A model generated the notes under the pieces. It was not told where the DNA came from and did not search any database. It saw only the letters and a program-made list of their open reading frames with translations. The translations under genes and the position numbers were made by a program. Shown piece after piece: positions 1 through 64,000 of a DNA stretch of 64,000 bases. Every line of letters starts with the position of its first letter. Position 1 is the stretch's first letter. Source of the stretch: Catenuloplanes niger (lineage in GTDB: Bacteria > Actinomycetota > Actinomycetes > Mycobacteriales > Micromonosporaceae); assembly GCF_031458255.1 (NCBI RefSeq), contig NZ_JAVDYC010000001.1:6705001-6769000 (forward strand), written 5' to 3'.

Positions 1-84
1 CTCCACGCTCCGAGCCTATCCCCAGCACCCGGCGATGTCGTTTAGAGTCTTGCAAGACGGACGTACGGTTTGGTGGAGGCGCGC

Positions 85-870
85 ATGTGGGATCCGGACG
101 TGTACCAGCGGTACGGCGACGAGCGCTCGCGGCCGTTCTTCGACCTGCTCGGCCGGGTGCCCACGGCGGCGCCGCGCCGGGTGGTGGACCTCGGCTGCGG
201 ACCGGGCGACCTGACCGCCGCGCTGGCGAGACGCTGGCCGGCCGCGCGCGTCGAGGGGATCGACTCGTCCCCCGAGATGATCGCCAGGGCGACCGCGGCG
301 AACGCGCCGGTGGACTTCGCGGTCGGGGACGTGCGCACCTGGGAACCGGCGCCGGACGTGGACGTGCTGATCAGCAACGCGGTGCTGCAGTGGGTGCCGG
401 GCCACGAGGAGCTGCTGCCGCGCTGGGCACGCGGGGTCGCGCCCGGCGCGGTGATCGCGCTGCAGGTCCCGGGCAACGTCGACGCGCCGTCGCACCGGGC
501 GTTGCGGGCGCTGGCGGATGAGCCACGGTGGCGCGGCGCGCTGGCCGGGGCCGGCCTCATCCGGCGCGTACCGAGTGCCGTCGACTACGCCCGGATCCTC
601 GGGCCCGCCGGGTGCACGGTCGACGCCTGGGCGACCACCTACCTCCACCTGCTTCCCGCGCCACCCGGGGACGACCATCCCGTGCTGCGCTGGATGGACG
701 GCACCGCGCTGCGGCCGGTCAAGGCGGCGCTGCCGGACGCCGACTATCCGGAGTTCCGCGCAACGCTGGGGGAGCGCCTCGCGGACGCGTACCCCGTGGA
801 GAATGGTCTTGTTTTCTTCCCTTTCCACCGCAATTTCGTGGTGGCTCGTACTCCACAGGGGGACGCGTGA
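85..870 (+). CDS. tam: trans-aconitate 2-methyltransferase
   Basis: SAM-dependent class I methyltransferase of 261 aa, probably methylating trans-aconitate, which inhibits aconitase. The SAM-binding motif VVDLGCGPGDLTA lies near residues 33-45, followed by EGIDSSPEMI and the post-I motif FAVGDVRTW. The stretch LISNAVLQWVPGHEELLPRW and the C-terminal PFHRNFVVA are typical of the Tam subfamily. A TTG at 70 is also in frame, but the ATG at 85 has GGAGG (74-78) six bases upstream and begins MWDPDVYQRYG, the usual Tam N-terminus. The stop overlaps the GTG of the next gene (GTGA), so the two are probably translationally coupled. Family assignment is firm; substrate is inferred. Confidence 0.85.
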   Translation: MWDPDVYQRYGDERSRPFFDLLGRVPTAAPRRVVDLGCGPGDLTAALARRWPAARVEGIDSSPEMIARATAANAPVDFAVGDVRTWEPAPDVDVLISNAVLQWVPGHEELLPRWARGVAPGAVIALQVPGNVDAPSHRALRALADEPRWRGALAGAGLIRRVPSAVDYARILGPAGCTVDAWATTYLHLLPAPPGDDHPVLRWMDGTALRPVKAALPDADYPEFRATLGERLADAYPVENGLVFFPFHRNFVVARTPQGDA

Positions 871-1898
871 GCGATCTGACCGACTTCATCGCCGGTCTGC
901 CCAAGGCCGAACTGCACGTGCACCACGTCGGCTCGGCGTCGCCGCGGATCGTGGCCGAGCTGGCCGCCCGGCACGCGGGCAGCACGCCGGTGCCGGCCGA
1001 CCCGGAGGCGCTCGCGAAGTACTTCGAGTTCCGCGACTTCGCGCACTTCATCCAGGTGTATCTGAGCGTCGTCGACCTGGTCCGGGACCCGGAGGACGTG
1101 CGCATCCTCACCTACGAGATCGCCCGTGAGCTGGCCCGGCAGCAGGTCCGGTACGCCGAGGTGACGATCACGCCGTTCTCCACGGTCAACCGCGGCATGC
1201 CGGCCGAGGCGTTCTGCGAGGCGATCGAGGACGCCCGGCTGAGCGCGGAGAAGGAGCTGAACATCGTGCTCCGCTGGTGCTTCGACATCCCGGGCGAGGC
1301 CGGCCCGAACGCGGGCGAGGACACCCTGCGGATCGCGCTGGACCAGCGGCCGGACGGGCTGATCAGCTTCGGGCTGGGCGGTCCGGAGGTGCCGCGGCCG
1401 CAGTGGAAGCCGTACTTCGACGCGGCGCGCGCGGCCGGCCTGCGCTCGGTGCCGCACGCCGGCGAGACCACCGGGCCGGAGACGATCTGGGACGCGATCC
1501 GGCACCTGGGCGCGGAGCGGATCGGGCACGGCATCGCGGCCGCGCGCGACCCGGAACTGATGGCCTACCTGATCGAGCACGACATCGCGCTGGAGGTGTG
1601 CCCGACGTCGAACGTGCGGACCCGCGCGGTGCCGTCGCTGGCCGAGCACCCGCTGCCCGCGCTGGTCGCCGCCGGTGTGCCGGTGACGATCAACTCGGAC
1701 GACCCGCCGATGTTCGGCACCACGCTCAACGACGAGTACCGGGTCGCCGCGGAACTGCTCGGACTGGACGCGGCGGGCGTGGCGGAGCTGGCCAAGGCCG
1801 CGGTCACGCACTCGTTCATGCCGGCGGGGGACAAGGCCACCCTGACGGACGAGATCACCGCTTATACGGCCGGGGGATTATCGGACATCCGTCGTTGA
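867..1898 (+). CDS. adenosine deaminase family protein, possibly aminodeoxyfutalosine deaminase
   Basis: Zinc-dependent purine deaminase of 343 aa starting at a GTG that overlaps the tam stop. Metal and catalytic residues are all visible: H17 and H19 in ELHVHHVG, H197 and E200 in PHAGE, the RIGHG motif, and D278-D279 in NSDDPPMF. The fold is complete. The HVHHVGSASPR signature and the linkage resemble what I remember of the actinobacterial group that includes aminodeoxyfutalosine deaminase (futalosine route to menaquinone) rather than classical Add. That narrower call is inference; plain adenosine deaminase remains possible. Confidence 0.8.
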   Translation: MSDLTDFIAGLPKAELHVHHVGSASPRIVAELAARHAGSTPVPADPEALAKYFEFRDFAHFIQVYLSVVDLVRDPEDVRILTYEIARELARQQVRYAEVTITPFSTVNRGMPAEAFCEAIEDARLSAEKELNIVLRWCFDIPGEAGPNAGEDTLRIALDQRPDGLISFGLGGPEVPRPQWKPYFDAARAAGLRSVPHAGETTGPETIWDAIRHLGAERIGHGIAAARDPELMAYLIEHDIALEVCPTSNVRTRAVPSLAEHPLPALVAAGVPVTINSDDPPMFGTTLNDEYRVAAELLGLDAAGVAELAKAAVTHSFMPAGDKATLTDEITAYTAGGLSDIRR

Positions 1899-1952
1899 CA
1901 GGCTCCCCACGTGCGCGAAAGCTCATATTCGTCCACGTTGGGGGGTGTGATC

Positions 1953-2966
1953 ATGGCGAGATTGTTCGAGTCGCTGCCGGAGCACATCGAGGCGGCCGTC
2001 GAAGTGCGCGATGCCTGGCGCCGCCGGGCCGCGGCGGAGACGGCCGGTCTCGAGTTCCTGGTCCAGGACCTGGCCCGGTGGGCGCCCGGCGCGGTGCTCC
2101 GGGTCGCGTTCCTGGACGGTGACACCGAGGCGCACGCGCGGGTCGAGGAGGCCACCCGGCAGATCACCGACGCGTGCGGCATCACGCTCGACTTCGGCCG
2201 TGACCCGGCGACCGGGACCTACCGGCGGTGGACCACGAACGACACGGAGCACGCGGCGGAGATCCGGGTCAGCTTCGACCAGGGCGGCTACTGGTCGCTG
2301 GTCGGCACGGACAGCACGGACCCGACGCTCGCGGACGCCGGCTCACCGATCGGCGGCGCGCCGCACCAGCGCAGCCTCAACCTGTCCGGCTTCGACGGCA
2401 TCCTGCCGGACGACTGGGCCGGGACCGTGCGGCACGAGTTCCTGCACGCGCTCGCGTTCAAGCACAGCCACCAGAACCTGCGCGGCCCGTGCGCGGCCGA
2501 GTTCCGGTGGGAGGACGACGAGGGCTACGTGCCCACCCGGGACGCGCGCGGCGTGTTCGTCGCGGACGAGGCGGGACGGCGGCCCGGCGTCTACACCTAC
2601 CTCGCCGGGCCGCCGAACCGGTGGACGCGCGCGAAGGTCGACTTCAACCTGCGGGCACCGGAGCCGGACGACACGGTCGCCGGGCCGTTCGACTCCGAGT
2701 CGGTGATGCTCTACCAGTTCGAGCCGTTCTTCTACCGGAGCGCGCCGTCGCCGTGCGCGCCGACCGGCAACGGCATCGACCTCTCCGCCGGCGACATCCG
2801 CGGGCTGCAGCTGCTCTACCCGCGCACGCCCGACCCGGACATGGTCAAGCGGGCGTCGACCGCGCTGTCCACGCTGGGCGGCGGCGTCGAGGGTGCGGTC
2901 TTCAGCCCGTACCGGCAGCGACTCGTGGAGATCCTGAACGCGCTGGTCGAGGGGCGCGTGCCGTGA
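1953..2966 (+). CDS. metzincin-type zinc metalloprotease
   Basis: 337 aa, no signal peptide, so cytoplasmic. The zinc site HEFLHALAFKHSH has H161, catalytic E162, H165 and H171, the HExxHxxxxxH spacing of metzincins; Ala168 replaces the usual Gly. A Met-turn SVMLY (S250, M252, Y254) follows, as in astacins (M12). The N-terminal half (RVAFLDGD, HARVEEATRQITDACGITLDF) matches the beta-strand/helix layout of small astacin-like bacterial proteases. ATG at 1953 was preferred over GTGs at 1911 and 1947 because GGGGGG (1940-1945) sits at normal distance. It is the first gene of a four-gene protease/NTPase operon; the next gene begins 61 nt downstream. Confidence 0.8.
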   Translation: MARLFESLPEHIEAAVEVRDAWRRRAAAETAGLEFLVQDLARWAPGAVLRVAFLDGDTEAHARVEEATRQITDACGITLDFGRDPATGTYRRWTTNDTEHAAEIRVSFDQGGYWSLVGTDSTDPTLADAGSPIGGAPHQRSLNLSGFDGILPDDWAGTVRHEFLHALAFKHSHQNLRGPCAAEFRWEDDEGYVPTRDARGVFVADEAGRRPGVYTYLAGPPNRWTRAKVDFNLRAPEPDDTVAGPFDSESVMLYQFEPFFYRSAPSPCAPTGNGIDLSAGDIRGLQLLYPRTPDPDMVKRASTALSTLGGGVEGAVFSPYRQRLVEILNALVEGRVP

Positions 2967-3027
2967 GCGGGTCAGCGACCCGGGCCACCGGGCCGGCCGG
3001 GCGGGCGGGCGACGCGGAGGCGGCGGC

Positions 3028-4209
3028 ATGACCGGGGACGCGGGCCGCTACCTCGACCTGATCTCCACCGGCGGCGGGCAGCGCACGCTGGCCGAGTCGG
3101 CCGCGTCGAGCGCCGGCAACGCGGCACCGGCGGCCCGCACCGAGCTGGTGGAGCGGCTCGACGCCGAACTCGCCTACATCGAGTCGAAGACCGGCGTGGC
3201 ACCCGACCCGGTGCTGCGCGCCGAACTGCTCGCCCGGGCGGACACCGCGCTGGACAAGTTGCTCGGCGACGGCGCGGCCGCCACGCTCACCGCGGCCGAC
3301 GTCTCGGGCCTGGAGGCGGTCGTGGTCAGCGACGGCACCCGCCCGGTGCTGTTCGTCGAGGACGACTTCGTCGACCTGCTCGCACCCAGCATCGGCGACT
3401 ACGCGGCGCCGCTGTCCCGGCTCGCCGAGGAGGTGCGCGCGGTCTGCCGGTCCGTCGGCCGTGTCGACGACCCGGCCGCGGCGCCGCTCGGCTACCAGGG
3501 CACCGCCTGGGTGGTGGCCGAGGGCCTGGTCGCCACGAACTTCCACGTGCTGCAGGCGATCGCGCCGCGCGGCGTCCGCGCGGACGGGCAGTTCACCGGC
3601 CGGCTCAACCCCGGCGTGGCGGTCCACTTCGGGCACGAGGTCGGGCGGCCCTGGCCGGACCGGCGGTTCCCGATCCGGCGGGTGGTCGCGGTCGGCCGTG
3701 AGGGCGCGCCCGAGCACGTGCACCAGGTCCTCGGCGGGCTCAACTTCGACGGCCTGGACCTCGCGATCCTGGAGCTGGAACCGGTGCCGGGCCGCGCGTT
3801 CCCGGCCCCGGTCCCGGTGGCCCGCGGCGACGACCCGGTCACCCGCGGCGGGCTGGCCAGCGCCGGGCGCGGTGTCTACGTCGTCGGCTACCCCGGCAAC
3901 GAGCACTCCACCACGCGCGAGCTGTTCACCCGGATCTTCGCGGGCGTGAAGAGCTACAAGCGGCTCGCACCCGGCCGGATCACCGCGGCCGCCGGCGACC
4001 TGCCCGACGATCCGCGCGGCTGGGTGCTCACCCACGACGTGTCCACCCTGGGCGGCAACTCCGGCTCCGCGGTCGTCGACCTGGACGCGGACGGGCGCTC
4101 CGTGCTCGGGCTGCACTTCGCCGGCCAGCCGGAACGGCAGAACTGGGCGCACGCGCTGGAGCGGATCACCGGTGAGCTGTCCGCCGTGCTGCCCGCCGCG
4201 GCCAGATGA
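3028..4209 (+). CDS. trypsin-like serine protease with N-terminal helical domain
   Basis: 393 aa, no signal peptide or membrane segment. Residues 1-145 are alpha-helical with no family I recognise. Residues 150-385 form a chymotrypsin-fold protease with an intact triad: H173 in VATNFHV, D244 in LDLAIL and S345 in GGNSGSAVVD. The GNSGS nucleophile motif and the closing HFAG resemble HtrA-like or trypsin_2 peptidases. RBS GGAGG (3016-3020) precedes ATG 3028. The stop overlaps the next start (ATGA), implying coupled synthesis with the second protease. Probably an intracellular, regulated protease of the 1953-9751 module. Confidence 0.8.
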   Translation: MTGDAGRYLDLISTGGGQRTLAESAASSAGNAAPAARTELVERLDAELAYIESKTGVAPDPVLRAELLARADTALDKLLGDGAAATLTAADVSGLEAVVVSDGTRPVLFVEDDFVDLLAPSIGDYAAPLSRLAEEVRAVCRSVGRVDDPAAAPLGYQGTAWVVAEGLVATNFHVLQAIAPRGVRADGQFTGRLNPGVAVHFGHEVGRPWPDRRFPIRRVVAVGREGAPEHVHQVLGGLNFDGLDLAILELEPVPGRAFPAPVPVARGDDPVTRGGLASAGRGVYVVGYPGNEHSTTRELFTRIFAGVKSYKRLAPGRITAAAGDLPDDPRGWVLTHDVSTLGGNSGSAVVDLDADGRSVLGLHFAGQPERQNWAHALERITGELSAVLPAAAR

Positions 4210-6020
4210 CCGCGGCCACCTCGCTCAGTCTCTCGGCGCTCGCCGACACCGTCACCGCGCCCGCCGTCGACTGGATCGTGGTCGAGCGGGTCTGGGAGCG
4301 GGTCAGCCGCGCCCGGGGCGTGCACATGCCGCCGCAGACCAGCCGCGACCTGCGGGACCTGCTGGTCGGTGCGTTCGCGGCGGCCGAGGAGCACGGCTTC
4401 CTCGACGTGTTCGCGTTCGAGCTGATCAAGGAGGGGCTGGCCGGGCCGTCGCTGGTCACCGCGCTGCGCGCGATCGACGAGAACGCGGGCGGCTTCCAGC
4501 TCCAGGCGCTGCAGAACGGTGTCCGGCACGCGGTCAACCCGATGGTGTACGCGGAAGGTCTGCTGCGCGCCTGCGACTACGTCTGCCGGATAGACATCAG
4601 GGGCGTCCAGGCCGGCACCGGCGTGCTGGTCCGGCCGACCGTGGTCGCGACCATGGCGCACGTGGTCTGGCCACTGCTCACCCAGGCACCGGACGGCACG
4701 CTCGCGGCCGCACCGGACAGCCTGCGCGACCTGGTGGTCACGTTCCGCGACTACGTGGACCGGGCCGCGACCCGGCTCGCCGGCGACACCGCGCCGCTGC
4801 ACCCGGACTGGCTGCTCTACGGCAGCCCGCCGGCCGAGGGCGAACGGCTGGCCGGGGACGTGCGCGACATCGCCGGCATCGCCGCGCCGGCCGGGCCGTG
4901 GGACCTCGCGCTGATCCGGCTCGCCGCACCGCCCAAGGGTGCCGCCCAGGCCGAGCTGATGGGCAGCCCACCGGCCGGGCCGTTCGAGGTCAGCCTGCTG
5001 CACCACCCGCACGGGCCGAACGAGCGCGGCGAGCCGCTGCTGCTCTCCGACGGGCGCCTCGACGAGCAGCTCGGCGTGCCACCGGTGCGGTACCTGCACG
5101 ACGTGAACACGCTCGGCGGCTCGTCCGGCGCGCCGGTCTTCGACCAGCGGTGGCGGATCGTGGCACTCCACCAGGGCGGCATCACCGGCGTCCGCAACCG
5201 GGCCGTGCCGGTGCGCGACTGGTCGCCGATGCTGGACCGGCCGCTCCCGGACGGCGTGCCCTACCTGCGCGGCCTGGAACGCTCCACCGATCTGCGGCCG
5301 GTTCCGTACCCGGTGATCGGCCGCCGCGTCACCCAGCAACGGCTGTGGCGCGCGCTGCGCCCGGACGCGGCGCCGGCCGAGCGGCTGTTCGTCGTCCGGG
5401 GCGGGCCCGGCACCGGCAAGCGCTTCACGAAACGCCTGGTCCGCGAGTTCGTCGAGCGGCACAGCGACGGCGTGGTGGTGACGCTCGACCTGGCGAACGC
5501 GCTCGGCCAGGACGCGGACGGCTTCGCCCGCTGGATTACCGGCGCGCTCTCCGCGCCCGACCCCACGCTCACCCACGGCGACGTGCTCACCACGGCGCCG
5601 CGGGAGATCCGCGACGGCGTGCTGCCCGGCCTGTCCCAGCGGGTGTCCGAAGTGGGCGGTGACCGCGCGGTGTGGCTGGTGCTGGAGGGGTTCGGCGGCG
5701 CGGCGCTGGACGTGCCGCCCGGCGTGAAGGACGTGGTGGTGAACCTGATGGGCGGGCTCCGCGACCACCCGTCCCAGCGGCTCGTGCTGGTCGGCTGGGA
5801 CGACCGGCCGCCGGAGGGCTTCGAGGCGTCCATCGAGGACCTGGCGTTCCCGACCGCGTACGACATCGCGGCGCACTTCACCCCGGCCGGTTCCGCCCCG
5901 GCGGACGCGCTGGTCACGGCGGTGCCGTCGCTGCTGGCACTCCAGCGGGCCCAGGGCCTGACCGGCTATCCGGCCGCGCACGCGGTGCTGCGCATGCTGT
6001 CCGTGGGCATCGCGGCATGA
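4206..6020 (+). CDS. trypsin-like protease fused to a degenerate P-loop domain
   Basis: 604 aa. Residues 10-110 are a helical N-terminal domain (VERVWERVSRARG, RDLRDLLVGAFAAAEEHG) that may be an effector-associated adaptor. Residues 115-345 are a trypsin-like domain with H152 (ATMAHVV), D233 (WDLALIRL) and S307 (GGSSGAPVFD). From about 370 a P-loop NTPase-like domain follows (VIGRR, then FVVRGGPGTGKRFTKRLV). Its Walker A has Arg406 where Ser/Thr binds magnesium, and the presumed Walker B is VWLVLEGF with no Asp, so nucleotide hydrolysis is doubtful. Start ATG overlaps the preceding TGA; its own stop overlaps the next ATG. Confidence 0.8.
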   Translation: MTAATSLSLSALADTVTAPAVDWIVVERVWERVSRARGVHMPPQTSRDLRDLLVGAFAAAEEHGFLDVFAFELIKEGLAGPSLVTALRAIDENAGGFQLQALQNGVRHAVNPMVYAEGLLRACDYVCRIDIRGVQAGTGVLVRPTVVATMAHVVWPLLTQAPDGTLAAAPDSLRDLVVTFRDYVDRAATRLAGDTAPLHPDWLLYGSPPAEGERLAGDVRDIAGIAAPAGPWDLALIRLAAPPKGAAQAELMGSPPAGPFEVSLLHHPHGPNERGEPLLLSDGRLDEQLGVPPVRYLHDVNTLGGSSGAPVFDQRWRIVALHQGGITGVRNRAVPVRDWSPMLDRPLPDGVPYLRGLERSTDLRPVPYPVIGRRVTQQRLWRALRPDAAPAERLFVVRGGPGTGKRFTKRLVREFVERHSDGVVVTLDLANALGQDADGFARWITGALSAPDPTLTHGDVLTTAPREIRDGVLPGLSQRVSEVGGDRAVWLVLEGFGGAALDVPPGVKDVVVNLMGGLRDHPSQRLVLVGWDDRPPEGFEASIEDLAFPTAYDIAAHFTPAGSAPADALVTAVPSLLALQRAQGLTGYPAAHAVLRMLSVGIAA

Positions 6021-9000
6021 CGTCCCCGCAGGACGCCGCGCTCGCCGCGATCCGGCAGATGTGGGAGGGGCGCTCCGCGGCCGAGAGATCCGCGTTCACC
6101 GCGGCGCTCGAACCCCGCCCGCCTGCGGCGGACCAGGACCTGCAAGACCAGATCACCAGGGTACGGTGGCGGGGCGCGCTGTCCGGCGGTGTCGACCCGG
6201 CCGCGCTCGTCACCGGACTCGACCCGGCGGACGCGGCGCGCGTGCTCGACCTGCTGGTGCCGGAGTTCGACCGGTCCCATGTGGACGACGCGTGGCGCTG
6301 GACGATGCGCAGCGGCCCGCGCCGGGACGCGCTGCACGCGCTGGCCGACTCGCCGCACGCGCTGACCGAGGCGATCACGGACGCGGTGCGGGTGCCCACC
6401 GACGACGCCGGCTACTACCTGCGCCTGCTGGCGGCCAGATCCACCGGCCTCGGCGACCTCCCGGCGGACGGCCCCACGGCCCGCCCCACCACGCTGCCCG
6501 ACCGCCCGTCCGGCCCGGCGCGGCCCGATCGCCCGTCCGGCGCCGCGTTGCCCGATCGCTCGGCCGATTCCGTGTTGCCCGATCGCTCGGCCGGTTCCGC
6601 GTTTCCTGGTCGCTCGGCCGGCTCGGCGTTGCCCGATCGCCCGTCCGATGCCGCGGCGTCTGACCGCGTCGCGGGACCGGGCGGTCCAGCCGGACACGAT
6701 CGCGCCGCGGGTCGCGATCGGCCTGCGGGAAGCGCTCGCGCCGCGGGCCGTGACGGTGCCGCGGGCCGTGATGGTGCCGCGGGCCGTGATGGTGCCGGGG
6801 GCCGTGATCGTGCTGCCGGGCCCGGTCGGGCCGCCGTGCCGCCGGGGCGGGCCGCTGGGCCGGCCGTGCCCGCCGCCCGGACCGGTGCGCCCGACGGCGA
6901 AGGGCTGGCGGCGCTGGATGCCGCGCGGCTGCTGGCCGCGATCGCGGCGACCGGGACGCCGCCGCCGGACCGGCCGGTCGACACCCGGACCGCGCTGCAG
7001 GCGCTCGCGTGGGCGGAGCCGCTCGGTGGGCTGGCCGGGGACCTCGCGGAGGCGCGGCGGCGGGTGCGTGTCGAGGCGGTGGTGGAGAGCTACGGCGCGC
7101 TGCTCGGCAACGGCTTCTTCGGGCGCGAGGCGGAGCTGTCCCGGCTGCGGGACTTCGCCACCGCGCCGGTCCCGGCCGACGCCGCGCCGGTGCCGCTGCT
7201 GCCCGTGGTCGGTATCGGCGGCGCCGGGAAGTCGACCGCGCTGGCCGCGTTCGTCGAACCGTACCTGCGCGAGATCCTGCGCCCGGACTCCACCGGTCCG
7301 GTCGTCATCGTGATCGACTTCGACCGCGTGCAGTTCCGGATCGACGCGGAGCTGGAACTGTCCTTCGAGGTCAGCCGGCAGCTCGGCAACGCGCACCCGG
7401 TCGCGGCCGCGGACTTCTCCGCGCTGCGCTACCAGGTGCGCCAGGAACGCGCGGGCACGGCCGCGGCCCGCTACACCGGGTCGCTCGCGGCCGGGGAGGG
7501 TGCCGGGGACGCGCCCGCGTTCGAACGGGACGCGTCGCTGGCCGTCCGCCTGCACGAGCTGGACACCCGGCCGGTGCTGCTGATCCTGGACACGTTCGAG
7601 GAATGGCAGCGGGACCGGCCGGACCCGGCGCGGCCCCGGCTGCACGACAACGACCCGGAGGCGCGCATCCTGCGCTGGATCGTGCGGCTGCGGGACGTCA
7701 TGGGACTGCACGGGCTGCGCGTGATCCTCTCCGGCCGCGCGGACGTCGCGATCAACGCGGCCGACGTCACGGACCGGGTCGAGACGGAGGAGGCGATCTG
7801 CCTGGCCGACCTGGCGCCGGAGGCCGCGGCGGAGCTGCTGGCGGCGCACGGCGTACCGGTGGAGCAGGCTCTGGATCTTGCTGGTCTGGTCGGTGGGAAC
7901 CCGCTGACGCTGCGCGTGGCCGCGCGGTTCTTCGCGCACCTGCCACCGGGCGAACGGGCGGACTTCGTGGCGCGCACCGGGGCCGCGCTCGACGGCGAGC
8001 TGCGCCGGGAGGTGCTCTACGCGCGTTTCCTCGGGCACATCGCCGATCCGCGGGTGCGCCGCCTGGCCCACCCCGGGCTGGTCCTGCGCCGGGTCACCGC
8101 GGGCCTGATCCGGCACGTGCTGGCGCCGTACTGCGGCCTCGGCCCGCTGACCGACGCGGACGCGGCCGAGCTGCTGGAACGCCTCGCGGACGAGGTCTGG
8201 CTGGTCAAACGCGACGGTGCCGAGCTGCGCCACCTGCCGGACGTCCGCCGCGCGATGCTGCACCTGATGGCCACCGACCCGGCCCACCGCGACGCGCTGC
8301 CCGCGATCCACCGCGCGGCCGCGTCCTGGTACCGCGGCCGGTCCGGCGAGGAGGCCGCGGTCGAGGCGCTCTACCACGACCTGATGCTCCGCCTCGACGA
8401 CGACACCGCCCGCGGACTGTCCGAACGACGGCCCGCCCGGCCGCGGCCCCCGGTCCCGCCGGCCGGCTCGCCCGGTGTGCCGCAGCCGTCCCCGCCGGGC
8501 GGGACCGGTCCGGCCCGGGATCCGGTGGAGCCGTCCGGCCCGCGTGCCGCTCCGGCCCGGCGGCGACGCGGCTGGCGGCCTGCGTGGCCGTGGGGACGGC
8601 GCGCACGGGACGGGTCCGGCCGGTGGCCCGGCCCGGCGCCGGAAGCCGGGCCGACCGACTCGGCGGAACCGGTGGAGCCGCACGAACCGGTGCGCCGGCC
8701 CGGCGACGGCGCCGGCCGGGACCGGCCCGCGGACCCGCTCGATCCCGCGGACCCACACCTCGCCGGCCGGCTGCTCGCGCTCGGTGACGCGGTGGACGAG
8801 CTGCCGCCCGCGACCGCGGCCGAGGTCCGGGTGCTGCGCGGGGAGACGCCGCCGCTGGCCGAGGCGCTGCTGCTGCGCGATCCGGCCTGGGTGCGGTGGC
8901 TGGACCGCCGCGGCCGGTTCCTGGTCGACAACGACGCGGCGGCGGAGGCGCTGGAGCTGCTCGACGCGCGGCCCGCCCCGCGGACCGGGCTCGCCGAGCC

Positions 9001-9751
9001 GGAATGGCTGGCCCAGGCCTGCTGCGACCTCGCGCGCTGGGACGAGTACGGCCCGCGGGCGTCGGCGTTCGGCGGCGGGCGGCTCACCCCGCACCGCTAC
9101 CAGACCGTCGCGGCGCTGCTCAGCGGCTCGGTGATCGCGCTGCCCGCGGTGGACCTCGAGACGCTCGGCGGCGGCCCCGGATTCCACGATCACGTGCTCA
9201 TCCACTACTTCTACCGGCTGCTGCTCGGGCAGCCGGCGGACATCGCGGCGTGGCGGCGGGGCGAGCCGGGGCTCACCGAGTCCGCCTCGGACCTGATCGG
9301 CAGCAACCGGGCCGTCGCCGACCTGTTCCCGGTCGACGAGGTGCGCCGGGCCCTGGTCTGGGTCGCGGCCGGCTGCCCCGGCGACACGATCACGCTGCGG
9401 AACCCGGTCCCCGGCGTCGGCACGTCGCTGTCCCGCCGGCGGATCAGCGACTCGCCGGAGACGCTGCGGAACCTGCGCGGCGACAATCCCGAGCTGCGCG
9501 CCGCGGTCCGCGGGGCACTCGGCGAGATCGCGGTCGCGGACGCCGCCGAGGCGCCCGACGCCGACCTGCTCGCCCGGATCGACGTCGCCGGCGACCTCGG
9601 CGACCATCTCGACCGGGCGGCCGCCCGACATCCCGGCGCGACGCGGCTGCACCGGGTGCGCGACGCGTTCCACCGGTGGGACCGGGCCAACGACGCGGTG
9701 CTCGACGCCGTCATCCGCGACGCCGAGGCCGGCTGGCCGCGGCGGACCTGA
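6017..9751 (+). CDS. STAND-type (NACHT/AAA-like) regulatory NTPase
   Basis: 1244 aa, cytoplasmic. An N-terminal helical domain (1-150) is followed by a repetitive Pro/Ser/Ala/Arg/Asp linker (about 155-300), then a P-loop ATPase: Walker A GIGGAGKST (G399-T407), Walker B VLLILDTFEE (D525), and a sensor-like VILSGRADV strand. After it come a winged-helix-like segment and a second charged linker (about residues 800-910). The C-terminal 330 residues are helical and unrecognised. The architecture fits STAND switches that sense a trigger and activate an effector. ATG overlaps the stop of the protease gene upstream, so the proteases are likely the effectors. The function in the cell is inferred. Confidence 0.75.
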   Translation: MTSPQDAALAAIRQMWEGRSAAERSAFTAALEPRPPAADQDLQDQITRVRWRGALSGGVDPAALVTGLDPADAARVLDLLVPEFDRSHVDDAWRWTMRSGPRRDALHALADSPHALTEAITDAVRVPTDDAGYYLRLLAARSTGLGDLPADGPTARPTTLPDRPSGPARPDRPSGAALPDRSADSVLPDRSAGSAFPGRSAGSALPDRPSDAAASDRVAGPGGPAGHDRAAGRDRPAGSARAAGRDGAAGRDGAAGRDGAGGRDRAAGPGRAAVPPGRAAGPAVPAARTGAPDGEGLAALDAARLLAAIAATGTPPPDRPVDTRTALQALAWAEPLGGLAGDLAEARRRVRVEAVVESYGALLGNGFFGREAELSRLRDFATAPVPADAAPVPLLPVVGIGGAGKSTALAAFVEPYLREILRPDSTGPVVIVIDFDRVQFRIDAELELSFEVSRQLGNAHPVAAADFSALRYQVRQERAGTAAARYTGSLAAGEGAGDAPAFERDASLAVRLHELDTRPVLLILDTFEEWQRDRPDPARPRLHDNDPEARILRWIVRLRDVMGLHGLRVILSGRADVAINAADVTDRVETEEAICLADLAPEAAAELLAAHGVPVEQALDLAGLVGGNPLTLRVAARFFAHLPPGERADFVARTGAALDGELRREVLYARFLGHIADPRVRRLAHPGLVLRRVTAGLIRHVLAPYCGLGPLTDADAAELLERLADEVWLVKRDGAELRHLPDVRRAMLHLMATDPAHRDALPAIHRAAASWYRGRSGEEAAVEALYHDLMLRLDDDTARGLSERRPARPRPPVPPAGSPGVPQPSPPGGTGPARDPVEPSGPRAAPARRRRGWRPAWPWGRRARDGSGRWPGPAPEAGPTDSAEPVEPHEPVRRPGDGAGRDRPADPLDPADPHLAGRLLALGDAVDELPPATAAEVRVLRGETPPLAEALLLRDPAWVRWLDRRGRFLVDNDAAAEALELLDARPAPRTGLAEPEWLAQACCDLARWDEYGPRASAFGGGRLTPHRYQTVAALLSGSVIALPAVDLETLGGGPGFHDHVLIHYFYRLLLGQPADIAAWRRGEPGLTESASDLIGSNRAVADLFPVDEVRRALVWVAAGCPGDTITLRNPVPGVGTSLSRRRISDSPETLRNLRGDNPELRAAVRGALGEIAVADAAEAPDADLLARIDVAGDLGDHLDRAAARHPGATRLHRVRDAFHRWDRANDAVLDAVIRDAEAGWPRRT
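6494..6655 (+). repeat. six tandem 27-bp repeats inside the STAND NTPase gene
   Basis: Units begin at 6494, 6521, 6548, 6575, 6602 and 6629, exactly 27 bp apart. Each encodes nine residues of the form (L/R/F)P(D/G)R(P/S)(S/A)(G/D)xA. The period keeps the reading frame, so copy number can vary without breaking the protein. Confidence 0.85.
6740..6811 (+). repeat. four tandem 18-bp repeats inside the STAND NTPase gene
   Basis: Four near-identical units of GCCGCGGGCCGTGATGGT type start at 6740, 6758, 6776 and 6794 and encode repeats of AAGRDG. They lie about 85 bp after the 27-bp array, in the same disordered linker. Confidence 0.8.
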
Positions 9752-9796
9752 AGCGGGCCGGCGGTCCCGGGACGCGGGTGACCGTGGACGGATCGC

Positions 9797-10207
9797 TCAG
9801 GGGCGGCGGCGGAGCGTGGCGAGCGTGATCGCGGTGAACAGCAGGGCGACCACGGCCGTGCCGATCAGCAGCGCGGTGACGGACGCGTGGCCGGTGGCGG
9901 GAACCTCCACGTCGGCCATCCGCACCGCGGGTGCCGGGGGCGCGGCGCAGACGACCGCGCCCGGGACGGCCGCGTCACCGCCACCGGCCGGTGCCGTCGG
10001 GCAGAGGTGCGGTTCCGGCGTCGCCACCGCGGCCGGGCCGGCGCCGAGACCGCCGGTGCCGGAGTAGACCGGGTCCTGCCAGCAGGCGAGGAAGCCCAGC
10101 ACGCCCAGCGTCAGCAGGATCGCCCAGCGGACGACGCGGCGGCGCGTGAGGAAGCCGCCGGCCTCCGGGCTGGAGGCCGGCGTCGCGGGCGGGCGTCGCG
10201 GGCTCAC
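9797..10207 (-). CDS. small two-helix membrane protein, unknown function
   Basis: 136 aa from a GTG. A short Arg-rich cytoplasmic start precedes a first membrane helix (WAILLTLGVLGFLACW, about 28-43). A roughly 65-residue exported loop with three Cys follows, then a second helix (about 108-130) ending in basic LRRRP. No family is recognised. It starts six bases after the stop of the 930-aa lectin/zincin-like gene on the same strand and is probably cotranscribed with it. It converges on the STAND gene, with 45 nt between the stops. Confidence 0.6.
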   Translation of the reverse strand: MSPRRPPATPASSPEAGGFLTRRRVVRWAILLTLGVLGFLACWQDPVYSGTGGLGAGPAAVATPEPHLCPTAPAGGGDAAVPGAVVCAAPPAPAVRMADVEVPATGHASVTALLIGTAVVALLFTAITLATLRRRP

Positions 10208-10213
10208 GGACGG

Positions 10214-13006
10214 CTACCCGGGGAGCGCGGTCCAGGACTGGTGGAGCAGGCCCTCCGGGTTCTGCAGGGAGAGCACGCGCGCGCCGCCGTACCGTTGCTC
10301 GCCCAGGCCGGCCACCAGGTTGGCGCCGGCCGCGCGGAGCGTGAAGCCGTTGTCGGTGGGCAGGACGACCCAGTGCTGTTCATCGGCCGCCTCCTTGCAG
10401 GTGACCTGGACGAGGGGGACTCCGGCGGCGAGCTCGCCGTCCAGCGGGACCACGCACTTCTCCGTGACCCTGGAGATCAGCTGGAACGCGTTGCCGACCC
10501 GGCGCAGGCTCCACTGCTGCTGGGTGACGCCTTCGGCGCGCTGGGCCACGATCGGCGTGGACTCGTTGGAGCGGGCGCCGTAGAGGTGCGCGGCACCGCC
10601 GGTGAGCGCGTTGTTGAGCTGGAACCAGCCCTCCATGATCGGACGGGCCGCCGGTGAGGTCTTGGCCGCGAGCGCGTCGGTGAACCGCTCGCCGTCGTTG
10701 GTCAGCACCTGGATGCTGTACTCCGTGCCGGGTGTCAGGCCGATGATCCGGGCCCGGGTGGCCGCGGTGACGCCGATGATCTGCCCGTTGACCGCCACCG
10801 TGTAGTGCACCGCGTCCGCGGACGCGTTCCAGCTGACCCGGGTGGACGTGCTCGTGGTGTCCCGGATCTTCAGGAAGCCGGGCGGTGGTGGCGCGCCGAT
10901 CGGCGGTTCGCTGGCCAGGCCCGGCTCGGCCGGCGGCGGTGCCGGCAGGGACGGCGTCGGCGAGGCCGCGGACGCCGTGACCGACGGGCTGGGCGAGGCC
11001 GGCGCGCCGGCGCCCTGGCCACCGGCCGGCGCCTGCCCGGCGGCCGGCGTCTTGTCGTCGTCGCCGCCGGTGTCCTCCGGGTCCTCGGGATCCTCCGGGT
11101 CGTCCTCACCGCTGGTCGGCGTGGGCGAGGCCGGTGCCGGCGTGGGTGACGCCGTGGGTGCGAGGGACCGCCGGGGCGACGGCGACGGGTTGCCGCGCGG
11201 CGGCGCGACGGTATCGGCCGGACGCTGGGGGGCGGGATCGGCGGCCGGCGCGGCCTCGCGGATCAGGAACTCGCTGTTCGCCAGGTTCCAGTTCTGCGTG
11301 AGGTAGCTGCCCGGCTCCGGGTCGGTGTTGAAGTAGTCGTCGCCGCCGCAGTCGAGCAGCGCCTCGCCGGACGGGCTCCCGCAGTCGACCCGGACCTCCT
11401 CGCCGCTCTCGTCCGGGTAGCACATCAGGTCGTGGTCGTCGACGCAGTGGCCCAGGCCGCTGCTGTTCGGCGCGCCGTCCGCGACGCCGCCGAGCGTGTG
11501 CACGAGCTGGTGCGTGGCCATCGGCGCGGACCAGCAGCCGGCGTCGACGCGCGCGTAGGACGGGCCGCCGTTGTTCAGGTTGCCGGCGTCCGCCCGCGGG
11601 TCCCGGATGACCGTGCCGATGCCGCAGTAGACGTTCGTGTCCGCGAAGATCAGATATTTCCGGTCGGTACGGTCGTAGCCGAGCGCGCGCAGGCCGGCGA
11701 GCGTCACGTCGAAGCTGTCCAGCCGGTCCGCGGGCAGCTGCACCTCGGTCACGTCGACGCGGCAGTCCGGCGTGGTCACGTAGCGCACATGGCGGATGCC
11801 GCCGGTGCGGGCCGCGCTGGCGGCGAAGATCTCGTCGACCTCGGCGGCCCAGCGGCGGATCGACGGCAGGTAGCGGCTGAACCGGCTGACCGCGTCCGTC
11901 GGGTACGCGTACAGCACCTGCACCCGCTTGCCCTGGTAGCCGTCGCCCTCGCAGGCCACGCCGTCCTCGCCCATGGTGAACGCGTCGTCGCCGCTGGCCG
12001 GGTCCGGCACCAGCGCGGGCATCGAGCTGGCCGGGACGACCGCGCCCTCGTCGCGCACCACGTCCGCGTCGTCCGGCACGCCGCGGGTGTCCTTGACCGG
12101 CTCGACCAGCGGGGGCACGCCCTCCGCGATCGGGGCCACGTCCTGGGTGACCTTGAACGTCGGCGGTGCCGGGTCCGGGCCGTACGAGCAGACGCCCTCG
12201 GAGTCGTTGATCTCGTAGGCACCGATGCAGAGCGAGTTGCGGCTGGCCGGGGTGAGCCCGTCGTAGACCAGGCCGTCCTCCGGCTGGCTGGCCGGCAGCG
12301 CCGCGATCGGCACCAGGCCGGGCAGCGAGCTGATGCCGGGCGTCCACTGGGTGAGCAGCGCGGGCAGGACCAGCAGCAGGACGCCGAGCACCACGGCACC
12401 GGTGGCCAGGTTGATCCGGCGCGGGAAGCGCACGGTCGCGGGCAGGTCCCGCGCGGCCGACGTGCGCCGGACGACCTCGCCGTGCCGTTTCGCGGCCCGG
12501 GGCGAGGCCGGTGGCTCGACCGGCGCCGGGACGCGTCCACCGCGGTCCCGCCGGATCGCCTGGACGCGCATCAGCTGGGTCCGGCTGGCCCACGCCGGCA
12601 GTTCCTGGGCACGGCGGCGGGCACCCTCACGCCGTACCGCGGACGGGGTGCGGGGTTCCGTGGGTTCGGCCGGCGCGGACGCGGTGGTCAGCCGGCCGCG
12701 CAGCGACGTGATCGCCGGGACGGCCCGCGCGGTGACGATCTCGCGCACCCGGTCCCAGCGCGCCACGACGCCGTCCGGCCGGGCGATGCCGGACCGGCGG
12801 GCGACGGTGGACAGGCGGGTGATCCCGGTGAGCCGGGCGATCCCGGACAGGCGCGCGAGTCCGGAGGAGAGACCGGTCCGCCGCGGCTCGGGAGCCCCCG
12901 CGCGGCGGTGCCGTGCGGAGGTCGAGGCGAACGAGGCCGGAAGATCCCGGATGAAGGAGCGCGTTGTGGCCGTTCGCCGCCGTGGAAGCTCGCGGTGCGA
13001 CGACAC
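10214..13006 (-). CDS. membrane-anchored zincin-like protein with FN3 and ricin-type lectin domains
   Basis: 930 aa. GTG at 13006 is chosen because GGAGGT lies nine bases upstream; the frame is open further but without a ribosome site. A basic cytoplasmic N-terminus of about 190 residues, rich in RLSGIARLTGI-like repeats, leads to one membrane helix (VLGVLLLVLPALL). The exported part contains a zincin-like domain: HQLVHTLGGV (H499, Q500, H503) followed by GLGHC and DDHDLMCY. A Pro/Ser/Thr-rich linker, a fibronectin type III domain (VSWNASADAVHYTVAVNG) and a C-terminal ricin-B-like beta-trefoil with QQQWSL and QHWVVL motifs complete it. Gln500 replaces the catalytic Glu of HExxH, so it may bind rather than cleave. 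Confidence 0.7.
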   Translation of the reverse strand: MSSHRELPRRRTATTRSFIRDLPASFASTSARHRRAGAPEPRRTGLSSGLARLSGIARLTGITRLSTVARRSGIARPDGVVARWDRVREIVTARAVPAITSLRGRLTTASAPAEPTEPRTPSAVRREGARRRAQELPAWASRTQLMRVQAIRRDRGGRVPAPVEPPASPRAAKRHGEVVRRTSAARDLPATVRFPRRINLATGAVVLGVLLLVLPALLTQWTPGISSLPGLVPIAALPASQPEDGLVYDGLTPASRNSLCIGAYEINDSEGVCSYGPDPAPPTFKVTQDVAPIAEGVPPLVEPVKDTRGVPDDADVVRDEGAVVPASSMPALVPDPASGDDAFTMGEDGVACEGDGYQGKRVQVLYAYPTDAVSRFSRYLPSIRRWAAEVDEIFAASAARTGGIRHVRYVTTPDCRVDVTEVQLPADRLDSFDVTLAGLRALGYDRTDRKYLIFADTNVYCGIGTVIRDPRADAGNLNNGGPSYARVDAGCWSAPMATHQLVHTLGGVADGAPNSSGLGHCVDDHDLMCYPDESGEEVRVDCGSPSGEALLDCGGDDYFNTDPEPGSYLTQNWNLANSEFLIREAAPAADPAPQRPADTVAPPRGNPSPSPRRSLAPTASPTPAPASPTPTSGEDDPEDPEDPEDTGGDDDKTPAAGQAPAGGQGAGAPASPSPSVTASAASPTPSLPAPPPAEPGLASEPPIGAPPPPGFLKIRDTTSTSTRVSWNASADAVHYTVAVNGQIIGVTAATRARIIGLTPGTEYSIQVLTNDGERFTDALAAKTSPAARPIMEGWFQLNNALTGGAAHLYGARSNESTPIVAQRAEGVTQQQWSLRRVGNAFQLISRVTEKCVVPLDGELAAGVPLVQVTCKEAADEQHWVVLPTDNGFTLRAAGANLVAGLGEQRYGGARVLSLQNPEGLLHQSWTALPG

Positions 13007-13237
13007 GCGTGTGATACCTCCGCATGGTGGGCGTGCGGCGGGGTGAGGGTTTGGGGGACCGCACCCCGCCGCACGCGGGTTACACCGGACCGGGGTGTGG
13101 GGACGACTTGCGGGCGGTGGTCCGACGTAACCGGATGGGATCGGGTTGAAGACTGCCACCTGGCAGATGGCTGTGGGAATGGGCTTAAGGCGAAACTAAG
13201 CAAAGTTTGGGAATCGGATCGTTGGGTGGCCTTCGCA

Positions 13238-14674
13238 TCACTCGGCGTTATCCCGTGGGCGGGGCCACCGGGGTCGTCCCGGCTCGCCCGCCAGGCGTCC
13301 GACCAGGCCGAACCGGCTGGCCTGTTTCGGTTTCGCCTCCGCGTCGCCGAACAGCAGGACCACGCTGGCGCCGCCGAGCGAGGACCGCGCGATGCTGACC
13401 GAGCCGCCGGTGGCGAGCGTGGCCCGTTTCGCGATGTCCAGCCCGAGCCCGGTGGAACCGCGGTCGGACGCGCCACGCTGCAGCGCCCGTTCCGGGTCCG
13501 GGATGCCGGTGCCCGCGTCGTCGACCCGGATCGCGATCCAGCCGTCCCGCCGGGACACGCCGATCTCGAACGCGGTGCCCTGCGCGGTGTAGCGGAACAC
13601 GTTGCCCAGCACCGCGTCCAGCGCGGCGGCCAGCTCGGAGCGGGGCACCTGCACCGGGATGCGGGTCTGCGCGCCGAGCACCCGGTACGGGCGGTTCTGG
13701 TCGCCGGCCAGCGCGGACCAGAACGTCATCCGTTCCCGGACCACCTCGCTGGCGTCGCAGCCGCCGTCCTCCGGCGGTGGGGCGCCGCGGTCCGCGACCG
13801 CGCGCCGGGTGGTGGTGATCAGCGCGTCCACCTCGCCCTCCAGCGTCACGATGGCCTGCCGGATGCGCCGGATGGTGCGCCGCCGGTCCAGCTCCGCCGC
13901 GGAGAAGTCGCCGACGCTGGTGTCGTCGGGGTCGAGCGCCTCCGCGTCCAGCCGCAGCACGGTCAGCGGGGTGCGCAGCCGGTGCGACAGGTCCGCCACC
14001 ATCTCCCGTTCGTTGGTGCGCGAGGTGACCAGCCGGTCCGCCATCCGGTTGAACGCGTAGCCGGCCTCGGCCAGCTCGCGCGGGCCGGTCGGCTGGATGC
14101 GCACGCCGAGGTCGCCGTCGCCGACCGCCATCGCGGCCCGGACCAGCGACTTCGCGGAGCCGACCGTTCGGCCGGCCAGCCGGTCGACGACGAACACGCT
14201 GGCGCCGACCAGGCCGAGCGCGATCAGGGCGAGCGTCCACCAGATCGCGGGGACGCCGTCGTTGAGCGCGTGGTCCGGCACGAACACCTCGACGACCGCG
14301 GTGCTCTCGCCGACGATCACCGGTTCCAGCCGCAGCGCGCCGCCGGCCACGTCGACCACGAGCGGGCGGCCGCCGTCGACCGTGCGCTCCAGGTCGGCAT
14401 CGGAGGCGCGGCCGGTCGCGGACTCGTTGGAGAGCCCGAGCACCACCGGTGTGTCGGTCAGCGGGCCGCTGCCGGCCGCCTCGATCGCGCGCTGCACGCC
14501 CGCCTCGTCGGCCTGCGCGGCCAGCGCGCCGGCGACGATCGCACTGCGCCGGCCGGCCTCGGTCAGCGCGCGTTCCCGTGCGTCCTCCCGGACCTGGATC
14601 GCGAGGGGGATCACGAAGACCAGCGCGGCCACCGCGGTCATCGCCGCGCTGACGTACGCCAGTCCCGCCCTCAG
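13238..14674 (-). CDS. two-component sensor histidine kinase
   Basis: About 478 aa. Two membrane helices flank an extracytoplasmic sensor domain of about 130 residues, followed by HAMP (AKSLVRAAMAVGDGDLGVRI), a HisKA box ([16 protein letters not shown]) and an HATPase_c domain with N box ([10 protein letters not shown]), DDAGTGIPD and GLGLDIAKR. The start is uncertain: no ATG, GTG or TTG lies just after the regulator stop. A CTG at 14674 would overlap that stop, and ATG 14641 would fall inside the first helix. The cognate regulator lies directly upstream. It is a close paralogue of the kinase at 21259-22680. Confidence 0.85.
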   Translation of the reverse strand: MRAGLAYVSAAMTAVAALVFVIPLAIQVREDARERALTEAGRRSAIVAGALAAQADEAGVQRAIEAAGSGPLTDTPVVLGLSNESATGRASDADLERTVDGGRPLVVDVAGGALRLEPVIVGESTAVVEVFVPDHALNDGVPAIWWTLALIALGLVGASVFVVDRLAGRTVGSAKSLVRAAMAVGDGDLGVRIQPTGPRELAEAGYAFNRMADRLVTSRTNEREMVADLSHRLRTPLTVLRLDAEALDPDDTSVGDFSAAELDRRRTIRRIRQAIVTLEGEVDALITTTRRAVADRGAPPPEDGGCDASEVVRERMTFWSALAGDQNRPYRVLGAQTRIPVQVPRSELAAALDAVLGNVFRYTAQGTAFEIGVSRRDGWIAIRVDDAGTGIPDPERALQRGASDRGSTGLGLDIAKRATLATGGSVSIARSSLGGASVVLLFGDAEAKPKQASRFGLVGRLAGEPGRPRWPRPRDNAE

Positions 14675-15360
14675 TCCGGTGCCACCAACCGGAATCCGAC
14701 CCCCCGCACGGTGCGCAGGTAGCGCGGTTTCGCCGCGGACTCGCCCAGCTTGCGGCGGAGCCAGTACAGGTGCACGTCGATCGTCTGGTCCTCGCCGACC
14801 GATGGCTGTCGCCATACCTCCTCCAACAGCTCCCGGCGGGACACCACGCGACCCGGGCGGGCGGCGAGGTAAGCGAGCAGGTCGAACTCCTTGCGGGTCA
14901 ACGCGAGCGGCGCGCCGTCGAGCTGCGCGGAGCGCTCGCCGACGTCGACCCGCAGGCCGCCGACCTGGTGCACGGCCGGCTGGGCGGTGCGGGTGGCGCG
15001 CCCGGCGCGGCGCAGCACGGTGGTGATGCGCGCGTCCAGGTGGGCGCCGGTGAACGGCTTGACCATGTAGTCGTCGGCGCCGGAGCGCAGCAGCCGGACG
15101 ATCGACTGCTCGTCGTCCCGCGCGGTGGCGATGATGATCGGCACGTCCGTGATGCCGCGCAGCATCCGCAACGCGTCCGCGCCGTCCAGGTCGGGGAGTC
15201 CGAGGTCGAGCACGACCAGGTCGGGGGTCTCCGCGGCGACCCGGCGCAACGCTTCCAGCGCCGTGCCGACGGCATGGACGGCATGCCCACGATCGGCGAG
15301 GCTGCGCAACATCGCACCCCGCACGACGTGGTCGTCCTCGACGAGCAACACCGTGGCCAT
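14671..15360 (-). CDS. OmpR/PhoB-family response regulator
   Basis: 229 aa. The receiver domain has acidic pair D9/D10, phosphoacceptor D52 in VVLDLGLPD, T79 and K101 (VKPF). The C-terminal winged helix carries LTRKEFDLLAYLAARPGRVVSR and ends YLRTVRGVGFRLV, classic for OmpR-type DNA binding. It is the first gene of a regulator-kinase pair on the minus strand, divergent from the LPMO gene. The 327-bp divergent interval contains GTTGTGGG (15411-15418) and its complement CCCACAAC (15452-15459), a possible regulator site. Confidence 0.9.
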   Translation of the reverse strand: MATVLLVEDDHVVRGAMLRSLADRGHAVHAVGTALEALRRVAAETPDLVVLDLGLPDLDGADALRMLRGITDVPIIIATARDDEQSIVRLLRSGADDYMVKPFTGAHLDARITTVLRRAGRATRTAQPAVHQVGGLRVDVGERSAQLDGAPLALTRKEFDLLAYLAARPGRVVSRRELLEEVWRQPSVGEDQTIDVHLYWLRRKLGESAAKPRYLRTVRGVGFRLVAPD

Positions 15361-15673
15361 GCGAAGAACGTACTTGGCGTGGCAAGCGCGACGGAGTCTG
15401 GGGCATCGATGTTGTGGGATGAGTCAGGAAATATCGGGCTATAAAGACCGACCCACAACCCTTCGGCGGTACGGAATTCAGCCGCTCGCCCGAGGCCGGC
15501 GCGCCGAACGGCGTACCCCCGCCGCCGGCCCGGCCGGCCTGACCTCTTCGCGGGTTTGACAGTCCTGATCGAGATGTGTGAATCTCTGTCGCGGAGCCGA
15601 TTTTCGCAGGGCAAGACGCGCGCCGGAGCACGGGCAGCTCACACGCCGCGCCGCACTCGTCCCTCTTCCTGCC

Positions 15674-15687
15674 TTGGAGCGCTCCGC
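15674..15687. promoter_or_regulatory. CebR-like (LacI-family) operator over the LPMO ribosome binding site
   Basis: TTGGAGCGCTCCGC contains the perfect palindrome GGAGCGCTCC and matches 11 of 14 positions of the Streptomyces CebR box TGGGAGCGCTCCCA (remembered consensus). It covers the Shine-Dalgarno GGAG and ends at the base before the ATG. Confidence 0.5.
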
Positions 15688-16779
15688 ATGCATTCTGCTC
15701 TGTCCCGAAACCTCCTTCTCCGCGCGCTGGCCGTGGTGGCCGCCGCGATCGTCGTGGTCACCGCCGGCTGGGCGGTGCCGGCCCGGGCGCACGGCAACAT
15801 CCAGGACCCGCCGTCACGCAACTTCTCCTGCTGGGAGCGGTGGGGCGGCGACTTCCAGAACCCGGCCATGGCCACCGAGGACCCGATGTGCTGGCAGGCC
15901 TGGCAGGCCGACCCGAACGCGATGTGGAACTGGAACGGCCTGTTCCGCGAGGGTGTGGCCGGCAACCACCAGGCCGCCATCCCGGACGGCCAGCTGTGCA
16001 GCGCGGGCCGGTCGAACAGCGGCCGCTACGACGCGCTCGACGCGGTCGGCGACTGGTCGGCCACCACGGTGTCGAACTCGTTCACCGCGCACGTCTTCGA
16101 CCAGGCCAGCCACGGCGCCGACTACATCCGGGTCTACGTGACCGAGCAGGGGTACGACCCGACGACGCAGCCGCTCGGCTGGGGCGACCTGGAGCTGGTC
16201 AAGGAGATCGGTGACACGCCGGCCGCGCGGTGGGACCAGGTCGCCGGCGGCGTCGCGCTGGACATCCCGGTCGACGCGCCCGGGCGCACCGGCCGGCACG
16301 TGGTCTACACGATCTGGCAGGCCAGCCACCTCGACCAGTCCTACTACTGGTGCAGCGACGTGAACTTCGGCGGCACCGGGAACCCGACGCCGACCGCGAC
16401 CGCCACCTCGTCGCCGACCCCGGCGCCGTCCGTGACCGGCTCGCCGACCTCGTCGCCGACACCGTCCCCGACCGGCGGTGCCGCGGGCTGCTCGGTGACC
16501 TACTCCACCGCGTCCACCTGGTCCGGCGGCTACCAGGGCGACGTCAAGGTCACCGCGGGCGGCGCCGCGATCAAGGGCTGGCGGGTCACCTGGACGCTGC
16601 CCGGCGGCCAGGCCATCAGCCAGTCGTGGAACGCGACCGTCACCACCAGCGGCTCCGCGGCCACCGCGACGAACGCCGGCTACAACGGCGCGCTGGACGC
16701 GGGCGCGAGCACGTCGTTCGGCTTCATCGCCACCGGCACCCCGGGGGCGATCGCGCCGACCTGCACCGCGACGGTCTGA
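15688..16779 (+). CDS. AA10 lytic polysaccharide monooxygenase with CBM2
   Basis: 363 aa secreted copper enzyme that oxidatively cleaves cellulose or chitin. A signal peptide (residues 1-34) ends ARA, so the mature protein begins with H35, the N-terminal copper-brace histidine; the second is H142 in DQASHGADY. SYYWCSDVNF supplies the aromatic axial position (F227). A Pro/Thr/Ser linker (about 235-270) leads to a C-terminal CBM2 (GCSVTYSTASTWSGG...WRVTW...FGFIATG). Layout and motifs match cellulose-active actinobacterial LPMOs. ATG 15688 has GGAG nine bases upstream; the in-frame extension to 15556 would bury the signal peptide. TTGACA at 15556-15561 may be a -35 element. A CebR-like box suggests control by cello-oligosaccharides. 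Confidence 0.9.
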   Translation: MHSALSRNLLLRALAVVAAAIVVVTAGWAVPARAHGNIQDPPSRNFSCWERWGGDFQNPAMATEDPMCWQAWQADPNAMWNWNGLFREGVAGNHQAAIPDGQLCSAGRSNSGRYDALDAVGDWSATTVSNSFTAHVFDQASHGADYIRVYVTEQGYDPTTQPLGWGDLELVKEIGDTPAARWDQVAGGVALDIPVDAPGRTGRHVVYTIWQASHLDQSYYWCSDVNFGGTGNPTPTATATSSPTPAPSVTGSPTSSPTPSPTGGAAGCSVTYSTASTWSGGYQGDVKVTAGGAAIKGWRVTWTLPGGQAISQSWNATVTTSGSAATATNAGYNGALDAGASTSFGFIATGTPGAIAPTCTATV

Positions 16780-16797
16780 TCCGGGCGACCGGTCATG

Positions 16798-16828
16798 TGC
16801 GACCGCGCGGATCATCCGCGCGGTCGCA
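16798..16828. terminator. perfect 15-bp hairpin after the LPMO gene
   Basis: TGCGACCGCGCGGAT (16798-16812) and its exact complement (16814-16828) are separated by one base. No T-tract follows; A/T-rich TATATAAA lies next to it. It lies 18 bp after the LPMO stop and only 11 bp before the aldo/keto reductase start, so it could also affect initiation there. Confidence 0.65.
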
Positions 16829-16839
16829 TATATAAAGGC

Positions 16840-17877
16840 ATGATGAGCTACACCGCCGCTTCCGCACGTTATGACGGTCCGATGCAGTACCGGCGCACCG
16901 GGCGTTCCGGGCTCGACCTGCCGGTGCTGTCGCTGGGCCTCTGGCACAACTTCGGCGACGACGTACCGGTCGAGACGCAACGGGGGATCGTCCGGGCCGC
17001 GTTCGACGCCGGGATCACCCACTTCGACCTGGCCAACAACTACGGGCCGCCGTACGGCGCGGCCGAACGCAACTTCGGCCGGCTGCTGCGCGAGGACCTG
17101 CGGCCGTACCGGGACGAGATCGTCGTCTCCACCAAGGCCGGCTGGGACATGTGGCCCGGCCCGTACGGGCAGGGCGGTGGCTCGCGGAAGTACGTGCTGG
17201 CCAGCCTCGACCAGTCGCTGGACCGGCTCGGGCTGGACCACGTCGACATCTTCTACTCCCACCGGTACGACCCGGACACGCCGCTGGCGGAGACCGCGGC
17301 CGCGCTGGACACGGCCGTGCGCTCCGGTCGCGCGCTCTACGTGGGCATCTCCTCCTACGACGCGGACCACACCCGGGAGATGGCCGGGCTGCTGCGCGAG
17401 CTGGGCACGCCGCTGCTGATCCACCAGCCGTCCTACTCGATGCTCAACCGCTGGATCGAGACCGAGGGCCTGCTCGACGCGGCCGAGGCGGAGGGCGTCG
17501 GCGTGATCGGCTTCACCGCGCTCGCCCAGGGGCTGCTGACCGGCAAGTACCTGACCGGCGTCCCGGCCGGCTCCCGGGTCGACCAGGGCAAGTTCACGAT
17601 CGACGACGACCGGGTCGGGCAGCTCACCGCGCTGAACGAGATCGCCGGCCGGCGCGGGCAGAGCCTGGCGCAGACCGCGCTGGCCTGGGCGCTGCGCGAC
17701 CCGCGGGTCACCTCGCTGGTGATCGGCGCGAGCAGCACCGGACAGCTGGAGCAGAACATCGGCGCGCTGGCGAACCTGGAGTTCACCGGCGACGAACTGG
17801 CCGAGATCGACAAGGTGCTGGCCTCGAACACCGCGTCCGTGGACGAGTGGGAGGACGCGCGCCGCGGCACGCTCTGA
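16840..17877 (+). CDS. aldo/keto reductase, YghZ/GpmA-like
   Basis: 345 aa NADPH-dependent reductase of the L-glyceraldehyde-3-phosphate reductase type (AKR14). The AKR tetrad is visible: Asp and Tyr in FDLANNYGPPYG, Lys in VSTKAGWDMW and His in IFYSHRYDP. The cofactor region VIGASSTGQLEQN lies near the C-terminus. The N-terminus YDGPMQYRRTGRSGLDLP aligns with E. coli YghZ, which also has residues before MQYR, so ATG 16840 (or 16843) is preferred over 16882. It probably detoxifies methylglyoxal-like aldehydes. A strong hairpin separates it from the LPMO. Confidence 0.88.
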   Translation: MMSYTAASARYDGPMQYRRTGRSGLDLPVLSLGLWHNFGDDVPVETQRGIVRAAFDAGITHFDLANNYGPPYGAAERNFGRLLREDLRPYRDEIVVSTKAGWDMWPGPYGQGGGSRKYVLASLDQSLDRLGLDHVDIFYSHRYDPDTPLAETAAALDTAVRSGRALYVGISSYDADHTREMAGLLRELGTPLLIHQPSYSMLNRWIETEGLLDAAEAEGVGVIGFTALAQGLLTGKYLTGVPAGSRVDQGKFTIDDDRVGQLTALNEIAGRRGQSLAQTALAWALRDPRVTSLVIGASSTGQLEQNIGALANLEFTGDELAEIDKVLASNTASVDEWEDARRGTL

Positions 17878-17925
17878 CGCGTGGGCGGGCGGGACTCTGG
17901 CGCGGTATGGGTACAGTCCGGAACC

Positions 17926-19545
17926 ATGGCCGAGGAGTCCCGCCTGATCACGAGTCTGCGCGGTGCGGTCGACGCCGCGCCGGACGACGTGCCGCTGCGC
18001 CTGCACCTGGCCGAGATCCTGCTGCGCGACGGGCACCAGGACGCGGCGATCACGGAGATCGCGCTTGCCCTCCAGCGGGCGCCGGGCGACGCGGACGCGC
18101 GGTCGCTGATGACCCGCGCGATGGCGCCACCCGGCCCGGCGGCCGGCACCCCCGCACCCACCGCGGAACCACCACGCCGGCCCGCGGCGGGTGCGGAACC
18201 CGCCGCTGCGGCCGGGCCGGGCGCGGAACCGGCCCGCCGGCCCGCACCGACCGCTGAATCCGCCGCGCCGGCCGCGGAGCCACCGCGCCTGTCCGCGCCG
18301 GCCGCGGAACCCACCGCCGCGGAACCTGCCGCGCCCACCGCGTCTGCCGGGGAATCTGCCGCGCCCGCCGGGGAGCTGGCCGCGTCGGCCGGGGAACCTG
18401 CCGCGTCGGCCGGGGAACCGGTGGCGAAAGCCGGGGAGCCGGTGGCGAAGGCCGGGGACGGGCCCGAGGGGACCGGGCCGGCCGGGGGAGTGCGGGGGAC
18501 GCCGGAGCAGGGGGCGGACGTACCGGCGAAGGCTTTTGATTGGCGGGAGGCGGAGGAGCAGGTCGGTGACGTGGTCCCGCCGCGCTTCGCACGCCCGGCA
18601 CCGGACGACGACGGCGAGCCGGATCAGGTGCGGGCGGACGGCCGGCCCGGTCCCGGTGATCGCTGGCAGGCGGAGTCGGTCGGCGGGCTGACGCTGGCCG
18701 ACGTGGGCGGCATGCGGGAGGTCAAGGAGCGGCTGGAGGCCGCGTTCCTGGCGCCGATGCGCAACCCCGAGCTGCGCCGGCTGTTCGGCAAGAGCCTGCG
18801 CGGCGGCCTGCTGCTCTACGGCCCGCCCGGCTGCGGCAAGACGTTCATCGCCCGTGCGGTCGCCGGCGAGCTGGGCGCGCGTTTCCTCAACGTGGCGATC
18901 AGCGACGTGCTGGACATGTGGCTCGGCACCTCGGAGCGGAACATGCACGAGGTCTTCGCGACCGCCCGCCGGATGGCGCCCTGTGTGATCTTCCTGGACG
19001 AGCTGGACGCGCTCGGCGGCAAGCGCAGCCGCGCGGCCACGAACGGCATGCGCACCACCGTGAACCAGCTGCTCACCGAGCTGGACGGGGTGGACGGCGC
19101 GAAGAACGAGGGCGTCTTCGTGCTGGCCGCGACGAACGTGCCGTGGGACGTGGACGTGGCGCTGCGCCGCCCCGGCCGCCTGGACCGGACGATCCTGGTG
19201 CTGCCGCCGGACGCGCCGGCCCGCGCCGCGATCCTGGAGTACCACCTGCGCGACCGGCCGATCGAGAACGTCGACCTGGCCAAGCTGGTCAAGGCCACGG
19301 ACGGGCTCTCCGGCGCGGACCTCGCGCACCTGTGCGAGAGCGCGGCCGAACGTGCGCTGCTCGACTCCGCCCGGTCCGGCACGGTCCGCATGATCGGCAT
19401 GCCGGACCTGCTGGCCGCCGCGAAGGCCACGGTCCCGTCCGCGGAGCCGTGGTTCGCCGCCGCCCGCAACGTGGCGATGTTCGCGAACGAGGGTGGCATG
19501 TACGACGACCTGCTCGCCTACCTGAAGGCCCGGCGCCGGTTGTGA
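17926..19545 (+). CDS. AAA+ ATPase with TPR-like N-terminus
   Basis: 539 aa. Residues 1-65 resemble a TPR pair (LRLHLAEILLRDGHQDAAITEIALALQRAPGD). Residues 65-200 are an Ala/Pro/Glu-rich linker with AGEPxA repeats. The AAA module has Walker A GPPGCGKT (299-306), Walker B FLDEL (D358, E359), sensor-1 N404 and arginine fingers in RRPGRLDR (R415, R418), as in FtsH/Cdc48-type ATPases. There is no protease domain or membrane segment. The stop overlaps the GTG of a TPR membrane protein, a likely partner. ATG 17926 was chosen over the upstream GTG at 17881. Confidence 0.82.
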   Translation: MAEESRLITSLRGAVDAAPDDVPLRLHLAEILLRDGHQDAAITEIALALQRAPGDADARSLMTRAMAPPGPAAGTPAPTAEPPRRPAAGAEPAAAAGPGAEPARRPAPTAESAAPAAEPPRLSAPAAEPTAAEPAAPTASAGESAAPAGELAASAGEPAASAGEPVAKAGEPVAKAGDGPEGTGPAGGVRGTPEQGADVPAKAFDWREAEEQVGDVVPPRFARPAPDDDGEPDQVRADGRPGPGDRWQAESVGGLTLADVGGMREVKERLEAAFLAPMRNPELRRLFGKSLRGGLLLYGPPGCGKTFIARAVAGELGARFLNVAISDVLDMWLGTSERNMHEVFATARRMAPCVIFLDELDALGGKRSRAATNGMRTTVNQLLTELDGVDGAKNEGVFVLAATNVPWDVDVALRRPGRLDRTILVLPPDAPARAAILEYHLRDRPIENVDLAKLVKATDGLSGADLAHLCESAAERALLDSARSGTVRMIGMPDLLAAAKATVPSAEPWFAAARNVAMFANEGGMYDDLLAYLKARRRL

Positions 19546-20579
19546 CCCTGGAGCGGGCGGAGCTGCTGGTCGAGGCCGGGCGGTACGGCACGGCCGGCGA
19601 GCTGCTCTCCCGGCTGGTCGCGACGGACCCGGACGACGCGGGCGCCTGGCTGCTGCTCGGCCGGGTGCACCTCGGCACCGGGGACGTCCCGGCCGCGCTG
19701 TCCGCGCTCGACGAGGCGGTCCGGATCGCGCCGCACGCGTACCCGGTGCTGTACCTGCGCGGCTACCTGCTGGCCCGGGCCGAGCGGGACGCGGAGGCCG
19801 AGGCGTCGCTGCGTGCCGCGATCGCGGCCCAGCCGGATCAGGCCGCACCGTACGTGATCCTGTCCCGGCTGATCCGGACCCACCCGGGCCGCGCGCCGGA
19901 GGCGTACGCGCTGGCCGGCGAGGCGGTGGCCCGGGAGCCGGAGCTGCCCGGCGCGCACCTGGCCGTGTGCCTGGCCGCGGCCACGCTCGGCGACGACGCG
20001 ATCTGTGTGCGCGCGTTGCGCGAGACGCTGCGCCTCGACCCGGAGCACGAGGAGGCGCGGACGCTGTTCACGCTGGCCGAGGCGGCGGGTGCGCCGGCCG
20101 GCCGGGCGTCCGCGGTGATCGCGGACGCGCTCGCGGCGAACCCGCGGCTGGACGGGCTGCGGCCGAAGCTGGACCACGCCGGCTACCTGCTGCTGCGCCG
20201 CACCCGCTGGCCGGCGCTGGCCTGCCTGGTGGTGGCCGGTGCGGCGATCGACCTGCCCACCGCGGACGAGCCGCAGGTGCTGTCGGACTCGCTCACCGGC
20301 CGGCTGTGGGGGCTGCTGGTGATGGCGCTGATCTGGGGCGTCGCCGGGTTCCTGCGGTACCGCCGGCTGCGGGCCGGCGTGCGACTGCACCTGTTCGTGC
20401 TGCTCCGCCGCGGCCGGTGGTCGAGGATCGTGGTCGCGCAGACCGTGCTGGTCATGGCGACCGCGCTGTTGGTGCTGCTCTGGCCGTGGCCGGACCCGGA
20501 CGTCCCGGGCGCGCTCCTCGGCTGCGCGCTGCTGCCCGTCATGCTCACGATGATCTTCGACGGCCGGATGCCGCGCTGA
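19542..20579 (+). CDS. TPR-repeat membrane protein
   Basis: 345 aa beginning at a GTG that overlaps the AAA+ stop. Residues 1-205 hold about five TPR-type helical pairs (ELLVEAGRYGTAGELLSRLV, AWLLLGRVHLGTGDVPAALSAL, LRGYLLARAERDAEAEASLRAAI). The C-terminal third has four hydrophobic helices (PALACLVVAGAAIDL, LWGLLVMALIWGVAGFL, VLVMATALLVLLW, LLGCALLPVMLTMIF). The protein may anchor the AAA+ ATPase at the membrane; this is inferred only from adjacency and domain type. Confidence 0.72.
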   Translation: MTLERAELLVEAGRYGTAGELLSRLVATDPDDAGAWLLLGRVHLGTGDVPAALSALDEAVRIAPHAYPVLYLRGYLLARAERDAEAEASLRAAIAAQPDQAAPYVILSRLIRTHPGRAPEAYALAGEAVAREPELPGAHLAVCLAAATLGDDAICVRALRETLRLDPEHEEARTLFTLAEAAGAPAGRASAVIADALAANPRLDGLRPKLDHAGYLLLRRTRWPALACLVVAGAAIDLPTADEPQVLSDSLTGRLWGLLVMALIWGVAGFLRYRRLRAGVRLHLFVLLRRGRWSRIVVAQTVLVMATALLVLLWPWPDPDVPGALLGCALLPVMLTMIFDGRMPR

Positions 20580-20602
20580 CGGATCTTCGCCGGCTCGCGG
20601 CG

Positions 20603-21169
20603 TCAGACGGTCTCGGTGATCTCGGCGTAGGGCGCGTCCTTGCGCCAGGTCACCCAGATGGATGACGAGTGGGTGTCGTTCTCGAACGTGACGCGGGACG
20701 AGCTGGGCGCCGCGTCCTGGTCGACCTCGAAGCCGGCGGCCGCGGTCGCGGAGACCACCGTGATCGCCGACTCGGAGACCGTGATCACCGCGGTGCCGCC
20801 GCGCACCGCGAACTCACGCCGGAACACGCCGCCGCCGGTGTCCTGCCACGCGCCGGCCTGCCGGACCTCCGGCTGCGACGGAGCGGGCGTCGGTGACGCG
20901 GACCGGGACGCGGACGGGGACGGGCTCGCCGAGGTGGGCGGCGCCGCCGGCGTGGCCGGCGCGGGTGCCGGCGACGCGGACCGGGACGCGGCCGGCGTCG
21001 GCGGCGCGATCGTGGCCGGGGCCGCCGCGCGCAGCTCGGCCGCGGACAGCGGACCGTTGCGCTGCGGTGCCGCCGCGCCGATGATCGACCGGATGCCGAG
21101 CCAGGACCCGCCGGCCGCCACCGCGGTCGCCACCGCCCAGACCAGTAGGTATGCCAGCCGTCGTCGCAC
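20603..21169 (-). CDS. membrane-anchored Ser/Pro/Ala-rich secreted-domain protein, unknown
   Basis: 188 aa from GTG 21169 (the frame is open to 21214). After VRRRL one membrane helix (YLLVWAVATAVAAGGSWLGI) is followed by a low-complexity SASP/APATPA stalk and a C-terminal beta-rich domain of about 85 residues (FAVRGGTAVITVSESAITVVSA...SIWVTW). No family is recognised. It is convergent with the TPR gene and divergent from the orphan histidine kinase, whose start is 89 bp away. A role in signal input to that kinase is speculative. Confidence 0.6.
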   Translation of the reverse strand: MRRRLAYLLVWAVATAVAAGGSWLGIRSIIGAAAPQRNGPLSAAELRAAAPATIAPPTPAASRSASPAPAPATPAAPPTSASPSPSASRSASPTPAPSQPEVRQAGAWQDTGGGVFRREFAVRGGTAVITVSESAITVVSATAAAGFEVDQDAAPSSSRVTFENDTHSSSIWVTWRKDAPYAEITETV

Positions 21170-21258
21170 GCGGCCATCATGCCCGACGGAACGCGATCCG
21201 ACGAGCGGGGCCACCGTACCCTCGTGGTGATCTTTTGAACGTCTATCGGAGGAACCGC

Positions 21259-22680
21259 ATGCAGCCCGCAGGCGCCGCTCATCGTGCGGGCCGGATCGTC
21301 GCCGCCGGCATCGGGCTGCGGCGGCAGCTCGCCTACGTCATCCTGGCCACCGCCACCATGGTCGCGCTCGCGTTCCTGATCCCGCTCGCGCTGCTGGTGG
21401 CGCAGCTGGCCGAGGAGCGCGCGGTCGCGGACGCGGAACGGCAGGTCGCGGTGGTCGCGGCGGTGCTCGCGATCACCACGCAGCCGGCCGCGGTGGAGGA
21501 GGCGATCGCCTCGGACGACCTGCCGGTCACCGTGCACGGGCTGGCCGGGGTGCAGCTCGGCGCCAGCGGGCACGCGACCGTCGGCGACGTCACGCTGGCC
21601 CGCACGTCCGGTGACCCGCTGACCGGTGACGTACCCGGCGGGATGGTCTACCTGGAACCGATCGACATCGGCAAGGACGCGGCGCCGGTCGTCGAGGTGT
21701 TCCTCTCCGACGCGGTGCTGAGCGAGGGCGTGCACGCGGCCTGGGCCGCGTTGACCGGCGTCGCCGTGTTCCTGATCGTGGTCTCGGTCGCGGTCGGGGA
21801 CCGGCTGGCGCGCAACCTGGTCCGGTCCGCGGACCGGCTGGCCCGTGCCTCGGTCGCGCTCGGCGAGGGCGACCCGGACGTGCGGATCTCGCCGACCGGC
21901 CCGCGCGAGCTGGCCGAGGCCGCGCTCGCGTTCAACCGGATGGCGGACCGGCTCGCGGTGCTGCGGACCAACGAGCGGGAGATGGTCGCGGACCTGTCGC
22001 ACCGGCTGCGGACGCCGCTGACCGTGATCCGGCTCGACCTGGAGACGTTGGACCGGCCGGTCCGGTCGGCGCGCGAGGAGGACGACCGGCTGCGGACCGT
22101 GCACCGGGTCCGGGACGCGGCCGAGGCGCTGGAGGGGGAGATCGACGAGCTGATCCGGGCGACGCGAGCCGCCTCGGTCGAGCCGGCCCCGACGGCGGAG
22201 GTCCGGTGCGACGCCGGCGAGGTCGTCCGGCAGCGGATGGCGTTCTGGTCCGCGGTGGCCGGTGACCAGAACCGGCCGTGCGTGATCGTCGGCGCGGACG
22301 CCCCGGCGCCGGTCGCGCTGCCCCGCCCGGAGCTGGCCGCGGCGCTGGACGCGGTGCTGGGCAACGTGTTCCGCTACACGCCGCAGGGCACCCCGATGGA
22401 GGTGGCGGTGTCCCGGCGGGACGGATACGTGGCGGTCCGGGTCGACGACGGCGGTCCCGGCATCGCGGACCCGGACACCGCGGTGCGGCGCGGCGCGAGC
22501 GGGCGCGGCTCGACCGGGCTCGGGCTGGACATCGCGCGCCGGGCCACGGTCGCGACCGGCGGCACCGTGAGCATCGACCGGGCCCGGCTCGGCGGCGCCA
22601 GCGTGGTGCTGCTGTTCGGCGATCCGGACGCGGTCCGGCAGGAGCGCGTCCCCCGTCAGCGGCGGCGCTCGCAGCGATAG
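21259..22680 (+). CDS. orphan sensor histidine kinase
   Basis: 473 aa. ATG 21259 follows GGAGGA. Two membrane helices ([19 protein letters not shown] near 33-51 and a second near 160-180) bound an extracytoplasmic sensor. HAMP, HisKA (H248 in [16 protein letters not shown]) and HATPase_c ([33 protein letters not shown]) follow. No response regulator is adjacent; thrS begins 40 bp downstream. The N box, HisKA box and C-terminal [11 protein letters not shown] are nearly the same as in the kinase at 13238-14674, so this looks like a duplicate that may share its regulator. Confidence 0.88.
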
Positions 22681-22720
22681 CATCGGTGGGTTGTCTTCCC
22701 GAATGAACGGAGATCCCACC

Positions 22721-24835
22721 GTGTCCGCACCGACATCGAAGCCCGCTGAGACGGACCAAGTCGTCGTCCCGGCCGGGACGACGGCGGCCGACGCGGTGGC
22801 GGCGATCGGCCTGCCCCTCGCCGGCCCGAAGGCGATCGTCGTGGTCCGCGACGAGCACGGCACGCTGCACGACCTGGACTGGTCGTCCGACCACGAGTCC
22901 GTGATGACGCCGGTCCCGCTGGACTCGCCGGACGGGCTCAACGTGCTGCGGCACTCGACCGCGCACGTGCTCGCGCAGGCCGTGCAGTCGCTGTTCCCGG
23001 AGGCCAAGCTCGGCATCGGGCCGTACATCCGGGACGGCTTCTACTACGACTTCGACGTGGCCACGCCGTTCACGCCGGACGATCTCAGCAAGATCGAGAA
23101 GAAGATGCAGGAGATCATCAAGAGCAACCAGCGGTTCCGCCGTCGGGAGTTCGCCTCGATCGAGGAGGCGCGCGCGGAGCTGGCCGGCGAGCCCTACAAG
23201 CTGGAGCTGGTCGGTGAGGCCGGCGCCGGTGGCTTCGACGCCGAGGAGATCATGGAGGTCGGCGGCGGCGAGCTGACCATCTACGACAACCTGGACGCGT
23301 CCGGCGAGAAGGTCTGCTGGGGCGACCTGTGCCGCGGCCCGCACCTGCCGAACACCCGGCTGATCGGCGCGTTCAAGCTGATGCGCTCCGCCGCGGCCTA
23401 CTGGCGGGGCAGCGAGAAGAACCCCCAACTGCAGCGGGTGTACGGGACGGCGTGGCCGACCCGGGACGCGCTCAAGGCGTACCAGAAGCTGCTCGAGGAG
23501 GCGGCCCGCCGCGACCACCGCAAGCTCGGCGCGGAACTCGACCTGTTCTCCTTCCCCGACGAGATCGGCTCCGGCCTCGCGGTCTTCCACCCCAAGGGCG
23601 GCATCATCCGCCGCGAGATGGAGAACTACTCGCGCGAGCGGCACGAGGCGGCCGGCTACTCGTTCGTGAACACGCCGCACATCACCAAGGGCAGTCTCTT
23701 CGAGACCTCCGGGCACCTGCAGTGGTACGCGGACGGCATGTTCCCGCCCATGGAGGTCGAGGGCGCGAACTACTACCTCAAGCCGATGAACTGCCCGTTC
23801 CACAACCTGATCTTCCGGGGGCGCGGCCGGTCGTACCGTGAGCTGCCGCTGCGCCTGTTCGAGTTCGGCAGCGTCTACCGGTACGAGAAGTCCGGCGTGA
23901 TCCACGGCCTCACCCGGGTCCGCGGCATGACGCAGGACGACGCGCACATCTACTGCACCCAGGAGCAGATGGCGGACGAGCTGAAGTCGCTGCTCACGTT
24001 CGTGCTGGACCTGCTGCGCGACTACGGTCTGAACGACTTCTACCTGGAGCTGTCCACGCGCAACCCGGAGAAGTCCGTCGGTACGGACGAGAACTGGGAC
24101 CGGGCCACCGAGGCGCTGCGGATCGCGGCCGAGGACTCCGGCCTCGAGCTGGTTCCCGACCCGGGCGGCGCGGCGTTCTACGGCCCGAAGATCTCCGTCC
24201 AGGCGCGGGACGCGATCGGCCGCACCTGGCAGATGTCCACCATCCAGGTCGACTTCAACCTGCCGGAGCGGTTCAACCTGGAGTTCGCCGCGTCGGACGG
24301 CACCCGGCAGCAGCCCGTCATGATCCACCGGGCGCTGTTCGGCTCGATCGAGCGGTTCTTCGGCGTGCTCACCGAGCACTACGCGGGCGCGTTCCCGGCC
24401 TGGCTGGCGCCGGTGCAGGTGATCGGCATCCCGATCCGCGACGACCACCGGGAGTACCTGGAGGGCTTCATCTACCTGCTCAAGGCCGCGGGCATCCGGG
24501 CCGAGCTGGACGCCGGCGACGACCGGATGCAGAAGAAGATCCGCACCGCGCAGCAGCAGAAGATCCCGTTCATGGTGCTCGCCGGCGACGACGACGTGGC
24601 CGGCCAGACCGTGTCGTTCCGCTACCGGGACGGCTCCCAGCGCAACGGCGTGCCGCTGGACGAGGCGGTCCGGCACGTCTCCGACATCGTCCGGTCCCGC
24701 ACCAACGTGCCGCCGTCGGCCAACCCGGTCGAGGAGCCGCCCGCGCCGGACACCAGCGCGGCGGACCTGGAGGAGCGCACGATGCAGGAGGTGACGGCGC
24801 TCGCCAACCAGGCGGCCGCCAAGCACGCGCAGTAG
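22721..24835 (+). CDS. thrS: threonyl-tRNA synthetase
   Basis: 704 aa class II synthetase charging tRNA-Thr. It has an N-terminal TGS domain, an editing domain with H78/H82 (HSTAHVLAQ) and [11 protein letters not shown], and a catalytic core with zinc ligand C358 in KPMNCPFH. Motif 2 ([15 protein letters not shown]), motif 3 ([11 protein letters not shown]) and an anticodon-binding domain (VQVIGI...LAGDDDV) follow. The C-terminus is extended by about 40 residues. GTG 22721 is preferred because GGAG (22709-22712) lies eight bases upstream; TTG 22691 and ATG 22703 are weaker. No T-box leader is seen in the 40 bp before it. Confidence 0.97.
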
Positions 24836-24842
24836 GTTCCGT

Positions 24843-24878
24843 CGCGACGGGCCGGGGACGCCTCCCCGGCCCGTCGCG
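24843..24878. terminator. hairpin after thrS
   Basis: A 16-bp perfect stem (24843-24858 with 24863-24878) closes a four-base loop, starting eight bases after the thrS stop. No T-tract follows, as is common in actinobacteria. Confidence 0.75.
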
Positions 24879-24931
24879 CGTTCCGGCGGTGCGTGTCCGG
24901 GATGTTGCAAAAAAGCTGCACGTCGATGTCG

Positions 24932-24987
24932 TTGACCCGGTCGCGGGCGCGGGTTAGCGTCGTGTCACTCGCGCGGGCAAGCGCTTT
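24932..24987 (+). promoter_or_regulatory. putative pectinesterase promoter with LacI-type palindrome
   Basis: TTGACC (24932-24937) and TAGCGT (24955-24960) are spaced by 17 bp, a good sigma-70-type match. The palindrome AAGCGCTT (24979-24986, within GCAAGCGCTTTCC) lies just past the predicted start of transcription, where a LacI-family repressor would block. The 5' leader would be about 165 nt. Confidence 0.45.
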
Positions 24988-25133
24988 CCACCCTCGGTGT
25001 CGCGGTCCGCGCCGGCTCCACGCTCGACCCGTTCGGTCCTGTTCCGCCCACGTCTCGTTCGCTGTTCCGTTCGTTCGCCGGCGCCGCGTTCCGCCCGACT
25101 CGGCGCCGGCCCACCTCGCTGAGGAGCACGCCC

Positions 25134-26186
25134 ATGCGCCGACGGACCTTCCTCGCCGCGACCGGTGCCGGCACGCTGCTCGCGGCCGCCGGCCCGGCCG
25201 CCTCCGCCTCCGCCGCGGCGCCGGCCGGGGTGCCCGCCGGGTTCGCGGGCCGGCGCGACGTGCTGGTCGTCGCGCCGGGTGACAGCGTGCAGGCCGCGGT
25301 GGACGCGGTGCCGGCGGGCGTGGCGTCCACGATCCTGATCCGCCCCGGGACGTACCGTGGGCAGGTCGTCATCCCGGCCGACCGGCCGTTCCTGACCCTG
25401 GTCGGGCTGGGCCGGCGCCGGTCGGACGTGGTGATCGTCGACGACCGGGCGAACGGCACGCCGAACCCGGCCACCGGCGGCACCTGGGGCACGTCCGGCA
25501 GCGCGTCCGTGACCATCTCCGCGAACGACGTCACCGCCCGCAACCTGACCTTCGCCAACGACTTCGACGAAGCCGCCCATCCGGAGATCTCCGGGCACCA
25601 GGCGGTGGCCGTGCTGACCCGCGGCGACCGGCTGCGCTTCGAGGACGTGGCGTTCCTGGCCAACCAGGACACGCTCTACGTCAACAGCCCGGCCGCGGCG
25701 ACGATCTCCCGGGCCTACTTCCGGAACTGCTACGTCGAGGGAGACGTCGACTTCATCTTCGGCCGCGGCACCGCCGTGTTCGACCGCTGCCACGTCCACT
25801 CGCTGAACCGGCACCTCGGCTACGTCACCGCGGCCAGCACCGACATCGGCAACCCGCACGGCCAGCTGTTCACGCACTGCCGCCTCACCGGCGACGCCCC
25901 GGCCGGCACGGTCCACCTCGGCCGGCCCTGGCACCCGAGCAACGACCCGAACGCGATCGGCCAGACGATCATCCGGAACTCGTACCTGGGCGCGCACGTC
26001 CGCGTCGACGCGCCGTGGTCCGACTTCGGCACCTGGCCGTGGACCGGCGCTCGCTACGGCGAGTGGCGCAACACCGGGCCGGGTGCCGCGATCAATCCGA
26101 ATCGACCCCAGCTGACCTCGCCGGACGGGTACGATCCCCGCACGTTCCTGGCCGGTGCCGACGCCTGGAACCCGTGCAACCCATAG
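25134..26186 (+). CDS. secreted pectinesterase (pectin methylesterase)
   Basis: 350 aa, carbohydrate esterase family 8, de-esterifying plant pectin. The signal peptide begins MRRRTFLAATGAG, Tat-like, and ends near ASA. The CE8 beta-helix motifs are present: GQVVIP, QAVA, QDTLY (D179, acid/base), DVDFIFGRG (D206, nucleophile) and LGRPWHP (substrate-contacting Arg). GAGGAGC precedes the ATG. It sits between thrS and the HIT gene, which are neighbours in other actinobacteria, so it is probably an insertion into a conserved block. The downstream HIT gene begins ten bases after its stop. Confidence 0.93.
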   Translation: MRRRTFLAATGAGTLLAAAGPAASASAAAPAGVPAGFAGRRDVLVVAPGDSVQAAVDAVPAGVASTILIRPGTYRGQVVIPADRPFLTLVGLGRRRSDVVIVDDRANGTPNPATGGTWGTSGSASVTISANDVTARNLTFANDFDEAAHPEISGHQAVAVLTRGDRLRFEDVAFLANQDTLYVNSPAAATISRAYFRNCYVEGDVDFIFGRGTAVFDRCHVHSLNRHLGYVTAASTDIGNPHGQLFTHCRLTGDAPAGTVHLGRPWHPSNDPNAIGQTIIRNSYLGAHVRVDAPWSDFGTWPWTGARYGEWRNTGPGAAINPNRPQLTSPDGYDPRTFLAGADAWNPCNP

Positions 26187-26196
26187 GATCGCGTGC

Positions 26197-26751
26197 GTGG
26201 GAGACCTGAGCACGCCGCCGGAAGACCGCCCCGTCGCACCGGCCGTCACCGGTGAACCGGACGCGCTCGACCGCCTCTGGACCCCGCACCGGATGACCTA
26301 CATCGCCGGCCAGGAGCGGCCGTCCGAGGGGTGCGCGTTCTGCCAGGCGCCGGACCTGCCCCGGTCGGACAGTCTCGTCGTGGCCCGCGGGGCGCTGGTC
26401 TACGCCGTGCTCAACCTGTATCCGTACAACCCCGGTCACCTGCTGATCTGCCCGTACCGGCACCTCGCCGACTACACCGACCTGACCGTCGCGGAGACCG
26501 CCGAGCTGGCCTCGTTCACGCAGATCGCGATGCGGGTGGTCCGGGCCACCAGCAGCGCGCACGGGTTCAACATCGGGATGAACCAGGGGTCCGTCGCCGG
26601 CGCCGGCATCGCCGCCCATCTGCACCAGCACGTGGTGCCCCGCTGGGGTGGCGACGCGAACTTCATGCCGATCGTGGCCCGGACCAAGATCCTTCCGCAG
26701 CTGCTCACCGAGACCCGCGATCTGCTCTCCTCCGCCTGGCCCGCCACGTAA
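26197..26751 (+). CDS. HIT-family hydrolase, Ap4A phosphorylase-like
   Basis: 184 aa from GTG 26197. It has an N-terminal CAFCQAP zinc-like motif, substrate loop NLYPYNPGHLLICPYRH and the histidine triad HLHQHVVPRW. This matches the actinobacterial HIT protein encoded beside pgsA (Rv2613c type, described as a diadenosine tetraphosphate phosphorylase). It lies after thrS, with a pectinesterase interposed. Catalysis on dinucleoside polyphosphates is family knowledge, and the exact substrate is inferred. Confidence 0.88.
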   Translation: MGDLSTPPEDRPVAPAVTGEPDALDRLWTPHRMTYIAGQERPSEGCAFCQAPDLPRSDSLVVARGALVYAVLNLYPYNPGHLLICPYRHLADYTDLTVAETAELASFTQIAMRVVRATSSAHGFNIGMNQGSVAGAGIAAHLHQHVVPRWGGDANFMPIVARTKILPQLLTETRDLLSSAWPAT

Positions 26752-26798
26752 TCCTGTTCCGCGCCGAACCTCGGGCCGTCCGCCGTCGTCCCTCAGGC

Positions 26799-27425
26799 AT
26801 GACGATTCGCAACATTTATCTCGCTGCGGCCGAAACGTTCGCGGACCTGGCCTCGCGGACACCGGTCGACGGATTGGACGGTCCCGGGGTCGGCGAGTGG
26901 AGCCTGCGCGAGCTGGTCGGGCACACGGTCAGTGCGGCGCTGCGCCCGGTCGCCGTCGCCGGCGAGTCGCCGCAGCCGGGGCTGGTGCTCGACTCCGCGG
27001 AGGCGTATTGCGTGGTCATCCAGGGGGCGCCGCGCGAGCTGCTGGCCGCCTCGGCGGCGTCGGTCACGCAGAACGCCCGTGACTACGGAAAGGCGCTCGG
27101 TGACCGGCCGGGCGCGGTGGTACGGGAGCATCTCGCGCGGGCCGGGGCGGCGCTGGACGGTGTCGGCGACGACGAACTGGTCGTGTCGCCGGTCGGCGCG
27201 ATGAAGCTGCGGGACTGGCTGTCCACCCGCGTGCTCGAGCTGGTGGTGCACACCTCGGACATCGCCCTGGCCGCGGGCGTGCCGGTCACCCACGACGCCG
27301 CCGCCGTCACCGAGGCGGCGGTCTTCGCGGCGCGGGCGACCGCCGCGCTCGGTGCGGGTGTGCCTCTCGTGCGGGCGCTCACCGGGCGTGAGCCGCTTCC
27401 GTCCGGCTTCTCCGTGGTGCAGTGA
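26799..27425 (+). CDS. DinB-like/maleylpyruvate isomerase family protein
   Basis: 208 aa. N-terminal YLAAAETFADLASR...WSLRELVGHTVSA and LSTRVLELVVHTSDIA fit the mycothiol-dependent maleylpyruvate isomerase/DinB four-helix fold; H in GHT and H in VVHTSD occupy the usual metal positions. Such proteins commonly use mycothiol, the actinobacterial thiol, but the substrate here is unknown. The gene follows the HIT gene by 47 bp and converges on the EF-G-like gene, with a bidirectional hairpin between them. Confidence 0.75.
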   Translation: MTIRNIYLAAAETFADLASRTPVDGLDGPGVGEWSLRELVGHTVSAALRPVAVAGESPQPGLVLDSAEAYCVVIQGAPRELLAASAASVTQNARDYGKALGDRPGAVVREHLARAGAALDGVGDDELVVSPVGAMKLRDWLSTRVLELVVHTSDIALAAGVPVTHDAAAVTEAAVFAARATAALGAGVPLVRALTGREPLPSGFSVVQ

Positions 27426-27430
27426 CCGAT

Positions 27431-27460
27431 GCGGCCCGGGGCGCGCGAGCCCCGGGCCGC
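27431..27460. terminator. bidirectional hairpin between convergent genes
   Basis: A perfect 12-bp stem, GCGGCCCGGGGC (27431-27442) with its complement (27449-27460), encloses a six-base loop. It lies between the stops at 27425 and 27469. Confidence 0.75.
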
Positions 27461-27468
27461 GGAACGGC

Positions 27469-29625
27469 TCAGGACGTTCCGTGCTCCTTCTTCACCGCGT
27501 CGGCGACGTGCGACGGCATCGGTTCGTAGCGGGCGAACGTGCGGGAGAACGTGCCCGCGCCGGAGGTCATCGAGCGCAGCTCGACCGCGTACCGGACCAG
27601 CTCGGTGGCCGGCACCTCGGCCCGGATCAGCGTCCGGGCGGCGTCCGGGTCGGCGTCGCTGCCCATGACCCGGCCCCGACGCCCGGAGAGGTCGCTCATC
27701 ACCGCACCGACGTACGCGTCCGGCACCCGGATGGTGACGTCGTCGACCGGTTCGAGCAGCGTGATCGCCGCCTTCTCGGCCGCGTCCCGCAGCGCCAGCG
27801 AACCCGCGGTCTGGAACGCCGCGTCGGACGAGTCGACGCTGTGCGCCTTGCCGTCGAACAGCGTGACGCGCAGGTCGACCACCGGGTACCCGGCGGCGAT
27901 GCCGCGTTCCATCTGGGCGCGCACGCCCTTCTCCACCGACGGGATGTAGTTGTGCGGCACCGCGCCGCCGACCACCTTGTCCACGAACTCGAAGCCGGAA
28001 CCGGCCGGGAGCGGCTCGACCGAGATGTCGCAGACCGCGTACTGGCCGTGGCCGCCGGACTGCTTGACGTGCCGGCCGTGCCCCTTGCCCGGCCCGGCGA
28101 ACGTCTCGCGCAGCGCGACCCGGACCGGCTCGGTCTCGAGGTCGACGCCGCCGGTGCGCAGCCGGTCCAGCACCACGTCCGCGTGCGCCTCGCCCATGCA
28201 CCAGAGCACGATCTGGTGCGTGTCCGGGTTGCGCTCCAGGCGCAGCGTCGGGTCGCCGGCGACGAGCCGGCCCAGGTTCTTGGCGAGCGCGTCCTCGTCG
28301 GAGCGGGTCTTGGCGACGACCGCGACCGGCAGCAGCGGCTCCGGCATGTCCCACGGCTCGATCAGCAGCGGCTGGTCCTTGGTGGAGATCGTGTCACCGG
28401 TCTCCGCGCTGCCGGACTTCGTGATCGCGCAGATGTCGCCGGCGATGCACACGCCGACCTCGCGCAGCGTGCTGCCGAGCGGCGAGTAGATGTGCGCGAC
28501 GCGCTCGTCCGCGTCGTGGTCCGGGTGGCCGCGGGAGGCGAGGCCGTGACCGGAGACGTGCACCACCTTCTCCGGGGTGAGCGTGCCGGAGAAGACGCGG
28601 ACCAGTGAGACACGCCCGACGTGCCGGTCGATCGTGGTCTTGACCACCTCGGCGACGAGCGGGCCGTCCGGGTCGCAGGTGAGCGGCTCGCGGGCGGAGC
28701 CGTCGATGCCGGTGACGATCGGCAGGTCGTGCTCGAGCGGCGACGGGAACGCCTTGGTGAGCAGCTCCAGCAGCACGTCGAGGCCGACCCGGTCGGGCGC
28801 GCAGACCGGGACGACCGGGTAGAAGTGGCCGCGCGCGACCGCCTTCTCCAGGTCGGCGATGAGGATGTCGACCGGGATCTGCTCGCCGCCGAGGTAGCGG
28901 TCCATCAGCGTCTCGTCCTCGGACTCCGCGATGATGCCCTCGATCAGCTCGTTGCGCGCCTCCTCGATGGCGCCGAAGTGCTCCGGGTCGGGGTCGCGGA
29001 CCGCCGCCGGGTAGCCGTTCGTGTAGTCGTAGATCCGCTGGGTGATCAAACCCATCAGGCCGGTGACGTTCTCGCCGTCGTCGTCCAGCATCGGCAGGTA
29101 GAGCGGGAGCACGTTGTCGCTGAAGACGCGCTGGCAGAGCGCCACGGTCTCGTCGAGGTCGGCGCGCGGGTGGTCGAGGCGGGTGACGGCGACCGCGCGC
29201 GGCATGCCGACCGCGGCGCACTCCTCCCACAGGGCGGCGGTGGCGGCGTCCATGCCGTCGACGGCGGACACCACGAACAGGGCGGCGTCGGCGGCGCGCA
29301 GCCCGGCGCGCAGCTCACCGACGAAGTCCGCGTACCCCGGGCTGTCCAGGAGGTTGACCTTGATGCCGTCGTGGATCAGCGGCGCGCAGGCGAGCGTCAC
29401 GGAGCGCTGCTGCCGTATCGCGGCCGGGTCCTGATCGCAGACCGTGGTGCCGTCGGTCACGCTGCCGGTGCGCGGCACCGTGCCGGTCGCGGCGAGCAGC
29501 GCCTCGACCAGCGTGGTCTTCCCCGCGCCGGAGTGGCCGACCAGCACCACGTTACGTACCCTCCCGGGCTCGTCCACCACCGGCGCACTGCCGGCGACCG
29601 CCCTCTCCTGTGTCTTCTGCGCCAT
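27469..29625 (-). CDS. fusA2: elongation factor G-like protein EF-G2
   Basis: 718 aa translational GTPase paralogue. G1 is GHSGAGKTT (from G30) instead of GHVDHGKT, G3 is DSPGY and G4 is TRLDHP, the substitutions typical of actinobacterial EF-G2/FusA2 (Rv0120c type). EF-G domains II-V follow, including GKGHGRHVKQSGGHGQYA. ATG 29625 has GGAGGTG upstream; the frame is open to 29772. The 219-bp interval to pgsA is divergent. In mycobacteria fusA2 is elsewhere, so its position inside the pgsA block is unusual. EF-G2 reportedly lacks translocation activity; its role is unresolved. Confidence 0.88.
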   Translation of the reverse strand: MAQKTQERAVAGSAPVVDEPGRVRNVVLVGHSGAGKTTLVEALLAATGTVPRTGSVTDGTTVCDQDPAAIRQQRSVTLACAPLIHDGIKVNLLDSPGYADFVGELRAGLRAADAALFVVSAVDGMDAATAALWEECAAVGMPRAVAVTRLDHPRADLDETVALCQRVFSDNVLPLYLPMLDDDGENVTGLMGLITQRIYDYTNGYPAAVRDPDPEHFGAIEEARNELIEGIIAESEDETLMDRYLGGEQIPVDILIADLEKAVARGHFYPVVPVCAPDRVGLDVLLELLTKAFPSPLEHDLPIVTGIDGSAREPLTCDPDGPLVAEVVKTTIDRHVGRVSLVRVFSGTLTPEKVVHVSGHGLASRGHPDHDADERVAHIYSPLGSTLREVGVCIAGDICAITKSGSAETGDTISTKDQPLLIEPWDMPEPLLPVAVVAKTRSDEDALAKNLGRLVAGDPTLRLERNPDTHQIVLWCMGEAHADVVLDRLRTGGVDLETEPVRVALRETFAGPGKGHGRHVKQSGGHGQYAVCDISVEPLPAGSGFEFVDKVVGGAVPHNYIPSVEKGVRAQMERGIAAGYPVVDLRVTLFDGKAHSVDSSDAAFQTAGSLALRDAAEKAAITLLEPVDDVTIRVPDAYVGAVMSDLSGRRGRVMGSDADPDAARTLIRAEVPATELVRYAVELRSMTSGAGTFSRTFARYEPMPSHVADAVKKEHGTS

Positions 29626-29844
29626 GATCGGCGCACCTCCCTCGGGTCGATTTGTGTCGTTCCTGGCCCCGTCGCGTAGAGGCGTCGGCGATGATCCCCC
29701 AACGCCGCCCGTAACCTGAAGTTTCGCAAGGTGATGCCGGTCACGTTGCCTGATGTGATGGGCCCGTGGCAAGCCGTCACCGTGCGTCGGCTATCCGCGC
29801 GTGCGGTGTCGCGCACAGCGACGCGCCGCTATGGTGGGACGGCC

Positions 29845-30477
29845 ATGGCAAAGATCCTCTCGGTCTCGGCGCGCGCCGGGATGGCTCATCTCATCGAACC
29901 GGTCAGTCGTGCCCTCCTCCGGTTGGGCGTCACGCCCAACGCGGTCACCGTCGCGGGCACGATCGGCGTGGTCTTCGGGTCCGTCTTCTTCGGCACTCGG
30001 GGCCACTTCATCATCGGCGGCATCGTCGTCACACTCTTCTGCTTCACGGACCTGATCGACGGGACGATGGCCCGGCTGCGCGAGGGGCCGAACGGTCGGT
30101 TCGGCGCGCTCCTCGACTCCAGCATGGACCGGATCGCGGACGCCGCGATCTTCGGCGTGCTGGTGTACTGGTTCGGCAAGGAAGGCGACTGGCTCACCGC
30201 GACCGTGGCGCTGGTCTGCCTGGTCGCGAGCATGATCGTGTCGTACGTGAAGGCACGCGCCGAGGGCCTGGGCTTCGAGTGCAACGTCGGCATCGTGGAG
30301 CGGCCGGAGCGCCTGATCGGCATCGGCATCGGCGCGCTGAGCACCGCGTTCGGCGTGATGTGGGGCATGCAGGTGGTGCTCTGGACGCTGGCGATCCTGT
30401 CGATCGTCACCGCCGGCCAGCGCATGCGCCACGTCTACCGGCTCGACCAGGCCGCGCTGCGCGAGCCGGTCGCATGA
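29845..30477 (+). CDS. pgsA: phosphatidylinositol phosphate synthase
   Basis: 210 aa integral membrane CDP-alcohol phosphotransferase joining CDP-diacylglycerol to inositol-phosphate, the first step to phosphatidylinositol. The signature starts DLIDGTMAR and continues to GALLDSSMD, giving D-x2-DG-x2-AR...G-x3-D-x3-D. Six hydrophobic helices are evident. Order pgsA-PatA-pimA matches mycobacteria (Rv2612c-Rv2610c), which separates it from phosphatidylglycerol-phosphate synthases. ATG 29845 was chosen at the start of the homologous region. The stop overlaps the next ATG (ATGA). Confidence 0.93.
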   Translation: MAKILSVSARAGMAHLIEPVSRALLRLGVTPNAVTVAGTIGVVFGSVFFGTRGHFIIGGIVVTLFCFTDLIDGTMARLREGPNGRFGALLDSSMDRIADAAIFGVLVYWFGKEGDWLTATVALVCLVASMIVSYVKARAEGLGFECNVGIVERPERLIGIGIGALSTAFGVMWGMQVVLWTLAILSIVTAGQRMRHVYRLDQAALREPVA

Positions 30478-31370
30478 GCGGCCTCGCGGAGTTCGGCTTC
30501 CGGGCCGGGTGGAAGGTCGTGCAGTGGCTGCCGGAGAAGGCGGCCCTGGCGATCTTCCACGCGGGTGCGGACCGGGCCACCCGGAAGCGCGGCAAGGGCG
30601 TCGAGCGCTTGCGGGCCAACCTGCGGCGGGTCAAGCCCGACATCTCCGAGCAAGAGCTGGACGCCCTGGTCAAGCAGGGTATGCGGTCCTACGCGCGCTA
30701 CTGGTCGGACACGTTCCGCCTGCACACGCGCACGCCGGAGGAGCACCGGCGGCGGTTCCGCTTCGACCGGCTGGACGACCTGACCCGCGAGGCGACCTCC
30801 GGCAACGGCGTCATCCTGGCGCTGCCGCACAGCGGCCACTGGGAGGCGGCCGGCGCCTGGGCCGCCGCGAACGGCTGGAAGCTGATAACCGTCGCCGAGC
30901 GGCTCAAACCGGAAAGCGTCTACCAGCAGTTCCTCGCGTTCCGGCGGGCGCTCGGCATGGAGATCATCCCGACCAGCGGCAGTGACCGGTCCCCGCTCGA
31001 CCTGCTGGCCGAGAAGCTGAGGGCCGGCTACATCGTGCCGCTGCTCGCGGACCGGGACCTCTCCAGGCGCGGCATCGACGTGACGTTCTTCGGCGGCCGT
31101 GCCCGCATGCCCGGCGGCCCGGCGCTGCTGGCCGTGCGCACCGGCGCGCCGCTCTACGTGGTGCAGATGTGGAACGACCCGGACGGAATCGCCCACGGTC
31201 GGCTGGTCGGCCCGATCCCGGTGCCGGCGGAGGGCACGCTTGACGAGAAGGTGCGGTTCCTGACCCAGGAGATCGCGGACCGGCTCGCGGACGGCATCGC
31301 CGAGCACCCGGAGGACTGGCACATGCTGCAGCGGGTGTGGGTGGACGAGCCCGCGCAAACACTGGCCTGA
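30474..31370 (+). CDS. phosphatidylinositol mannoside acyltransferase (PatA-like)
   Basis: 298 aa, HtrB/LpxL-type lysophospholipid acyltransferase family. The active-site motif LPHSGHWE places H119 and E124 in the HX4(D/E) arrangement. Downstream LLADRDLSRRGIDVTFFGG and PGGPALLAVRTGAPL are typical of the Rv2611c group, which acylates the mannose of PIM1. ATG overlaps the pgsA stop, and pimA starts 11 bp after its end, so the three probably form one PIM operon at the cytoplasmic membrane face. Confidence 0.9.
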   Translation: MSGLAEFGFRAGWKVVQWLPEKAALAIFHAGADRATRKRGKGVERLRANLRRVKPDISEQELDALVKQGMRSYARYWSDTFRLHTRTPEEHRRRFRFDRLDDLTREATSGNGVILALPHSGHWEAAGAWAAANGWKLITVAERLKPESVYQQFLAFRRALGMEIIPTSGSDRSPLDLLAEKLRAGYIVPLLADRDLSRRGIDVTFFGGRARMPGGPALLAVRTGAPLYVVQMWNDPDGIAHGRLVGPIPVPAEGTLDEKVRFLTQEIADRLADGIAEHPEDWHMLQRVWVDEPAQTLA

Positions 31371-31380
31371 GGGGGTACGA

Positions 31381-32523
31381 GTGCGGATCGGCATCGTGTG
31401 CCCGTACTCCTTCGACGTGCCGGGCGGTGTGCAGAACCACGTGATGGACCTGGCCGAGGCGCTGATCGGCCTCGGCCACGAGGTCAGCGTGCTGGCCCCG
31501 GCGGACGAGGACTCGCCGCTGCCGCCGTACGTGGTCGCGGCCGGGCGGGCGGTCCCGCTGCCGTACAACGGGTCGGTCGCGCGCATCTCGTTCGGCCCGG
31601 TCTCCACGGCCCGGGTCCGGCGCTGGCTGGCCCGCGGCCACTTCGACGTGCTGCACGTGCACGAGCCCCTCACGCCGAGCCTGTCCCTGCTGGCCGTGCT
31701 GAACGCGGACGGCCCGGTGGTGGCCACGTTCCACACCGCGATGACCCGGTCCCGCGCGCTCGCCGCGGTGCAGGGCGCGCTGCAGATCGTGCTGGAGAAG
31801 GTGACCGCGCGGATCGCGGTGAGCGCGCTGGCCCGCCGCGTGCAGGTCGAACACCTCGACGGCGGCGCCGTGGAGATCCCGAACGGCGTGGCCGTGGCGA
31901 AGTTCGCGGACGCGGAGCCGCTGGACGGCTGGCCCGGCCCCGGCGGCGCGATAGGTTTCCTGGGCCGGTTCACCGAGCCGCGCAAGGGCTTCCCGATCCT
32001 CCGCCAGGCGTGGGTGTCCCTGGCCCGGACCCGGCCCGGACTGCGGCTGCTGGTGGCCGGCCCGGGCGAGCGGTCGGACCTGCTGGAGCACGTCCCGGCG
32101 GAACTGCACGACCGGGTGTGCTTCCTCGGCATGGTGTCCGAGCAGGACAAACCGCGCATGCTGCGCAGCGTCGACGTCTACGTGGCGCCGAACACCGGAG
32201 GCGAGTCCTTCGGCATGATCCTGACCGAGGCGATGGCCGCCGGTGCCGCGATCGTGGCCAGCGACCTGGACGCGTTCCGCCGCGTGGTCGACAACGGCCG
32301 CGCCGCCGAGCTCTTCCCGGTCGGCGACGCGAAGGCCCTGGAGAACGCGCTGGCCGGGCTGCTCGACGACGCGGAGCGCCGCGCCGAGCTGTCCGCGCTG
32401 GCCCGCCGCGCGGTCGACGCGTACGACTGGCCGTCGGTCGCCCGCCGCGTGCTGGAGGTCTACGAGACCGCGATCGAGGCCACGGACGGCCGTGTCCTGG
32501 AAGCCCCGCAGGTGATCGAGTGA
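31381..32523 (+). CDS. pimA: phosphatidylinositol alpha-mannosyltransferase
   Basis: 380 aa GT4 glycosyltransferase adding mannose from GDP-mannose to phosphatidylinositol. N-terminal CPYSFDVPGGVQNHV and HVHEPLTPS, GFLGRFTEPRKGF, and the EX7E motif GESFGMILTE (E275, E283) are all conserved in PimA. GTG 31381 follows GAGGGGG. The stop overlaps the GTG of a small membrane protein. Confidence 0.93.
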   Translation: MRIGIVCPYSFDVPGGVQNHVMDLAEALIGLGHEVSVLAPADEDSPLPPYVVAAGRAVPLPYNGSVARISFGPVSTARVRRWLARGHFDVLHVHEPLTPSLSLLAVLNADGPVVATFHTAMTRSRALAAVQGALQIVLEKVTARIAVSALARRVQVEHLDGGAVEIPNGVAVAKFADAEPLDGWPGPGGAIGFLGRFTEPRKGFPILRQAWVSLARTRPGLRLLVAGPGERSDLLEHVPAELHDRVCFLGMVSEQDKPRMLRSVDVYVAPNTGGESFGMILTEAMAAGAAIVASDLDAFRRVVDNGRAAELFPVGDAKALENALAGLLDDAERRAELSALARRAVDAYDWPSVARRVLEVYETAIEATDGRVLEAPQVIE

Positions 32524-33122
32524 CTACGATGCCAGGCATGTGGTGGTGGGTCGGCGCGGCCGTCGTGCTCTCGCTGCTCGCCGCCTACCTCATCTGGACC
32601 GACCGGCGCGTCGAACGCCTGCACGCCCGCGCCACGTCCGCCGCCGCCGCGCTCGACGCGCACCTGCTCCGCCGGGCCGCGGCCGCGGCCGTGCTGGCCG
32701 AGCAGCTGGACGCGGTCGAGCTCTACTCCGCCGCCCGGATCGCGCTCGACGCCGGCTCCCGCCTCGACGGCGGCGACGCCCGCCTCGGCACCGGCGTGGA
32801 CTCCGGCGAGCGCGAGGCCGCCGAGAACGACCTGACCCGCCAGCTGCGCCGCCTCGCGCCCACCGCGGACCTGGCCACCGCGGAGCCGGTCGTCGCGGCC
32901 AGCCGCCGGGTCGCGCTCGCCCGCCAGGTCTACACGGACTCGGTCCGGGACGCCCTGCTCAACCGGGACCGGCCGCTGGTCCGGGTGTTCGGCATGGCCC
33001 GCGGCCACGACCGGCCCCGCTACTTCGACATCGACGAGCCCACGCTGACGCCGTCGCTGACCGAACCCCCGCGCCAGTTCACCCGGCACGAGGCCCCGTC
33101 GTCCTCGCCGGTCAAATCCTGA
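32520..33122 (+). CDS. single-pass membrane protein downstream of pimA, unknown
   Basis: 200 aa from GTG 32520 (ATG 32529 or 32538 possible). One N-terminal helix (WWWVGAAVVLSLLAAYLIW) is followed by a long helical, probably coiled-coil, cytoplasmic domain (RRVERLHARATSAAAALDAHLL...AENDLTRQLRRLAP), reminiscent of LemA-like topology. Comparable short membrane proteins follow pimA in many actinobacteria. The GTGA overlap with pimA implies coupling. No enzymatic motif is visible. Confidence 0.7.
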   Translation: MTTMPGMWWWVGAAVVLSLLAAYLIWTDRRVERLHARATSAAAALDAHLLRRAAAAAVLAEQLDAVELYSAARIALDAGSRLDGGDARLGTGVDSGEREAAENDLTRQLRRLAPTADLATAEPVVAASRRVALARQVYTDSVRDALLNRDRPLVRVFGMARGHDRPRYFDIDEPTLTPSLTEPPRQFTRHEAPSSSPVKS

Positions 33123-33146
33123 CGGCGGCGCTCTCCCGCCCACTCC

Positions 33147-33174
33147 CCGGCGGGATCTCAGCCCGGCCCGCCGG
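33147..33174. terminator. weak hairpin after the PIM operon
   Basis: CCGGCGGG (33147-33154) pairs with CCCGCCGG (33167-33174) across a 12-base loop, 25 bp after the preceding stop. Confidence 0.4.
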
Positions 33175-33367
33175 TGGTTTCGCCGCGGTGAGTGCGTCGC
33201 GCCGGGCATGCCAGTTCGACCGAGTGGCATCAAACAAAACGACATATCGGTCATGAGGGGGCCGGTCCGGTGACCTCGCAGGCCACTGGGGGGCCGATTG
33301 GACGTCGAGTCGGTGACCACTCGGGCGTAGCGTTCGCCGGGTCGACCACACTCCCGAGGAGCGTCCC

Positions 33368-34285
33368 GTGTCCGAGAACCCCGTCAGTGAGAACCCAGAC
33401 CGGCCCGTGGTCGGCAGCGCGCGCGTGAAGCGCGGCATGGCCGAGATGCTCAAGGGCGGCGTGATCATGGATGTGGTCACGGCGGACCAGGCGAAGATCG
33501 CGGAGGACGCCGGCGCGGTCGCGGTCATGGCGCTGGAGCGGGTGCCCGCGGACATCCGCGCGCAGGGCGGCGTCTCGCGGATGAGCGACCCCGACATGAT
33601 CGAGAGCATCATCGCGGCCGTGTCGATCCCGGTCATGGCGAAGGTGCGGATCGGTCACTTCGTCGAGGCGCAGGTGCTGCAGGCGCTCGGCGTGGACTAC
33701 ATCGACGAGTCCGAGGTGCTGACCCCGGCCGACTACGCGAACCACATCGACAAGTGGGCCTACACGGTGCCGTTCGTCTGCGGCGCCACCAACCTGGGCG
33801 AGGCGCTGCGCCGGATCACCGAGGGCGCCGCCATGATCCGCTCCAAGGGCGAGGCCGGCACCGGCGACGTCTCCAACGCGACCACGCACATGCGCCGGAT
33901 CCGTGCCGAGATCAAGCGGCTGACCAGCCTGCCCGAGGACGAGCTCTACGTCGCCGCCAAGGAACTGCAGGCGCCGTACGACCTGGTCAAGGAGGTCGCC
34001 GAGACCGGCAAGCTGCCGGTCGTGCTGTTCACCGCGGGCGGCATCGCCACCCCGGCCGACGCCGCGATGATGATGCAGCTCGGCGCGGAGGGCGTCTTCG
34101 TCGGCTCCGGCATCTTCAAGTCCGGCAACCCGGCGCAGCGCGCGGCCGCGGTGGTCAAGGCGACCACGTTCTACGACGACCCGGACGTGATCGCGAAGGT
34201 CTCCCGCGGCCTGGGCGAGGCCATGGTCGGCATCAACGTCGACGACATCCCGGTGCCGCACCGTCTGCAGGAGCGGGGCTGGTGA
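33368..34285 (+). CDS. pdxS: pyridoxal 5'-phosphate synthase, synthase subunit
   Basis: 305 aa TIM-barrel enzyme making PLP from ribose 5-phosphate, glyceraldehyde 3-phosphate and ammonia. It is nearly invariant in the family: [34 protein letters not shown], and catalytic lysines in MAKVRIGH and [15 protein letters not shown] start with GAGGAGC upstream. The stop overlaps pdxT by four bases, consistent with assembly of the PdxST complex. The 245-bp upstream gap has a short A/T-rich stretch (around 33230-33250) but no operator I could identify. Confidence 0.97.
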
Positions 34286-34890
34286 GCGCCGACCCGACGA
34301 TCGGCGTCCTCGCGCTGCAGGGCGACGTCCGCGAGCACCTGGCCGCGCTGGCCGAGTGCGACGTGCTGGCCCGCCCGGTGCGCCGGCCCGAGGAACTGGA
34401 CAGCGTGGACGCGCTGGTGATCCCGGGTGGCGAGTCCACCACCATCGCCAAGCTCGCGGCCGAGTTCGGGCTCTTCGAGCCCGTACAGAAACGGATCAAC
34501 GACGGCATGCCGGTGTACGGGTCGTGCGCCGGCATGATCATGCTGGCCGGGACCGTGCTCGACGGCCGCCCGGACCGCCCGCCGTTCGGCGGGATCGACA
34601 TGACGGTGCGCCGCAACGCGTTCGGCCGGCAGGTCGACTCGTTCGAGGCCGCGGTCGGGATCGACGGCATCGACGGTGACCCGTTCCATGCGGTCTTCAT
34701 CCGCGCGCCGTGGGTCGAGGAGGTCGGTCCCGGCGCGCAGGTGCTGGGCCGCGTCACGTCCGGTCCGGCCGCCGGTAGGATTGTTGCGGTTCGGCAGGGG
34801 CACCTGCTCGCCACCGCCTTCCACCCGGAGCTCACGGGTGACCTCCGAGTGCACGAGGCTTTCGTCGATCTTGTGAGACGAGCCGGCTAG
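34282..34890 (+). CDS. pdxT: pyridoxal 5'-phosphate synthase, glutaminase subunit
   Basis: 202 aa class I glutamine amidotransferase feeding ammonia to PdxS. It has [13 protein letters not shown], oxyanion region [11 protein letters not shown], the nucleophilic Cys in YGSCAGMI and the His/Glu pair in AFHPELTGD. The GTGA overlap with pdxS fixes the start. In M. tuberculosis, as I recall, an acyl-CoA thioesterase gene separates the two; here they are directly coupled. YebC follows after 54 bp. Confidence 0.96.
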
Positions 34891-34944
34891 CACGGGTGCG
34901 GACGGCGCGGCGAGCCAGACGCAGACGACTACGGGAGGCATGTG

Positions 34945-35700
34945 ATGTCCGGCCACTCCAAGTGGGCAACCACCAAGCACAAGAAGGCCGTCATCGATGC
35001 CAAGCGTGGCAAGATGTTCGCCAAGCTGATCAAGAACGTCGAGGTCGCCGCCCGCACCGGCGGCGGTGACCCGGCCGGCAACCCGACGCTCTTCGACGCC
35101 ATCCAGAAGGCGAAGAAGAGCTCCGTGCCGAACGACAACATCGACCGGGCGGTCAAGCGCGGCTCCGGCCTCGAGGCCGGTGGCGCCGACTGGCAGACGA
35201 TCATGTACGAGGGGTACGGCCCGAACGGCGTGGCGCTGCTGATCGAGTGCCTGACCGACAACCGGAACCGGGCCGCGACCGAGGTGCGCACCGCGCTCAC
35301 CCGCAACGGCGGCAACCTCGCCGACGCCGGCTCGGTGGCGTACATGTTCTCCCGCAAGGGCGTCGTGATCGTCCCGAAGACCGACGGTCTGACCGAGGAC
35401 GACCTGCTCATGTACGTGATCGACGCGGGCGCCGAGGAGGTCAACGACCTCGGCGAGGCATTCGAGATCGTCTCCGAGCCGACCGACATGCCCGCGGTCC
35501 GGTCCGCGCTCACCGACAACGACATCAAGTACGACTCGGCCGACACGAACTTCGTCGCGTCCGTCAACGTCCCCCTCGACGAGGAGGGCGCCCGCAAGAT
35601 CTTCAAGTTGATCGACGTGCTCGAGGACTGCGACGACGTCCAGAACGTCTTCGGCAACTTCGACATCTCCGACGAGGTCATGGCCGCGGTCGACGCGTAA
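34945..35700 (+). CDS. YebC/PmpR family protein
   Basis: 251 aa. It begins [28 protein letters not shown], invariant in the family; ATG 34945 has GGGAGG (34933-34938) upstream. Three-domain YebC fold, no enzyme motif. The family was named for DNA-binding regulation; some members have been reported to relieve ribosome stalling. In many actinobacteria it precedes ruvCAB; here about 7 kb of accessory genes are inserted between them. A strong hairpin follows the stop. Confidence 0.94.
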
Positions 35701-35711
35701 CGACTCCGTCC

Positions 35712-35743
35712 GAAGTCCCCCGGCGCCCGCGCCGGGGGACTTC
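35712..35743. terminator. hairpin after yebC
   Basis: GAAGTCCCCCGGCG pairs perfectly (14 bp) with 35730-35743 across a four-base loop, eleven bases after the YebC stop. Confidence 0.75.
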
Positions 35744-35803
35744 CGCGCACCTCGGCAGGCCCACCGGCCACACCCACGACGTTCGCGGGTACCCCCGCGG
35801 CAT

Positions 35804-35890
35804 CCGCCCGCGTCGCCGTGCTGCCGCGCCTTCCGCCCGCGTTGCCGTGCTCCCGTGCCATCCGCCCGCGTTGCTGTGCTCGCGCGGTGT
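35804..35890. repeat. three tandem 29-bp repeats in the YebC-downstream gap
   Basis: Units starting CCGCCCGCGT(C/T)GC at 35804, 35833 and 35862 are spaced exactly 29 bp; a decayed fourth may begin near 35891. The rest of the gap 35744-36214 has no credible gene or RNA; it is G/C rich apart from CCCGATATATCCC near 36077. Confidence 0.75.
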
Positions 35891-36214
35891 TCAGGGGCCG
35901 TCGCCGTGCTGTCGCGCGGCGCTGCCCCGCGCCGCCCGGCTGTCGCGGCGTCCGACTGGATTCGCCGTGGTTGCGCGTACCGCGGTGGTGAACTGGATTG
36001 TGGCCTTTGCGCCTCGGCGCCGAAAGCGCAGAACGCCGCCTGCGCCACGAGACGGGCAGCCAGTCGCCCACGCCATGCCCGATATATCCCGACAAAGACG
36101 CCGGACGCGCGAGCGGACGTGCCCGTGGCCCCGCTCCGGCCGGACGAATCCGCCGACCTCCCGGCGGCCACACTAAGATCCCGCTTGATCCCGGTTCAGC
36201 CGGGCGGCGCGTGA

Positions 36215-36991
36215 GTGGTGAGGCGGCGAGGCGTGCAGGCAGACGTGGCGGCGGCCCGGCCGCGGTGGGGCCGGTACGCGGCGATCGCCGTCGTGGTCGG
36301 CGTGATCGCCGTGGGAGTGCCACCGCTGATCGCCCCGCCCGACGAGCCCGGACTACCCGTCGCGGCGTCGGCGTCACCGGCGCCGCCGGCGACGCCGGGC
36401 CCGAGCCCGGTGCCCGTCCCGAGCGCGAGCCCGAGCCCGGGTCCGGCCCCGAGCCGCAGTCCCGGTCCCGCGGCGAGTCCCAGCGCGAGCCCGAGCCCGG
36501 AACCCGGACCCGCGCGATGCGTGTCCGCCGGTGCCTCGCCGCGGCCGGCCTGCGCGGTCTACACCACCGCGCTCGGCTCCGGCTGGTCCGCCGAGGGCGT
36601 GGGCGTGAAGGTCGTCCCGGCCGGTCTGGTGCCCGGCACCGACATCGTGGCGCTGCGGGTGGAACCGAAGGAGAAGACCGCCTCGGTGTCGCTGATCGCG
36701 TCCGAGCCGTTCACCGTCCCCGACGGCACCGTGCTCAAGCTGCGGATCTACGGCGGCCGGCTGCACGGCACGGTCGCCCGGCTCGCGCTCTCGCCGACCA
36801 CCGGGTTCGCCACGGCCCGGCCGGCCACGCTGAACGCGCCGGTCGACGAGTGGGTGCCGTTCACCGTTCCGGTCGCCGACCTGCTTCCCGGCGGCGCGCC
36901 GATCCGGCGCATCGACCTGGAGATCGCCACCGAGGCCGTACCGAACGCGTACCGCTTCTTCGTCGACGACGTCGCGTTCGTGGCGCCGTGA
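36215..36991 (+). CDS. membrane-anchored protein with beta-sandwich extracellular domain, unknown
   Basis: 258 aa from GTG 36215. A basic N-terminus and one membrane helix (YAAIAVVVGVIAVGVPPLI) lead into a PSPSASPSPGP stalk (residues about 50-105) and a C-terminal domain of about 145 residues. Features such as LKLRIYGGRLHGTVARLALS, EWVPFTVPVADL and YRFFVDDVAFVAP suggest a jelly-roll/CBM-like carbohydrate-binding fold. Its stop overlaps the GTG of a histidine kinase, so it may supply extracellular sensing to that system. The binding role is inferred. Confidence 0.68.
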   Translation: MVRRRGVQADVAAARPRWGRYAAIAVVVGVIAVGVPPLIAPPDEPGLPVAASASPAPPATPGPSPVPVPSASPSPGPAPSRSPGPAASPSASPSPEPGPARCVSAGASPRPACAVYTTALGSGWSAEGVGVKVVPAGLVPGTDIVALRVEPKEKTASVSLIASEPFTVPDGTVLKLRIYGGRLHGTVARLALSPTTGFATARPATLNAPVDEWVPFTVPVADLLPGGAPIRRIDLEIATEAVPNAYRFFVDDVAFVAP

Positions 36992-38160
36992 GCGGGCAGC
37001 TGGTCGCCCCGGCCGCGATCGCCCGTGCCGTGCTGCTCGGCCGCGCGGTCGTGACGATCACCGCGGCCGCCGCCGGCCTGCTGCTGATCGAGGAACGGTG
37101 GCGGGTCCCGGCCGTGATCGCGCTGGTGACGGTCGCGACCGCGGTGCAGGTCGCGGTGCTCACCCGGCGCGCGGAGGCACTGGTCCGGTCGCCGTGGCCG
37201 GCGCTGCTCGCCGACCTGCTGGTGGCCGGCGGCGTGCTCGCGCTGAGCCGGGGCGGCATGGCGTTCTTCTGCTACTCGGCCGGCGCGGCCGCGCTGGCCG
37301 GCGCGCTGCTCGGCATGCGCGCGCTGCCGCTGTGGACGGTGCAGGCCGCGCTCGGCTTCGCGTCCGCCGCGGTGCTGCTCCGGCAGAGCCGCCCGTCGCC
37401 CGAGGTGACCGCGTTCGTGGCCGCGTTCCCGGTGCTCGGCCTGCTGGCCGGCGTCGGCGCGACCGTGGCCACCGCGGCGCTGGTCCGGTACGTGGAGCTG
37501 ACCGTCGCCGTGGTCGCGTCCGCGCAGCGCTCGGCGGCCGCGTCCGAGCGTGCCCGGCTGGCCCGGGAGCTGCACGACTCGGTCGCGAAGACGCTGCGCG
37601 GCGTCTCGTTCGCCGCGGTCGCGCTGCCGCAGTCGCTGCGCCGCCACCCCGCGCTCGCCGAGCGGCTCGCCGACACGGTGTCGCGCGGCGCCGAGGTCGC
37701 GGCCCGGGAGGCGCGCGAGCTGATGGAGGGTCTGCGCGCGGACGACCCGGGCCAGGACTTCGGGTTCGGCGTGGCCCGCGCCTGCCGGGACTGGGAGCTG
37801 CGCACCGGCGTCCCGGTCCGGACCCGGATCGACGACGTCGACCCGCCGTTGGAGACCCGGTACGAGCTGCTGCGCATCCTCCGCGAGGGCCTGACCAACG
37901 TGGAGCGGCACGCCCGCGCCGCCACGGTGTGGGTGGAGGTGAGCGCCGCGCCCGGCACGGTCGAGCTGACCGTGGCCGACGACGGCGTGGGCTTCTCCGC
38001 CGGCGGCCTCGACACCCTGCGCGCGGCCGGCCATCTGGGCCTGGTCGGCGTGCACGAACGCGCGTCCGGCGTCGGCGGCGCCGTCGAGGTGCGCTCGGTC
38101 CCGGGCCGGGGCACGCTGCTGCGCGTCCGCGCCCCGCTCCCGGCCGGAGCCACCACATGA
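36988..38160 (+). CDS. NarL-type sensor histidine kinase
   Basis: 390 aa. Roughly six membrane helices occupy residues 10-170, leaving almost no extracytoplasmic domain. A HisKA_3 box follows with H196 in ARELHDSVAKTLRG, then HATPase_c with ILREGLTNVERHA (N box), VADDGVGF and GHLGLVGVHERA. GTG overlaps the stop of the CBM-like protein. Its own stop overlaps the ATG of a 42-codon reading frame that in turn overlaps the response regulator start. Confidence 0.88.
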   Translation: MSGQLVAPAAIARAVLLGRAVVTITAAAAGLLLIEERWRVPAVIALVTVATAVQVAVLTRRAEALVRSPWPALLADLLVAGGVLALSRGGMAFFCYSAGAAALAGALLGMRALPLWTVQAALGFASAAVLLRQSRPSPEVTAFVAAFPVLGLLAGVGATVATAALVRYVELTVAVVASAQRSAAASERARLARELHDSVAKTLRGVSFAAVALPQSLRRHPALAERLADTVSRGAEVAAREARELMEGLRADDPGQDFGFGVARACRDWELRTGVPVRTRIDDVDPPLETRYELLRILREGLTNVERHARAATVWVEVSAAPGTVELTVADDGVGFSAGGLDTLRAAGHLGLVGVHERASGVGGAVEVRSVPGRGTLLRVRAPLPAGATT

Positions 38161-38285
38161 CCACGACCACGCCCGGACCGGCCGGCCACGCGCCCGGCTC
38201 CGGCACCCGCCGGCCCGCCCGAGGCGTCGCCACCCCGGGCGCGGGCGGCGGCCGCGGGGCCGGGACCGGGGAGGTGGCCGCGTGA
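38157..38285 (+). CDS. possible 42-aa linking small ORF
   Basis: ATG 38157 overlaps the kinase TGA, and the frame's TGA (38283-38285) overlaps the regulator GTG 38282. The peptide begins MTTTTPGPAGHAPGSG and is Gly/Pro/Arg-rich with no domain. Its only evident function would be to carry ribosomes from the kinase to the regulator; it may equally be an untranslated spacer. Confidence 0.35.
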   Translation: MTTTTPGPAGHAPGSGTRRPARGVATPGAGGGRGAGTGEVAA

Positions 38286-38938
38286 TCCGGGTGCTGGTGG
38301 TGGACGACAATCCGGTCGTGCGGGACGCGCTGCGGGCGCACCTGGACGCCTCCGGCGTGGCGCGGGTGGTGGGCGAGGCCGGCGACGGCCGGACCGCGCT
38401 GGCCGCCGCGCGGCGGTTGCGCCCGCACGTGACGCTGCTCGACTACCGCATGCCGGTCGCGGACGGCCTGTCGATCGTGGCGGAGCTGGCCCGGCTGACC
38501 GCCGTGCTCGCCCTGACCAGCGAGGACGCCGACGCGGTGGTCCGGGACATGTTGCGTGGCGGCGCCCGCGGCTATCTGGTGCACGGCGAGTTCGACCCGG
38601 CCGAGCTGGTCCGCGCGGTGACCGTGGTGGCGTCCGGCCGCGGCTGGCTCTCCCCGGCCGCCGCGACCGTGGCCGCCGAGTCGCTGCGCCGGGCCCAGGA
38701 GGCCGCGGAGGCCGGTGCCCGGGCGGCCGAACGACACCGCGAGACCCAGCGCCGGTACGGGCTGACGCCGCGCGAGCGTGAGGTGCTGGACCTGGTCGCC
38801 GAGGGCCTGGCCAACGTGGTGATCGCGGAGCGGCTCCGGCTGACCGAGAAGACGGTCAAGAACCACCTGCACGCGGTGTTCACCAAGCTCGGCGCGCGCA
38901 ACCGCACCGAGGCCGTGCTCCGCTGGACCGGCCGCTGA
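38282..38938 (+). CDS. NarL/LuxR-family response regulator
   Basis: 218 aa from GTG. Receiver with D8/D9 and phosphoacceptor D54 in LLDYRMPVADG; helical linker; C-terminal LuxR helix-turn-helix LTPREREVLDLVAEGLANVVIAERL and VKNHLHAVFTKLGARNRTEAV. It is the partner of the kinase upstream. The receiver's TSEDADAVVRDML replaces the more usual T-x-x loop, and the switch Lys is replaced by His in GYLVHGEFD, so its activation could be atypical. Confidence 0.87.
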   Translation: MIRVLVVDDNPVVRDALRAHLDASGVARVVGEAGDGRTALAAARRLRPHVTLLDYRMPVADGLSIVAELARLTAVLALTSEDADAVVRDMLRGGARGYLVHGEFDPAELVRAVTVVASGRGWLSPAAATVAAESLRRAQEAAEAGARAAERHRETQRRYGLTPREREVLDLVAEGLANVVIAERLRLTEKTVKNHLHAVFTKLGARNRTEAVLRWTGR

Positions 38939-39012
38939 CGCGCGCCGGCCGGGCCGGGCGCGGCTGAAGCGCGGCTGGTGCGCGACCGGGTCGCGGGTGG
39001 GACTTTCGTCTC

Positions 39013-39041
39013 AGGACATCGGCCGGTGGCGGTTCTAGCGT
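39013..39041 (+). promoter_or_regulatory. putative promoter of the DUF1996 gene
   Basis: AGGACA (39013-39018) and TAGCGT (39036-39041) are 17 bp apart. A six-bp inverted repeat CGTGCT/AGCACG (39039-39054) overlaps the -10 element and the likely transcription start. Confidence 0.35.
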
Positions 39042-39081
39042 GCTGGCGAGCACGTGATGACCGCACCGCCGGAAGGACGCC

Positions 39082-40200
39082 GTGACATTCCACCGCATGC
39101 CCAGAGGCCTGAGTCTGGCGCCGCTCGTGGCGCTGGCGATGGCTGTGAGTGCCTGTTCCGTGACCACCGTGCCGACCGCGGGCGGCTCGTCCGCGCCCGC
39201 GCTGGTGCTGCCGACCTGCATGCCGCCGGAGTACGCGGAGCAGCTCGCCACGCCGGCCGCGCAGGCCGGGCTGACCATGCCGCCGTGTGCGCCGGCCACC
39301 GGCTCGCCGGCGGCGTCCGCGCCGGCGAGCGCCTCCGCGAAGCCGGTGACCAGCACGGCGGCTCCGGCGCCGAGCGCGACCCGGCCGACGACCGCGCCGA
39401 CCGTGACCACGCCGGTGACCGTGCCGTCGTTCGCCGACGCGCCGCCGCGGGCGCAGTACCGCGAGGTGGCGGCGAACTGCACGATGACGCACCGGCGCGG
39501 GGACGACCCGATCGTCTTCCCCGGGCTGGCCGGCGCGTCGCACGATCACACGTTCGTCGGCAATCCCACGACGAACGCGTCGAGCACGCCGGAGAAGCTG
39601 GTCGGCGGGCAGACCTCGTGCCAGGACCCGAAGGACGCGTCGTCGTACTGGTTCCCGACGCTGCTGCAGGACGGCAAGCCGCTGACGCCGCAGCAGGTGA
39701 CGGTCTACTACAAGTCGGGCGTGGACGACTACCGGACCGTGCAGGCGTTCCCGGCCGGGTTCCGGCTGCTGGTCGGCAACGCGAAGGCGCCGGCCGGTGA
39801 GCAGTTCGCGGGCACCTGGAGCTGCGGCGGGCAGACGCTGACCACGATCCCGGCGTCATGCCCGGACGGGTCGTCACTGATCGTCCGCTACAAGGCGCCG
39901 AGCTGCTGGGACGGCAAGCACCTGGACACTGCCGACCACCGGTCGCACATGGCGTGGCCGGTCCGGGGCAGGTGCACGGCGAGCCACCCGGTGCCGCTGC
40001 CGATGTTCGAGATGAAGGTGCCGTACAAGCTGCCCGGCGGCGTGACCAAGGGGCTGACGCTGTCGTCCGGCGCGCCGAACACGTTCCACTTCGACTTCCT
40101 GAACGGCTGGGACCAGAAGCGCCAGGTAGAGGTGATCAAGCACTGCGTGAACGGCGGCCGGCAGTGCAACGGCGTGGGGTACGACCAGCACAAGCCGTGA
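39082..40200 (+). CDS. DUF1996 lipoprotein
   Basis: 372 aa. The lipobox VSAC places the lipidated cysteine at C25. An Ala/Pro/Thr linker (about 75-115) precedes the DUF1996 domain: FPGLAGASHDHTFVGN, QTSCQDPKDASSYWFPTLL, SCWDGKHLDTADHRSHMAWP and PNTFHFDFLNGWD. The conserved His/Asp/Cys pattern suggests a carbohydrate- or metal-related extracellular role, but the family has no firm activity that I know of. GTG 39082 follows GGAAGGA. It is a single-gene unit. Confidence 0.85.
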   Translation: MTFHRMPRGLSLAPLVALAMAVSACSVTTVPTAGGSSAPALVLPTCMPPEYAEQLATPAAQAGLTMPPCAPATGSPAASAPASASAKPVTSTAAPAPSATRPTTAPTVTTPVTVPSFADAPPRAQYREVAANCTMTHRRGDDPIVFPGLAGASHDHTFVGNPTTNASSTPEKLVGGQTSCQDPKDASSYWFPTLLQDGKPLTPQQVTVYYKSGVDDYRTVQAFPAGFRLLVGNAKAPAGEQFAGTWSCGGQTLTTIPASCPDGSSLIVRYKAPSCWDGKHLDTADHRSHMAWPVRGRCTASHPVPLPMFEMKVPYKLPGGVTKGLTLSSGAPNTFHFDFLNGWDQKRQVEVIKHCVNGGRQCNGVGYDQHKP

Positions 40201-40214
40201 TCGGGGACACTTAA

Positions 40215-40284
40215 GAAACGGAACGGTTCCGTATCGCAAAGGCGAGGCGTAGTCTCCCTGACGGATACGGGACCGTTCCGTATC
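40215..40284 (+). promoter_or_regulatory. twin TetR-type operators and promoter of the MFS gene
   Basis: Two 21-bp palindromes of the form GATACGGAAC-n-GTTCCGTATC occur at 40215-40235 (nine of ten base pairs) and 40264-40284 (nine plus one G-T). Their centres are 49 bp apart. TTCCGT (40227-40232) and TAGTCT (40250-40255), 17 bp apart, may be the promoter: operator 1 would cover -35 and operator 2 the start of transcription. The TetR gene downstream is the likely repressor. Confidence 0.7.
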
Positions 40285-40310
40285 GTAAATCGTCCTTGGG
40301 GGGACCGCGG

Positions 40311-41882
40311 ATGGATCCGCAGACCAACACAGGTCACCCGCGGCGCTGGGCCATTCTCGGCGTCCTCGTGATCTCCCTGCTCGTGGTCGTGCTCGACAAC
40401 ACGATCCTCAACGTCGCGATTCGCGTGCTCGCCGACCCGAACGAGGGCCTCGGCGCCACCCAGGCCGAGCTCGAGTGGGCCGTCAACTCGTACACGCTGG
40501 TCTTCGCGGCCCTGCTGTTCAGCTTCGGCATCCTCGGTGACCGCTGGGGCCGCAAGCGGTTCCTGATGGTCGGCCTGGCCGTCTTCGGCCTCAGCTCGCT
40601 CGCCTCGGCGTACTCGCAGAGCCCGGAGCAGCTGATCGCGATGCGCGCGCTGATGGGTCTCGGCGGCGCGGCGATCATGCCGGTCACGCTCTCCATCATC
40701 TCGGTCGTCTTCGACCCCCGCGAGCGCGCCAAGGCGATCGGGCTCTGGTCCGGCTCGGTCGGCCTCGCGGTCGCGATCGGCCCGATCCTCGGCGGCTTCC
40801 TGCTGGAGCACTTCTGGTGGGGCTCGGTCTTCCTGATCAACGTGCCGATCGTGCTGCTCGGCATGGTGCTGATCGCGGTGCTGGTGCCGGAGTCGCGCAA
40901 CCCGAACCCCGGCCGGCTCGACCTGGTCGGCGTGCTGCTCTCGGTGGCCGGCCTGACCTCGCTGGTCTACGGCATCATCGACGGCGGCGAGAACGGCTTC
41001 GACCAGCCCGCGGTGTGGGCGTTCATCGTGGCCGGCCTGGCCGTGCTCGCCGGGTTCGTCGCCTGGGAGCGGCGGTACGCGTACCCGTCGCTGGACGTGA
41101 AGCTGTTCCGCAACGGCCGGTTCTCCGCCTCGATCGCGTCCATCGGACTGGTCTTCTTCGCCAGCATGGGCACGTTTTTCTTCATGAGCTTCTACCTGCA
41201 GCTGGTCCGGGACTACTCGCCGCTGCAGACCGGCCTGCTGCTCCTGCCGTTCGCGGTGGCCCAGCTGGCGTTCGCGCCGCGCAGCGCCGCGATGGTGCAC
41301 CGGTTCGGCGGCCGGGCCGTCTCCGCGACCGGCCTGGCGATCGTCGGCGTCTCGCTGCTCGGCTTCATGCTGATCGGCGCGGACACGCCGATCTGGGTGG
41401 TGGCGGCGCTGTTCTTCCTGCAGGGCGCCGGGATGGCGAACATCATGCCGCCGGCCATGGAGGCGATCATGTCCACGCTGCCGCGTGAGCAGGCCGGTGT
41501 CGGCTCCGCGATCAGCAACACGATCCGGCAGGTCTCGGTCGCGCTCGGCATCGCGGTGCTCGGGTCCGTGCTCGCCGCGGTCTACCGCGGCCAGGTGGCC
41601 GACGCGGTCGCGGCGCTGCCGGAGACCGCGCGCGACGCGGCGTCCGAGTCGATCGCCGGCGCGTACGCGGTGGCCGCGCAGGCCGGTCCGCAGGGCGGCA
41701 CGCTGGTCACCGCCGCGAACGACGCGTTCATCAACGCGGTGCACGTCTCCGCGCTGGTCGGTGCGGTCGTGGTGTTCGTCGGCGCGCTGGTCGCGCTGAG
41801 GTGGCTGCCGGGCCGCGAGAAGGGCGCGCCGGAGTCGCGGGTCGAGCGCGCTCCCGAGGCGGCCGCGCTGCTCGAGGCGTGA
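40311..41882 (+). CDS. MFS drug exporter, DHA2 (14-TM) family
   Basis: 523 aa proton-driven exporter of EmrB/QacA type. Motif C-like and motif A regions are visible: LDNTILNVAI in TM1, GDRWGRKRFL between TM2 and TM3, and SGSVGLAVAIGPILGG in TM5. Fourteen hydrophobic helices can be counted. ATG 40311 has GGGGGGA upstream; a TTG at 40296 is less likely. The substrate is unknown. Two operators upstream and a TetR gene 95 bp downstream indicate induction by its own substrate. Confidence 0.92.
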   Translation: MDPQTNTGHPRRWAILGVLVISLLVVVLDNTILNVAIRVLADPNEGLGATQAELEWAVNSYTLVFAALLFSFGILGDRWGRKRFLMVGLAVFGLSSLASAYSQSPEQLIAMRALMGLGGAAIMPVTLSIISVVFDPRERAKAIGLWSGSVGLAVAIGPILGGFLLEHFWWGSVFLINVPIVLLGMVLIAVLVPESRNPNPGRLDLVGVLLSVAGLTSLVYGIIDGGENGFDQPAVWAFIVAGLAVLAGFVAWERRYAYPSLDVKLFRNGRFSASIASIGLVFFASMGTFFFMSFYLQLVRDYSPLQTGLLLLPFAVAQLAFAPRSAAMVHRFGGRAVSATGLAIVGVSLLGFMLIGADTPIWVVAALFFLQGAGMANIMPPAMEAIMSTLPREQAGVGSAISNTIRQVSVALGIAVLGSVLAAVYRGQVADAVAALPETARDAASESIAGAYAVAAQAGPQGGTLVTAANDAFINAVHVSALVGAVVVFVGALVALRWLPGREKGAPESRVERAPEAAALLEA

Positions 41883-41883
41883 G

Positions 41884-41928
41884 CGACGATCGGGGCGCCC
41901 GGCGACATGCGGGGCGCCCCGATCGTCG
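41884..41928. terminator. 17-bp hairpin between MFS and TetR genes
   Basis: 41884-41900 pairs perfectly with 41912-41928 over an 11-base loop, two bases after the MFS stop. It should reduce read-through into the regulator gene. Confidence 0.75.
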
Positions 41929-41977
41929 GCGGGTGGGCGCGATGGTCGATGGAAACAAGATCAAGGAGAATGACGAC

Positions 41978-42592
41978 ATGACACTCACCGCGCCGGAGGC
42001 GCCGCGATCTCCCGAGCCGCGCGCGCCGGGCCGTCCGCGGAGCAGCCGGGCGGACGAGGCGATCATCGAGGCGACGCTCGACCTGCTCGCGGAGGGCACG
42101 AGCATCGAGTCGCTCACCATCGAGGCGATCGCGGCGCGGGCCGGCGTCGGCAAGGCCACCATCTACCGCCGCTGGGCCGGCAAGGAGGCGCTGCTCCAGG
42201 ATGCGCTGCTGCGTCTCAAGGCGCCGCCGGCCGATCCGGACACCGGCAGCGTCCGGGAGGATCTGCTGACCCTGGCGCGGTCGATCGCGCGCAACCGCGA
42301 CCCGCGCGCCGCGCAGATCATGCCGTGCCTGGTGCCCGAGGCGATGCGCTCCCCGGAGCAGTACCGGCGGTACCAGCAGATAGTCGAGCCGCGCCGCCAG
42401 GTCATGCGTGAGGTGCTGCGCCGCGGCGTGGAGCGCGGCGAGCTGCGCCCCGACCTCGACGTCGAGTTCACCCTGCTCATGGTCACCGGCCCGGTGCTGA
42501 TGCAGCGGATGCTGCACTGGAACCCGCAACTGGACGACGACGCCGTGCCCGATCAGGTCGTCGACATGGTGATGAAGGCGATCTCCGTCTGA
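41978..42592 (+). CDS. TetR/AcrR-family transcriptional repressor
   Basis: 204 aa. N-terminal helix-turn-helix: ATLDLLAEGTSIESLTIEAIAARAGVGKATIYRRWAGKEAL, standard for TetR. The C-terminal ligand domain (TetR_C-like, with LTLARSIARNRDPRAAQIMPCLVPEAM and PGPVLMQRML-type helices) is typical of MFS-linked regulators. ATG 41978 has AAGGAG (41963-41968) nine bases upstream. It likely represses the MFS gene through the twin palindromes at 40215-40284. Confidence 0.9.
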   Translation: MTLTAPEAPRSPEPRAPGRPRSSRADEAIIEATLDLLAEGTSIESLTIEAIAARAGVGKATIYRRWAGKEALLQDALLRLKAPPADPDTGSVREDLLTLARSIARNRDPRAAQIMPCLVPEAMRSPEQYRRYQQIVEPRRQVMREVLRRGVERGELRPDLDVEFTLLMVTGPVLMQRMLHWNPQLDDDAVPDQVVDMVMKAISV

Positions 42593-42634
42593 GGTGTGTC
42601 GCCGCGCTGCCGGAAAACGGGCGACGCTAAGGTG

Positions 42635-42650
42635 TCGAACAGATGTGCGG
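42635..42650. promoter_or_regulatory. SOS (LexA) box-like site upstream of ruvC
   Basis: TCGAAC-AGAT-GTGCGG matches 10 of 12 defined positions of the actinobacterial LexA box TCGAAC-N4-GTTCGA. It lies immediately after a TAAGGT -10 element (42628-42633), 26 bp before the ruvC GTG. Confidence 0.5.
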
Positions 42651-42675
42651 CCGAGCTTCGGGGAGGGGTGGGCGC

Positions 42676-43251
42676 GTGCGGGTGCTCGGCATCGACCCGG
42701 GCCTGACCAGGTGTGGCGTCGGCGTGGTCGAGGGGGTTCCCGGCCGGCCGTGCACGCTGGTGGCGTACCACGTGGTCCGCACGGACGCGACCGACGAGCT
42801 GCCGCACCGGCTGCTGCGCCTGGAGACCGAGCTGAACGCGCTGGTCGGGCAGTACGAGCCGGAGAGCGTCGCGGTCGAGCGGGTCTTCGCCCAGCACAAC
42901 GTGCGCACCGTGATGGGCACCGCGCAGGCCTCCGCGGTCGCCGTGCTCTCCGGTGCCCGCCGTGGGATACCCGTGGAGACCTACACGCCGAGTGAGGTCA
43001 AGGCCGCGATCACCGGCTCCGGCGTCGCGGACAAGGCACAGATGATCACCATGGTCCAGCGCCTGCTCCGGCTGGACGCGCCGCCGAAGCCCGCGGACGC
43101 GGCGGACGCGCTCGCGCTCGCCATCTGCCACATCTGGCGCGGCGGGACGAGGGCGCGGGTGGCGGCCGCCGCCGCGAAGATCGAGGCCGCGGTGCAGAAG
43201 GCCAAGAACCAGCAAGCAGCAGCGGTACGTCAACGAGGGGGCACCCGATGA
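42676..43251 (+). CDS. ruvC: Holliday junction endonuclease RuvC
   Basis: 191 aa resolvase cutting four-way junctions. Catalytic acids are visible in [12 protein letters not shown] (first Asp), VAVERVF (Glu) and [15 protein letters not shown] (the Asp pair). GTG 42676 was chosen because GGGAGG (42661-42666) is nine bases away and RVLGIDPG begins right after it. The stop overlaps the ruvA ATG. The first gene of ruvCAB; an SOS-box-like site precedes it. Confidence 0.96.
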
Positions 43252-43850
43252 TCGCCAGCGTCCGCGGGAAGGTGCTGGCCGTCGCGCCGGACGCCGCCGT
43301 GATCGAGGTCGGCGGCGTCGGCATGGCCGTCCAGTGCAGCCCGAACACGCTCGCCGGCCTGCGCCTCGGCGAGGAGGCCCGGCTCGCCACGTCGCTGGTC
43401 GTCCGAGAGGACTCGCTGACGCTCTACGGGTTCGCCGACGACGACGAGAAGCACCTGTTCGAGCTGCTGCAGACCGCGTCCGGGGTCGGGCCGCGACTGG
43501 CCCAGGCCGCGCTCGCGGTGCACCCGCCGGAGGTGCTGCGCAAGGCGATCGGCGGCGGTGACACGGCGACGCTCACCCGCGTACCCGGGATCGGCAAGAA
43601 GGGCGCGGAGCGCCTGGTGCTGGAACTTCGCGACCGGATCGGCCCGCTACCGATCGGCGCGGACGGCGTCACCGGCCCGACCTCCGGCGCCTGGCAGACC
43701 CAGGTCGCGCAGGCGCTCACCGGGCTGGGCTGGACGCAGAGCCAGGCCGATCAGGCGGTCGCCATGGTCGCGGAGACCGTCGACGGCCCCACCCCGCCCG
43801 TTCCGCAGCTGCTCAAGCAGGCGATCCGGCTGCTGGGCAAGACGCGATGA
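43248..43850 (+). CDS. ruvA: Holliday junction branch-migration protein RuvA
   Basis: 200 aa tetrameric junction-binding subunit. It starts [25 protein letters not shown] (OB fold), has the helix-hairpin-helix segments [17 protein letters not shown] and [22 protein letters not shown], and a C-terminal domain III ([16 protein letters not shown]) that contacts RuvB. AGGGGG precedes the ATG; both ends overlap the neighbouring ruv genes by four bases. Confidence 0.96.
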
Positions 43851-44893
43851 ACTCCGAGGAGGTCGTCTCCGCCTACGCGTCGCCGAGCGAGCGTGAGGCC
43901 GAGGTCAGCGTCCGGCCGAAGCGGCTGGAGGAGTTCATCGCCCAGCACCGGGTGCGCGACCAGCTCGACCTGTTGCTGAAGGGCGCGCTCGGCCGGGGCG
44001 CGCCGCCGGACCACATCCTGCTGTCCGGCCCGCCCGGTCTCGGCAAGACCACGCTCGCCAACATCGTCGCGGCGGAGCTGGGCGTCGGCATCCGCACCAC
44101 CAGCGGACCGGTGATCGAGCGGTCCGGTGACCTGGCCGCGATCCTGACCAGCCTCTCCGAGGGAGACGTGCTGTTCATCGACGAGATCCACCGGATCGCG
44201 CGGCCGGCCGAGGAGCTGCTCTACAGCGCGATGGAGGACTTCCGGGTCGACGTGGTGGTCGGCAAGGGGCCGGGCGCGACCGCGATCCCGCTGGACGTGG
44301 AGCCGTTCACGCTGGTCGGCGCGACCACCCGGTCCGGCCTGCTGACCGGCCCGATGCGGGACCGGTTCGGTTTCGTCGCGCACCTGGACTTCTACGACGC
44401 GGCCGACCTGGAGGCGCTGATCCGCCGCTCGGCCGGCATCTTCGGCATCCCGATCACGGACGACGGCGCGGGGGAGATCGCCCGCCGCTCGCGGGGCACG
44501 CCACGCATCGCCAACCGGCTGCTGCGCCGCGTGCGCGACTTCGCGGAGGTGCGCGCGGACGGCGTGATCACCCGGGACGTGGCGAAGGCGGCGCTCAAGG
44601 TCTACGACGTCGACGATCTCGGCCTGGACCGGCTGGACAAGGCGGTCGTGCACGCGCTGGTGACGTCGTTCCGCGGTGGCCCGGTCGGCCTGTCGACGCT
44701 GGCCGTGGCCGTCGGTGAGCAGCCGGACACGGTGGAGGAGGTGTGCGAGCCGTTCCTGGTCCGGGCCGGGCTGCTGGCGCGCACGCCGCGCGGCCGGGTC
44801 GCGACCGAGGCGGCGTGGCGGCACCTCGGCAAGACGCCGCCCGGCCCGATCCTGCCCGGTCAGCCGGACCTGTTCTCGCGGGGCGGGGAGTAG
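43847..44893 (+). CDS. ruvB: Holliday junction branch-migration helicase RuvB
   Basis: 348 aa AAA+ motor. Walker [10 protein letters not shown], Walker B FIDEIHR, sensor/arginine-finger region [18 protein letters not shown] and the C-terminal winged helix with [15 protein letters not shown]. Start overlaps ruvA. A 164-bp gap before yajC contains TACACT (44968-44973) as a weak -10 candidate but no clear -35 element. Confidence 0.97.
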
Positions 44894-45057
44894 TTCTTCG
44901 CGGGACAGGGAGTAGTCGTGGATCAACGGACTGCACGCCCCTACTCGGAGTTTTCAGTCACAGGGGCTACACTCGCCGCGATCCGATAGACATTAATCTG
45001 CCTCCTCGCCTGCGCTCAGCCGGCTCCCGGGCAGACAATCAGCTGGAAGGTCTCAGC

Positions 45058-45477
45058 GTGCATACCCACAATTTCGCGCAGCAGGCGACGGGCGGCTCCG
45101 GCGGCGGCTTCACGATGATCCTCATGATGGTCGGCCTGATGGCCGTCATGTACTTCATGATGATCCGCCCGCAGCAGAAGCGCCGTCGCGAGGCCGAGCG
45201 CATGCAGAGCGAGCTCGGCATCGGCGACGAGGTCGTCACGATCGGCGGCCTGCACGGCGTGGTGGCCGGTTACGACGACGACACCGTGACCATCGAGGCG
45301 TACGACGACGTGCTGCTGCGCTTCGCACGCCCCGCGATCGCCCGCGTCGTCACCAAGGCGGACGCGCCGGTGACCGACGAGGCCGTGCCGGCCGGTGAGC
45401 CGGTGGACGCGGTCGTCGAGACGCCGGCCGAGACCAAGCGTGCCTCCATGGACAGCAAGGACGTTGTCAAGGAGTGA
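45058..45477 (+). CDS. yajC: preprotein translocase subunit YajC
   Basis: 139 aa single-pass membrane component of the SecDF-YajC accessory complex. Helix FTMILMMVGLMAVMYFMMIRP is followed by QQKRRREAERMQSELGIGDEVVTIGGLHGVV, the family signature. GTG 45058 follows GGAAGG. The C-terminus is extended by an acidic tail. secD begins 162 bp downstream; the interval has a short hairpin, TGACCC/GGGTCA at 45475-45495. Confidence 0.93.
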   Translation: MHTHNFAQQATGGSGGGFTMILMMVGLMAVMYFMMIRPQQKRRREAERMQSELGIGDEVVTIGGLHGVVAGYDDDTVTIEAYDDVLLRFARPAIARVVTKADAPVTDEAVPAGEPVDAVVETPAETKRASMDSKDVVKE

Positions 45478-45639
45478 CCCCTTCACAAAGGGTCATTGAA
45501 GTTGTTGGATAATCGCGCGAGGTGTGCCCGGAAGCGGGTGCGTCTCGTTCACCATCACGCTCCTCGCCGGTTCGCGTCGGCGCTCCAACCCAGCCGCCCC
45601 ACCCGGCGGCCTCCAGGCCCGTAAAGGAACTCAACAGCC

Positions 45640-47610
45640 GTGGCACCACCTCAGGGACAGATGCGCCCCGGGCGGCAACTTGCCGTGCTCGGCCTGATCT
45701 TCGTCGTCCTCTTCCTCATGGTCTTCTTCGTCGGCGTTCCCGGCAAGTCGAGCTTCACCGAGCGTCTGGAGCCCAAGCTGGGCCTGGACCTGATCGGCGG
45801 CACCCGGGTCACGTACACCGCCACCACGATGGACGGAGCGGACCCGCCGGCGGAGCAGCTCGAAGAGGCCCGCCAGATCATCGAGAGCCGCGTCAACGCG
45901 CTCGGCGTCTCGGAGGCCGAGGTGGTGATCGAGGGCAACCGGAACATCGTCATCTCGCTGGCCGGTGAGAACCGGGACGACCTCAAGCAGGTCGGCGACG
46001 CCGCGCAGCTGCGTTTCCGCAAGGTTCTGAAGGCCGCGGACGGCTCCGGTGTCGCCCCGGCGGTCACCGAGACCCCGACGCCCGGCGCGTCCCCGTCGCC
46101 CGGTGCCAGCGGCGCCCCGTCGCCCGGTGCGAGCGGCGCCCCGGCGGCCGGCCAGTCGCCCGGTGCCGCGGTGACCTCCAGCCCGTCCGCCAGCGGTGGT
46201 GCCGGCGGCGGCACCGGTGGCCAGGGCGGTGGCGCGGCGGCGACCGCGACCCCGACGCCGGCCCCGTCCGGCGCCGCGAGCGCCACGCCGACGCCGGCCG
46301 CCAGCGGCTCGGCCGCCCCGGCGCCGGTCAGCACGGACGTGGCCGCGATCCGCGCCGAGGTGCAGAAGAAGGTCGGCGAGGCCGCCTGGGCCGCCGCGTC
46401 CGGCCTGCAGGGCGTGGCCGACCTGACCACCGACCCGACGCTGGCCACCACGCTCGCGCCGTTCGGCACGCTGGACCCGGAGACCGAGGTCCGCGCGCTG
46501 GAGCCGGCCATGCAGTTCAACGTCCCGCAGATCAGCTGCGCGATGCTGGACGCCCGTCCGGCCGGCTCGATCGTCGACCCGAACTCCCAGGCGGTCGCCT
46601 GTGAGGCCGGCGCGAAGTACCTGCTGGACGTGGCGAAGGTGCTCGGCACCGACGTCGAGGGCGCCAGCGGCGTGCTCGACCAGCAGACCGGCGACTGGGT
46701 GGTCAGCCTCGACTTCACCGGCGAGGGCCAGGAGAAGTGGACCGCGCTGACCCGCGAGGCCTACAACAACGAGGGTGGCACCTGCGACCAGACCGCGCTC
46801 GGTGACGGCAGCCGCTGCCGCGTCGCGGTGGTGCTGGACAACGAGGTCATCTCCTCGCCGGAGATCCAGGCCGTGCTCACCGGCGACTCGCAGATCACCG
46901 GTAGCTTCAACTCCGCCTCGGCCAACGAGCTGGCGTCGAAGCTGCGCTACGGCGCGCTGCCGCTGACCTTCGAGGCCGACGAGGCGCAGAACGTGTCCGC
47001 CACGCTCGGCGCGGAGCAGCTGCGCGCGGGTCTGCTCGCGGCCGGTCTCGGCATGCTGCTGGTGGCGATCTACGCGTTCTTCTACTACCGCCTGCTCGGC
47101 ACCGTGATCTTCCTGAGCCTGATCCTGTCCGCGCTGCTCACCTACGGCGCGCTGGTGGTGCTCGGCCGGCAGATCGGCTTCACGCTGACGCTCGCCGGCA
47201 TCGCGGGCTTCATCGTGTCGCTGGGTGTCGCGGCCGACTCGTTCATCATCTACTTCGAGCGGTTGAAGGACGAGATCCGCGAGGGCCGCAGCCCGCGCAG
47301 CGCGGTCGGCCGCGCCTGGACCCGGGCCCGCCGGACGATCATCTCGGCCAACGCGATCTCCCTGATGGCCGCGGTCGTGCTCTACATCGTCTCGGTCGGC
47401 CAGGTGAAGGGCTTCGCGTTCGCGCTGGGTCTGGCCACGCTGCTCGACCTGATCGTCGTGTTCCTCTTCCGCCACCCGGTGATGACCATGTTCGCCCGGA
47501 CCCGGGCGTTCCTGTCGCCGCGGGTCAGCGGCCTGGGCCGGGTCCTGAAGGAGAAGCCGGCCGCCACCGACACCGTCAAGCCGCGCTCGTCGCGTGTGAA
47601 GGAGGCCTGA
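45640..47610 (+). CDS. secD: protein translocase subunit SecD
   Basis: 656 aa proton-driven export factor. TM1 (LAVLGLIFVVLFLMVFFVG) is followed by GLDLIGGTRVTYTA, P1 domain motifs (IIESRVNALGVSEAEV, IVISLAG), and five C-terminal helices including GIAGFIVSLGVAADSFIIYFERLKDEIREG. Residues about 143-230 are a Gly/Ala/Pro/Ser/Thr-rich insertion not present in compact SecD proteins. The start is GTG; secF begins one base after its stop. Confidence 0.95.
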   Translation: MAPPQGQMRPGRQLAVLGLIFVVLFLMVFFVGVPGKSSFTERLEPKLGLDLIGGTRVTYTATTMDGADPPAEQLEEARQIIESRVNALGVSEAEVVIEGNRNIVISLAGENRDDLKQVGDAAQLRFRKVLKAADGSGVAPAVTETPTPGASPSPGASGAPSPGASGAPAAGQSPGAAVTSSPSASGGAGGGTGGQGGGAAATATPTPAPSGAASATPTPAASGSAAPAPVSTDVAAIRAEVQKKVGEAAWAAASGLQGVADLTTDPTLATTLAPFGTLDPETEVRALEPAMQFNVPQISCAMLDARPAGSIVDPNSQAVACEAGAKYLLDVAKVLGTDVEGASGVLDQQTGDWVVSLDFTGEGQEKWTALTREAYNNEGGTCDQTALGDGSRCRVAVVLDNEVISSPEIQAVLTGDSQITGSFNSASANELASKLRYGALPLTFEADEAQNVSATLGAEQLRAGLLAAGLGMLLVAIYAFFYYRLLGTVIFLSLILSALLTYGALVVLGRQIGFTLTLAGIAGFIVSLGVAADSFIIYFERLKDEIREGRSPRSAVGRAWTRARRTIISANAISLMAAVVLYIVSVGQVKGFAFALGLATLLDLIVVFLFRHPVMTMFARTRAFLSPRVSGLGRVLKEKPAATDTVKPRSSRVKEA

Positions 47611-47611
47611 C

Positions 47612-48769
47612 ATGGCCAAGGAAGGTCTTGCCAGTCGCCTCTACCGGGGCGACGCCGGCCTCAAGATCATCGGCCGGCGCAACATGTGGTTTGCGATCGC
47701 CGCGGTCGGTGTGCTGATCGCGCTCGGCAGCTTCGTGCTCCGCGGCTTCACGCTCGGCATCGAGTTCACCGGCGGCACCGAGTTCCAGGTGCCGGCCGCC
47801 AACCTCACCATCGACCGGGCCTCGGACGCCGTCACCAAGGCGATCGAGGAGTCCGGCGCGGAGGACGTGAAGGTCGAGTCGACCCAGCAGGTCGGCGACG
47901 ACACGAGCGGCTTCCTCCTGGTCAAGACCGGCGAGGTGACGGCCGACCAGTCGATCGAGATCAAGGCGTCGGTGGCGGAGACGCTCGACCTGGACCCGGC
48001 GCTGGTCTCGGACAGCCGGGTCTCCGGTGCCTGGGGCGCGTCCGTGACGGAGCGCGCGATCCTGGCGCTGCTGGTCTTCCTCGCGGTGGTCTCGCTCTAC
48101 CTGGTGCTGCGGTTCGAGTGGCGGATGGCGGTCGCGGCCGTCGTCTCGCTGCTGCTCGACCTGGTGCTCACCGCGGGCGTCTACTCGATCGTCGGCTTCG
48201 AGGTCTCGCCGTCGACCGTGATCGGCTTCCTGACCATCCTCGGTTACGCGCTCTACGACGTGGTCGTGGTGTTCGACAAGGTCCAGGAGAACACGAAGGG
48301 CATCACCGCGGGCAGCGGCCAGACGTACGCGGAGGCGTCCAACCTGGCGATCAACCAGACGCTGATGCGGTCGATCAACACCTCGCTGGTGGCGCTGCTG
48401 CCGGTCGGTGGCCTGCTCTTCATCGGCGCGGGCGTGTTCGGCGCCCGCACGCTGGAGGACCTGGGCCTGGTGCTCTTCGTCGGCATGGCGCTGGCGATCT
48501 ACTCCTCGCTGTTCTTCGCCACGCCGGTGCTGGTCGCGCTGAAGGACTTCGAGCCGCGGATCCGGGTGCACAACCAGCGGGTGCTGGCGCGCCGCGCGTC
48601 GCTGGCGAACCGTGCGGCCGAGGCCGGCACGGACGCGGTGCCGGCGGACGCGGAGCACGCGCTGGCCGGTTCCACGCCGCGGGTCGGCGCCCGGCCGAAC
48701 GCCAAGCGGCCGAACACCGGCAACCGTGGCAACCGCCCCGGCAACACCGGAGCCAAGCGCCGCGGCTAG
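47612..48769 (+). CDS. secF: protein translocase subunit SecF
   Basis: 385 aa partner of SecD. It has TM1, the GIEFTGGTEFQV motif, and the SecF signature helices VIGFLTILGYALYDVVVVFDKVQEN with NQTLMRSINTSLVALLPV. The C-terminal tail (NAKRPNTGNRGNRPGN) is basic and disordered. AAGGAGG lies just before ATG 47612. A hairpin terminator follows. Confidence 0.95.
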   Translation: MAKEGLASRLYRGDAGLKIIGRRNMWFAIAAVGVLIALGSFVLRGFTLGIEFTGGTEFQVPAANLTIDRASDAVTKAIEESGAEDVKVESTQQVGDDTSGFLLVKTGEVTADQSIEIKASVAETLDLDPALVSDSRVSGAWGASVTERAILALLVFLAVVSLYLVLRFEWRMAVAAVVSLLLDLVLTAGVYSIVGFEVSPSTVIGFLTILGYALYDVVVVFDKVQENTKGITAGSGQTYAEASNLAINQTLMRSINTSLVALLPVGGLLFIGAGVFGARTLEDLGLVLFVGMALAIYSSLFFATPVLVALKDFEPRIRVHNQRVLARRASLANRAAEAGTDAVPADAEHALAGSTPRVGARPNAKRPNTGNRGNRPGNTGAKRRG

Positions 48770-48788
48770 CCCGGCGTCCGTCAGTCCA

Positions 48789-48840
48789 GGATCGAGGCGT
48801 CCGCCGAGCCGTGCCAACGGCCCGGGGGACGCCTCGATCC
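48789..48840. terminator. hairpin between secF and apt
   Basis: GGATCGAGGCGTCC (48789-48802) pairs exactly with 48827-48840 around a G/C-rich 24-base loop, 19 bases after the secF stop. Confidence 0.65.
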
Positions 48841-48895
48841 CTGTGTGGGCGGCCCCGGGTGGAGGCGCGGGATCCGGGTCGCGAAGAATGACCCG

Positions 48896-49456
48896 GTGAC
48901 CTCGACCCCCTCACTCTCCGGTGACCTCGGTGCCGACGTGGCCGCGCTGGTCGCGAGCCGGACGCTGGACGTGCCCGACTTCCCCAAGCCGGGCATCCTG
49001 TTCAAGGACCTGATGCCGCTGTTCTCGGACGGCGCGGTGTTCAGGGCGACGATCGACGCGATCGCCGCCCACTACGGGCCGGACTCGTTCGACGTGGTGG
49101 TCGGCGTGGAGGCCCGCGGTTTTCTGATCGCGGCCGCGCTGGCGTACACGACCGGCGTGGGCGTGGTCCCGATCCGCAAGGCCGGCAAGCTGCCCCGCGC
49201 GGTGCACTCCGCGTCGTACGCGCTGGAGTACGGCGAGGCCACGCTGGAGGTGCACGAGGACGCGTTCGTGGCCGGCCAGCGCGTGCTGGTGGTCGACGAC
49301 GTGCTGGCCACCGGCGGCACCGCGAAGGCGACGCTCGACCTGGTGGAGAAGGCCGGCGGCACGGTCACGGCGTTCACCGTGCTGCTGGAGCTGTCGTTCC
49401 TGGAGGGCCGCCGCCGGCTCGCCGGACGTACCGTTGATGCGCTGCTGACTGTTTGA
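48896..49456 (+). CDS. apt: adenine phosphoribosyltransferase
   Basis: 186 aa salvage enzyme joining adenine to PRPP. Signature elements: VPDFPKPGILFKDLMPLF, GVEARGFLIAAALAY, PIRKAGKLPRAV and the PRPP loop VLVVDDVLATGGTAKA. GTG 48896 gives the usual length; the frame is open from a GTG at 48845, and no strong RBS decides between them. Order secF-apt-rel matches mycobacteria, without the lipoprotein gene found between secF and apt there. Confidence 0.93.
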   Translation: MTSTPSLSGDLGADVAALVASRTLDVPDFPKPGILFKDLMPLFSDGAVFRATIDAIAAHYGPDSFDVVVGVEARGFLIAAALAYTTGVGVVPIRKAGKLPRAVHSASYALEYGEATLEVHEDAFVAGQRVLVVDDVLATGGTAKATLDLVEKAGGTVTAFTVLLELSFLEGRRRLAGRTVDALLTV

Positions 49457-49622
49457 TGAGTGTTTGTCAGGTGGCCGAGCGTAGGGTGTCTTCGCTGCCC
49501 GGACGGGTAGGATTGGCGTCCGGACGCGGCCCGGGTGTTCCCTCCCGGTGGCGCGGACACCGACCGTGCGGATACGGTCAGGGCGTCCACACATGTGGCC
49601 GATCGGAGAGGTGAGGGGGCCG

Positions 49623-52145
49623 ATGTCCAGTCACGTCGCCTCTCCTGGTGAGGGCAAAGCAGGCGAGGGCGCGGTGGCGACGAACGAGGTGGAACGGCTT
49701 CCGGACATCGTCTCGGCCGTCGAGGCCGAGCGCGTGCCCGAGCCCCCGATGAATGATCTTGAGGCTCCGCCGGCGCCGGCGACCCACCCGACGGACGACG
49801 GCGAGGGCGTGGTGCTGCCCTTCCCCGGCGGCCCGAGCGTCGCGGACCAGATCGCCGCCGGTGAGCAGGAGGACCCGACCTTCCTGACCGGTGTGGCGTC
49901 CGGCCGCCGGGTGCGCGCCCGCCTGGCCCGGTTCAACGCGCCCTGGCAGACGCCGCAGGTGGCGGAGGTGCTGGAGCCGCTGATCTCGATCCACCGCGCC
50001 AGCCACCCGAAGGCGGACGTGCGACTGCTGCAGCGCGCGTTCGACATGGCCGCGAAGTGGCACCTCGGTCAGTACCGCAAGTCCGGCGACCCGTACATCA
50101 CGCATCCGCTCGCCGTGGCCACCATCCTGGCCAACCTCGGCATGGACACGACCACGCTGGTCGCGGCGCTGCTGCACGACACGATCGAGGACACCGACTA
50201 CAGCCTCGACGCGATGCGCACCGACTTCGGTGGCGAGGTCGCGCTGCTGGTCGACGGCGTGACCAAGCTGGACAAGGTGAAGCTCGGCGACGCGGCCAAG
50301 GCGGAGACGATCCGCAAGATGGTCGTGGCGATGGCGAAGGACCCGCGCGTCCTGGTCATCAAGCTCGCCGACCGGCTGCACAACATGCGCACGCTGACCT
50401 TCCTGCCCCGCGCCAAGCAGGAGCAGAAGGCCAAGGAGACGCTGGAGATCCTGGCCCCGCTGGCGCACCGGCTCGGCATGAACACGATCAAGTGGGAGCT
50501 GGAGGACCTGTCGTTCGGGTTCCTGTTCCCGAAGCGGTTCGAGGAGATCAACCGCCTGATCGGCGAGCACCAGCCGCAGCGCGACACGCTGCTCCGGCAG
50601 GTCACGCAGAAGGTTCAGGTCGACCTCAAGTCCGCCAAGATCAAGGCGGAGACCACCGGCCGTCCCAAGCACCTGTACTCGATCTACCAGAAGATGATCG
50701 TGCGGGGCCGGGACTTCAACGACATCTACGACCTGGTCGGCGTGCGGATCCTGGTGGACACCGTGCGCGACTGCTACGCGGCACTCGGGGTGATCCACGC
50801 GAACTGGCAGCCCGTCCCGGGCCGGTTCAAGGACTACATCGCGATGCCGAAGTTCAACATGTACCAGTCGCTGCACACCACCGTGATCGGCCCGTCCGGC
50901 AAGCCGGTGGAGATGCAGATCCGGACGTACGCGATGCACCGCACCGCGGAGTTCGGCATCGCCGCGCACTGGAAGTACAAGGAGCAGAAGGGCGCGACCG
51001 TGGTCGGCCCGCCCGCGCACATCGACGAGATGACCTGGCTGCGGCAGCTGCTCGACTGGCAACGCGAGGCGAGCGACCCGAGCGAGTTCCTGGACGCGCT
51101 CCGCTTCGACCTCTCCAGCCAGGAGGTCTACGTCTTCACGCCGAAGGGCGACGTGATCCCGCTGCCGACCGGCTCCACGCCGGTCGACTTCGCCTACGCG
51201 GTGCACACCGAGGTCGGGCACAAGTGCATCGGCGCGCGGGTCAACGGCAAGCTGGTCCCGCTGGAGTCGACGCTCTCCAACGGCGACGTCATCGAGATCT
51301 TCACGTCGAAGTCCGATTCGGCCGGCCCGTCGCAGGACTGGCTCGGGTTCGTCAAGTCGCCCCGGGCCCGCACCAAGATCCGGCAGTACTTCAACAAGGA
51401 GCGGCGCGAGGAGGCGATCGAGGCCGGCAAGGAGGCCATGGTCAAGGCCATGCGCAAGCAGGGCCTGCCCCTCCAGCGGCTGCTGACCTCCGAGGCGCTC
51501 ATCGCGATCGCCCGCGACCTGCACCTCAACGACGTCTCCGCGCTCTACGCCGCGGTCGGCGAGAGCCAGGTCTCCGCGCAGTCCGTGGTCCAGCGCCTGG
51601 TCGCCGGCTACGGCGGCGAGGAGGGCGCGGTCGAGGACATCGCCGAGACTGCCGTCCCGACCCGCCCACCGAGGACCCGGACCACCGGCCACGACCCGGG
51701 CGTCGAGGTCCGCGGCGTCTCCGACGTGTGGATCAAGCTGGCCCGCTGCTGCACGCCGGTCCCGGGCGACGCGGTCTTCGGCTTCGTCACCCGCTCCGGC
51801 GGCGTGAGCGTGCACCGCGACGACTGCGCGAACGCGGAGGACCTGAAGGTCCAGGAGGACCGCATCGTCGTCGTCACCTGGAAGCCGACCAGCGCCTCCA
51901 CGTTCCTGGTCGCGATCCAGGTCGAGGCGCTCGACCGGCACAAGCTGCTGGCCGACGTCACGCGCGTGCTCTCCGACGAGCGCGTCAACATCCTCTCCGC
52001 GACCGTCACCACCACCCGCGACCGGGTCGCGGTGAGCCGCTTCAGCTTCGAGATGGCCGACCCCAAGCACCTCGGCCACCTGCTCGCCGCCGTCCGCAAG
52101 GTCGACGGCGTGTTCGACGCCTACCGGGTCACCTCCGGGGCCTGA
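49623..52145 (+). CDS. rel: bifunctional (p)ppGpp synthetase/hydrolase
   Basis: 840 aa Rel/SpoT homologue controlling the stringent response. HD hydrolase domain with HDTIED (H185, D186, E189, D190); synthetase domain with [16 protein letters not shown] (from R361) and [25 protein letters not shown] ([24 protein letters not shown]); zinc-finger/helical part ([11 protein letters not shown]) and C-terminal ACT. Both catalytic halves look intact. A roughly 90-residue acidic N-terminal extension precedes the HD domain. ATG 49623 follows GAGGGGG; the frame is open to 49548. Confidence 0.95.
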
Positions 52146-52186
52146 CCGCCGCCGTCCGCCGCCGAAAGCATCAAGGGCACACCACC

Positions 52187-52263
52187 GATATGCCCGCTTC
52201 CGGCGGCCCCGGTGCCGCATGCTCCCGCGGGCACCGGTCGTCGCTGGCGCTCCTCCCTGCACG
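52187..52263 (+). repeat. left arm of 77-bp inverted repeat
   Basis: It pairs with 53322-53398 on the opposite strand, 73 of 77 positions identical by eye. Partial similarity continues inward (GGTCAACCCCACCCGC against GATCAACCCCCGCCCGC). The arms enclose a 1.06-kb gene-poor segment between rel and the cyclophilin operon. Confidence 0.8.
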
Positions 52264-53321
52264 TCCCGCCGCGCAAGGTCAACCCCACCCGCGCCGGTAA
52301 CGCAGCCAAGCCCCCGATATGCCCGAAATATCGGGCACGGAAGGCGATGGCCGGTCGGCGTCGATGTGCGAGCCAAGATCCTGCAGCCCGCGTTGCTGTT
52401 CGCCGCCGCTGGGAACCAGCAATGAGCGCCGAAAGGATCTCGATCCCAGCGCGCGCCAGATCGGCGCCACCTGCCGGACGCGCGTAGCTCCGCCCATCGC
52501 CCCCGCCGCAGGCGGCGCCCAAGCCCTCCACCGCCGCCGGCGGCGACCCCACCGACCCCACCGCCTCCGCTGCTTCCGCTGCTTCCGCCGCCTCCGCCTC
52601 CGCCGATGCCGACGCCGACGTCACCCCGTGGTGTGCGCCGGAAGCGGCGTGCGGTGGAGATGGCGAGCCGGAAGCGGCGCGCGGTGGAGATGGCGAGCCG
52701 GAAGCGGCGCGCGGTGGAGATGGCGAGCCGCAAGCGGCGCGCGGTGGAGATGGCGAGCCGCAAGCGGCGCGCAGCCGGACAGCGAGCCGGTCGGGGTGTG
52801 TGCCGGGGTGGCGCGCAAGCGGCGCGCAGCCGGACAGCGAGCCGGTCGGGGCGTGTGCTGGGGGTGGCGCGCAAGCGGCGCTCGTGGAAGTGGCGCCCGC
52901 TGGTGGCGTGCCGGAAGTAGCGAGTGGAAGCGGCCCGTGATGGGCGGTGTGCCGCGAGCTGCTCGTGGTGGCGCGGCGCGTTCTGGGGTTGGCGTGCCAA
53001 AGGTGGCGCGCGGTGGAAGCGGCGCTTGCTGGGATTCGCGCCGAAGCGGCGGGCGGTGGGCGGGGGTGTCGAAGTGGCGTGCGGTAGGTGCGTTGTCGGA
53101 AGCAGAGCGCTGTGGGGATGACGTGGCGGTCGGTGGAGCCGGCGCGCGGTGAGCGTGAGTGCCGGAAGTGGCGCACCGTGGGCTGATGTGCTGCGGCAGG
53201 CCGTCGAGGTGGCGTGTGGAGGTCAGGGCTCGGTGGGACGGCGTGCGGGATGCGGTGGCGTGCCGAGGTGGGGTGCGGTGGCGCGGTGGGGCGGGCGGGG
53301 GTTGATCGTGGGGCTTCGGAT
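52264..53321. other. gene-free, minisatellite-rich interval
   Basis: No frame has convincing codon structure, domains or a ribosome site; the long open frames on both strands arise from G/C bias and repeats whose period is a multiple of three. TGCCCGA-AATA-TCGGGCA (52320-52337) is a small hairpin. The right half is built from degenerate GTGGAAGTGGCG-like words. Confidence 0.6.
52641..52871. repeat. 30-bp and 55/56-bp tandem repeat arrays
   Basis: Four 30-bp units (52641, 52671, 52701, 52731) of GAAGCGGCGCGCGGTGGAGA-type sequence end in TGGCGAGCCG. They pass without a break into two longer units starting CAAGCGGCGCGCAGCCGGAC at 52761 and 52816, 55 and 56 bp long, and a truncated third copy at 52872. 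Confidence 0.85.
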
Positions 53322-53398
53322 CGTGCAGGGAGGAGCGCCGGCGACGACCGGTGCCCGCGGGAGCGTGCGGCACCGGTGCCGCCGGGAGCGGGCATATC
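53322..53398 (-). repeat. right arm of 77-bp inverted repeat
   Basis: Reverse complement matches 52187-52263 with four mismatches and no gap. Confidence 0.8.
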
Positions 53399-53455
53399 CG
53401 CATCTTCGGTTTGGTGGTGTCCCGGTGGTTCGGTGATCCGGAGCCGGACATGGGG

Positions 53456-53490
53456 CGGCCCCCGTCGCGAACCGCGTGCGACGGGGGCCG
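53456..53490. terminator. hairpin ending the cyclophilin operon
   Basis: CGGCCCCCGTCGC (53456-53468) pairs perfectly with 53478-53490 across a nine-base loop, 16 bases past the stop of the minus-strand cyclophilin. Confidence 0.75.
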
Positions 53491-53505
53491 GGTGGAGCGG
53501 GTGGG

Positions 53506-54336
53506 TCAGGCCGCGGCGACCGTGACCGTCTGGATGTTGATGTCTTCCTTCGGGTGGCCGCCGCCCGGGCTCGGGTCGAACGCGCCGTCGTGGCCCTTCT
53601 CGGTGGCCTTCTTCAGGACCGCGAGGCCGGCGTCGGAGACCTTGCCGATGATGGTGTAGTCCGGCGACAGCTCGGTGTCCTCGTAGATGAAGAAGAACTG
53701 GCTGCCGTTCGTGCCGTCCGCGCCGCTGTTGGCGAGCGCGACCACGCCGGCCGGGTACGGCGGGATGTCGCTGGTCGGCAGGTACTCGTTGCTGTAGCGG
53801 TAGGCCGGGCCGCCGGTGCCGTCGGACTCCCGGTAGCCGTCGCCCTTCGCGCTCGGGTCGCCGCACTGCAGCATGCCGGGGAACATCCGGTGGCACTTGG
53901 TGCCGTCGAAGAACTTCTTGCCGGCCAGGTGCGTGAACGACTCGGCCGCGCACGGGGACTTGGTCTTGTCCAGCGTCACGTCGACCACGCCGAAGTTGGT
54001 GGTGACGGTCATGACCGACTTGCCGACGTTGGACGCGCTGGCCGGCGGCATGCCGACGTCGACCGTGGTGCCCTGGCCCTGGTCGGGCGCGGCGTTCCAG
54101 GTGCAGGTGGTGGTGCCGGCGGCGACCGGCGAGGTGGTGGACTCGTCGTCGTCGCCGCGCAGCACGGTGACCGCGATCAGCACGCCGGCCGCCACGACCA
54201 GGACGGCCGCGCTCGCGGACGCCGCGATCCAGAGGTTCTTGCGCTTGCGGGCGGCAGCCTCCTTGCGGGCCGCCATTTCCCGCTCGAGCTTTGCCCGTGC
54301 TGCGGCGCGCTGCTGCCGCTCCTTGATGGACGACAC
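53506..54336 (-). CDS. membrane-anchored cyclophilin-type peptidyl-prolyl isomerase
   Basis: 276 aa. A charged cytoplasmic coil (KERQQRAAARAKLEREMAARK) precedes one membrane helix (ASASAAVLVVAAGVLIAVTVL), with the isomerase domain outside the membrane. Cyclophilin active-site residues are kept: CHRMFPGMLQCGD supplies Arg, Phe and Gln, and TNGSQFFFIYED the substrate loop. GTG start with AGGAGGAAC upstream. Last gene of a minus-strand pair between rel and the MBL hydrolase, the position of the cyclophilin gene in mycobacteria (Rv2582). Confidence 0.92.
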   Translation of the reverse strand: MSSIKERQQRAAARAKLEREMAARKEAAARKRKNLWIAASASAAVLVVAAGVLIAVTVLRGDDDESTTSPVAAGTTTCTWNAAPDQGQGTTVDVGMPPASASNVGKSVMTVTTNFGVVDVTLDKTKSPCAAESFTHLAGKKFFDGTKCHRMFPGMLQCGDPSAKGDGYRESDGTGGPAYRYSNEYLPTSDIPPYPAGVVALANSGADGTNGSQFFFIYEDTELSPDYTIIGKVSDAGLAVLKKATEKGHDGAFDPSPGGGHPKEDINIQTVTVAAA

Positions 54337-54390
54337 GGTGTTCCTCCTGGATAAGCTATCTGCTGGCAGCGGGTACGAGGTCAGGGTAAG

Positions 54391-55251
54391 TCAGGAAGCT
54401 GTGGACGCCGATGCGGCCGGGGCGGCCGGGGCCGCCGTGGCGCCCACCTCGCCGACCGTCAGCGACGTGATCAGCACGTCGTTCTTCGGCACGACCTTCT
54501 CGCCGGCGTCGTTCGCGACGGTCTCGGCCTTGCCGATCTCCTGCACCGTCTCCAGGCCGGTCGCGACCGAGCCGATGATCGGGTACTGCGGCGTGGCCGG
54601 GTTGAAGTCCTTGAAGAAGATCAGGAACTGGCTGCCGTTCTGGCCCGGGGTCGGCGAGGTCAGCGCGATCGTGCCGGCCGGGTACGCCGGGGTGACGCTG
54701 CCCGACGGCGGGGCGGACGGGTTCGTGGCGACCGGGATGTTCTCGTCGAAGTACGTGTACGTCGGGCCGCCCAGCCCGTCACCGGTGATGTCGCCGCAGT
54801 GCAGCGCGCCCTCCTCGGTGATCTCCGTGCACTTCGTGTTGTCGAAGTACTGCCGGCCGGCCAGGTAGCTGAAGCTGGCCACGGAGCACGGCGCGTCCGT
54901 GATGTTCAGCGTCGCGGTCACCGGCGCCAGCGAGTTGAACGTGATCGTGGCCGGGCGGGTGCCCTCGGACGGGATGCCGTCCGTCGGCGGCTGGCCCACG
55001 TCGCGGCTCGCGTCCGCGCCGGACTGCGTGGTCCACGAGCACGCCTCGCCGCTCGCCTCGGTGGTGTCCGTGTCACGATCGAAGACGCCCAGTGCCCACA
55101 CCGCGATGCCGGCGCCGAGCACGGCCACGATGCCGATGGCGGTGGCCGCCCCGATCTGGCGCCGGCGGCGCTCCTTGGCCGCCCGCCGCGCCATCTGCCG
55201 GTCGAGCTTCGCACGCGCGAGCTTGCGCTGCCGTTCCTTGCTGGGAGCCAC
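54391..55251 (-). CDS. cyclophilin-like membrane protein, probably inactive
   Basis: 286 aa with the same layout as its neighbour: basic coil KERQRKLARAKLDRQMARR, helix GAATAIGIVAVLGAGIAVWALGVF and a cyclophilin domain ending in an Ala-rich tail. The active-site segment reads CTEITEEGALHCGD: the catalytic Arg is Glu, Phe is lost and Gln is His, while NGSQFLIFFKD is kept. It is therefore likely a binding or chaperone paralogue rather than an isomerase. GTG 55251 is chosen; the frame is open to 55377. The gene ends 54 bp upstream of the active copy. Confidence 0.85.
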   Translation of the reverse strand: MAPSKERQRKLARAKLDRQMARRAAKERRRRQIGAATAIGIVAVLGAGIAVWALGVFDRDTDTTEASGEACSWTTQSGADASRDVGQPPTDGIPSEGTRPATITFNSLAPVTATLNITDAPCSVASFSYLAGRQYFDNTKCTEITEEGALHCGDITGDGLGGPTYTYFDENIPVATNPSAPPSGSVTPAYPAGTIALTSPTPGQNGSQFLIFFKDFNPATPQYPIIGSVATGLETVQEIGKAETVANDAGEKVVPKNDVLITSLTVGEVGATAAPAAPAASASTAS

Positions 55252-55462
55252 GAGTCCTAATCTCCTGTCACGGTCCGCTGGGGCGATCGCACTGTAAGTG
55301 CGGCACGCCACACGAGGGCGTAGTGTACGGCCAGCCGCTGGGAAAGTGGCGCCCAGGTAGCGCCGACACGCCATCAAAGATCATCGACGCGCTTCGCGCC
55401 CTGCCGATTGTCGTTTGCCGTTGCCGATAAGCTGGCCTGGAAACCCGGACCGGGGAGGGTAC

Positions 55463-56152
55463 GTGCTCGTCGACGGCTTTGCGGCCGATGCCTTCGGGAC
55501 CAACTGCTACGTGGTGGCGACCGGCCCCGGGGAGCAGTGCGTGGTCGTCGACCCGGGCATCGGCGTCGTCGACCGGCTCGAGGAGCTGCTGGCGAAGCAC
55601 CGCCTGCACCCCGCCGCCGTGCTGCTCACGCACGGGCACCTGGACCACACGTTCTCCGTGACGCCGGTCGCCGGCGCGCGCGGCATCCCGGCCTACGTGC
55701 ACTCGGCCGACCGTGAGCTGCTCAAGGACCCGTCGAAGGCGCTGTCCATGGACTACCGGGCGCTGTTCGGCGGCCGCCTGGAGTACGCGGAGCCCGACGA
55801 CGTCGTGGAGATGATCGACGGCGCCGTGCTGGACCTGGTCGGCCTGGAGATCGCGGTCGACCACGCACCGGGCCATACCGGCGGGTCGGTGCTGTTCCGG
55901 CTCCCGGGGAACGCGGACGAGGAGATCTGTTTCTCCGGTGACGTGCTCTTCGCGGGCTCGATCGGGCGCACCGACCTGCCGGGCGGCAGCATGGATGCCA
56001 TGCGGGCGAGCCTGCGGGACCGGGTCCTGCCGCTCGCCGACGAGACGATCGTCCTGCCCGGCCACGGCCCCGCCACGACCATCGGGCGCGAGCGCGCCAC
56101 CAATCCTTACCTCCGCGAGTTCGGCCAGGAAGCGCCCGGCCGCGGTCTGTAA
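55463..56152 (+). CDS. metallo-beta-lactamase fold hydrolase (glyoxalase II-like)
   Basis: 229 aa from GTG 55463 with GGGGAGGG upstream. Metal-binding motif THGHLDH, a further His in DHAPGHTGGS, Asp in CFSGDVLFAGSIGRTDLPGG, and the final His in LPGHGPATTIGRER make the full glyoxalase II-like set. The position before hisS matches Rv2581c. It probably hydrolyses thioesters; the substrate is not evident. Divergent from the cyclophilin pair and followed by hisS after 21 bp. Confidence 0.9.
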   Translation: MLVDGFAADAFGTNCYVVATGPGEQCVVVDPGIGVVDRLEELLAKHRLHPAAVLLTHGHLDHTFSVTPVAGARGIPAYVHSADRELLKDPSKALSMDYRALFGGRLEYAEPDDVVEMIDGAVLDLVGLEIAVDHAPGHTGGSVLFRLPGNADEEICFSGDVLFAGSIGRTDLPGGSMDAMRASLRDRVLPLADETIVLPGHGPATTIGRERATNPYLREFGQEAPGRGL

Positions 56153-56173
56153 GCCCTGTCGAAGGAAACAGCC

Positions 56174-57505
56174 TTGAGTAGCAGAATCACGCCCCTGTCC
56201 GGGTTTCCGGAGTGGCTGCCGTCGCAGCGCCTCATCGAGCAGGAGATCCTCGGCCGCGTCCAGCGCACGTTCGAGCTGTACGGCTTCGCACCGCTGGAGA
56301 CCCGGGCCGTCGAGCCCCTGGACCAGCTGCTGCGCAAGGGGGAGACCTCGAAGGAGGTCTACGTCCTGCGGCGGCTCCAGGCCGGGGAGGGCGACGACGC
56401 CGCCACGAACGACGAGCTCGGCCTGCACTTCGACCTGACCGTCCCGTTCGCGCGGTTCGTCCTGGAGAACGCCGGCAAGCTGCAGTTCCCGTTCCGCCGC
56501 TACCAGATCCAGAAGGTGTGGCGGGGCGAGCGCCCGCAGGAGGGCCGGTACCGCGAGTTCTACCAGGCGGACATCGACATCGTGGATCGGGACACGCTGC
56601 CCGCGCACTACGAGGCCGAGATCCCGCTGGTGATCGGCGACGCGCTCGGCGGGCTGCCGATCCCGCCGGTGCGGATCCAGGTCAACAACCGCAAGGTGCT
56701 GGAGGGCTTCTACCGCGGCCTCGGCATCGAGAGCACCGAGGACGTGCTCCGCCAGGTCGACAAGCTCGACAAGATCGGCCCGGCCAAGGTGGCGGAGGCG
56801 CTGACCGGCCAGGGGCTGTCGGCCGCGCAGGCGGAGAAGGTGCTGGCGCTCGCCGAGATCCAGGCGCCGGACAGCGGCTTCGCCGACCGGATCAAGCAGC
56901 TCGGGATCACCGACCCGCTGCTCGACGAGGGCATCGAGGAGCTGGTCCGGGTGGTCGACACCGCGGTCGCGGAGAAGCCCGGCCTGGTCGTCGCGGACCT
57001 GCGGATCGCGCGCGGGCTCGACTACTACACCGGCACGGTCTACGAGACGCTGCTGGAGGGCTACGAGCGGTTCGGGTCGATCAGCTCCGGCGGCCGGTAC
57101 GACAACCTCGCCACGTCCGGCCGGGACGTGTTCCCGGGCGTGGGCATCTCGATCGGCGTCACCCGGCTGCTCGCCATCCTGTTCGGCCGGGACGCGCTCA
57201 CCGCGTCCCGCGCGGTGCCGACCTGCGTGCTGGTCGCCGTGAACAGCGAGGAGGAGCGCCCGCGCAGCGTCGCGGCGGCCGCCGCGCTGCGCCGCAACGG
57301 CATCCCGACCGAGGTGGCGCCGAGCGCCGCGAAGTTCGGCAAGCAGATCCGGTACGCGGAGCGCCGCGGCATCCCGTTCGTGTGGTTCCCGGGCGAGCGG
57401 GACTCCGTGAAGGACATCCGCTCCGGTGAGCAGACCGACGCGGACGCGACGACCTGGGCGCCGCCGCGGGAGGATCTGCGGCCGATCGTCACCGGCGCCG
57501 TCTGA
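56174..57505 (+). CDS. hisS: histidyl-tRNA synthetase
   Basis: 443 aa class II synthetase. It begins ITPLSGFPEWLPSQRL, has FDLTVPFARFV, motif 2 (WRGERPQEGRYREFYQADIDI), the His-specific IARGLDYYTGTVYE and GGRYDNL, and a C-terminal anticodon domain. The start is TTG 56174 with AAGGAA upstream; no other start fits. A hairpin terminator follows. Confidence 0.96.
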   Translation: MSSRITPLSGFPEWLPSQRLIEQEILGRVQRTFELYGFAPLETRAVEPLDQLLRKGETSKEVYVLRRLQAGEGDDAATNDELGLHFDLTVPFARFVLENAGKLQFPFRRYQIQKVWRGERPQEGRYREFYQADIDIVDRDTLPAHYEAEIPLVIGDALGGLPIPPVRIQVNNRKVLEGFYRGLGIESTEDVLRQVDKLDKIGPAKVAEALTGQGLSAAQAEKVLALAEIQAPDSGFADRIKQLGITDPLLDEGIEELVRVVDTAVAEKPGLVVADLRIARGLDYYTGTVYETLLEGYERFGSISSGGRYDNLATSGRDVFPGVGISIGVTRLLAILFGRDALTASRAVPTCVLVAVNSEEERPRSVAAAAALRRNGIPTEVAPSAAKFGKQIRYAERRGIPFVWFPGERDSVKDIRSGEQTDADATTWAPPREDLRPIVTGAV

Positions 57506-57519
57506 ACCGGCGTGTGCGG

Positions 57520-57547
57520 GGTGCGGCGGAGTAAAATCCGCCGCACC
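57520..57547. terminator. hairpin after hisS
   Basis: An 11-bp perfect stem (57520-57530 with 57537-57547) encloses GTAAAA, 14 bases after the hisS stop. Confidence 0.75.
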
Positions 57548-57568
57548 GTCACGCTGCGTACAGCACTC

Positions 57569-57596
57569 CTCACAACGATCCATCGAGCGTTGTGAG
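57569..57596. promoter_or_regulatory. inverted repeat upstream of the urt operon
   Basis: CTCACAACG (57569-57577) and CGTTGTGAG (57588-57596) are exact complements ten bases apart, 95 bp before urtA. It may be an operator. It does not match the GlnR box pattern I know, although GlnR control of urt genes would be expected. Confidence 0.45.
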
Positions 57597-57690
57597 ATGT
57601 CCTTAAAGCGCCGGACATTCATGGGCGCGGATATGTGAAATGGCGCGCCCCTAGCTTCCTCTCCACCCGCACCGGCAGAGAGGAAGTCGG

Positions 57691-58914
57691 ATGTCACGAG
57701 GTCTTCGGAATCCGTTCGCCGCGCTCGGTCTCGCCGCCGTACTCGCCGTCACGTCCGGATGCGTCGGTTCGCCGGACGACGGCGCGCAGGCGGCGAGCGG
57801 CGACACGATCAAGGTCGGCGTCCTCCACTCGCTCAGCGGCACCATGGCGATCAGCGAGGTCACGGTCAAGAACGCCGAGCTGCTGGCGATCGAGGAGATC
57901 AACGCGGCCGGCGGCGTGCTGGGCAAGCAGCTGGAGCCGGTCGTCGAGGACGGCGCCTCCGACTGGCCCACGTTCGCCGAGAAGGCGCAGAAGCTGATCA
58001 GTGCGGACCGGGTCGCCACGGTCTTCGGCGGCTGGACGTCCGCCAGCCGCAAGGCGATGCTGCCGGTCTTCGAGCGCAACAAGGCGCTGCTCTGGTACCC
58101 GGTGCAGTACGAGGGGCTGGAGAGCTCGCCGTACATCTTCTACACCGGCGCCACCACGAACCAGCAGATCGTGCCGGGCCTGGACTACCTGCGCGAACAG
58201 GGGAAGAAGAAGGTCTTCCTGGTCGGCAGCGACTACGTCTTCCCGCGTACCGCCAACAAGATCATTAAGGCCTATGCCGCGGCGAACGGGATGGAGATCG
58301 TCGGCGAGGAGTACACGCCGCTCGGCCACACCGAGTACTCCACCGTGGTCAACAAGCTCCAGCAGGCCGCGCCGGACGCGGTGTTCAACACGCTGAACGG
58401 CGACTCCAACGTGGCGTTCTTCAAGTCGCTGCGCGGCGCCGGGATCACCGCGGACGCGATGCCCACGGTCAGCGTGAGCGTGGCCGAGGAGGAGGTCGCC
58501 GGCATCGGCCCGGACAACATCGCCGGTCACCTGGTCGCCTGGAACTACTACCAGACCACGGCCGGTGCCACGAACGAGGCGTTCGTCGCGGCGTTCAAGG
58601 CCGAGTACGGCGCGGACAAGGTCACCTCCGACCCGATGGAGGCCGGCTACAACGCGGTCAAGCTGTGGGCCGCCGCGGTCGCGAAGGCCGGCACCACCGA
58701 GGCCGAGGCCGTCCGGACCGCGGCCAAGGGCGTCGCGCTGGACCTGCCGGAGGGCACGGTGACCATCGACGGCGAGAACCAGCACGTGTTCAAGACCGCG
58801 CGGATCGGCCTGGTGCAGCCGGACGGCCAGATCAAGGAGGTGTGGAACTCCGGGCAGCCGATCAAGCCGGACCCCTACCTCAAGGGGTACGACTGGGCGA
58901 CAGGGCTGAGCTGA
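57691..58914 (+). CDS. urtA: urea ABC transporter, substrate-binding lipoprotein
   Basis: 407 aa. Lipobox VTSGC lipidates C24. The periplasmic-binding fold belongs to the amide/urea group: [48 protein letters not shown] and [22 protein letters not shown] are UrtA/FmdD hallmarks. ATG 57691 has GAGGAAG upstream. First gene of urtABCDE; the stop overlaps the urtB ATG. Urea is inferred from the full five-gene set; short-chain amides are an alternative. Confidence 0.93.
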
Positions 58915-59753
58915 TGGCGACGCAGCTCTTCATCGGTGCCAGCATGGGCGCGGTGCTGCTGCTGATCGCGCTCGGCCTGACGTTCACGTTCGGCCAGATG
59001 GGCGTGATCAACATGGCTCACGGCGAGTTCCTGCTCGTCGGCGCGTACACGGCCTACGTGCTGCAGAACGTGACGCTGGCGCTCCCGGTGGCGTTCGTGA
59101 TCGCGGGGCTGCTCGGCCTGGTGCTGGAGCGGCTGCTGATCCGCCGGTTCTACGGCCGGCCGCTGGACACGCTGCTGCTCACGTTCGGCGTCAGCCTGAT
59201 CCTGCAGCAGCTCGCCCGGGACATCTTCGGCGCGCCCAACGTCGGCGTCACCGCGCCGTCCTGGCTGACCGGGGGAGTGGCCGGCATCCCGTACAGCCGG
59301 ATCTTCATTCTGGTGCTGGCCCTGGCCTGTGTCGGCGCGATCTCGCTCTACCTGACCCGGATGCGGCAGGGCCGCCGCATGCGCGCGGTCATGCAGAACC
59401 GGCAGCTCGCGGCCGTCAGCGGCGTCGCCACCGAGCGCGTCGACCAGCTCACCTTCCTCATCGGGTCCGGGCTGGCCGGCATCGCCGGGGTCGCGCTCAC
59501 GCTGATCGGGCCGGTCGGGCCGTCGCTCGGCACCTACTACATCGTGGACGCGTTCCTGATCGTGGTGGCCGGCGGCCTCGGCCAGCTGCGCGGCGCGGTG
59601 ATCGCCGCGTTCGTGCTGGGCGTGCTGAACAGCTTCGTCGAGTTCTGGACCGACGCCAGCCTGGCCAAGGTGATGGTGTTCGCCGTGATCGTCGCGTTCC
59701 TCCAGGTCCGTCCGCAGGGCCTCTTCGTCCTCCGCAGCCGGGCGCTGACATGA
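58914..59753 (+). CDS. urtB: urea ABC transporter, permease UrtB
   Basis: 279 aa LivH-type permease with about eight helices. GQMGVINMAHGEFLLVGAY and the C-terminal DAFLIVVAGGLGQLRGAVIAA are typical; the cytoplasmic loop RQGRRMRAVMQNRQLAAVSGV couples to the ATPase. It is shorter than UrtB proteins with a long N-terminal domain. ATG shares a base with the urtA stop; the stop overlaps urtC. Confidence 0.93.
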   Translation: MATQLFIGASMGAVLLLIALGLTFTFGQMGVINMAHGEFLLVGAYTAYVLQNVTLALPVAFVIAGLLGLVLERLLIRRFYGRPLDTLLLTFGVSLILQQLARDIFGAPNVGVTAPSWLTGGVAGIPYSRIFILVLALACVGAISLYLTRMRQGRRMRAVMQNRQLAAVSGVATERVDQLTFLIGSGLAGIAGVALTLIGPVGPSLGTYYIVDAFLIVVAGGLGQLRGAVIAAFVLGVLNSFVEFWTDASLAKVMVFAVIVAFLQVRPQGLFVLRSRALT

Positions 59754-60925
59754 GATCCGCCAGACTCGGTGTCCTCGTGCTCGCCGGGCTGCTGCTCCTC
59801 GCGGCCCCGGCCCTGCTCCCGGCGTTCCGGCTGGAACTGCTGGCGAAGTGGCTCTGCTACGCGATCGTCGCGGTCGGCATCCACCTGGCCTGGGGCCGCG
59901 GCGGCATGCTCACGCTCGGCCAGGGCGTCTTCTTCGGCCTCGGCGGCTACGCCATGGGCATGCACCTGAAGCTGGCCGACGCCGGCCCCGGCGCGCTGCC
60001 CGACTTCATGGTGTGGAGCGGCGTGGAGTCGCTGCCCGCGCTCTGGGCGCCGTTCCGCAGCCCGGTCTTCGCGGTCGCCATGGTGGTGGTGCTGCCGGCC
60101 GTGACCGCGCTGCTGCTCGGCACGCTGGTGTTCCGGCAGCGGGTGCGCGGCGCGTACTTCGCGGTGCTCTCCCAGGCGCTCGCGGCCGCGTTCGTGATCC
60201 TGCTGGTCGGCCGGCAGGGCCTGACCGGTGGCACGAACGGGCTGACCAACGTGCAGTTCTTCTTCGGGCTCGACCTCTACGACCCGGCGCAGAAGCGGAT
60301 CGTCTACTACCTCGTGGTGCTGGCGCTGCTGGTGGTGTTCCTGATCGCGTGGCAGCTGAACCGCAGCCGGCTCGGTCGGCTGCTGATCGCGATCCGGGAC
60401 GGCGAGGACCGGGTACGGTTCCTCGGCTACGACCCGGCCGTGGTGAAGACGCTGGTCTACGCGGTGTCGGCGGCGACGGCCGGGATCGCGGGCGCGCTGT
60501 TCGTGCCGGTGGTCGGCATCCTCGGCCCGGCCGACCTGGGCGTGGTGCCGTCGCTGGAGATGCTGGTGGCGGTCGCGATCGGCGGGCGGTTCTCGCTCGG
60601 TGGCGCGATCGGCGGCGCGGTGCTCTACAACTACGCCAGCACCGGGCTCAGCGAGTCGTTCCCGTCCGGCTGGACGTACCTGCAGGGCGCGTTGTTCATC
60701 GCGGTGATGCTGTGGGCGCCGCGCGGCCTGGCCGGGCTGCTCTCGGACGGCGTGGCGCTGGCCCGCCGCCGGCTGCCGTCCACCTCGGCAGCCTCCCCGG
60801 GAGCGGCTGCTTCCTCAGGCGCGGCTGCCTCCCCGGGCACCGCGGCTCCCCCGGGCACCGCGGCTCCCCCGGGACCGGCTGCGCCCCCGGGAGCGGCTGC
60901 GGCGCGGGACGGGGTGACGGCGTGA
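59750..60925 (+). CDS. urtC: urea ABC transporter, permease UrtC
   Basis: 391 aa LivM-type permease. WGRGGMLTLGQGVFFGLGGYAMGMHLK, QGLTGGTNGLTN and IRDGEDRVRFLGYDPAVVK are characteristic of UrtC. The last 42 residues are a repetitive Ala/Pro/Gly tail absent from typical family members. Overlaps urtB (ATGA) and urtD (GTGA). Confidence 0.92.
   Translation: MRSARLGVLVLAGLLLLAAPALLPAFRLELLAKWLCYAIVAVGIHLAWGRGGMLTLGQGVFFGLGGYAMGMHLKLADAGPGALPDFMVWSGVESLPALWAPFRSPVFAVAMVVVLPAVTALLLGTLVFRQRVRGAYFAVLSQALAAAFVILLVGRQGLTGGTNGLTNVQFFFGLDLYDPAQKRIVYYLVVLALLVVFLIAWQLNRSRLGRLLIAIRDGEDRVRFLGYDPAVVKTLVYAVSAATAGIAGALFVPVVGILGPADLGVVPSLEMLVAVAIGGRFSLGGAIGGAVLYNYASTGLSESFPSGWTYLQGALFIAVMLWAPRGLAGLLSDGVALARRRLPSTSAASPGAAASSGAAASPGTAAPPGTAAPPGPAAPPGAAAARDGVTA
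60797..60904 (+). repeat. six 18-bp repeats at the urtC 3' end
   Basis: Six units of 18 bp encode PGAAAS, SGAAAS, PGTAAP, PGTAAP, PGPAAP and PGAAAA (residues 350-385), directly before the closing RDGVTA. In-frame copy-number change would alter only the tail length. Confidence 0.8.
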
Positions 60926-61674
60926 CCGGGCGGCTGGAGGTGCGTGGCCTCAACGTGGTCTTCGACGGCTTCCACGCGATCACCGACCTGGACGTCACGG
61001 TCCAGCCCGGCGAACTGCGCTTCCTGATCGGGCCGAACGGCGCGGGCAAGACCACGCTGATCGACGTGATCACCGGACGAACCCGGCCCGCGTCCGGCTC
61101 GGTGCGGTTCGACGGCACCGAGCTGGTCGGGCGGCGCGAGCACGCGATCGTCCGGCTCGGCATCGGCCGTACCTTCCAGACCTCGGTGGTGTTCGAGGAA
61201 CTCACCGTGCTGGAGAACCTGGACCTGGCCGCGTCGTTCCGCCGCCGGATCCCGGCGCTGCTGCGCGCCCGGCGCGGCGTCTCCGGCGAGGTCACCGCCG
61301 CGCTGGAGACGACCGGCCTGACGTCGCTGGCCGGCCGGCCCGCCGGAGTGCTCTCGCACGGCCAGCGGCAGTGGCTGGAGATCGGCATGCTCATCGTGCA
61401 GCGGCCGCGCCTGCTGCTGCTGGACGAGCCGGTGGCCGGGATGAGCCGCGGCGAGCGCGACCGCACCGGTGAGCTGCTGCAGGCGGTCGCGAAGGACCAC
61501 ACGGTCGTGGTGATCGAGCACGACATGGAGTTCCTGCGCCGGTTCGCCAGCCAGGTGACCGTGCTGCACGAGGGCCGGCTGCTGCGCGAGGGCACGGTCG
61601 CCGCCGTCCAGGCGGACCCGCGCGTGCAGGAGGTCTACCTCGGACGATCCACCTCACGGAAGGCCACGACATGA
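60922..61674 (+). CDS. urtD: urea ABC transporter, ATP-binding protein UrtD
   Basis: 250 aa LivG-type ATPase. Walker A GPNGAGKTT, Q-loop GRTFQTSVVFEELTV, signature LSHGQRQWLEIG (LSHGQ instead of LSGGQ, typical of UrtD), Walker B LLLLDEPVAGM and switch VIEHDMEFL. GTG overlaps the urtC stop; the stop overlaps urtE. Confidence 0.94.
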   Translation: MTGRLEVRGLNVVFDGFHAITDLDVTVQPGELRFLIGPNGAGKTTLIDVITGRTRPASGSVRFDGTELVGRREHAIVRLGIGRTFQTSVVFEELTVLENLDLAASFRRRIPALLRARRGVSGEVTAALETTGLTSLAGRPAGVLSHGQRQWLEIGMLIVQRPRLLLLDEPVAGMSRGERDRTGELLQAVAKDHTVVVIEHDMEFLRRFASQVTVLHEGRLLREGTVAAVQADPRVQEVYLGRSTSRKATT

Positions 61675-62369
61675 CGCTGGCGGTATCGGGTCTCGACGTC
61701 GCGTACGGCCGGGCGCAGGTGCTCTTCGGGGTTGACCTGCACGCGCCGGCCGGTGAGCTGGTCTGCGTCATGGGCCGCAACGGCGTCGGCAAGTCCACGC
61801 TGCTCAAGGCCATCATGGGTGTGCTGCCCGCGCGCGCCGGCACGATCACGTTCGAGGGTCAGGACATCTCGAACCTGAAGACCCACGAGAGGGTACGCCG
61901 TGGGCTCGGCTACGTCCCGCAGGGCCACGAGACGTTCCCGCAGCTGACCGTGGCCGAGAACCTGCGGGTCACGCTGGAGGCGACGCGGGCCGGTGACCGG
62001 GCCGCGCTGGACGAGGCGCTGGACCTCTTCCCGGCGCTGCGCGGTCTGCTCAAGCGCCGCGCCGGCTTCCTCTCCGGCGGCCAGCAACAGCAGCTCGCGA
62101 TGGCCCGCGCGCTGGTCACCCGCCCCCGCATGCTGCTGCTCGACGAGCCGACCGAGGGCATCCAGCCCTCGATCATCGTGGAGATCGAGGAGGCGATCGC
62201 CCGCCTGCACACCGAGGCCGGCCTGGGCATCCTGCTCATCGAGCAGTACCTGGACACGGCACTGCGCCTCGCCGACGAGTTCGTCGTCCTGGACGCCGGC
62301 GAGGTCGTCCGCTCCGGCAACCGCACGGACCTGCACGACGAGTCCCTGCACCAGCTTCTCTCCGTGTGA
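61671..62369 (+). CDS. urtE: urea ABC transporter, ATP-binding protein UrtE
   Basis: 232 aa LivF-type ATPase. Walker A GRNGVGKST, Q-loop YVPQGHETFPQLTV, signature LSGGQQQQLAMA, Walker B LLLLDEPTEGIQPS and switch LIEQYLDTAL. The TEGIQPSI sequence is characteristic of UrtE. It ends the operon; the convergent chemoreceptor gene stops 42 bp away with no evident terminator hairpin. Confidence 0.95.
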   Translation: MTLAVSGLDVAYGRAQVLFGVDLHAPAGELVCVMGRNGVGKSTLLKAIMGVLPARAGTITFEGQDISNLKTHERVRRGLGYVPQGHETFPQLTVAENLRVTLEATRAGDRAALDEALDLFPALRGLLKRRAGFLSGGQQQQLAMARALVTRPRMLLLDEPTEGIQPSIIVEIEEAIARLHTEAGLGILLIEQYLDTALRLADEFVVLDAGEVVRSGNRTDLHDESLHQLLSV

Positions 62370-62411
62370 TCGGGTGATGACCTCACCGGCGCGATGGAGA
62401 GCGGGGCCCGG

Positions 62412-64000
62412 TCAGTACGTGAAGCGGGAGACCGTGCTCTGCAGCTCGGTCGACATCCGGGAGAGTTCGGCGGCGGAACGCTGGGCGTCCGCGACCGACT
62501 CGGCCGTGATCCGGGCGTTCTCCGCCACGTTGTCGATGCTGGCGCTGATCTGGCCGGTCGCGCTCGCCGCCTCGGCCACGTTGCGGTTCATCTCGGCCGT
62601 GGTCGCGGACTGCTCCTCGACCGCGGACGCGATCGTGGTGGTGTAGTCGTTGATCCGGCCGATGACCTCCGCGATCTCCTGGATCGCGGTCACCGCCTGG
62701 TTGCTGTCGGCCTGGATCGCCTCGACCCGGCGGGAGATGTCCTCGGTGGCCCGCGCGGTCTCCTGCGCCAGGTCCTTGACCTCGGTCGCGACGACCGCGA
62801 AGCCCTTGCCGGCCTCGCCGGCCCGCGCCGCCTCGATGGTGGCGTTGAGCGCCAGCAGGTTGGTCTGCTCCGCGATCGCGGTGATCACCTTGATCACGTC
62901 GCCGATCTGGCGGGACGACTCGCCGAGCGTGGCGATGGTCTGGTTGGTGGACTCCGCCACCGCGACCGCCTGCCCGGCGACCTCGGCCGCGTTGTTGGCG
63001 CTCTGCGCGATCTCGCCGATCGCGGCGCCCATCTCCTCGGAGCCGGCCGCGACCGTGGTCACGCCCTGGGACACCTCCTCGGACGCGGCCGAGACGACCT
63101 TGGCCTGGGTGGAGGCCTCCTCCGCGTTCTTGGCGATCTGGTTCGCGATGACCGAGGTCTCCTCGGCGGCGGCGGCCAGGCTCTGCGAGGCCGCGCCGAC
63201 GGACGAGACCACCTCGCGCGTCTGCCGGAGCGCGCGGACCAGCGCGGCCGCCATCTGGCCGACCTCGTCCCGGCCGTGCACGTCCGGCTCGTCCGTGAGG
63301 TCACCCTCGGCCATCCGGGTCAGCGAGCGGTTGACCCGGGCCAGCGGGCCGACGATCTGCCGGGCCACCCAGATGCCGAGCGCGAGCGCGAGCAGCACGC
63401 CGACGACGCCGACGATCAGCAGCGTCTCCTTGCCGGTGGCCGCGGTCGCGGCACCGTCGTCGGCGCGTGACTTGGCCTGCGCGGCCTCGGCCGCGTTCTC
63501 CGTCTCGATGGCGTCGGCGGCGAGGGTCATCTCCGGCAGGAAGACGGTGCGGTAGTCCGCGAAGAACTGCCCGGTCTGTCCCCGCTCGGCCAGCGGGATC
63601 AGCTGGTTCTCCGCGATGCCGACCAGCTTCTCGTAGCTGGCGTCGAACGTCGGCATGGCGTCCGGGTCCACCGCGTGCGGCGCGTACTCGGCGGCGCCGG
63701 CCTCGATCCGGCTCTCCCGGTCGTCGATCTCGCCGCGCAGCGTCGTCCGGGTCGCCGCGTCGGCGCCGCCGTACTCCAGCACCCGGGCGCGCCAGGCCTG
63801 GATGTCGCGTTGCAGCGACGAGAGGACGGTCAACGGTGCGACGTTGTCCGTGTAGAGCTGCTCGTTCTTGTCCGCCAGCGAGTCGAGTTGCACGAAGCCG
63901 GTCACACCGATCACCCCGGCGGCCACCGAGGCCACGGCCACGGCCGAGAGGATCTTCGCGTTCACACCCCGGTCGGTGAAGAAGCGCGCCGGACCGCCCC
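62412..64000 (-). CDS. methyl-accepting chemotaxis protein (N-terminus cut by window edge)
   Basis: At least 517 aa. TM1 ([20 protein letters not shown]), a helical sensor of about 170 residues (four-helix-bundle type), TM2 ([20 protein letters not shown]), HAMP, then a long coiled-coil signalling domain with the conserved hairpin tip [18 protein letters not shown] and [22 protein letters not shown] at 63965 could start it, but the frame is open to the edge and encodes [13 protein letters not shown], which looks like part of the usual N-terminus; so the true start probably lies beyond 64000. It implies motility or a chemosensory array. Confidence 0.9.

Follow-up and report, generated by a model that had tools for sequence, protein, structure and literature searches.

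The window analyzed here, a 64,000-nucleotide stretch of the Catenuloplanes niger genome, contains a four-gene operon, all of whose genes and features lie on the + strand. P1 (1953..2966, 337 aa) is an astacin-like metzincin, as judged from its family profile and alignment, and a candidate executioner; P2 (3028..4209, 393 aa) is a LypC-type trypsin-like protease; P3 (4206..6020, 604 aa) is a LypA-type protein comprising an N-terminal helical region, a trypsin, and an ATPase-like domain, on the basis of homology and an AlphaFold2 model; and P4 (6017..9751, 1244 aa) is a LypB-type STAND ATPase assigned by homology. P1 and P2 are separated by 61 nt, and P2/P3 and P3/P4 each share a 4-nt ATGA overlap. 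The ORFs and residue positions confirmed the four genes, their spacing, and the catalytic residues as given in the initial annotation. A gene finder based on codon usage, whose training drew in part on these genes, recovered all four ORFs, and the P4 start at 6017 is an internal ATG within a longer open frame (5672-9751). The operon was located in synteny, at the same chromosomal position, in four other Catenuloplanes genomes (5/5 with the window); the 61-nt gap is found in this strain alone, the other four having a 4-nt P1/P2 overlap. For each of the 15 gene pairs compared, dN was less than dS (dN/dS 0.14-0.43), and this pattern, together with the synteny, indicates that the operon is not a product of chance. 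The absence of signal peptides claimed earlier was borne out by hydropathy, as the four proteins possess no signal-peptide-like or membrane stretch (top 19-residue Kyte-Doolittle mean, 1.52). A Pfam search of the four proteins (E 0.01) yielded no gasdermin, endonuclease, phospholipase, or subtilase domain.

P1 matched the Pfam Astacin family below threshold and no other family, and its family profile retrieved myroilysin (5gwd) at 2e-51 as the best match among solved structures, with ∼34 profile positions preceding the myroilysin-matching part. Both the HExxHxxGxxH zinc motif and the Met-turn are present. The zinc site, HEFLHALAFKH (residues 161-171, 2433..2465), has Ala in place of the motif's Gly in the window, with Gly found in Streptomyces flavochromogenes, and its H161, E162, H165, and H171 are invariant in 16/16 aligned sequences, as are S250, M252, and Y254 of the Met-turn SVMLY (residues 250-254, 2700..2714). 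The Glu that follows the third His in astacins is missing (S172 in the window); this position is Ser or Thr in 6/6 CARD-NLR-linked copies examined, Ser in L024, and Glu in the other 12 of the 16 aligned. Cysteine is absent from the first 74 residues, so there is no cysteine switch, and without this cysteine and the astacin Glu the classical maturation of astacins may not apply to P1. The protein resembles myroilysin and the astacin family M12A in its zinc motif, Met-turn, and N-terminal extension, but differs in lacking a signal peptide (by hydropathy), the cysteine switch, and the family Glu, and in its operon setting. The AlphaFold2 model of P1, built from an alignment of three rows, failed (mean pLDDT 39.2). 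No match to P1 was obtained in phage records. An FxSxx peptide-processing system was considered and rejected, as no such NCBIfam model was among the matches of the four proteins and no precursor gene was present, the gaps of at most 61 nt leaving no room for one inside the operon; the best NCBIfam match of P1 was BGluronaseAbsR1, scoring 46 bits (cut-off 650).

P2 exceeded the Pfam cut-off for Trypsin_2 (residues 158-357), with Ser345 in the sequence GGNSGS, and the PADLOC model PDLC03010 spans its residues 19-386 (8.7e-30). Among 14 control genomes this model was positive in one, that of Caulobacter vibrioides, the NCBI name for C. crescentus, from which LypABC derives. The PADLOC label of PDLC03010, 'nacht', does not suit a trypsin, and we used the match and not the label. 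P2 also aligned with the C-terminal part of the S8 protein of a Rhizobium phaseoli plasmid operon (2.5e-35), and the proteins annotated under P2-like matches in 33 plasmid records included S8 (13), DNA/RNA non-specific endonuclease (13), and phospholipase D-like (3). The gene 2-type trypsin of Proteobacteria is fused to a subtilase, a NucA endonuclease, or a phospholipase D, whereas here an unfused metzincin lies just upstream.

A point absent from the initial annotation is that gene 3 encodes a trypsin-ATPase fusion. The trypsin domain of P3 (residues 137-321, 4614..5168; H152, D233, and S307), delineated by Pfam, alignment, and AlphaFold2, exceeded the Trypsin_2 cut-off, and the C-terminal ATPase-like domain (5310..6017) carries a degenerate Walker A, GPGTGKRF. 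The AlphaFold2 model (mean pLDDT 74.6, pTM 0.48) places a helical bundle, a beta-rich protease, and an alpha/beta domain as in LypA, and P3 aligned over 572 columns with the LypA-like protein of the R. phaseoli plasmid operon (1.4e-22). Residues 1-94 (4206..4487) occupy the position of the LypA CARD; five helices are predicted within residues 3-94 in this moderate-confidence region (pLDDT by block mostly 67-84 across residues 11-90), and the correspondence to a CARD is by position. When the P3 N-terminal alignment was compared to PDB profiles no solved CARD was retrieved, the weak matches being to unrelated or engineered proteins, and hhalign gave no match between the N termini of P3 and P4. 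The PADLOC 'trypsin-like' model PDLC03017 matched P3 weakly and was positive in no control genome, and it was set aside. P3 and P4 form a single open frame in one relative. P4 contains a conserved N-terminal domain (residues about 44-144, 6146..6448) and a STAND/AAA core (residues 366-600, 7112..7816) with K405 in the Walker A motif. It scored 27.6 bits for Pfam nSTAND1 (cut-off 27.1) and slightly under the cut-off for AAA_16, and its residues 386-791 aligned with the LypB-like protein of the R. phaseoli plasmid operon (2.9e-36); its tie to CARD-NLR systems rests on homology to such LypB-like proteins from fetched operons.

Judged from these alignments, genes 2, 3, and 4 correspond, in that order, to the LypC-, LypA-, and LypB-type proteins that make up the core of CARD-NLR systems, represented by the Lysobacter gasdermin system and Caulobacter LypABC. 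The Lysobacter CARD-NLR system is reportedly the subject of a paper by Wein et al., and DefenseFinder uses the label 'CARD_NLR_Subtilase', a search for which returned nothing. Homologs of P2, P3, and P4 occur in the fetched Lyp-type operons with which the comparison was made; the LypA-like trypsin shares with P3 the N-terminal helical bundle and the degenerate ATPase. The locus differs in its actinobacterial host and in the stand-alone astacin-like metzincin at the effector position. The initial annotation had called the combination of a metzincin with two distinct trypsins unrecognized; the two trypsins with a STAND protein are a known CARD-NLR set, and what is unusual is the metzincin alone. 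CARD-NLR effectors are named as pores, nucleases, or lipases (PMC13236601). The described kinds of death effector (gasdermin, phospholipase, and endonuclease) were not encountered, and because P1 is a metzincin the locus is a variant at the effector level. NucA-trypsin systems (System 3, Kaur et al. 2020, PMC7159879), described as mostly alphaproteobacterial, are alike in having multiple trypsins and a predicted proteolytic cascade, and include S8 and NucA fusions and a STAND protein that has a bacterial Death-like domain and a trypsin as fusion partners, but the four genes have a metzincin instead of a NucA-type endonuclease (Pfam). Nuclease-protease pairs (Tuck et al. 2025, PMC12799240) are similar in that the effector gene is typically upstream of the paired trypsin, which activates a pro-enzyme; their effector is a metallo-beta-lactamase-type nuclease, whereas here the candidate effector is a metzincin, which a trypsin may activate.

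All five Catenuloplanes genomes and S. flavochromogenes carry the four-gene operon; the earlier proposal that the genes belong together therefore survives the neighborhood check. Being fixed in the genus, the operon is as compatible with a housekeeping role in lysis as with defense. With the window included, P2 matches were present in 13 of 300 family genomes (8/13 at at least 61% identity) and 9 of 394 class genomes, and the order P2-P3-P4 in 15 of the 20 loci of the genome scan. A more distant P2-like trypsin of class genomes had a STAND gene nearby in 7/8 cases, in a different order, and the metzincin was not found there. The core occurs without the metzincin in Terrabacter, in three genomes of the family (G057, G139, and G249), and, in a more distant form, in G227; a weak match to P1 lies elsewhere in the Terrabacter genome (39%, 8e-6). 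Of 19 genomes with metzincin relatives, 11 (6/14 outside Catenuloplanes, where several of the adjoining trypsins carry effector-associated domains) have the metzincin gene immediately next to a trypsin gene, against a background of 18 Trypsin_2 matches in the 9.7 Mb of the C. niger genome, and the other 8 have no adjoining same-strand trypsin. P1 is therefore neither constant in, nor confined to, the system. In the P2+P3 tree Streptomyces and Terrabacter, which lacks the metzincin, formed a group (support 1.0), as did Catenuloplanes and the likewise metzincin-free G057 (support 0.43), and the Streptomyces copy was unplaced in the P1 tree (support 0.26); the trees do not establish that the metzincin operon arose once and was inherited vertically. 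Relatives reside on conjugative plasmids next to IS elements.

We consider the operon to be, probably, a CARD-NLR-type system with an astacin-like metzincin as executioner of an NLR-gated protease cascade. This reading is based on how P2-P3-P4 are related, ordered, and conserved and on P1 lying in the effector slot; we infer the effector role of P1, its zymogen state, its activation by a trypsin, and phage as the trigger. In this scheme the NLR-like P4 would sense an invader or internal signal, oligomerize on ATP, and recruit P3 by way of the P3 helical region at the CARD position and the P4 N-terminal domain, thereby switching on the P3 trypsin. The signal would pass to P2, a trypsin physically fused to the effector in other systems, and P2 (or P3) would cleave or otherwise free P1, which would degrade cytoplasmic proteins and so kill or lyse the cell. 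In the LypABC system, LypA and LypB are documented to interact, and the two peptidase sites and the Walker motifs of LypB are all required (PMC13236601). The NTPase-gated conflict or abortive-infection module proposed at the outset fits with genes 2 to 4 being the CARD-NLR core, its function being one that we infer.

Somewhat unlikely, in our estimation, is that the three-gene core functions by itself, in the way suggested for LypABC in the release of gene-transfer agents by Caulobacter, and that the metzincin is an accessory or processing protease only loosely associated with it. The four metzincin-free actinobacterial loci are consistent with this idea, as are the dispensability of the LypC endonuclease and the lack of a gasdermin in LypABC (PMC13236601); against it, the metzincin is kept throughout Catenuloplanes, overlapping P2 in four of the genomes, and recurs in Streptomyces with its zinc ligands retained, and the P2-like trypsin of relatives is fused to effector-type domains. 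Less probable still is that the operon serves development or programmed lysis (in sporulation, or as gene-transfer-agent-like or prophage lysis) in place of phage defense: LypABC acts in the lysis that frees gene-transfer agents and shows no association with known immunity genes (PMC13236601), and the chromosomal position is shared by all five Catenuloplanes genomes, but the relatives on plasmids beside IS elements and the patchy distribution argue otherwise. That unlinked proteases are neighbors by chance in a large genome with 18 Trypsin_2 matches across 9.7 Mb is highly improbable, being already contradicted by the synteny and further opposed by the gene overlaps, conservation across orders, P3-P4 fusion, and gene order common to S8-type operons.

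In bacteria, CARD-NLR systems are the counterpart of inflammasome signaling, and the preferred reading, with a metzincin as executioner, implies that infection may be answered in this operon by a chain of proteases. The P2-P3-P4 set is already known, and the new part is the metzincin in the effector position; if it is the output, the whole CARD-NLR-type response would be proteolytic, and cleavage of P1 by P2 and killing by P1 could be assayed simply. The unfused arrangement here, compared to the fusions of Proteobacteria, suggests that the LypC-type trypsin is a socket for varied effectors. More tentatively, astacin-like metzincins could form a general class of intracellular death effectors that has yet to be named, latent and trypsin-released, common to CARD-NLR operons (Catenuloplanes and Streptomyces), EAD-trypsin modules (Micromonosporaceae), and caspase/NucA-trypsin loci (Bradyrhizobium); were this class shared among these loci, the result would be an inflammasome-like cascade with proteases at every enzymatic step. 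The operon would also extend CARD-NLR-type systems to filamentous actinomycetes. Bacterial astacins have been regarded as acquired mainly by bacteria that live with animals (PMC9848320), a view on which the apparently intracellular astacin-like enzymes of actinomycetes have a bearing.

The four genes of the operon lie on the forward strand of the window and encode the astacin-like metzincin P1 (1953-2966, 337 aa), the LypC-type trypsin P2 (3028-4209, 393 aa), the LypA-type trypsin-ATPase P3 (4206-6020, 604 aa), and the LypB-type STAND ATPase P4 (6017-9751, 1244 aa). The gene spacing reported in the initial annotation (61 nt between P1 and P2, then two 4-nt overlaps) was correct, as were the catalytic residues that it assigned. 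On the basis of Pfam profiles, P2 and P3 each exceeded the Trypsin_2 cut-off, P4 exceeded the nSTAND1 cut-off by 0.5 bits, and P1 yielded an Astacin match alone, which was sub-threshold. Hydropathy analysis of the four proteins revealed no signal-like or membrane stretch.

The second to fourth genes are read here against the CARD-NLR system LypABC, which C. crescentus carries (PMC13236601). The PADLOC profile PDLC03010 spans nearly the whole of P2 (E 8.7e-30). At a threshold of E 1e-6 it matches a single genome among 150 from the order, that of the window itself, and a single one among 14 controls, that of Caulobacter vibrioides (the NCBI name of C. crescentus). PMC13236601 describes LypA as a CARD (aa 1-80), a trypsin (85-305), and an ATPase domain (324-592) lacking conserved Walker residues; LypB as an N-terminal domain, AAA/STAND, and TPR; and LypC as a trypsin with an optional endonuclease. 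In the P3 model (mean pLDDT 74.6, pTM 0.48), five helices lie within residues 3-94, residues 126-335 make up a beta-rich protease part, and the stretch starting at 356 is alpha/beta; the Walker A motif of P3 is degenerate. P3 is thereby predicted to match the LypA plan of N-terminal helical bundle, protease, and degenerate-ATPase-like part; N-terminal P3 sequences diverge. The likeness of P4 to LypB covers the N-terminal domain and the STAND core.

In a Rhizobium phaseoli operon, the C-terminal part of an S8 (subtilase-type) protein is a P2-like trypsin (2.5e-35); next come a P3-like protein (1.4e-22) and then a P4-like protein (2.9e-36; P4 residues 386-791). Scanning of genome contigs for the core provided 20 loci, 15 of which possessed the complete P2-P3-P4 order (P3 by tblastn alone in four of these), with one containing P3 and P4 only and four giving trypsin-type matches only. 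Through the homologues in the Rhizobium operon and the scanned loci, rather than through the Lysobacter or Caulobacter proteins themselves, we infer that P2-P3-P4 form a CARD-NLR core. P3 used as a tblastn query against plasmids matched 18 records, 12 of them at a query coverage of at least 80%. In one family genome (G249; L091:4636-9501, reverse strand), the P3-like and P4-like proteins are joined as a single 1621-aa open frame, which supports a direct partnership of P3 and P4. At another locus (L089:12198-15217), the P4-like gene is split between two overlapping frames, which may reflect either a frameshift or a true two-gene form.

Searching plasmids by tblastn with P2 returned 33 records, for which the annotated protein beneath the match was an S8 peptidase (13), a DNA/RNA non-specific endonuclease (13), a phospholipase D-like protein (3), a plain serine or trypsin-like protease (3), or unannotated (1). 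All five fusion open reading frames analyzed with Pfam, one from the plasmid list and four from genome contigs, combined S8 with Trypsin_2. Phospholipases and endonucleases are reported to replace gasdermin (PMC13236601); the P2-fused phospholipases and endonucleases agree with this description, and the subtilase is an additional type. The effectors of these relatives are fused; in the window, the position just 5' of P2 holds a stand-alone metzincin gene.

P1 is present in all five Catenuloplanes genomes examined (family Micromonosporaceae), followed by P2, P3, and P4 in unchanged order; in the four genomes other than that of the window (one contig, 9.74 Mb), the P1 and P2 genes share 4 nt. 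For 15 of 15 gene pairs dN was less than dS (dN/dS 0.14-0.43), a set that omits P4 of one relative (L037) because its called start lay too far in. Among the four proteins, P4 shows the lowest conservation; its length is 1002 to 1244 aa across four Catenuloplanes genomes, with a 1254-codon open frame in the fifth, and its residues about 145-330 (window 6449-7006) form a low-complexity degenerate repeat rich in Pro, Arg, Asp, Gly, and Ala. Methyltransferase and adenosine deaminase genes (70-1898, operon strand) end 54 nt before P1 and are syntenic in all five genomes. Downstream, a large fn3 and ricin-type lectin protein (10214-13159, reverse strand) adjoins the operon; large opposite-strand genes occupy that place in L020, L021, and L036, compared by position alone.

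Streptomyces flavochromogenes also carries this four-gene set (P1 profile match 4.5e-132), with an upstream gene differing from the Catenuloplanes pair. The core occurs without an adjoining metzincin in Terrabacter and in family genomes G057, G139, and G249; no P1 match was found in these three genomes at 1e-5 in what is apparently the same draw of 300 family genomes. A more divergent set in G227 likewise lacks the metzincin. Eight class genomes (L097-L104) encode a distant P2-like trypsin (37-42%), with a STAND gene close by in seven, mostly preceding the trypsin, so the core order is no longer preserved at such divergence; these loci possibly represent a related but separate system. None of the 16 loci L089-L104 yielded a P1. 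A close P1 was detected in 1 of 394 class genomes (E 1e-30), that of the window, indicating that the metzincin variant is rare.

The profile built from 16 P1-family sequences hits myroilysin, a bacterial astacin (E 2e-51), and, far more weakly, animal astacins and matrix metalloproteinases. No variation occurs among the 16 at the three zinc-binding His, the catalytic Glu, or the Met-turn. A P1 relative is present in 19 of 300 family genomes, including that of the window, and a same-strand trypsin directly adjoins it in 11. Five of these pairs belong to this operon and six involve other trypsins (G024, G245, G136, G235, G173, G151), four of which carry effector-associated domains: EAD2 (L027) and EAD1 (L032) above the cut-off, EAD5 (L025) and EAD1 (L031) below it. 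The L034 trypsin gave no EAD match, and that of L035 was identified by local profiles alone. The other eight genomes lack an adjoining same-strand trypsin, with neighbors scanned by Pfam in part; the trypsin neighbor of the L022 metzincin is convergent.

By analogy to LypABC, P4 would be an ATP-dependent sensor, P3 its partner at the CARD position as well as a protease, and P2 an effector-linked protease. P1 would serve as executioner, released through trypsin action. Such release is supported by the recurrence of metzincin-trypsin pairing, by the precedent of pro-nuclease/trypsin gene pairs (Tuck et al., PMC12799240), and by the habitual synthesis of astacins as zymogens (propeptides of 34 to 486 residues; PMC9848320) together with the N-terminal extension of P1, in which about 34 profile positions precede the myroilysin-matching part. 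Unlike a textbook astacin, P1 lacks both an N-terminal Cys for the switch and the Glu that anchors the mature N-terminus. At the latter site, following the third His (P1 residue 172, window 2466-2468), Ser or Thr is found in all six CARD-NLR-linked copies; Glu is present in 12 of 16 aligned family members. The missing Cys and Glu speak against the textbook mechanism for P1. Activation, toxicity, and trigger of the operon, like every functional step, are inferred.

We conclude that the operon core falls within an already described class of systems and that the metzincin is the apparently new part. Also related to the core is a NucA endonuclease-trypsin system with a STAND-trypsin-Death-like protein, described in PMC7159879, which mentions metallopeptidase domains as infrequent effectors joined to vWA components and as FxSxx peptide-processing enzymes; inactive zincin-like domains occur among iSTAND2 effectors (PMC8195603). 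Among the titles and abstract openings of the open literature searched, none describes a CARD-NLR operon with a metzincin; the Lysobacter paper may hold such a description. No paper in the open literature searched linked an astacin to anti-phage defense. Metzincins were also observed in other settings. A six-gene cassette of similar lengths in two family genomes (L032:8197-14303 and L035:7872-14090) runs DUF4407, vWA, PP2C, unknown, EAD1-trypsin, and metzincin, with the Pfam domains seen in L032 only. A Bradyrhizobium plasmid (L105:62-16290) encodes two M12 peptidases near caspase-family, 1788-aa trypsin, and NucA-trypsin proteins, and on a Thiodictyon plasmid (L109:8076-10348) an M12 metallopeptidase gene is directly followed by a TIR-domain gene.
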